In this document: positions 1 to 22,120 of the stretch, piece after piece
How the letters are laid out: the number at the start of each line of letters is the position of its first letter
How positions within the stretch are numbered: the stretch's first letter is position 1
Virus record (IMG/VR): IMGVR_UViG_3300006921_000183
Location: 1 to 22,120 of that record
Direction: 5' to 3' (one strand)
Origin: a virus
DNA: 22,120 nucleotides
Notes under the pieces: generated by a model
What the model saw: only the letters and a program-made list of their open reading frames with translations
The model's database searches: none
What the model was told of the DNA's origin: nothing
Made by a program: the position numbers and the translations under genes

Positions 1-576
1 AAAGCATTCACTTTCTGTAATAATGCCTTGAAACGGGTCAATGTTGGTGTATTCCGGTAAAGGTTTTTCCGGTATTCGGTAATTGAAAGGGTCTTGCGCA
101 AAATCATGCGCAGGTATGGTGACAGCCCACTTCTTGCGTTTCGGGTTGTATGTTCCCGATACTCTCGTTAATTTTTCGGGATAACCGACTCCGTCGAGGC
201 TGCTCAAACCCTCTGCCATTTTGCGCTCATATCTGTCAAGGTGAATAGCCCATTCTCTGCCTCTTACGGGGCGTTTGAAGCACTGGTGGATATGAAACCC
301 TCTGCCGGTCGCAACGAGCCTCACATCGCCCTCTAAACGCTCAATCAGTGCGGCAACATCATGCTTCACATCATCCATAGTGAAATCCTCGTTCATGTCG
401 AAATCCCACCATGCCCTGTCCATGACGGCTGAATCATAATTACCGACTTCATCAAAGGGGTATAAAGAAGTGTAAATCGAGGTTTTACCGTTGAGACTTC
501 TGATATACTGAACAAACTCCTGCCTGTTATTGCATATCGTTCTCTTGAGTCCGACTTGTCGGGGGAATTGTAGCAT
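1..576 (-). CDS. Archaeo-eukaryotic primase (AEP), catalytic N-terminal part, cut by window edge
   Basis: Makes RNA or DNA primers for replication. I translated the minus strand by hand: 192 codons stay open from ATG at 576 to the left edge. Motif I is WWDFD near residues 56-60 (hydrophobics then DxD, metal ligands D58 and D60). Motif II is GRGFHIH at 91-97, matching the (S/T)GRGxH nucleotide-binding motif of PriS-type primases. A third acid (D128, LDGVG) is followed by KLTRVSGTYNPKRKKW, which corresponds to the R-x-x-GSLHxK region. Motif order and spacing fit the family. The gene is last in a run that begins with the Cas4-like nuclease. An in-frame TGA at 597-595, the stop of the preceding zinc-ribbon gene, bounds the start; ATG 576 or TTG 585 are the candidates. 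The C-terminal portion lies outside the window, so a helicase or PriCT fusion cannot be excluded. Confidence 0.85.
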   Translation of the reverse strand, partial: MLQFPRQVGLKRTICNNRQEFVQYIRSLNGKTSIYTSLYPFDEVGNYDSAVMDRAWWDFDMNEDFTMDDVKHDVAALIERLEGDVRLVATGRGFHIHQCFKRPVRGREWAIHLDRYERKMAEGLSSLDGVGYPEKLTRVSGTYNPKRKKWAVTIPAHDFAQDPFNYRIPEKPLPEYTNIDPFQGIITESECF

Positions 577-594
577 ACAAACCAACCGAGAGTA

Positions 595-744
595 TCAGTC
601 CTTAAGAACCACACGGTTATTACAGTGAGGGCATGTAGCAACTCTTTCGTTGCCAGTATCAATATCGCCGGTTAATAGCATCATAGGTTTTCCCTTTTCG
701 TCACTGACGACCATTTCGCCGTCGCATTCTGCGCAGATAATCAT
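595..744 (-). CDS. Small zinc-ribbon protein, 49 aa
   Basis: Hand translation gives a 49-residue protein with two CxxC pairs (CAEC near residues 4-7, CPHC at 38-41) separated by about 30 residues, a minimal zinc ribbon. Its ATG (744-742) overlaps the stop of the upstream gene (743-741) in an ATGA junction, so it is very likely translated by coupling. It ends 18 bases before the primase ATG and is in the same reading frame, separated by one TGA. A role as a zinc-binding accessory to primase or nuclease is conceivable from position only. No specific family recognised. Confidence 0.7.
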   Translation of the reverse strand: MIICAECDGEMVVSDEKGKPMMLLTGDIDTGNERVATCPHCNNRVVLKD

Positions 745-872
745 TCGTCATCACCACTGACATTTATTCCTATTAGTGCCATTGCTTCTTTATGCGAGCA
801 TCCACTATCCACAAAGAGGGAATAGGCTTGAGTATCTCGCCACTGCGTAGTCCATCGCCATTCGGGATTCAT
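741..872 (-). CDS. Hypothetical 43-aa protein
   Basis: A 43-residue tryptophan-rich small protein (MNPEWRWTTQWRD at the start, DDE at the end). It contains a single cysteine and no recognisable domain. The main support is arrangement: its ATG overlaps the upstream stop as ATGA (872-869) and its own stop overlaps the next ATG as ATGA (744-741). Such double coupling is rarely seen for a spurious frame. The upstream gene's GAG/GAA codons provide a purine-rich ribosome-binding site (GGTGAGGAAGA). Function unknown. Confidence 0.6.
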   Translation of the reverse strand: MNPEWRWTTQWRDTQAYSLFVDSGCSHKEAMALIGINVSGDDE

Positions 873-1000
873 TCTTCCTCACCAGTAATCTCTGAAATAA
901 CTTTTTGTGCGGCACATTGTTTGCAATGCAGTACACCCTCCATAGCAGGCCGGTGTTTCATAGGCTTTTTGCATTTTATGCGCAGATGCTTTGGAGGCAT
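869..1000 (-). CDS. Small cysteine-rich protein, 43 aa
   Basis: A basic 43-residue protein with one N-terminal cysteine (C10) followed by CKQC at 26-29. This gives three cysteines plus histidines (H17, H25) that could complete a zinc site. It starts at ATG 1000, sharing one base with the stop of the Cas4-like nuclease (TGATG junction), and ends in an ATGA junction with the next small gene. The upstream GGTGAT, which repeats twice in the nuclease 3' end, is a good archaeal Shine-Dalgarno match. Family not recognised; probably a nucleic-acid-binding mini-protein, which is inference. Confidence 0.62.
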   Translation of the reverse strand: MPPKHLRIKCKKPMKHRPAMEGVLHCKQCAAQKVISEITGEEE

Positions 1001-1854
1001 CACCAATCACCAACTCCCGTCATTTCGCTCTCGCAAGCAGGCGCAAAGTCGCACCACTGGGGGCAGAAGTAGTCCGACCACACCATAGGTTTCTCATGCG
1101 CCTTTAATCCCTCGACGGCTTTATTCAGTGCCTTGATGAAAGCATTATGACTACGACCATTGACCTTTTCAACGATAAGGATTCCCTTTTCGTCACCAAG
1201 CATCACTTGTCGTTTCGGGTCATTAACCATTTTCATAACAAAGTCCACATTGTCTGCGTCGGGCGCAAGGTATGCAAAGTGCGTGATTGGTCGGGTTTCG
1301 CCCATCAAGCGCAACATGTGCGCATAGTAGCAGAGTTCTCTGCGTGTGCGTGACAATTTTCCATCATTCATGTTTCCAGTCTTCAATTCATAAATGCAAA
1401 GTCCACCGTCGGGATGAACTAATACTGCGTCAATGAGTCCGACAAGGACTACATCACGCTCTGCGTCATAGACTGCTCGGTATTCTTCATACTCTATGGG
1501 TTTGAACTTATCAATACCCCACAAATCAATGCGTTGTTGCTCAAGGTTCACCATTTCATCAATGCCTTCTTCATGTGCTTCGGCAGGGATTAGTGGCGCA
1601 AGGGTGCTTTGACCCTCCCAATTATCATAGAGCGTTTCAAGCCCAGTGTGTATGCGTGAACCTCTCTCCATCTGCGGAGTAGCAGGCATTCGCATATCCT
1701 TCAAGACAACCTTCTGCATCCAAAATTGGCGGGGGCATTTTGAGTATGTCATAAATGAAGACTTGCTCAACTTAAGCAATTTTCCCTCTTCTGTGGGGTC
1801 ATAACTTGAATTGGCTTTCAATTCTTCAATTGACATTTCAGAAGGCTCTTTCAT
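1000..1854 (-). CDS. Cas4/RecB-like PD-(D/E)XK nuclease with Fe-S cysteines
   Basis: Predicted single-strand exonuclease, 284 aa, for DNA recombination, repair or genome-end processing. Visible catalytic layout: N-terminal SKSSFMTYSKCPRQFW, typical of the Cas4/AddB group, with C40; a conserved histidine in RGSRIHTGLE (H69); D142 in VGLIDAVL; and E156-x-K158 in YELKTG, the PD-(D/E)XK core. Three C-terminal cysteines (C264, C268, C274, in FCPQWCDFAPAC) plus C40 would ligate a 4Fe-4S cluster as in Cas4. ATG 1854 lies about 25 bases after a TATA-like box and has no Shine-Dalgarno, so the mRNA is probably leaderless. No cas1, cas2 or CRISPR array is nearby, so this is a viral Cas4-like recombination nuclease rather than CRISPR adaptation. 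It opens the run leading to the primase. Confidence 0.88.
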   Translation of the reverse strand: MKEPSEMSIEELKANSSYDPTEEGKLLKLSKSSFMTYSKCPRQFWMQKVVLKDMRMPATPQMERGSRIHTGLETLYDNWEGQSTLAPLIPAEAHEEGIDEMVNLEQQRIDLWGIDKFKPIEYEEYRAVYDAERDVVLVGLIDAVLVHPDGGLCIYELKTGNMNDGKLSRTRRELCYYAHMLRLMGETRPITHFAYLAPDADNVDFVMKMVNDPKRQVMLGDEKGILIVEKVNGRSHNAFIKALNKAVEGLKAHEKPMVWSDYFCPQWCDFAPACESEMTGVGDW

Positions 1855-1862
1855 TTGAAATA

Positions 1863-1896
1863 CCCCAAATATTCTAAAATATTAAAGAAAATGGGG
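1863..1896 (-). promoter_or_regulatory. TATA-type promoter inside an inverted repeat, upstream of Cas4-like nuclease
   Basis: On the minus strand a TTTAATA box (1886-1880) sits about 25 bases before ATG 1854, the same spacing seen at other promoters here. It is embedded in an interrupted inverted repeat: CCCCA at 1863-1867 pairs with TGGGG at 1892-1896, and between them lie two AATATT boxes (1868-1873 and 1878-1883). The arrangement could be an operator over the TATA box. That is inference; the promoter itself is better supported. Confidence 0.55.
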
Positions 1897-1909
1897 CGTG
1901 GTCTGCCTA

Positions 1910-2191
1910 TCATTCTTCTTCATCTCTCAACTTATGCTCGCAAGCAGGGCAGTGAATAGGTAAAGCAATATCTTCAAGAAGAGGTGTGTTTATTTTGAAA
2001 CCACATTCCGAACATTCTTCCTTGTGAAGCAATCCTTGTGCTTCAAGCATCCGAACCATAACCATGTTCAACTTGTCGCATTCTGCGAATACAACTCTCA
2101 ACATTTGGTTTTGTTGCTCAAGTGTGGTAGTCATTTCTGCAAGTAGTGTTTGCATCTGTTTAACTGTGGGCTTTTTTGTCTCTCTCGCCAT
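1910..2191 (-). CDS. Coiled-coil protein with C-terminal zinc ribbon, 93 aa
   Basis: Residues 1-55 are helical and heptad-like (KQMQTLLAEMTTTLEQQNQMLRVV), probably a coiled coil that drives self-association. Residues 58-90 hold two CxxC pairs (CSECGF and CPACEH), a zinc ribbon. The ATG at 2191 has GGTGAG just before it and a TATA box (2224-2215) 23 bases upstream, so this gene is transcribed on its own directly after polB. A DNA-binding or regulatory role fits the fold but is not shown. Specific family not recognised. Confidence 0.75.
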   Translation of the reverse strand: MARETKKPTVKQMQTLLAEMTTTLEQQNQMLRVVFAECDKLNMVMVRMLEAQGLLHKEECSECGFKINTPLLEDIALPIHCPACEHKLRDEEE

Positions 2192-2214
2192 ACTCTCACC
2201 ACATACCAGTCCTC

Positions 2215-2224
2215 ATATAAACCC
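2215..2224 (-). promoter_or_regulatory. TATA box, GGGTTTATAT
   Basis: Minus-strand GGGTTTATAT ends 23 bases before ATG 2191. The identical ten-base string occurs at 6714-6705 (also 23 bases before a start) and at 9229-9220. Position immediately after the polB stop fits an intergenic archaeal promoter. Confidence 0.7.
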
Positions 2225-2228
2225 GTCG

Positions 2229-4454
2229 TCATATCCAACTACCACTTAAACCATTGAGGGCATTTTCAAGTGAAACAATATCCCACCCCATAACCTCATA
2301 GTATGGTTGAACCTTGTCGAAAACAAATCTCTGCGCTATATGCTTGAAACCTATCTGCGCAATACCTTCGACTTCGTTTGGGTCATCGAAGGCGATATAT
2401 TCTCCTTTGTTGTTCAAAGTCGTTAAGAAGTAATCATCCTTACGATAACCCTTGCCTAAATGTGTGTTCGCCCACTGCGCACCGGCTCTTGCTTCGCCTA
2501 AGACGCTGTATTCGCTTAGATTTTTGTTCAACTTTGCTTTGATGCAAAGGTCACGCACCGGAATGTCACCGGAAATTATTCTGCGCACTAAATCTTCAAT
2601 CTCTTGAGTAATCTCAACCTCATCTCTTTCATTTAGTATTCCGTGTATAGTTGATTGCAAAGCAGACTTTAGCGCATTGGGTAATCGACCTTGTTTCATT
2701 TCAATACCCTTAACATATATTTGAGGGTCATGTGGTTCGCCGTCAGTCCATGATACGCTCGCCGCATAACGGTTCTTAGCCATGATTAGGAATGTGTCAC
2801 ACCACTTCTCGAACTCTGTTTCAATCGGACTCATGCGCTCATTGATTATGCGCAGAACATCTAAACCATGTTCGGAACTTTTTATATCGCACATAATCGA
2901 ATCGGTGTGACCGTAGCGTACTGTGCAACCTAACTCATTCGCAATATCACGCAGTCTGAACAGTGTTTGTCTTGATGTGAAGGTGATAGCAGAAGCAATA
3001 TCGGGGTGATAGAAACCACACTTTGAGTCACCTGCTACTCCGTACATCGAAGCGACGAGGGATTTTGTTGCGTACTGTAATGCGTCATACATTTTGCGCT
3101 TCTTTTCAGTCGGCGCAGACTTCATCAATTCCTTGTATCGGTTGCGCAAAACAGTCATTTTATCCATCTGTCTGCCGAGTAAACCATTCTTTTGCGCAAA
3201 CTTAACTCCATTCCCGCAATCATTCCCGTCGTCATCGAGGGTAGTCCAACAAATATTATGCAGTTTAATATTACTGTGATACATTGCCTTAATATCCATG
3301 ATTCCTATGTTCCTATGGACTCCTGCATCAACCTTCATAATATCTGCGCCTGTGTAATCCACCTTTTCAAATTGAGCCTTGCTCGGTATCTGTTCTTTGA
3401 ACTCTTCATCACGCAGAGCGAGAATAGGGAAAACCTTCGTCACATAGGGAGTAGTGCGTATATCGCACTGCGCAATATGTTGAACGGCGGTGAAATAATC
3501 TAATGCGCCGACCAAATCATTCAATCTCGGTAAAAGGCGTACATCTTGTCGTGCGTAGTCGAGGTATGTGCCAATGTCTGTAAAATAGGTGTCATGTCCG
3601 TCTTTCAAATCAACCTTAGTCTCTTTCAAGCAGTATGTTGATACTGCGCCTAATCCCATCGCAGGCAGTTGTCCGTTCTTCAAAGTCCATAACTTCTTAA
3701 AAGCAATCATCAAGTCTATGGTGTTGTAGCCTGCGATTGGCTGCGCCCACTCTCCGAAGTCATAACGCACCTTGCGCATAGGAGATAATGTGCGAATCTC
3801 AAGACCGTTTGCCTTGAACCGCTTGAATAACTGCTGGCAGTCCGCATTGACTACATTCCAACCAGTGAGAATATCGGGGTCGCATTTGCGCATAAGTCGA
3901 GCAAAGTCTTGCAGTAATTCCTTCTCATTGTTGAAACACTTGAACCGTCGTTCACCACTTACGCAATCTTTCATACCTTCGGGGTGTTCTTTGCAGGGAA
4001 TCGAGTCATAGAATCCTGCCTTGTAGTCGGGATGAGTAAATAGTACATACTCGCCATCCGTTGAGTCCTCGATGACGATAATTGTTATTTGGCCGGAGTC
4101 CATCATCCATTCCATATCAAAGAACCATGTTCGATGCTCATACATCGGGATATTGACTCGGTTTTCAACAAGAACCTTGTTCGTGTGCGCAATGTTCGCC
4201 TCCCATGTGCGAACCTTCTTTGAAACATTTCTCATATCATCTGTGCTTTCAAACATAACTCTCCGAAGTTTCTCTCCGTAAAGTCCTTCGTAATTCTCAT
4301 CGGGGAGAACCGTAAACGGTGGTTTCAAATTCCCAATATCGCCCGACTCAATATAGCAGAATGGGTTTGCAGAAACAGTCCTCTGTTTCCTATTGCCGTC
4401 TGCATCCCTATATCGGATTAAGACGCTATTCTTCTTCGTTCTCTCGATAATCAA
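2229..4454 (-). CDS. polB: Family B DNA polymerase, replicative
   Basis: The replicative polymerase, 741 aa, with 3'-5' proofreading. Exonuclease motifs: FDMEW at 112-116 (D113, E115), GWNVVNAD at 198-205, YARQD at 300-304. Polymerase motifs: A is DIKAMYHS at 387-394, B is KSLVASMYG at 464-472, C is YGHTDS at 514-519. The catalytic aspartates D387 and D518 are kept, but A has YHS for YPS, B lacks the usual asparagine, and C has H for the first D of DTD. The C-terminal end (GLSGSWI) resembles a weak clamp-binding peptide. The start is TTG 4454, overlapping the methyltransferase-remnant stop as TTGA; the next methionines lie too far inside the N-terminal domain. Last gene of the run that begins with the clamp. 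Confidence 0.96.
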   Translation of the reverse strand: MIIERTKKNSVLIRYRDADGNRKQRTVSANPFCYIESGDIGNLKPPFTVLPDENYEGLYGEKLRRVMFESTDDMRNVSKKVRTWEANIAHTNKVLVENRVNIPMYEHRTWFFDMEWMMDSGQITIIVIEDSTDGEYVLFTHPDYKAGFYDSIPCKEHPEGMKDCVSGERRFKCFNNEKELLQDFARLMRKCDPDILTGWNVVNADCQQLFKRFKANGLEIRTLSPMRKVRYDFGEWAQPIAGYNTIDLMIAFKKLWTLKNGQLPAMGLGAVSTYCLKETKVDLKDGHDTYFTDIGTYLDYARQDVRLLPRLNDLVGALDYFTAVQHIAQCDIRTTPYVTKVFPILALRDEEFKEQIPSKAQFEKVDYTGADIMKVDAGVHRNIGIMDIKAMYHSNIKLHNICWTTLDDDGNDCGNGVKFAQKNGLLGRQMDKMTVLRNRYKELMKSAPTEKKRKMYDALQYATKSLVASMYGVAGDSKCGFYHPDIASAITFTSRQTLFRLRDIANELGCTVRYGHTDSIMCDIKSSEHGLDVLRIINERMSPIETEFEKWCDTFLIMAKNRYAASVSWTDGEPHDPQIYVKGIEMKQGRLPNALKSALQSTIHGILNERDEVEITQEIEDLVRRIISGDIPVRDLCIKAKLNKNLSEYSVLGEARAGAQWANTHLGKGYRKDDYFLTTLNNKGEYIAFDDPNEVEGIAQIGFKHIAQRFVFDKVQPYYEVMGWDIVSLENALNGLSGSWI

Positions 4455-4720
4455 AACAAAGCAACCCTTTCTTCAACCCTTTCTTTATGTTGTTTAACTT
4501 CTTTTGAAATATGAGATAATCGCTTCTGCGCAATCTCAAAGTATTCAGAATCTCTTTCCACCCCTATAAATGAAAAGTCTTGCGTCAACGCCGCTATGCC
4601 TGTCGTGCCACTACCCATGAAGGATAACCCGTATGGCGGGTCGGTGACGATTGAATCAACAGAATTACTTTCCATGTCTTTCAAAGCATCTAAACAATCT
4701 GCGAGTATAATTTTCTTCAA
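4451..4720 (-). pseudogene. DNA methyltransferase remnant with internal deletion (89 aa)
   Basis: Beta-class N6-adenine/N4-cytosine methyltransferases have the order: catalytic DPPY, target-recognition region, then SAM-binding FxGxG. Here the N-terminal strand and DPPYG (27-31, TDPPYGLSFMG) run straight into SGTTGIAALTQDFSFIGVE (SAM motif, normally DPFMGSGTTG). Both flanks normally contain an FMG tripeptide (DPPYGLxFMGKxW and DPFMGSGTTG), so the two halves are joined at FMG 34-36, as expected from recombination at a short repeat. Family members are usually over 200 aa. The reading frame is intact, with a TTG start preceded by GGAGG at 8 bases and a TTGA overlap upstream, so it may still be translated. 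It could bind SAM but lacks a target-recognition region. An assembly collapse is an alternative. Confidence 0.75.
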
Positions 4721-5187
4721 GAATTAAGCCTCCAAATGTTATGATGAGCAATGTCCTCATAAACCCATTGGTGCATAATGTCCTTTACATCTCCAAAAGA
4801 CTCAACCTTAGTGTAGCCAAGAGACCGGACAACCGACTCAAGACGAGTCGAGGTTATGCCCTCTATTGGGTTAATGATTGTAATTTTAGGAATACTGCGC
4901 AGTAAATCGGATTTGTTGCGTTCATTCAAGAGGTGCTTGTGCAAACCCCTGCTTCGCCATTCTCTGCGCACATAGGTATTGCCAACAAACGCAAAGTCTC
5001 CTATGCGCAGAGAGCCAGTATAAGCAATTGCCTCTTCACCGACCCAAAGAACCCAATAAACCATCTCATCGAATATCGGGGGATAACCTTTGTCACTTGC
5101 GCACTTCAAGGGGCTGCCCCAATCACCCTCTAACTCTGTATGAGAAAAGGCGAATGAAATGCGCATATCTGACAACATGCCAATCAT
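4717..5187 (-). CDS. GNAT-family N-acetyltransferase-like protein, 156 aa
   Basis: Predicted acetyl-CoA-dependent acyltransferase. The centre reads AIAYTGSLRIGDFAFVGNTYVRREWRSRGLHKHLL: a beta strand, then R-x-x-G-x acetyl-CoA pyrophosphate-binding motif A and its helix, as in GNAT proteins. The C-terminal part (LESVVRSLGYTKVESFG) matches the usual final strand, where a conserved GY often occurs. I chose ATG 5187 because it overlaps the stop of the previous gene as ATGA; a longer frame to 5325 would overlap that gene by 140 bases. Substrate unknown. Placement between DNA-binding genes and polB suggests a role in modifying a protein, a small molecule or a base, but nothing in the sequence decides this. 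Confidence 0.68.
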   Translation of the reverse strand: MIGMLSDMRISFAFSHTELEGDWGSPLKCASDKGYPPIFDEMVYWVLWVGEEAIAYTGSLRIGDFAFVGNTYVRREWRSRGLHKHLLNERNKSDLLRSIPKITIINPIEGITSTRLESVVRSLGYTKVESFGDVKDIMHQWVYEDIAHHNIWRLNS

Positions 5188-5489
5188 TCTTTGCGTCGGC
5201 CAGTTGGTCTCGTTGCTATTCCGTGTGTGTTGAGCCACTTGTAAATCGTCATAGGTGATACTGCGCATTCTTTTGCGATAGAAGCCATACTGCGCCCCCT
5301 TCCGGCGTATTCGTTTGCAAGCCACGATTCTTTGCGGTATGTATTATGCGAAGAAACAGTATTCTGCACACTGACGATTACTCGGTGTTGTTCTCCGCAT
5401 TCAAGACAAACGACATTCTGCGCAGAATCATTATTGACTCCGACTTTTAATTTAGATTCACATTCATTGCATTTAAAACTTAATTTCAT
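5184..5489 (-). CDS. Zinc-ribbon plus helix-turn-helix DNA-binding protein, 101 aa
   Basis: Residues 7-33 contain two CxxC pairs (CNEC and CLEC), a zinc ribbon. Residues about 58-95 (LANEYAGRGRSMASIAKECAVSPMTIYKWLNTHGI) form a helix-turn-helix of the homeodomain-like/recombinase type: SMASIAKECAVSPMTIYKWL has the A-x3-G/C-turn and recognition-helix spacing. It probably binds DNA as a regulator. Its ATG (5489) directly follows the TAA of the preceding winged-helix gene (TAAATG), and its stop overlaps the acetyltransferase start. Regulator is inference from fold. Confidence 0.78.
   Translation of the reverse strand: MKLSFKCNECESKLKVGVNNDSAQNVVCLECGEQHRVIVSVQNTVSSHNTYRKESWLANEYAGRGRSMASIAKECAVSPMTIYKWLNTHGIATRPTGRRKE
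5415..5428. repeat. Extended TGCGCA palindrome, ATTCTGCGCAGAAT
   Basis: A perfect 14-base palindrome centred on TGCGCA. It is one of the longest symmetric examples of a hexamer that recurs about 90 times in this window. It lies inside the coding region of the zinc-ribbon/HTH gene. Confidence 0.6.
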
Positions 5490-5855
5490 TTATTTAACTC
5501 TCCTGTATTGGTAATTTTTATACGGGGTGAATATCCTCTCGATATAACCCCATCTTTCTATTAACTTTAGTATGTGACCGACACCGGAGGGATGAAGTGA
5601 GTTTTGAGGAATCATAATCTCATTCACCCTCTCGGTTATTTGGCCGCCGCTTAGTATTTGTCCTGTTTCCATGTGAAACAAAACGACTCCCATAACTGCG
5701 ACCTTTCGGTGTATTTTGTGCAGCGACATAACATTTCCCATATGCGATAACACTTCTTCGACCTGCTCTTGCGTAAACTTCTCAAAAGTCCTACTGCGCA
5801 GAGTCCTTGCGAAATTAGTGTTATCTCTCATGTGTTGGGAAATGTCAATAGGCAT
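5490..5855 (-). CDS. Winged-helix protein, 121 aa
   Basis: The second half reads like a winged helix: a helix with VMGVVLFHMETGQI, then GGQITERVNEIMIPQNSLHPSGVGHILKLIERWGYIERI (recognition helix), then a basic wing (FTPYKNYQYRRVK). Likely a DNA-binding or transcription regulator. ATG 5855 overlaps the clamp-like gene by 11 bases and has GGGAGG 12 bases upstream. A TTG at 5867, directly abutting that GGGAGG, is less likely. It follows the clamp gene in the same run. I cannot name a family. Confidence 0.72.
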   Translation of the reverse strand: MPIDISQHMRDNTNFARTLRSRTFEKFTQEQVEEVLSHMGNVMSLHKIHRKVAVMGVVLFHMETGQILSGGQITERVNEIMIPQNSLHPSGVGHILKLIERWGYIERIFTPYKNYQYRRVK

Positions 5856-6681
5856 CGGGCTTCGCAACCTCCCGTTGAAATATGACTGTTTCGTTTAGTC
5901 CTCCTTGATTGATTAGTAATGAAATACCTCCGCCTAAAGAAGTTAAGTCGAAGAATTGTAATTTTACTGCGCCAGTCATAGTGCGCAGAACATTTTCAAG
6001 ACTCCCACCGACAACTGTTGAGAACTCATGTTCGCAAGTTTCAAGAAGAGACTTAGTGCGCCCTTTGATTTCTGCGCCTGCGCTTAACAATAACAAGCCG
6101 TCTTCTGTGAAGAACTTGTATTGAGATACCTTTTGACCGTTCATAGAACCGCTATCCATTGCGTCAAGCAAGTCTGAAACAGACACTACGACTTCTGCGC
6201 AAGGTTCGACAGTATCGCCAGTGGATGCTGTGTATTTCCCTTCGTTTTTTATTATTGCGGCATTGAAACGCTCAAAACTCTCTTTAGACCATTCGTTCAC
6301 GGTCTTTTTGGTGTGTGTAAAAGCCTTTGCATCCCTGCTACTGATTAGAGTTGTTTGTTTTCCAGCAGAAACAATTTTTATTTTGCCATCATCTTGAGTC
6401 AAACGCACTGCGCTCTTGTGTTTCGATAGTGCGCCAAGCATCAAGGATATGTTCGCAACTACAATGCTCGCAGGTTCGCTATTCTCGCATTCCGCAGTGA
6501 ACAGAGAGATACTTGTTATGCCATCCCGAACAATGTTGCAGGTTTGCGCAAAGCCCTTATCTGCGTATATTGTTGTTCCCTCAACCTGCGGAATATTTTT
6601 TCCGTTGATTGTTGCATTTCTCTGCGTGCGCTTGAGAAGTGCTTGTAATTCTTTAGTCTCGATTGTCAATGTTTCCGACAT
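5845..6681 (-). CDS. Sliding-clamp-like (PCNA-like) processivity factor, 278 aa
   Basis: Probably the ring that tethers the polymerase to DNA. Identification is tentative because the sequence is divergent. Supporting signs: length of about 280 aa; alternating beta strands such as ASIVVANISLMLGALSKHKSAVRLTQDDGKIKIVSAG, which resembles the PCNA stretch of a short helix followed by two strands; a second similar unit near the C-terminus (SLENVLRTMTGAVKLQFFDL followed by GGGISLLI); first gene of the polB run; and a clamp loader plus clamp-binding peptides elsewhere in the window. ATG 6681 has GAGGG 7 bases upstream and a TATA box 23 bases upstream; the frame extends to 6726 but those codons overlap the promoter. 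A structure-based comparison would decide. Confidence 0.6.
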   Translation of the reverse strand: MSETLTIETKELQALLKRTQRNATINGKNIPQVEGTTIYADKGFAQTCNIVRDGITSISLFTAECENSEPASIVVANISLMLGALSKHKSAVRLTQDDGKIKIVSAGKQTTLISSRDAKAFTHTKKTVNEWSKESFERFNAAIIKNEGKYTASTGDTVEPCAEVVVSVSDLLDAMDSGSMNGQKVSQYKFFTEDGLLLLSAGAEIKGRTKSLLETCEHEFSTVVGGSLENVLRTMTGAVKLQFFDLTSLGGGISLLINQGGLNETVIFQREVAKPDAY

Positions 6682-6704
6682 ATATATCCCTCGTCTATTA
6701 GTCA

Positions 6705-6714
6705 ATATAAACCC
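6705..6714 (-). promoter_or_regulatory. TATA box, GGGTTTATAT, for the clamp-polB run
   Basis: Identical in sequence and in distance (23 bases to ATG) to the box at 2224-2215. It lies between the stop of the upstream gene (6719) and ATG 6681, and heads the run clamp, winged helix, HTH, acetyltransferase, methyltransferase remnant, polB. Confidence 0.72.
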
Positions 6715-6718
6715 GTCG

Positions 6719-6961
6719 TTAATCAACTTTGTATGCTTCGGGTTTCTGCCTTAGCATCCTATCGAAAACTCTTTGGCACTGCGCACATTTTAGTTCATCT
6801 TCTGTGTCAGCATCGGGGTGAATCGCTTCATGTTTACCGACAGAGGGGAAGCCTCTGCATAGGACATAGGAAAAAGAGCCATCCGGTGTGCAGTCAATTG
6901 CATAATGTATTCGAGAAGAACGCCCTTGCATCCATACCCGCTTAACCCTTTTGACAGGCAT
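6719..6961 (-). CDS. Small His/Cys zinc-binding protein, 80 aa
   Basis: A basic N-terminus (MPVKRVKRVWMQGRSSRIHY) is followed by spaced ligand candidates: C24, C36, H44, H48 and CAQC at 59-62. The last pair sits in KCAQCQRVFDRM, a pattern common in zinc-finger or zinc-knuckle proteins. ATG 6961 comes one base after the stop of the RecA-like ATPase gene (TAAAATG). A GTG frame to 7009 would overlap that gene, so I rejected it. Probably nucleic-acid binding; function unknown. Confidence 0.72.
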   Translation of the reverse strand: MPVKRVKRVWMQGRSSRIHYAIDCTPDGSFSYVLCRGFPSVGKHEAIHPDADTEDELKCAQCQRVFDRMLRQKPEAYKVD

Positions 6962-6962
6962 T

Positions 6963-7925
6963 TTAACCCCATGCCAAGAAAGGTAATCCAGTCCATGTGA
7001 CTTCGCCACCTTTGACGCTTAAGACAGTGTGCGTTGAACCTAAATGCTCTTGGTTGAAACCTTTCATTTCTTCGATTGACGCTCTAATCTCCCACGCACC
7101 TTCTGCAAGGTTCTTATCTGCCTTAACACCTGCGGCGAGGTCGCCCTTCTTAGTGTATCGGGTCATCCATAACTGCTGCGCAAATAGGCGCATAGTACCC
7201 TTTTCCCATTCGGGTTCTTCGCCAATCTTCATCAATCCCTTTTGGCCGTTGCCAACATCTGCGAATTGCTTCTTATCTTTCAAGTGAAATGTGAAAAATA
7301 CTGCGTCAACAGGCAATTGATGCGCACGATTAGCAATATCACGGAACAATTTGTTTCGTATGCGCCATTCGGCTTGATTAAACTTGTCGCCGTCTTCGAC
7401 ATTGACAGGATTCTTTGAACGGTTCATTAGAACATCGGTCATTGCAAACTCGCACCACTTCAAGAATGACGACATTCCATCCATAATTACTGCGCCCACT
7501 TCGCCATCCCTGCACTTCTGCGCAACAATGTTAATGAAGTGACCCATTTTATCAACAAGAGCCGTGTAATTGGTTGAATTGTCTTCGTTAAAAATCGTAT
7601 CATCCAACTCATCATAGAGAGGGATAACGAGGATATTCTCATCGTCGGGATAATTTGCTGAAACAGTTTGCATTGCGCTATTGTCAACATCGAAGATGAT
7701 GATTTGCTTATCTGCGCCGATGTGTTGACGAGCAAGAGAAACGGCAGTGCCAGTCTTAGCGGTATTTTCTTTACCGACAAGTGCCATGCGCACTGTTTGA
7801 GTACGAGAACGCTTCTGCGCAAACAATTCCTCATAATGCGCTTTCATATCACGCATTGGAGGCTTGTCTGCCTGCGATTCTTTCTTACTTGCACCTTTCT
7901 TTGCGTTAGCCCATGCGTTTGCCAT
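6963..7925 (-). CDS. RecA-fold P-loop ATPase, RadA/Sak4-like
   Basis: A 320-aa ATPase probably acting in recombination or strand annealing. The P-loop is unusual: GKENTAKT at 51-58, where A replaces the second glycine of GxxxxGKT. The next strand carries IIIFDVDNS (73-83). Walker B is AVIMDG (145-150, D149) followed by SSF. Later strands include AVFFTFHLKDKKQF, like the sensor and L1/L2 region of RecA-like proteins such as phage Sak4. The charged N-terminus (1-40) is likely disordered. It is encoded 6 bases after the single-strand-binding candidate with GGTGAT as ribosome site, a pairing typical of Sak4-type modules. RadA itself is less likely because the N-terminal HhH domain is absent. Confidence 0.72.
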   Translation of the reverse strand: MANAWANAKKGASKKESQADKPPMRDMKAHYEELFAQKRSRTQTVRMALVGKENTAKTGTAVSLARQHIGADKQIIIFDVDNSAMQTVSANYPDDENILVIPLYDELDDTIFNEDNSTNYTALVDKMGHFINIVAQKCRDGEVGAVIMDGMSSFLKWCEFAMTDVLMNRSKNPVNVEDGDKFNQAEWRIRNKLFRDIANRAHQLPVDAVFFTFHLKDKKQFADVGNGQKGLMKIGEEPEWEKGTMRLFAQQLWMTRYTKKGDLAAGVKADKNLAEGAWEIRASIEEMKGFNQEHLGSTHTVLSVKGGEVTWTGLPFLAWG

Positions 7926-7931
7926 TCAAAA

Positions 7932-9176
7932 TCACCATCCCATAGAGTCTTCGACCGCTTCTTCGGATTCTTCTGCGTCGTCTTCTGCGCCGAGTCCTTC
8001 GACGGAGTCCATGACCCACCAACCGGAAACGCTCATACGAGGCATTCCGTCGTCTTTACCAATCCAACCGCCACCGCAGGCAATAACAATAGAGCCGACT
8101 GCGAAATCAACCTTTGATTCTTCTTCTTTAGAAACCCATAGGTCAATCGGAGGAATAGGTGAAGTAATGTCAAGGTCTGCGAGAGTAATGATGTAGCCAC
8201 CTTTCTCTCTTGGGTCGATGTGCGCAACCTCAAGAGGCATTGCGCAGAGAGCATCCCACTTTTCTTTATCAGATAGTGAACCCAACCAACCTTCAAGGTC
8301 TGCAAGACCAGTTAGCGGAGTGACATTTGCAAGGTCTTTCAGAAGACCGTTGCCTTCTTCATCGAAAGGCGCACTATCGAACATCGAAACCAATGTGTCA
8401 TCTGCGCTAAAAAGAGAAACCTGCGACTTAGTGTAGCCCACATCACCGTTTCGACCCAACTTGACCGGCAATCGACCAGTGACAAATGTTGGGTGGATAG
8501 CCAGTGCGTCATCACCGTTGAATCGAACCTTGATAGGTCTAATTGTCTTATTGTCCGCACTGTTGCCTAAGAATACGCAGTCACGCATCGGTTCGCTTTG
8601 CGCTCGGTATCGGCCATAGCGGTAATTCGGACTGCCCGAAGGCCATGAGGGAGAAGATTTGTCGGCAATCAAAACAAAGTAGCCTGTACCGTCGTTAATA
8701 TCCTTCGCCGCCTTTGGTAGTTCAGTCACATGCTTTTCAGCAGAGGAAATGTCGAATGATTGTTTTCCTTCAAGAGAAGGGTTGTGGATATAGCGATAAC
8801 CGCCGTTCACATCATCATTCAAGAATAGTGCGCAGACACCTTGAGAGACAAGTAGTGTGCGTGCATCTTCGTCAAGCCCCATGAGGTTTGTCTTCATGTT
8901 CTCATATTGGCGTGCCGCAATATCCTTTGTGCGTGGCACACTGATAAACATACCTTCAATGTTCTCGCAACCACTTCGGGCGAGTCTTGCAGAGACTACT
9001 CTTAGTTCTGCGGAGGCCATTCTTAGGGTCTTCATCTGTATGTCTTCTTCGGATAAACCATTCGCTTGAAGGTTTGCTTTGTTCGCATTCAAGACGCTCT
9101 CATGCTTTGCAAGCAGAGCCTCTGTTGTGCATCCGACATTTTTTGCTACTCTTTCTATAATTTTTTCATCAACCAT
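7932..9176 (-). CDS. Putative RPA-like single-stranded DNA-binding protein, 414 aa
   Basis: A helical N-terminus (1-70) is followed by long beta-rich regions. These include PIKVRFNGDDALAI, and near residues 350-395 PPIDLWVSKEEESKVDFAVGSIVIACGG then PRMSVSGWWVMDSV, which look like OB-fold strands. The C-terminal tail is strongly acidic (GAEDDAEESEEAVEDSMGW) and ends in an aromatic residue, as SSB tails do when they recruit partners. It is paired with a RecA-like ATPase and next to the clamp loader. ATG 9176 was chosen: an upstream frame to 9302 overlaps the clamp-loader gene and the TATA box, while AGGA lies 12 bases before this ATG. OB folds are hard to see by eye, hence moderate confidence in function. 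Confidence 0.6.
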   Translation of the reverse strand: MVDEKIIERVAKNVGCTTEALLAKHESVLNANKANLQANGLSEEDIQMKTLRMASAELRVVSARLARSGCENIEGMFISVPRTKDIAARQYENMKTNLMGLDEDARTLLVSQGVCALFLNDDVNGGYRYIHNPSLEGKQSFDISSAEKHVTELPKAAKDINDGTGYFVLIADKSSPSWPSGSPNYRYGRYRAQSEPMRDCVFLGNSADNKTIRPIKVRFNGDDALAIHPTFVTGRLPVKLGRNGDVGYTKSQVSLFSADDTLVSMFDSAPFDEEGNGLLKDLANVTPLTGLADLEGWLGSLSDKEKWDALCAMPLEVAHIDPREKGGYIITLADLDITSPIPPIDLWVSKEEESKVDFAVGSIVIACGGGWIGKDDGMPRMSVSGWWVMDSVEGLGAEDDAEESEEAVEDSMGW

Positions 9177-9219
9177 GTTCTTCACTTTTCCTGTGTATTC
9201 TGTCCTATACCTGCTGCTC

Positions 9220-9229
9220 ATATAAACCC
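9220..9229 (-). promoter_or_regulatory. TATA box, GGGTTTATAT, for SSB/RecA-like run
   Basis: Same ten bases as the boxes at 2224 and 6714, here 43 bases before ATG 9176. This predicts a short leader of roughly 17-20 bases that contains AGGAAAAG, unlike the leaderless promoters. It sits directly after the clamp-loader stop (9237-9235). Confidence 0.65.
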
Positions 9230-9234
9230 CCCGA

Positions 9235-10131
9235 TTAAATCGAGAGCATCCTCGCAAAATCCCATCGAACAACGCTTTCATCAACACCCATGACAATATC
9301 ACGCTCGCTGATTATTGCGCATTCAACGACCTTTGCAATCATTTTTGCATCGGCTGGACTGTTTGTTGCGTAGTCGAAAACTCTGCGCACTACGCTACGC
9401 ATATTCATGTTGCTACTCAACTTTACTGCGTCTGAAACAGACTTCTCGGTTGTAGCAAGGCGCAGATAACGGCGAGCATCAAAACCTTCCCCCATTTCGA
9501 GAAGGAATTTTTTTCCTTCTTCATCGGAGAGATAGCATAGTGTTTGCAATGCGCCTATTGTGTTGCGTAAATCACCTTCATGTATTCTTGCGAGATTTGT
9601 AATATCGTCGTCTTCGACTGTCATTGATTCCGACTTGAGAATATCACGCATTGTTTTCAACGCACTATCAACAGTATGTGCTTTGAAATGTCGAACCGAG
9701 CAACGGCTCTGCAACCAACGGGATATTTTGCTAAGGTCGTTGCAAGTCAAAATGAAGTAGCAAGAAGAACCTTCGATAACTCCCTTTAGTGCGCTTTGCG
9801 CCGCAAGAGTCAACTGGTCTGCTTCATCGAGAAGAATAATGACTTCACCTAAACCACTTTGCGCAAGAGGGATTAACTCATCTTCAATGAACTCAATACC
9901 TCTTGTTCTCTTAGATGACGCATTGTAGTGGTGGATTTGATAGCCAAGACTCTGCGCAAGAATATACGCAAGTGTGGTTTTACCCGTTCCCGCTTCGGGG
10001 GAACTAAAAATGTAATGTTGCATAGGTTGTCTTTTGTCAATGATATTCTCGAACTCCGGTATCAAATGACTCTGTCCGACGAACTGGCGCAGAACCATTG
10101 GTCTGTGTTTTTCCCACCAAATACTACTCAT
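9235..10131 (-). CDS. rfcS: Clamp loader small subunit (RFC small)
   Basis: AAA+ ATPase that opens the sliding clamp on primed DNA, 298 aa. N-terminal WWEKHRPMVLRQFVGQ is the RFC box (W-x-E-K-Y-R-P-x-x-L-x-x-x-x-G). Walker A is SPEAGTGKTT (44-53), Walker B VIILLDEADQ (97-106), sensor 1 TCN (129-131), and QSRC (141-144) carries the RFC-type arginine finger. The C-terminal helical part (LRNTIGALQTL etc.) follows. Starts at ATG 10131 in a TGATG junction, with GGAGAGGG 6 bases upstream. No large RFC subunit is visible here; the virus may use a homomeric loader, the host's large subunit, or another protein such as the clamp-binding one at 12014-12673. Confidence 0.95.
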   Translation of the reverse strand: MSSIWWEKHRPMVLRQFVGQSHLIPEFENIIDKRQPMQHYIFSSPEAGTGKTTLAYILAQSLGYQIHHYNASSKRTRGIEFIEDELIPLAQSGLGEVIILLDEADQLTLAAQSALKGVIEGSSCYFILTCNDLSKISRWLQSRCSVRHFKAHTVDSALKTMRDILKSESMTVEDDDITNLARIHEGDLRNTIGALQTLCYLSDEEGKKFLLEMGEGFDARRYLRLATTEKSVSDAVKLSSNMNMRSVVRRVFDYATNSPADAKMIAKVVECAIISERDIVMGVDESVVRWDFARMLSI

Positions 10132-10316
10132 CAATAACCCTCTCCGTAAAGTTGCCACATTCGGGCATGGTGTTCATGCTCATAACCCATGACTTCATGT
10201 TCGCAACCGTAGCAAGTATGTTTGTCACCCAAAGTATTCTCTGTAATAGCATCGCACAGATGGCATAGATTTATTCCCTTTCTGCGCAGAAACCAACGAG
10301 TAAAACGCTTAATCAT
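10131..10316 (-). CDS. Small zinc-ribbon protein, 61 aa
   Basis: A basic N-terminus (MIKRFTRWFLRRKG) is followed by CHLC at 18-21 and CYGC at 35-38, plus a histidine-rich stretch EHEHHARMW. This is a compact zinc-binding module. It is held between the acidic 85-aa protein and the clamp loader by an ATGA junction at one end and a TGATG junction at the other. Function unknown. Confidence 0.72.
   Translation of the reverse strand: MIKRFTRWFLRRKGINLCHLCDAITENTLGDKHTCYGCEHEVMGYEHEHHARMWQLYGEGY
10279..10292. repeat. Extended TGCGCA palindrome, TTTCTGCGCAGAAA
   Basis: A perfect 14-base palindrome around the recurring TGCGCA core, located in the coding region of the small zinc-ribbon gene. Together with 5415-5428 it shows that flanks sometimes extend the symmetry, although most copies share only the hexamer. 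Confidence 0.6.
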
Positions 10317-10570
10317 TCATCATCACACCCTCTGTCTCGAAATTCTTGATATTTTGCGTCGTCTGCGTCTGCCTTGACCTGTTCCCAATCAACATACTCA
10401 TGTTGGTCGGATGCTATTTCAAGCACTATATCATAAATCGTGTCGTCTTCATGCAAGTATTCACGCAACATGTCTTTCATCTCCTCTTCTGTCAAAGAGT
10501 CCATAATTAAATCCACTGCCGATTTATACCCGCATTCATCTGCAATATCGTCTGCGCCTTGATTACTCAT
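10313..10570 (-). CDS. Acidic hypothetical protein, 85 aa
   Basis: An 85-residue strongly acidic, largely helical protein (SLTEEEMKDMLREYLHEDDTIYDIVLEIA) that ends with DDE. No motif recognised. Both ends are ATGA junctions, with dNMP kinase upstream and the zinc-ribbon gene downstream, which supports real translation. Acidic mini-proteins in viruses often mimic DNA or inhibit host proteins, but nothing specific supports that here. Confidence 0.72.
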   Translation of the reverse strand: MSNQGADDIADECGYKSAVDLIMDSLTEEEMKDMLREYLHEDDTIYDIVLEIASDQHEYVDWEQVKADADDAKYQEFRDRGCDDE

Positions 10571-11172
10571 GCATATTCCTCCAACATTTCTTCAACGAAA
10601 GGGCGTAATGCTTTGAACATACCCTTCGGTGAAAGTCCGGCAGTATCGAGCGTTAAGACCTTGTGCGGATTACCCAACTCTCCTTGCGACGGTGTACGCA
10701 TAGCGGTTTCAGAATAGTGCGCAAGTCTTTCGGGATTAGCACCTCTCTCAATCAGTGTGCTTTCGGGCGCACGCAGTCGGATAAGCATACCATGTCTAAT
10801 GCAGAAGTCTGCCTCGTTGTGATGGCGCACATCGTCTATGATAGCGACTGATGTTTCACCTTGACGGTTGATGGAGTCTTGCACCCTATCAACCCAATAG
10901 TCTTCATCAACCATTTGTCGCTTTGCTTGACCCAATGCTTGTAGCAGTGGGCGCACTGATTCTTTATGCGCCGCTTCTTTCACTTCAAGTAAGAACCTTG
11001 CTTCGGCAGAACCCTTGTGAGTCCAAATGACCTCCGACACTTCTTGGCGAACTGCTTCTGCAAACGAGAAAGTCATTGTTGTATGTGTGCGTGAGAGATA
11101 TGTTTCGAGAATTTGTGCGAGGGTGGATTTACCAGTGCGCATACGACCTGCGATTCCTATAATGAATGTCAT
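10567..11172 (-). CDS. Deoxynucleoside monophosphate kinase, phage type
   Basis: Phosphorylates dNMPs to dNDPs, raising nucleotide supply for viral replication. The 201-aa sequence begins with a P-loop, GIAGRMRTGKST (6-17), then FSFAEAVRQEV (the FAxxLK-like dNMP-site segment of phage dNMP kinases), RPLLQALGQAKRQMVDEDYWVDRV (the conserved R-xx-LQ-x-xG-x-x-x-R then D-x-x-xW motif) and VAIIDDVRHHNEADFC (the D-V-R-F-x-N-E-like motif). This combination is characteristic of phage T4 gp1-like kinases. ATG 11172 is preceded by GGAGG at 7 bases and overlaps the upstream stop as ATGA. Confidence 0.88.
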   Translation of the reverse strand: MTFIIGIAGRMRTGKSTLAQILETYLSRTHTTMTFSFAEAVRQEVSEVIWTHKGSAEARFLLEVKEAAHKESVRPLLQALGQAKRQMVDEDYWVDRVQDSINRQGETSVAIIDDVRHHNEADFCIRHGMLIRLRAPESTLIERGANPERLAHYSETAMRTPSQGELGNPHKVLTLDTAGLSPKGMFKALRPFVEEMLEEYA

Positions 11173-11372
11173 AGCCAGCCCTCCTTTGATACCTTGTTGT
11201 TGAGTTTAGAGGCTTCTTTGAAAGGGAAGCAGTTTGGACATTTGTTCAAAGCCATAGCCTGCGCATCGGTGAGATTTGGGTTATGTTCGACAGTCTCACC
11301 ACATGCGTATGTTGGATTCGATGTGTCGTAGTCGTCACACGACTTATGCAATAGGCTTTTCTGTTTCCCCAT
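11169..11372 (-). CDS. Small cysteine-rich zinc-binding protein, 67 aa
   Basis: Four cysteines are spaced for metal binding: C12, C24, and CPNC at 45-48 (histidines at 9 and 29). The region between (TSNPTYACGETVEHNPNLTDAQAMALNKCPNC) suggests a small zinc finger. ATG 11372 lies 23 bases from a TATA-like TTTAATA with no ribosome site, so it is probably the leaderless first gene of the run dNMP kinase to clamp loader. Its 3' end carries the GGAGG used by the kinase. Family not recognised. Confidence 0.72.
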   Translation of the reverse strand: MGKQKSLLHKSCDDYDTSNPTYACGETVEHNPNLTDAQAMALNKCPNCFPFKEASKLNNKVSKEGWL

Positions 11373-11395
11373 GTTTGAAATGAAAGTGTATGTCC

Positions 11396-11404
11396 TATTA
11401 AACC
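11396..11404 (-). promoter_or_regulatory. TATA-like box, GGTTTAATA
   Basis: Minus-strand GGTTTAATA ends 23 bases before ATG 11372; no Shine-Dalgarno lies between, so the message is probably leaderless. The TTTAATA form is the same as at the Cas4-like nuclease promoter. The box overlaps the stop codon (11400-11398) of the gene upstream. Confidence 0.6.
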
Positions 11405-11799
11405 TCTCGGCGGCAGCAGACTAAACAAATATCCATGTCCGGCATATACCGCATTTGTTTGCACGAAGGGCAGCGCACCGCCTTTTCCTTGAGCGAACTG
11501 GTCATAGATGAATAAGGCATCGTCAATTCAATATCTCCTTCTTCTCGAATTAAATCTCTATCAACATCGAAAACCATATTGCGTACAGTCAAACCGTTGC
11601 TCAACTCTATTTTTGCTTGACCGACACTGACAACCTGCGCATTCTTGCTAATCAGTGCAGCAAGGCTCGATTCGCTCGGAACTTCACGAAATAAACCTAA
11701 ACGATGTAATGCCGAAGACACTTGAGAACGAGTCATTTGCCCGCCTTCAAACAATATACGAACTATTGTTCTGCGCATTCGGGAATTGTTCTTCGCCAC
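11398..11799 (-). CDS. Winged-helix protein with C-terminal zinc ribbon, 133 aa
   Basis: Residues 8-65 look like a winged helix (RRTIVRILFEGGQMTRSQVSSALHRLG then SESSLAALISKNAQVVSVGQAKIEL). Residues 109-130 contain CPSC and CLVC pairs, a zinc ribbon. The combination resembles archaeal transcription factors or MarR-like regulators, so a viral transcription regulator is likely. It is a stand-alone unit with its own TATA box at the conserved distance and no Shine-Dalgarno. Separate transcription would suit a regulator. Confidence 0.78.
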   Translation of the reverse strand: MAKNNSRMRRTIVRILFEGGQMTRSQVSSALHRLGLFREVPSESSLAALISKNAQVVSVGQAKIELSNGLTVRNMVFDVDRDLIREEGDIELTMPYSSMTSSLKEKAVRCPSCKQMRYMPDMDICLVCCRREV

Positions 11800-11821
11800 A
11801 TTTACTGCTCAAGAGGTAAGG

Positions 11822-11828
11822 TATAAAA
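11822..11828 (-). promoter_or_regulatory. TATA box, TTTTATA, for the winged-helix/zinc-ribbon gene
   Basis: Minus-strand TTTTATA ends 22 bases before ATG 11799. It sits in the short gap after the stop (11840-11838) of the previous run. No ribosome-binding site lies between, so a leaderless mRNA is likely. Confidence 0.62.
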
Positions 11829-11837
11829 GACATACTC

Positions 11838-12017
11838 CTAATCGCCCATCGTTTGCCACATTGCCATGTTCGCAGAAGCAGGCATCTCACCCGACTCTCC
11901 ACTTTGCTCAACACCCATCCCTCTTCTGCGCATACGGTAAGGTAGTCTCACGAAATTAACCCATGAGAGAGTGAACCAAACGACGAAAACTAAAAAAAAG
12001 AACTGTCCTTCGGTCAT
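11838..12017 (-). CDS. Small membrane protein, 59 aa
   Basis: A short N-terminal MTEGQ precedes a hydrophobic stretch, FFFLVFVVWFTLSWVNFV (about residues 6-23), which is one predicted transmembrane helix. Then come a basic segment LPYRMRRRG and a polar tail. The positive charges after the helix suggest the C-terminus stays in the cytoplasm. ATG 12017 is chosen because it overlaps the upstream stop as ATGA; a GTG at 12023 is possible. It is last in the helicase run. A membrane-acting role (holin-like or superinfection) is only speculation. Confidence 0.7.
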   Translation of the reverse strand: MTEGQFFFLVFVVWFTLSWVNFVRLPYRMRRRGMGVEQSGESGEMPASANMAMWQTMGD

Positions 12018-12673
12018 ATCCACCCATCCAGTGTTGGTTGCTCACGCTTCGGTAATCCTTTAGGTAATGACCTTTTCTCTGTTCTGCGCAAAACATTCGC
12101 AACCTCTTTATCTAATCGAACAATACTCTCCCAATGCTTATCACTTTCACGGATTCCGAGAGGGTATTCTAAAACACCATCCGACTTCTTTTTCTTAGGC
12201 CATGCCATTCTGCGCACAGGTTTATGTGAGAAGTTTATTAGTGCTTGTTGAAAGTCTTCGGGAACATTGGTAAATGCCTTAGCCAGTGTACGCCAAAGTG
12301 TAATATCCTTGTTGTTTTCCCGCAAGAATGACAGCATCAGAGGAACGGGAACATTTGCGCATTCTGGAAATGACTTTGTTCTATTTGACCAACGCATAGT
12401 TGCGTCTATATTGCGTGTGTAGTCTTGCTTTTTGAAAACGCCGTCAATAATTATAGAATCGTTCTTTTTCATCTTCGGTGGTTTCTCGCAGACCCAAACC
12501 ATTCTGTATGCAATGTGCGGCAACCATGCAACACATTCTTTTTCTGTCGGGTATCTCTTATGCACTATGACTGTCAAACCATCGACTTGAGGGTCGCTTG
12601 AAACATAACCGCCTTCGACATAGTCTCCGGTTCGGTATTTCTGCGCATCATGCGTGAAAATGAGAACGCCCAT
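12014..12673 (-). CDS. Clamp-interacting protein with C-terminal PIP box, 219 aa
   Basis: The last residues, KREQPTLDGWI, fit the PCNA-interacting peptide Q-x-x-hydrophobic-x-x-aromatic-aliphatic almost perfectly, comparable to tails of archaeal FEN1 or RFC large subunit (QxTLxxWF). The protein should therefore bind the clamp, either the viral 5845-6681 product or the host's. The body begins MGVLIFTHDAQKY and contains strands, a motif VWVCEKPPKMKKNDSIIIDG and a helical C-terminal half (PVPLMLSFLRENNKDITLWRTLAKAF). I do not recognise the enzyme family. A clamp-loader-like delta/RFC-large substitute is possible from the C-terminal half but unproven. ATG 12673 overlaps the winged-helix gene by 26 bases; a longer frame would overlap it by 131. 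Confidence 0.72.
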   Translation of the reverse strand: MGVLIFTHDAQKYRTGDYVEGGYVSSDPQVDGLTVIVHKRYPTEKECVAWLPHIAYRMVWVCEKPPKMKKNDSIIIDGVFKKQDYTRNIDATMRWSNRTKSFPECANVPVPLMLSFLRENNKDITLWRTLAKAFTNVPEDFQQALINFSHKPVRRMAWPKKKKSDGVLEYPLGIRESDKHWESIVRLDKEVANVLRRTEKRSLPKGLPKREQPTLDGWI

Positions 12674-12911
12674 CCCAAACACCTGCTCGTCTGTATTCCT
12701 TGACACCGCCCTTCTTGCGGCCTTCAAGTGCGCCTTTACCTTCAAGTATGCGCAGAGCCTTTGCCACTGCATAGACATTCATGTGCATGTGCGATTGAGG
12801 CAGTGCGTCTATTGCTCTTGGTAATAACGCATCTGCGCTGAACCAGTCTGCACTGCCCTCCCATCCTTCAACTGCTCTCTCAACTGCGAATTTTCGATAT
12901 TGCTTGCTCAT
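12648..12911 (-). CDS. Winged-helix protein, 87 aa
   Basis: Residues 25-80 (ALLPRAIDALPQSHMHMNVYAVAKALRILEGKGALEGRKKGGVKEYRR) form a helix, a recognition-like helix and a glycine-rich basic wing, a standard winged helix. The arrangement is similar in style to the proteins at 14646-14951 and 14948-15217. Starts in an ATGA junction with the small zinc protein upstream. Likely a DNA-binding regulator; target unknown. Confidence 0.7.
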   Translation of the reverse strand: MSKQYRKFAVERAVEGWEGSADWFSADALLPRAIDALPQSHMHMNVYAVAKALRILEGKGALEGRKKGGVKEYRRAGVWDGRSHFHA

Positions 12912-13030
12912 AGAATCACCCCGTACTCATCGAAAGCGTGGCATTCCACACAAACAACTTTATTTTCGATATTCATAAGGTCTTGCAGGTCAAACATGCG
13001 CTTGCATCGGGAACATTTATCTTGTTTCAA
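12908..13030 (-). CDS. Mini zinc-ribbon protein, 40 aa, TTG start
   Basis: Hand-translated. CSRC at residues 6-9 and CVEC at 27-30 form a complete zinc ribbon in only 40 residues. The TTG start (13030-13028) overlaps the previous stop as TTGA, the same junction used by the methyltransferase remnant and polB. The first ATG (residue 12) would remove the first CxxC, so TTG is favoured. The stop overlaps the next gene's ATG as ATGA. Function unknown. Confidence 0.68.
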   Translation of the reverse strand: MKQDKCSRCKRMFDLQDLMNIENKVVCVECHAFDEYGVIL

Positions 13031-13257
13031 TCAACCAACTCCAAAGAATCAACAATCAAATCCTCAAGCAACTTTTGTTGCGAGGAATCACTGTTGCACC
13101 AAAAGCCGACGGGGTCATCTCTAAACAACTCCCAACGGTCTGCGTGGTATGAATCGAAAGGTTTGTCGGGGCAGAAGTGCGCCATGAACTCGTTTGCATT
13201 AACCCGACTGCGTATGTTGCGCAATCCTGCCATGATTTGTCGAACACTTGGCTTCAT
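13027..13257 (-). CDS. Hypothetical protein, 76 aa
   Basis: A mixed helical protein (MKPSVRQIMAGLRNIRSRVNANEFMAHFC) with an aromatic-rich middle (DSYHADRWELFRDDPVGFWCNSD) and an acidic C-terminus. No family recognised. Held in the helicase run by an ATGA junction at its start and a TTGA junction at its end. The middle segment looks like a small folded domain, but no catalytic motif is visible. Confidence 0.68.
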   Translation of the reverse strand: MKPSVRQIMAGLRNIRSRVNANEFMAHFCPDKPFDSYHADRWELFRDDPVGFWCNSDSSQQKLLEDLIVDSLELVD

Positions 13258-13544
13258 TGCGCATCACCTTCGGGGTATAATTCCGTAGCCCAAAAATCGA
13301 GAACCTCCCAATTGACACCAACTGTTGCGTCATGTTTGCGCTCGACCATAAATAAAACATTCATAGCCTTTCGGTCATCTAAGTCGGGTCTAATCTCCAA
13401 CACATCATCAATGTGCCATTCGATGTTTATTTTCTTTGAGGCTCTATCGCCATTTTTCTCATTGGTTATCGAATAACCCATTTGTTTAATCTCTGTCATA
13501 GCCCTTCTGACTTCATTCATGTCTTTCTGTAATTCATCGTTCAT
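13254..13544 (-). CDS. Hypothetical protein, 96 aa
   Basis: A helical N-terminus (MNDELQKDMNEVRRAMTEIKQMG), probably a short coiled coil, is followed by a mixed alpha/beta region (KINIEWHIDDVLEIRPDLDDRKAMNVLFMVERKH). ATG 13544 overlaps the upstream stop as ATGA, so I prefer it to a TTG at 13556. No domain recognised. Confidence 0.68.
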   Translation of the reverse strand: MNDELQKDMNEVRRAMTEIKQMGYSITNEKNGDRASKKINIEWHIDDVLEIRPDLDDRKAMNVLFMVERKHDATVGVNWEVLDFWATELYPEGDAQ

Positions 13545-13750
13545 TGTATCACCCAATCGTCGGTATTAACGAGCATGTAATCGCCTGCTTCGGTTTCTAT
13601 GCGCACATAACCGGATAATTCCGAAGGTGTCTCAACTGTCACACCCTTAACGGTTTTTCCTCTCTGCACATGCTCAACATGGTTCGGAGTCCAGTCACTA
13701 TCACAGTAAACAATCCCCGTAAAATCTGCAATACATATCACTTTACTCAT
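13541..13750 (-). CDS. Small beta-rich protein, 69 aa
   Basis: A short protein with repeated strands and turns (VICIADFTGIVYCD, KGVTVETPSELSGYVRIETEAGDYMLVNTDDWVI), suggesting a small barrel such as an SH3-like fold. ATG 13750 overlaps the upstream gene's end by 8 bases. A GGGTTTATAT string lies 38 bases upstream inside the preceding coding region, so internal transcription is possible. Function unknown. Confidence 0.65.
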   Translation of the reverse strand: MSKVICIADFTGIVYCDSDWTPNHVEHVQRGKTVKGVTVETPSELSGYVRIETEAGDYMLVNTDDWVIQ

Positions 13751-14030
13751 CTTCGTTTCCCTCTATTAAATCATTAAAAGCATCGTTCATATAAACCCAC
13801 CGATAAAACCGCTTGTATTGATGCTCGCTTAAGCCCCACATGTCACGGACAACCGTTGCCGAAACTCTGTATCTGCCACTATACCACCGAAGACCTTCTC
13901 CGTTGATTACCGCAATTAATCCATCATCGAGCATTCTCTGCGCAATAACGGGGAACTCTGTTTCGGGAATCGGGCGACTGATGAGTTGGTTGAAGTGCGC
14001 TCTCCACTTGATAGGTTCGCCTTCATTCAT
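13743..14030 (-). CDS. Hypothetical protein, 95 aa, possible helix-turn-helix
   Basis: Contains FPVIAQRMLDDGLIAVINGEGLRWYSGRYRVSATVVRDMWGLSEHQYKRFYRWV. The second part (SATVVRDMWGLSEHQYKRFYRW) could be a helix-turn-helix. Begins in a TGATG junction with the terminase-small-like gene and overlaps the next gene by 8 bases. No confident family. Confidence 0.65.
   Translation of the reverse strand: MNEGEPIKWRAHFNQLISRPIPETEFPVIAQRMLDDGLIAVINGEGLRWYSGRYRVSATVVRDMWGLSEHQYKRFYRWVYMNDAFNDLIEGNEDE
13789..13798 (-). promoter_or_regulatory. Possible internal TATA box, GGGTTTATAT
   Basis: Exactly the ten-base string found at three intergenic promoters, but here it lies within a coding region (codons for WVYM) and 38 bases before ATG 13750. 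It may be a secondary promoter within the long run, or a coincidence of coding. Confidence 0.35.
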
Positions 14031-14656
14031 CAGTCAATCACCTCATAGTCTGCTTCGATTGTGTGCGTCGGGGCTTTGAGCGCACCGATGCGCATTTCTA
14101 TCTGATTCAACAGTTTAGGTTCATTGCGCAGTGTATCAACAAGTATTCCCATAACTCCATTGACTTGCTGATGCGCAAGTAGCATTTGGGAATCAACACC
14201 AATCTCTTTCTTTAGTGTGCCGATTAACTTAATGTTTGTATTCGCTTGCGCAACAAGACGAGTAGCAGTGGATAACCAGTCTGCGTCGATGCCGTCTTTG
14301 TCCTTCTGTTCCTCCCATTCATCGAGCCACTTTGTAATTCTTGAAAATACATCTTCGGCCATATCAAGCGTAGTGATTGCTTCACTGCGAGCCTCTTCGA
14401 CATTCTCTGCTTCTTCGGGGTCATAATCCATGTGCGCAGACATATGTTCTTCAACAATACCGACCTCCCAATTGAACTTCGACTCAAGGTATGTTGTTGT
14501 AATGTTGCCGTTGAAAATCTGTATTTCCCAATCCCTTCTGTTGCGATGTGCGCACAATGGACATTCGGGTGATTCTAAAGCCCAACGCAACGCCTCAATC
14601 GCCATCGGGTCTTCTTCTGTCGCCAGTCGTTGCTCGATTAACCATTTACTCTTCAT
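14030..14656 (-). CDS. Terminase-small-subunit-like DNA-binding protein, 208 aa
   Basis: Residues 34-80 read CPLCAHRNRRDWEIQIFNGNITTTYLESKFNWEVGIVEEHMSAHM. A CxxC followed by a helix-turn-helix-like segment and a final HMSAH is the layout of a phage family (C-x-x-C, R, L-x-x-G, I-x-x-x-F, L-x-x-H-x-x-H) often annotated as small terminase or HTH protein. The rest is long helices (EAITTLDMAEDVFSRITKWLDEWEEQ, LSTATRLVAQANTNIKLIGTLKKEI), as expected for oligomerisation. It may recognise packaging DNA, or act as a regulator. No large terminase is nearby, so the role is tentative. ATG 14656 has GAGGTG 7 bases upstream and overlaps the previous gene by 11 bases. Confidence 0.6.
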   Translation of the reverse strand: MKSKWLIEQRLATEEDPMAIEALRWALESPECPLCAHRNRRDWEIQIFNGNITTTYLESKFNWEVGIVEEHMSAHMDYDPEEAENVEEARSEAITTLDMAEDVFSRITKWLDEWEEQKDKDGIDADWLSTATRLVAQANTNIKLIGTLKKEIGVDSQMLLAHQQVNGVMGILVDTLRNEPKLLNQIEMRIGALKAPTHTIEADYEVID

Positions 14657-14951
14657 CCGTTTCACCTCTGTTGTAATCGAAGAAGAAGAATTGAGTCTTG
14701 TATCTGTGGCCGTGTAAATCCATAGTGTAGTCTTCAAAAGTACCAAACCGTTCATCCTTCATCATTTTTTGCGCCGCACTGTTTGCGTTTGGCGGCGAAT
14801 ACCTGTCGTCGGGTAGCGTGTTTAGTAATAGCGAAGCAGTCATACTTTCACCATTCTCTTCAAGCAAAGTAGCCGCCTTATCCATCCACTTTGCATATCT
14901 CTTTCTGCGCATACTATGTGTCTTTGCTACTTCATTTTTACTATGTCTCAT
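14646..14951 (-). CDS. Winged-helix-like protein, 101 aa (paralogue of next upstream gene)
   Basis: A basic N-terminus (KTHSMRRKRYAKWMDKAATLLEENG) precedes a winged-helix-like core, ESMTASLLLNTLPDDRYSPPNANSAAQKMMKDERFGTF. The core aligns with the protein at 14948-15217 (LQESPTGQMHIDDLLLNL, then VMRTDKRFV): shared LxE, M, LLLN-x-L, P, and M-K/R-x-D-x-RF. They look like tandem duplicates. Starts in an ATGA junction. Probably DNA-binding. Confidence 0.66.
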   Translation of the reverse strand: MRHSKNEVAKTHSMRRKRYAKWMDKAATLLEENGESMTASLLLNTLPDDRYSPPNANSAAQKMMKDERFGTFEDYTMDLHGHRYKTQFFFFDYNRGETDEE

Positions 14952-15217
14952 ACTTCGACCTCCCTTACAAGTGAGTAAATGCCTCCGCCTTCACACACAA
15001 ACCTCTTATCGGTACGCATAACATTGTGAACCCCTTTGCGTATCGGTATTCCGCATCTCATCGGTGTGTTTTTCTTTGTGTGTAGGTTCAAGAGTAAGTC
15101 GTCTATGTGCATTTGACCCGTAGGGGATTCTTGCAGTTGTCTAAAGCATGAATCACGAAATGCTTGATACTTGCGCACCCCGCCATTCCTACTACTAACA
15201 TAGTGTATTTTAACCAT
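14948..15217 (-). CDS. Winged-helix-like protein, 89 aa
   Basis: The basic, aromatic N-terminus (MVKIHYVSSRNGGVRKYQAFRDSCF) is followed by a core similar to the next gene downstream (MHIDDLLLNL, then PIRKGVHNVMRTDKRFVCEGGGIYSL, a recognition helix and wing). ATG 15217 shares one base with the stop of the MCM-like gene (TAATG). Likely DNA-binding; a partner of the helicase or a regulator is inferred from location only. Confidence 0.66.
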   Translation of the reverse strand: MVKIHYVSSRNGGVRKYQAFRDSCFRQLQESPTGQMHIDDLLLNLHTKKNTPMRCGIPIRKGVHNVMRTDKRFVCEGGGIYSLVREVEV

Positions 15218-16512
15218 TACCGTTCACCTTCGGGGAAACCAAATCTGCATACCACGCCTTTACGCCCTCTGCCATCCTTCTTGGGGATATACTCTGTGAA
15301 CCATGCTTGGCCGATTAAATATTCTTCAATCCAACGCTTTGCCGAACTGTAATCGTTGTCGCATATCAAGCGAGCAATGTCTTTTAACAATACTGAACGG
15401 GGAACATCTTTCTCCCAAAAAGTAGTGCGTATCAAACGAATATCTTCATCCATAACATTTCTGCGCATTTTCAAAGAAGACTCAAGGATTTCACGCAGTC
15501 TGTCATCCAGTTCAACCATGAGTAATTCCTTATCAACCCATTCGCCTTTCATCATAGTATAGCCGATAGCCAGTCTGCGGAATAAATCGCTTTCAAAACT
15601 GCGCACAGATTCTTGCATAACCCATTTGTCGAAGTCCTCACTAAAGACAACGCCTTGTGGTTTATTCTTGAAAACCTTTGCTTGACGGTCAATGAACCAA
15701 TTGCGCATTGATATTGATTCTTGGATTAACTCTCTTCGTTCTTCGGGCGTTATGCTCGCCTGCGCATTCTGCGCTTGTTTATAGAGTAGTTCTTTTTCGG
15801 GAGTCATAACAATGTCGAGAATGAAGAACCGTCTATCTAAACCGGACTCCAATTCAAATCGAGCAGGTTGTGTTCCCGCCCACATAGTATAGCGTGTGTT
15901 GTATTTGACCCAACCACTGCGCATTGATTTATTGACTCGCCCACTGTCAAGTGATGTAAGGAGTTGATTCTTCATATCAACGCTATGGTCTTTGCGTGAA
16001 GCATCAGATATTGAAGAGAACTCTTCAAAGCATAGAAAACCACCGCACATGTAGCGTGCAACTGGATTCCCCATAATGTCTCCCTCGTCATTGACCGACC
16101 CGAACATACCTGCCTCTGTGATACTGTTTGCACCAACCATAGTGCGGAAACCTTCGCCTTCTTCACCCTTACTGTTCCACAGAATACCAGTGTTCTCTGC
16201 GCAGAATAAATCGAGCAATACATTTTTACCCGAACCTTTCTGCCCTCGAATCAGAATATTAATGCGTGTGTCTGCAAGACGAGTTGCCGGTGTGTAAATA
16301 GGGTAGTCGGTGTGTCTTAACGGACAGTCTTCGATGACAAATGCGCCTTCGGGCGCAGTCAAAGGGTCAAAATCACACATCGAACATTTGTTCACTGCGT
16401 TAAACATGTGTGCGCCAATACTGCATAAGAAAATCGGCACTTTGTCGGCAACATCAACCAAATGGTTTTTGTCGCAGAAATTCTGCACCCTATCGAAAAT
16501 ATCATCATTCAT
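15217..16512 (-). CDS. MCM-like AAA+ replicative helicase, compact form
   Basis: Predicted DNA-unwinding ATPase, 431 aa. N-terminal region includes CSMC (43-46) and C63, possibly a zinc site. AAA+ motifs: NILIRGQKGSGKN (85-97, Walker A, with N after the catalytic lysine instead of S/T); MCGGFLCFEEFSSI (155-168), which matches the MCM Walker B GGxCCIDEFDKM with FEE for IDE; TMWAGTQPARFELESGLDRRFFILDIV (sensor 1 then an SRF-like arginine finger). A C-terminal helical part near 320-415 may be a winged helix. Cellular MCMs are over 600 aa with an extended N-terminal ring, mostly missing here. ATG 16512 has GGGAG 9 bases upstream; ATG 16521 is the alternative. Confidence 0.82.
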   Translation of the reverse strand: MNDDIFDRVQNFCDKNHLVDVADKVPIFLCSIGAHMFNAVNKCSMCDFDPLTAPEGAFVIEDCPLRHTDYPIYTPATRLADTRINILIRGQKGSGKNVLLDLFCAENTGILWNSKGEEGEGFRTMVGANSITEAGMFGSVNDEGDIMGNPVARYMCGGFLCFEEFSSISDASRKDHSVDMKNQLLTSLDSGRVNKSMRSGWVKYNTRYTMWAGTQPARFELESGLDRRFFILDIVMTPEKELLYKQAQNAQASITPEERRELIQESISMRNWFIDRQAKVFKNKPQGVVFSEDFDKWVMQESVRSFESDLFRRLAIGYTMMKGEWVDKELLMVELDDRLREILESSLKMRRNVMDEDIRLIRTTFWEKDVPRSVLLKDIARLICDNDYSSAKRWIEEYLIGQAWFTEYIPKKDGRGRKGVVCRFGFPEGER

Positions 16513-16687
16513 CCTCTTCATCTCCCATCACTTCTTCATAGGCTTCAACTACCTTTTCGGCCATCCATATTTCATCTGCATGTACTGCGCCATTCTCAAT
16601 AAGAGCAAGTAATACAAAATAAGTCTGCCTACATGTCAAATGCTTGATTTGCTGCAAGTAATCCCACGCTTTTAATTTAACATTCAT
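16505..16687 (-). CDS. Hypothetical acidic-tailed protein, 60 aa
   Basis: A helical small protein (KAWDYLQQIKHLTCRQTYFVLLALIENGAVHADEIWMAEKVVEAYEE) ending GDEEDE. The 3' end codes a purine-rich run that supplies the ribosome site for the MCM-like gene. Begins in an ATGA junction with the gene upstream. The layout is a pair of helices; no family recognised. Confidence 0.68.
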   Translation of the reverse strand: MNVKLKAWDYLQQIKHLTCRQTYFVLLALIENGAVHADEIWMAEKVVEAYEEVMGDEEDE

Positions 16688-17505
16688 TGAAACATCGCTC
16701 CTGTGTCGTTTAAATTTTCTTCGTGACTCGCCCCAATCAATTCTTTGATGCGCTCTAAAGCCTCCGACGACAAACCTATATATGACCCTTGCGCCCTTTT
16801 CGACGCACCTCTCGGTATTTTATAGCCGTCTGCTCTAAGCAAATTGCATATCTCATCAAACTTTGCAGGCTCGATGACTGATTTACTTTCAAATGATTTT
16901 AAGTCCTTGTGCGTTTCTTCGCTCGGCATGATATAGATTGAACCCTTTTTACCCACCATCCCCCGAAGGGCTACTGGCAACCAAGACCAAATGCTCTGCA
17001 ACGATTCCGCCGTTTTCTCTAAACCTAATTCATTCTCACGCACTGCAACACATTCTGTTGGCATTGGCGAAGGTGTAGTGAATAGTCGGTTAAGTGCGTA
17101 TGTTGTAAGTGTACCTATGCGCTTAAGGTGTGCGAATTTCATAACAATGTCTCTCGCAGGGGGATAATTGAATAACCATTCATTTCTATGTGCGTTTAAT
17201 TGCGTCGAGATTGTCGGAGGTGCATTAACCATCAGAATGAGCGTGTTTTTGTATTTGAATAACGGCCACATTGGGTTATTCTCGCTCAAGACTCGGTGAG
17301 GCTTTGTCAAAACATGTTTTGATGTGATAAATCCGACTCTGCTCTCATCCTTCTCAACGCATCCCAACTCTATGCCAAGTATTGCAGGCAAGTTGCTCGG
17401 TGCATTACTGTTGATGATTAGCATGTGCGTCGCACCCTCAACCTCCGGTGATAAATAAAAGTCTGTCTCTCCTACGGTACTAAAGTTCCATGTTGTCTCT
17501 GCCAT
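16684..17505 (-). CDS. Hypothetical protein, 273 aa, first gene of the helicase run
   Basis: A mixed alpha/beta protein. Visible strands include THMLIINSNAP and NTLILMVNAPP, and a central helical segment (RDIVMKFAHLKRIGTLTTYALNRLF). The C-terminal part (SVIEPAKFDEICNLLRADGYKIPRGASKRAQGSYIGLSSEALERIKELI) looks like a small DNA-binding or helical domain with a basic loop. I do not recognise the family. ATG 17505 lies 24 bases after a TATA box with no ribosome site, so it is likely leaderless. Unlike most genes here, it contains no TGCGCA hexamer. Confidence 0.78.
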   Translation of the reverse strand: MAETTWNFSTVGETDFYLSPEVEGATHMLIINSNAPSNLPAILGIELGCVEKDESRVGFITSKHVLTKPHRVLSENNPMWPLFKYKNTLILMVNAPPTISTQLNAHRNEWLFNYPPARDIVMKFAHLKRIGTLTTYALNRLFTTPSPMPTECVAVRENELGLEKTAESLQSIWSWLPVALRGMVGKKGSIYIMPSEETHKDLKSFESKSVIEPAKFDEICNLLRADGYKIPRGASKRAQGSYIGLSSEALERIKELIGASHEENLNDTGAMFQ

Positions 17506-17527
17506 GTTAGAGACTAAACGGTTCGTC

Positions 17528-17536
17528 GGTATAAAC
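17528..17536 (-). promoter_or_regulatory. TATA box, GTTTATACC, for the fourteen-gene helicase run
   Basis: Minus-strand GTTTATA followed by CC, 24 bases before ATG 17505, with no Shine-Dalgarno between. This is the same spacing as several other promoters in the window. It drives the long run from 17505 to 11838. Confidence 0.68.
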
Positions 17537-17566
17537 CTGCTTATTCTTTTTGACAGTTTGAAGGAA

Positions 17567-17581
17567 TTAAGAAAAAATAAA
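17567..17581 (-). terminator. T-rich tract, probable archaeal terminator
   Basis: The minus strand reads TTTATTTTTTCTTAA here, downstream of the 18560-17739 gene and before the next promoter. Oligo-T runs end transcription in Euryarchaeota. It is one of two similar tracts in this gap, each next to a GTCATTT or equivalent sequence. Confidence 0.5.
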
Positions 17582-17743
17582 TGACTCGCAGTTCCTCGCT
17601 TTTGCGCAATTCTTTCAATTGTTCTAAAGGTGTGAAAGACTAATACTATACAGGGGGCTTAAACTAAACACCTAAGAAGAATAAAAAGAATAAATGACGC
17701 AGGCTTTCAGTATGCGTATTATTTTCTTCTGTATTCTTTCAAT
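17576..17743. repeat. Two degenerate copies of an element in the largest intergenic gap
   Basis: The plus-strand strings AATAAATGAC (17576-17585 and 17689-17698) and ATTCTTTCAAT (17609-17619 and 17733-17743) recur in the same order, 33 and 44 bases apart. This indicates a duplicated element with a period near 113-124 bases. The 233-base gap 17506-17738 holds this repeat, two T-rich tracts and a promoter; I see no RNA gene or supported protein in it. Confidence 0.55.
17674..17694 (-). terminator. T-rich tract, probable terminator
   Basis: The minus strand is a pyrimidine run dominated by T across this interval, about 45 bases after the stop of the 273-aa gene (17741-17739). It is the first of the two T tracts met by transcription in this gap. 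Confidence 0.5.
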
Positions 17744-18560
17744 CCAAAGAAATAAATAAACGCTTTGCCCTTGAATACTCAATATCCTCTGCTTCTTTGA
17801 AACGCAGACCCGTTCTCGTTTCGTCGTCGCAAGGCAACGGTTGATAATCACTGTCGCATAACTGGTGGTGCATCTCTGCGATAGAAGAAATGATAGAAGC
17901 GGCTTCTGTGCGCTTTAGTGAACGGTGAGGTCTTATATCTGCTTGTGTCTGCTGGTCGGCGCAGACAACGCTTGAAATCAACACTGACGACTCCATATCG
18001 AATGCCTTGCTCTCGCTCATAGACTGCGCTATAACCAAACGGGGATAATCCCCTACAATAAGTGAGGGCAACCAACGCAAATGTCCGTCACGCATACGCA
18101 TGGGGAGGAATAAGGTTGCTGATTCTCCCCATGAATCGGGCGCAGACAGAATACATTTTGGTGCTTTCTGCGCTTTCACTTCGGCAGCGTAGTGACCGCA
18201 GAACATCGAAGTGCTGTTCGGTTCACTGATATGTGCGTAATTACCTCGAATCGAAATGAAATCTGCATCAGACTCGCTGATAAAGTCCTGTAAGTCCTGC
18301 GCAAACGGCTGTTCCTCGATGAACTCGCCCTTCATCCCTTGATTCACTACTGCTCTCGGCATGTCGGGTTGGACTGCGTCAATGAAATCCCATACTGCGT
18401 CTAATCCGTCGAGCATAATACTGTGGATTCCTGCTCTTAGAACAGCGCAAGGTTGAAACAACCTGCGTCGGCCTGCTCTGCGCCAACCAATAAATCGTTC
18501 AACGACTATGTCGCATGGGCGTGCAAAAATCCATTCTCCGCAATAACGAAACGGTTGCAT
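17739..18560 (-). CDS. Hypothetical protein, 273 aa
   Basis: The N-terminus is basic and aromatic (MQPFRYCGEWIF, then ERFIGWRRAGRRRLF). The middle is alpha/beta with CILSAPDSWGESATLFLPMRMRDGHLRWLPSLIVGDYPRLVIAQSMSESKAF, which looks like an enzyme-like core. The C-terminal part is helical and acidic (EMHHQLCDSDYQPLP). I recognise no family. The start ATG 18560 is bounded upstream by an in-frame TAA (18566-18564); M at 18413 is an alternative. A TATATA box lies about 55 bases upstream. Contains at most one TGCGCA, fewer than its neighbours to the right and left. Confidence 0.72.
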   Translation of the reverse strand: MQPFRYCGEWIFARPCDIVVERFIGWRRAGRRRLFQPCAVLRAGIHSIMLDGLDAVWDFIDAVQPDMPRAVVNQGMKGEFIEEQPFAQDLQDFISESDADFISIRGNYAHISEPNSTSMFCGHYAAEVKAQKAPKCILSAPDSWGESATLFLPMRMRDGHLRWLPSLIVGDYPRLVIAQSMSESKAFDMESSVLISSVVCADQQTQADIRPHRSLKRTEAASIISSIAEMHHQLCDSDYQPLPCDDETRTGLRFKEAEDIEYSRAKRLFISLD

Positions 18561-18615
18561 GATTTAAGACAGGCAACTTGTTCATATCAACCTGCGCACT
18601 ATGCGCTCGGTTGCG

Positions 18616-18622
18616 TATATAT
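18616..18622 (-). promoter_or_regulatory. Possible TATA box for the 273-aa gene
   Basis: Minus-strand AATATATA directly after the stop at 18625-18623, about 55 bases before ATG 18560. This would give a leader of about 30 bases. Weaker than the other promoters because the spacing differs and no GGG/GG prefix is present. Confidence 0.4.
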
Positions 18623-19153
18623 TCACACCGGATATTTTATTCCGTAAAGCCAGTCATCAGTCCACCAATACGGCGCACTGCGCCCTTTTTGCCACTGTGC
18701 GAAGCGAGCCTTCTCGCCCTTGTAGTATGCTCGGTATGCGCTCACTGCATCGCCCTCGACTTTGTATTCGTCGGGCATACACTGTGCAAAGGGAGTTAAT
18801 TCGCCTGCGGGGATTCTCTCGGCCATCATAAACAAATGCTCAATACCGTCTGCGCAAGCGTGGGTTTTGTCGAACCGCTTTTCGTATTCTTCGCAAAGCA
18901 TTGCGGCATGAAAACAAGTCCACAAGTAATTCTCACTGGATGCGCCAACCCAACGAGTTGCGGGGTGATGTGCATATCCACCCTTGAGAGGCGTTCCTTT
19001 GCTTGTAAGGGGCATCTGTGCATCTTCTGCGCCGTGTCTGCGTTGAGCCGAGCCAAGCATCTGAAAACATTCCACAATTAATTTCGGCACATGCTTATCG
19101 CAGTATGACATTGCCGCATAAATAGGCGATTCGTCGAGGATGAATAGGTTCAT
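18623..19153 (-). CDS. Conserved phage/marine-virus protein, MNLFILDE family, 176 aa
   Basis: Starts MNLFILDESPIYAAMSYCDKHVPKLIVECFQML, then HHPATRWVGASSENYLWTCFHAAMLCEEYEKRF, then LTPFAQCMPDEYK and AYRAYYKGEKARFAQWQKGRSAPYWW. This pattern (LDxxPxxAAxxxCDKHVxKxIxE; HPxxxW-x-SxxNYxWL; TPFAQxMPxEY; YRxYYxxEK) is a widespread uncharacterised family in tailed phages and giant viruses. Conserved histidines, cysteine and acids suggest an enzyme, but I know of no established function. ATG 19153 has a strong GGAGG 7 bases upstream. It closes the run that starts at 20089. Confidence 0.85.
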   Translation of the reverse strand: MNLFILDESPIYAAMSYCDKHVPKLIVECFQMLGSAQRRHGAEDAQMPLTSKGTPLKGGYAHHPATRWVGASSENYLWTCFHAAMLCEEYEKRFDKTHACADGIEHLFMMAERIPAGELTPFAQCMPDEYKVEGDAVSAYRAYYKGEKARFAQWQKGRSAPYWWTDDWLYGIKYPV

Positions 19154-19168
19154 GTTATTGCCTCCAAT

Positions 19169-19312
19169 TTATTCTGTGATTGCGTCAAGCCTGTCTAATA
19201 GTAGTGATGCGGCCTGCATGATTGATTCGTCGTTTTGCTTCTTTGCAAGGTATGTTAAGACCTTGATTGCGTCAAGGAGGATAAATGTCGGTGTGTCGTT
19301 AAAATCTGACAT
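19169..19312 (-). CDS. Hypothetical small helical protein, 47 aa
   Basis: Hand-translated: MSDFNDTPTF followed by one long amphipathic helix (LLDAIKVLTYLAKKQ and QAASLLLDRLDAITE). Starts at ATG 19312 with GGTGA 5 bases upstream; a GTG at 19321 overlapping the previous stop as GTGA is an in-frame alternative. Ends 15 bases before the next gene's ATG. Function unknown. Confidence 0.6.
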   Translation of the reverse strand: MSDFNDTPTFILLDAIKVLTYLAKKQNDESIMQAASLLLDRLDAITE

Positions 19313-19317
19313 TGTGT

Positions 19318-19485
19318 TCACCGTAATGCCATTTTGTGTTTTGCGCAACCCTCGGTTTTACAAATGTAAATACCATTTGAGAATAGACCCTTGAGTTTCT
19401 TCGCACATTTACCGCACTGTTCGCACCGTTTGCGTATTCTGCGTATTCCGAGGGGCTTTCTTTGCTTATCCCATGCTTGTCTCAT
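19318..19485 (-). CDS. Small basic zinc-finger protein, 55 aa
   Basis: Hand-translated: very basic N-terminus (KQRKPLGIRRIRKR), then CEQCGKC (21-27), and CKTEGCAKH (42-50). That is five cysteines and a histidine, enough for a zinc ribbon. The ATG overlaps the previous stop as ATGA and the stop lies next to the following gene's start. The strong positive charge suggests nucleic-acid binding. No named family. Confidence 0.68.
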   Translation of the reverse strand: MRQAWDKQRKPLGIRRIRKRCEQCGKCAKKLKGLFSNGIYICKTEGCAKHKMALR

Positions 19486-19760
19486 AGTTGCTCACGCACC
19501 TTATCAACGACTTCGTTCAGTCTTTTTGCGATGAGTTGCAGTGTGTGTCGAACTTCGGGGTCGTCTGTTTCCAAGGTTGCTTGCGCAGTGAAACCCGCAA
19601 TGTCAATTAACGCATCGGTTGCCATATGTATTATTCTGTCTTGCGCAGCCATTAACTTCTGCCCCGATTCAATTGCCTTCATTGCCTTTTCCATTGACTC
19701 TATAAGAGGCCGAGTTGCTTCTCGTATAATCGCTTCAAGTGTCTTCTGTGCTTCGCTCAT
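19482..19760 (-). CDS. Coiled-coil protein, 92 aa
   Basis: Almost entirely helical with heptad repeats (LEAIIREATRPLIESMEKAMKAIESGQKLMAAQ and RHTLQLIAKRLNEVVDKVREQL), so likely a self-associating coiled coil, perhaps structural or scaffolding. No cysteines or catalytic motif. Both ends are ATGA junctions. Family not recognised. Confidence 0.72.
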   Translation of the reverse strand: MSEAQKTLEAIIREATRPLIESMEKAMKAIESGQKLMAAQDRIIHMATDALIDIAGFTAQATLETDDPEVRHTLQLIAKRLNEVVDKVREQL

Positions 19761-20089
19761 TCCTCATCCCCCATTGATTTGAAGGCCATTACAAGCCTCA
19801 TATGCGCAAGGATAACATCGCTTTGATACTTGCAGTCCTTGAACATTTTAATGATTAGGTTTGCTGTGCTGTGCTGGCCGAAGGCTTGCATCATGCGCAC
19901 TTGAACAACCAAGCCGTTGCATGAATCGCAACATCGCCCATGCGAAACCATGCTCGGATGCGTGGTATCGTCTGCGACCAAAGGTTGCGCATTGTGTCCG
20001 CTTGACCAGTAAACTTTACCGTTTGCGTCTTTGTGTTCGTCAATTTTTTTATAGCATATTGAGCATGTTTTTTTATCGTTATTCATCAT
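19757..20089 (-). CDS. Zinc protein of the phage GHNAxP type, 110 aa
   Basis: Contains CSICYKKI, then VYWSSGHNAQPLV, then GRCCDSCNGLVVQVRM. This signature (CxxC, GHNAxP, GRCCDxCN, VxxR) is a small protein family often found in phages; its function is not established to my knowledge. ATG 20089 or 20086 follow AGGAG by 6 or 9 bases; an upstream frame to 20122 would overlap the TATA box. First gene of the run ending at 18623. Confidence 0.82.
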   Translation of the reverse strand: MMNNDKKTCSICYKKIDEHKDANGKVYWSSGHNAQPLVADDTTHPSMVSHGRCCDSCNGLVVQVRMMQAFGQHSTANLIIKMFKDCKYQSDVILAHMRLVMAFKSMGDEE

Positions 20090-20124
20090 CATTCTCTCCT
20101 GTGTCTTGCCGTGTGCGTTCATAG

Positions 20125-20131
20125 TTATAAA
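20125..20131 (-). promoter_or_regulatory. TATA box for the 20089-18623 run
   Basis: Minus-strand ATTTATAA lies about 35 bases before ATG 20089 and right after the stop (20138-20136) of the gene upstream. The predicted start site falls just ahead of AGGAG, so a short leader with a ribosome site is expected. Confidence 0.5.
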
Positions 20132-20135
20132 TCCT

Positions 20136-20891
20136 TCACCAGTTTAAACCTCTTGTCGGGTCGTCGTCAAAGTCGGGGTCGTCGGGGTCTAAACCGTATT
20201 CGTTATTGACTTCATTAACAACATCTTGAACTATTTTTGCTCTCTCTTCTGCGCTTATGTCTTGGGGTAATGAGAACTCTTCTGCTCGTATTCCTCCCAT
20301 GCTTTTCATGTGTTCATCGACAATACTCCCCCATCCAGTCGGTAGTAAAGGTGTGCAAAGGAATGCGGCCTTTTGTCCATTACCCAAATTCCACGCCGTA
20401 GGCATTTGTTCTGCGCAAATTGGGTGCATAGAATGCAGTTTAGCGATAGTATCAAAAATAAATGCCTTTCTGCGTAATTCCTTTGTTTCCTTTGTTTCTT
20501 CTGCGAGCATATGGATGCTTCGGCTCATAAATGCTTCGTCGTGGTATGTGCGTACATACTCAAGCCAATCATCCGATTTCATCGCACTGTTGGTTTCGCT
20601 GAATAGCGCATGGCAGTATGCGTGTGTTGTAATGTAAATGCTCATCTCTGTGCAAGCCTCCCAAATATCAGCATCGGATTCTTCAAAGAACTTTTCGGCT
20701 TCTATAAGGCGCATCTGCGCAAACTGCGCCATTCTATCGCTTAACTTATCGAATGCGCTTGTGTTGTCTGCCTTCAAAAATCCTAAATCGGGGTTAAGGT
20801 TCAAACCTGCTCTGTAAAATGCGCCATACAAGAACTGCGCCGCATCCGTGATACTCTCGACTGGTCTTGCCAGTTTGAAGTCTTCGCTCAT
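20136..20891 (-). CDS. Hypothetical helical protein with acidic tail, 251 aa
   Basis: Predominantly helical (KLSDRMAQFAQMRLIEAEKFFEESDADIWEACTEMSIYIT). A mid-region WNLGNGQKAAFLCTPLLPTGWGSI could be a loop of functional importance. The C-terminal tail is very acidic (DPDDPDFDDDPTRGLNW) and ends in tryptophan, as does the putative SSB. No family recognised. Starts in an ATGA junction and ends immediately before the next promoter, so it is the last gene of the rightmost run. Confidence 0.72.
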   Translation of the reverse strand: MSEDFKLARPVESITDAAQFLYGAFYRAGLNLNPDLGFLKADNTSAFDKLSDRMAQFAQMRLIEAEKFFEESDADIWEACTEMSIYITTHAYCHALFSETNSAMKSDDWLEYVRTYHDEAFMSRSIHMLAEETKETKELRRKAFIFDTIAKLHSMHPICAEQMPTAWNLGNGQKAAFLCTPLLPTGWGSIVDEHMKSMGGIRAEEFSLPQDISAEERAKIVQDVVNEVNNEYGLDPDDPDFDDDPTRGLNW

Positions 20892-21169
20892 TGCGCATCA
20901 TCCTCTAAATTGAATCTGCGCTCAATCTCTGCAAAACAATCTTCGATTTTTTGCTCTGCGTATGTGATGGTCGCCTTAAGTGCGTCATCGTCTGTATATG
21001 CACCGAGTCCAAGAGTACTTCCACCGAAGCGCATATACGCCTTGTAAAATACACCAGTTCCAAATTCTGCAATCCATTCCCAACATTTTTCACCGAAAAG
21101 ATGCATGTTGTCTTGACCGAGATAAAGTGCGTGCGCCATCCATTCTTTGTTTTCTGCCGTCATTATCAT
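20888..21169 (-). CDS. Hypothetical protein, 93 aa
   Basis: An aromatic-rich protein (EKCWEWIAEFGTGVFYKAYMRFGGSTLGLGAY) followed by a helix (LKATITYAEQKIEDCFAEIERRF). The glycine-rich middle could be a short membrane-active or loop segment, but it has charges nearby. No family recognised. Linked by ATGA junctions on both sides. Confidence 0.7.
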   Translation of the reverse strand: MIMTAENKEWMAHALYLGQDNMHLFGEKCWEWIAEFGTGVFYKAYMRFGGSTLGLGAYTDDDALKATITYAEQKIEDCFAEIERRFNLEDDAQ

Positions 21170-21633
21170 TCTAAATCACCTTCCATATCATAATCTGCTT
21201 CGTCGAGTACAAGCGAAGGCATCATGTGGCTGCGCATTGTGTCTATACCCATGACAAGACCCAAAATATCGCTTTGCGTTGCTACTTCGGGGTATTCATT
21301 AACTCGCACATGAACAAGAACATCTCCGACAATCATGTAAGGTGCTTCAAAAATCGGAACTCCGAATGCGCAGTATGTGCCTATTGCGTTCTGCTGTGGT
21401 TCTGCTTTAAGTCGCCCTTCTTCGTTTGCGATAACATCGAGAACGGTTGCGAAAATAAAACCTTCACCCGATGGATTCGGGATTGGTAGTTGGACATTGC
21501 GCCCAAAGGTGCAGTATTCGATTAAACCACCTACTGCATCTTGCTTCTGCGCAAGAGTTAGGCTTTCTTCGCCACCTTCTGCTATCAGTGTCGGTCGTTG
21601 TTCTGCGCTAATTTTTATCCATATTTCGTTCAT
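21166..21633 (-). CDS. DUF3846-like protein, 155 aa
   Basis: The order LTLAQKQDAVGGLIEYC, then VLDVIANEEGRLKAEPQQNAIG, then IVGDVLVHV matches the DUF3846 pattern (L-x-x-L/KQ-x-x-VGG-x-I-x, NEEG-x-L-x-x-x-P-x-N, I-GDVxV). That domain is found in plasmids and phages and has no firmly known role. The first 20 residues and the acidic C-terminus (DEADYDMEGDLE) are extra. ATG 21633 has AAGGAGAG at about 7 bases, a good ribosome site, and a TATA box about 38 bases upstream. Confidence 0.75.
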   Translation of the reverse strand: MNEIWIKISAEQRPTLIAEGGEESLTLAQKQDAVGGLIEYCTFGRNVQLPIPNPSGEGFIFATVLDVIANEEGRLKAEPQQNAIGTYCAFGVPIFEAPYMIVGDVLVHVRVNEYPEVATQSDILGLVMGIDTMRSHMMPSLVLDEADYDMEGDLE

Positions 21634-21830
21634 CTTCTATCTCTCCTTGCTTCGATGCTATCGGTTCGGGAATATAAACTCTGCCCCGATTTCATAATAA
21701 TTCTCTCATTTTTTCTGCGGCTTTTGTTTATCCATGACACACATGCCTTAAGTGTGCCTGTAAATGTGCGCTTATGTGATGTGCGCACTTGCCAGTTTCG
21801 CTCTCGTTCTGCCGTAAATGCGTTGCTCAT
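21630..21830 (-). CDS. Basic hypothetical protein, 66 aa
   Basis: An arginine- and lysine-rich short protein (RERNWQVRTSHKRTF, NKSRRKNERIIMK, EARRDRR), possibly nucleic-acid binding by charge alone. The reading frame is weakly supported by content, but both junctions are ATGA (21830-21827 and 21633-21630). The promoter of the next gene lies inside its 3' half, so part of this composition may reflect regulatory sequence. Confidence 0.55.
   Translation of the reverse strand: MSNAFTAERERNWQVRTSHKRTFTGTLKACVSWINKSRRKNERIIMKSGQSLYSRTDSIEARRDRR
21672..21679 (-). promoter_or_regulatory. TATA box, GTTTATAT, for the DUF3846-like gene
   Basis: Minus-strand GTTTATAT lies 38 bases before ATG 21633, giving a short leader with AAGGAGAG. 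It sits within the preceding coding region, so the downstream genes may have both read-through and local transcription. Confidence 0.5.
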
Positions 21831-22057
21831 CTGCGCAACCTCCTTTCAATCATTGCGTCAAATTCTTCTTGAGTTTTCACAAGGTAAATTGCGTGGCTGA
21901 TTTGCTTAGGGCGCAAATATTTCTTTGAGTATTCTTCCGCCTTTGCATTTGCTTGCGCTATGTTGCCAGTAAGGCGTGGGTTGCCCTCTATTGAAAAGAT
22001 GGTATAATCTGCGCCGAAACCAACATCAACGACAAAAGCGGGATATGTTGCGCTCAT
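21827..22057 (-). CDS. Hypothetical protein, 76 aa
   Basis: A small alpha/beta protein: two strands at the start (AFVVDVGFGADYTIFSIEG), a helix (NIAQANAKAEEYSKKYL), another strand (AIYLVKTQEEF) and a short helix. A compact ferredoxin-like layout is plausible. No family recognised. Linked by ATGA to the genes on both sides. Confidence 0.72.
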   Translation of the reverse strand: MSATYPAFVVDVGFGADYTIFSIEGNPRLTGNIAQANAKAEEYSKKYLRPKQISHAIYLVKTQEEFDAMIERRLRR

Positions 22058-22120
22058 TCTTCTTCGCCTCCTTCCTCAAATCCGCAGTCATTGCACACTG
22101 CGCCGGTCATGGTGTCGTAG
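22054..22120 (-). CDS. C-terminal end of a zinc-containing protein, cut by window edge
   Basis: The minus strand is open from the right edge to a TGA at 22056-22054 and encodes YDTMTGAVCNDCGFEEGGEEE: one CxxC pair followed by an acidic tail. The stop overlaps the next ATG as ATGA and the tail codes GAGGAAGGAGG, a strong ribosome site. The pair looks like the second half of a zinc ribbon in a protein mostly beyond the window. Confidence 0.6.
   Translation of the reverse strand, partial: YDTMTGAVCNDCGFEEGGEEE

Follow-up and report, generated by a model that had tools for sequence, protein, structure and literature searches.

A candidate ATPase-less clamp-loader subunit with a tryptophan-ended C-terminal tail in marine viruses with archaeal-type replication genes

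The 219-aa protein described here probably fills the A position of an archaeal-type viral clamp loader as a non-ATPase subunit resembling gp62, and it has a short C-terminal tail that would dock on the sliding clamp. It is encoded on a 22,120-base record of a marine virus (the window, meaning the whole stretch of DNA that was analysed), and 'archaeal-type' refers here to the replication genes (RFC, PolB, PCNA-fold clamp and ERCC4 nuclease). If the assignment is true, a gap would be filled, as these genomes have an RFC-type ATPase and a clamp while an A subunit had not been recognised in them, and an archaeal-type replisome would be shown to use an A subunit without ATPase in the manner of T4. 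This would be relevant to whether the T4 arrangement is peculiar to phages or has recurred among viruses as a means of shrinking the loader. The end of the tail was also found on other proteins of the virus group and, if it has the proposed role, would provide a simple, testable rule for recognising clamp clients among unnamed genes.

Gene, relatives and neighbouring replication genes

The gene and the neighbours referred to below were placed as follows.

12014..12673, minus strand: candidate non-ATPase clamp-loader A subunit, 219 aa (translation, relatives, model and fold comparison)
11169..11372, minus strand: small Cys-rich protein, ending in ..SKEGWL (end in 11/12 members)
9235..10128, minus strand: RFC-small-type AAA+ ATPase, the predicted partner (SRC motif, Walker B; PHROG clamp loader, E 9.4e-40)
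7932..9221, minus strand: 429-aa protein with an acidic tail and a final W (or WE/WD) in 17/17 members (tail conservation)
6963..7925, minus strand: RecA-like ATPase, so named from its sequence, with a gene flanked by those for the SSB-like protein and the clamp (conserved position)
5845..6681, minus strand: sliding clamp of PCNA fold, the predicted docking site of the tails (AF2 model and fold matches)
2229..4454, minus strand: family B DNA polymerase (PolB), ending in ..GLSGSWI (family match; end in 13/14 members)

Translation of 12014-12673 on the minus strand gave 219 aa with the C-terminal end KREQPTLDGWI. The longest ORF over the gene starts at 12778. A start at MG(V/I/M) is possible in nearly all relatives (one uses GTG, and one locus is truncated), and in L017-L023 the frame is closed by a stop within a few codons upstream of this start; on the common start and this stop, the 12014-12673 frame was accepted and the longer ORF was not taken as the gene. 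By iterated scanning, copies or relatives of the protein were located at 38 viral loci, at identities from 100% down to 36%. No tblastn match was obtained in 50,697 phage records, and no relative was found in 84,980 prokaryote genomes by a peptide-pattern scan (35 pattern hits) that would miss distant relatives without those peptides. The open-access literature gave no account of the protein among the matches listed, and it is not described in the excerpted text of PMC10160649, PMC12153180 and PMC8893722 or in two ICTV profiles. The record of one relative (G001) contained a portal match over the Pfam cut-off and a terminase match just below it, so the group is likely to consist of tailed viruses.

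The P-loop variant of the RFC-type protein, PEAGTGKT, was read from the sequence, being missed by the strict regular expression. One RFC-like AAA match at E <1e-11 was present in each of 12 relatives' records, and a second, weaker AAA match in 8 of the 12 (E 5e-8 to 0.01, in frames of 236 to 873 aa), over the Pfam cut-off in three cases. The weaker match in G001, the one examined of the eight, was rejected as a large RFC subunit and is AAA_5/Mg-chelatase-like instead. No recognised A subunit was met in these 12 records, which may be fragments.

The order target-RFC-clamp-PolB was kept in all 38 loci as far as each extends, with RFC present in 35, the clamp in 32 and PolB in 24 (a count that includes cut genes; complete ORFs alone number 11). 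Loci without RFC, clamp or PolB end within 10 kb of the target, and on the record of L031 PolB lies further on. In each of the 35 loci that reach RFC, the 219-aa gene is upstream of it. Between target and PolB, where found, lie genes for the small Cys-rich protein, a dNMP kinase and the SSB-like and RecA-like proteins. The small Cys-rich protein had no Pfam match; the product of 7932..9221 had no family match of note, and calling it SSB-like is a guess from its tail; the product of 6963..7925 had weak family matches and none stronger. For the window PolB, the best listed matches in the phage collection were haloviruses and cyanophages, at 21-24% identity.

Archaeal and T4 loaders contain one A subunit and four identical ATPase subunits (PMC3331839, in excerpt). 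A virus with an RFC-small protein and a clamp would otherwise borrow the A subunit of its host, which makes the 219-aa gene the natural candidate. The question may extend to the Aoguangviridae, since the excerpted family profile describes a marine archaeal virus with an RFC small subunit, PCNA and a clamp loader and names no large RFC subunit.

The clamp was modelled with AF2 at pLDDT 90 and pTM 0.88. Foldseek returned 389 hits at E<=0.001, of which the best 50 listed were all clamps or clamp complexes, and 1isq, titled as the P. furiosus RFC-L PIP peptide on PCNA, was among the hits. Superposition on Haloferax volcanii PCNA gave Z 19.2 and 3.0 Å over 218 residues. By sequence, 5845-6681 had no profile match, and a search for PCNA_N in 5 records gave one match below the cut-off (E 0.0045), so the identity of the clamp rests on its fold.

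Fold of the body

The 219-aa protein and 17 family members were searched against Pfam and PHROGs and gave scattered chance matches in single members and no loader family. Its profile against PDB sequences gave a chance capsid match alone (E 0.39), hhalign found no homology to 10 gp62 proteins (probability 0.1%) and was negative against the RFC-L of halovirus HCTV-5, and there was no AAA match in the protein or its family members. A P-loop is absent, as 0/21 relatives have G....GK[ST] or any GK[ST]. With sequence homology not found, the loader-subunit identity is held at moderate confidence and the protein is not filed as a member of the gp62 family.

The model of the protein was moderate (pLDDT 69, pTM 0.52), with residues 1-27 and 217-219 below 50. 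A Foldseek search of the PDB with this model gave no hit at E<=0.001; the best rows were unrelated (a tRNA deaminase, E 0.91), and a T4 loader chain stood at rank 29 with E 6.5. In a VIA comparison with 261 chains, in which chain and domain identities were read from titles, lengths and residue numbers, the seven best rows were CTF18 (twice), MgsA, a related AAA+ C-terminal fragment, 8uk9_A, Rad24 and an RFC chain. These rows covered residues 80-161 at Z 6.1-4.6 with an rmsd of 2.7-3.4 over 70-80 residues, and the row after them was unrelated (Z 3.9). The T4 clamp-loader chain 8uk9_A, judged by its length of 182 to be gp62, matched the moderate model (pLDDT 69) at Z 5.5 and 2.7 Å over 70 residues. 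Four of the seven (CTF18 twice, gp62 and Rad24) are A-position subunits, and from the residue numbers we take the matched stretches to be collar domains. In a viral-model library the top row was a sequence homologue (A0A516L798, 33% identity, E 1.9e-13), and phage proteins named 'clamp loader subunit' occupied ranks 2, 3, 9 and 18 of the best 50 at E 0.3-2.2. The VIA and viral-library signs are each weak and agree with one another, and with moderate confidence they point to a collar domain in the middle of the protein.

12194..12430, minus strand: predicted clamp-loader collar domain, residues 82-160 (seven best VIA rows)
12200..12202, minus strand: W158, candidate counterpart of gp62 Trp111 (end of the VIA alignment and conservation)

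The VIA alignment to T4 gp62 ends at model residue 159 and gp62 residue 111, so that W158 falls within one residue of its end, and the pairing of W158 with Trp111 is good to about one residue. The W158 position is aromatic in 21/21 relatives, with P159 and K161 invariant; among gp62 proteins, W occurs at 111 in 8/10 and K at 113 in 10/10. Residues 1-81 gave VIA rows to deaminases, RPB5-type RNA polymerase chains and NucS (2vld, Z 3.2), and a deaminase, RPB5-type or NucS identity for this region was set aside, all of these rows having Z <4.

A VIA Z near 6 can reflect a common arrangement of helices and is not decisive, which leaves room for a clamp-associated protein of another kind (e.g. a nuclease, primase accessory or inhibitor) that is tethered by the tail and whose collar-like helices are coincidental. 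The unrelated best rows from Foldseek, the low confidence and weak unrelated folds of residues 1-81 and the missing sequence homology to any loader would all suit such a protein. Against it stand the seven best VIA rows, all from clamp loaders or MgsA, the gp62-type proteins brought by the viral library, the single strong RFC-type ATPase without a recognised A subunit in 12/12 records and the place of the gene upstream of RFC in all 35 loci that reach it. A non-loader of this kind is considered unlikely, and the A-subunit reading is preferred.

From the sequence of the window, the earlier note had described a body matching no recognised family, which was borne out by the Pfam, PHROG, PDB-profile and tblastn searches, and had called 5845-6681 clamp-like, which the fold supports as a PCNA-type clamp (pLDDT 90, Z 19.2). 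Among the possible identities, its suggestion of a second subunit of the clamp loader now has the best support, from fold rows, gene order and the missing P-loop, and lacks sequence homology; its alternative, a nuclease, found no support beyond the one weak NucS row.

The C-terminal tail and its distribution

12017..12040, minus strand: C-terminal tail QPTLDGWI, residues 212-219 (conservation among 21 relatives)

The tail fits the PIP pattern QxxhxxAA, except that its final residue is I and not an aromatic. A strict form, Q-x-x-[LIM]-x-x-aromatic-hydrophobic, occurred 29 times in 185,366 aa, from which 0.006 occurrences at an exact C-terminus are expected among the 39 genes of the window; it was observed at that position in 5 of 918 ORFs of the virus group, all of them copies or relatives of the 12014-12673 gene, so the tail is beyond chance.

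Conservation was examined in 21 representatives, which gave 19 distinct tails, two pairs being identical over nine residues. The canonical PIP pattern is not conserved across the family and was present in 4/19 distinct tails, namely in the window's branch and one other; the remaining tails were QKNEDGWL, QNEDGWL, KQKVIEWL, EKTHEWF and similar. W218 was invariant (21/21), followed by L, I or F as the last residue. Q212 was kept in 18/21 relatives and lost in 3/21, and the residues between Q212 and W218 vary in kind and number. As judged from the sequences, the conserved feature of the family is thus a short W-aliphatic/F end rather than a PIP box. Given that the canonical pattern appears in so few distinct tails, the PIP match could be a chance resemblance in a few branches and the tail could have no docking role; with W218 unchanged while its neighbours change and the spacing shifts, and with the same end recurring in four further families, of which three are DNA enzymes, this is very improbable.

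The tail KREQPTLDGWI that the earlier note had read at the extreme C-terminus was confirmed by translation. Its descriptions 'near-perfect' and 'PIP box' hold for the window's product, its branch and one other branch, and fail for the family as a whole, which keeps the shorter end, the canonical box being absent in most relatives and W plus aliphatic/F being kept in all. The note had not drawn the link to the window PolB, which has the same W-aliphatic end (..LSGSWI).

The extreme C-termini of other proteins were counted in ORFs >=60 aa, picked greedily by length from all loci and grouped into families of >=4 members after collapse at 95% identity, smaller families being dropped. This gave 52 families with 478 members, and as the members are related to one another a Fisher value is no true probability here; the identities of the families were tested on one or two members each, plus BLAST. 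An extreme C-terminal W-[LIVMF] was present in 57 of 61 members of five families versus 1 of 417 in the other 47, and the five were the 219-aa protein (21/21), PolB (13/14), the small Cys-rich protein (11/12), an N6/N4-type DNA methyltransferase (9/10) and an ERCC4-HHH nuclease (3/4). Seven families have W in >=60% of members at position -2 and two have it at -1, whereas no family has it anywhere from -3 to -9. In four genomes that were scanned almost completely, at least 3 to 5 of 91-98 ORFs had the W-[LIVMF] end, counts that are lower bounds, as the small Cys-rich protein was in the list of one of the four; tails of the Cys-rich type are present, beyond these lists, in relatives at L003 and L008. 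In the most distant genome (G007) the bearers were PolB, the 219-aa protein, two N6/N4 methyltransferases and one methyltransferase match below the cut-off.

Three bearers in one genome (L048:10-783, L048:3663-4922 and L031:8459-9109) end in W plus L, V or F and comprise two N6/N4 DNA methyltransferases and one weak methyltransferase match; their sequences suggest clamp-coupled DNA methylation. One N6/N4-type DNA methyltransferase has 406-419 aa in L018/L041, L019 and L048. The window has an 89-aa ORF (4451-4720, minus strand) that matches only both ends of this enzyme, the middle having been lost, apparently in frame. The ERCC4-HHH (XPF-like) nuclease is encoded outside the window's stretch (L061:2967-3665, L065:3902-4603 and L067:4702-5400, ending in ..RKAWV, ..RKQWV and ..SKRWV); a fourth family member, L070:8129, is without the W-aliphatic end. 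By its tail the nuclease is likely a clamp client in the same viruses. A small protein is encoded at window 1910-2191 (minus strand), and its relatives in L037 and L045-L047 have QTTLPL or QTTLHD(I/V) directly followed by an acidic end; this resembles the first part of a PIP, lacks the aromatic and is absent from the window copy.

A second type of tail is closed by a W that is bare or acidic (..SMGW, ..VGDW, ..GLNW, ..FLAWG) and was seen in families represented in the window at 7932-9221, 1000-1854, 20136-20891 and 6963-7925 (minus strand). W stands in the last two places in 17/17 members of the SSB-like family, 7/9 of a PDDEXK nuclease, 5/6 of an unnamed family and 12/15 of the RecA-like family.

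The W-aliphatic tail, common to PolB, methyltransferases, a nuclease and the 219-aa protein and mostly departing from the canonical PIP, could be a tag for docking on some different hub, such as the SSB-like or RecA-like protein, and bring the same enzymes to forks by that route; the further replication proteins that end in a bare or acidic W fit such a scheme. Against it, the classic clients of clamps include PolB, the A subunit of the loader, XPF-type nuclease and DNA methyltransferase, and five ORFs of the 219-aa family keep the canonical PIP. In a curated set with three archaeal species, every PIP motif is at the very C-terminus (PMC6881253, in excerpt), although an N-terminal one has been proposed in the Thermococcales protein TIP (PMC4929162, in excerpt). 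Docking on another hub is thus rated quite unlikely, and docking of the tail on the clamp is preferred.

A cross-check was made in HCTV-5 (L059, L073, L074), which has a complete RFC-L and in which no PCNA_N match was found. An end of the form [VILMP]-L-x-[FWY] was present in 8/133 ORFs versus 1/918 in the marine set; the pattern is a description rather than a blind test, as it was written after the tails were known. Its bearers were RFC-L (..SQSVLDF), PolB (..GGVLSW), two DNA methyltransferases (..VLDF), an HNH nuclease (..VLDY), an acetyltransferase, a DUF6610 protein and one hypothetical protein. That the A subunit of this virus has its end in common with the polymerase and methyltransferases fits what clamp docking predicts. 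Among the ten proteins listed for HRTV-27 there was no such end.

A wider reading, to which we give slightly less than an even chance, is that in some tailed viruses whose replisomes are of archaeal type a lineage-specific C-terminal mini-code, distinct from the host PIP, addresses a set of enzymes to the viruses' own divergent clamp. It would take the form W-aliphatic-COOH in the window's group and V-L-D-F-COOH in HCTV-5, and the set would comprise the polymerase, the A subunit, several DNA methyltransferases, the XPF-type nuclease and the small Cys-rich protein. If true, the viral replisome would be insulated from host PCNA, and viral proteins of no known function could be assigned to the replisome by their last two to four residues.

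Proposed working and comparison with known loaders

In the proposed arrangement the clamp loader would be built from two viral genes, with a probable 4:1 stoichiometry. Four copies of the RFC-type ATPase (9235-10128) would fill positions B to E, and the 219-aa protein, lacking a P-loop, would take the A ('clasp') position, where its collar (residues about 82-160) would close the ring; its N-terminal domain would be a reduced one, and an extension would follow on the C-terminal side. W158, an aromatic followed by P-x-K near the end of the collar, may, like Trp111 of gp62, make contact with the template strand at the primer junction. The C-terminus, flexible and basic, would bring QPTLDGWI into the pocket in which the PCNA-fold clamp (5845-6681) receives its clients, much as archaeal RFC-L docks on PCNA with its C-terminal PIP. 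The tail might help to grip the clamp while the ring opens, or retain the loader beside loaded clamps until the same-ended PolB displaces it; with W-aliphatic-COOH also on PolB, the DNA methyltransferases and the ERCC4-type nuclease, these enzymes would compete for the clamp or share it.

T4 gp62 resembles the 219-aa protein in size (187 versus 219 aa), in being without an AAA+ ATPase, in having a collar domain followed by a C-terminal extension (predicted in the 219-aa protein), in having its gene in the neighbourhood of those for a single RFC-type ATPase, a clamp and a polymerase, and in an aromatic-x-K motif that ends the collar (W111-A-K in gp62, W-P-K in an Aeromonas phage and W158-P-K-K here). 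Unlike gp62, the 219-aa protein has a longer N-terminal region, archaeal-type partners and a W-aliphatic tail, and homology between the two is not detectable. According to the excerpted text of PMC8121543, gp62 has lost its AAA+ module and forms a clasp between the B and E subunits, Trp17 and Trp111 are its most mutation-sensitive residues, and Trp111 buttresses the first two unpaired template bases.

The likeness to archaeal RFC-L lies in the A-position role (candidate here) and in a C-terminal clamp-docking end (predicted here). RFC-L is an active ATPase (PMC3331839, in excerpt), unlike the 219-aa protein with its missing P-loop, and HCTV-5 RFC-L has 414 aa, so that the 219-aa protein is about half its size. 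By analogy, the protein would combine the working of gp62 with the C-terminal end of archaeal RFC-L, and it is assigned to neither family. Among the matches listed, no open-access paper reported a gp62-like subunit from an archaeal virus or described a shared tail of this kind.

The tail resembles the PIP box (QxxhxxAA) in its extreme C-terminal position and, in the window's branch, in its full spacing; it differs in that most relatives and the other tail bearers lack this Q and the usual spacing, and what stays constant is W-aliphatic/F-COOH. A short end at the C-terminus of a viral polymerase is also known from RB69/T4 gp43, in which a short hydrophobic C-terminal peptide binds the clamp pocket and basic residues meet its acidic groups (PMC3012046, in excerpt); docking of the PolB end on the clamp is a prediction here. 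T4 gp43 ends in LDFLFG, whereas the end described here is common to the candidate loader subunit and methyltransferases. Among 10 aligned T4-like gp62 proteins (L049-L058), five end in W (..LALEW, ..QILEW, ..IIERW).
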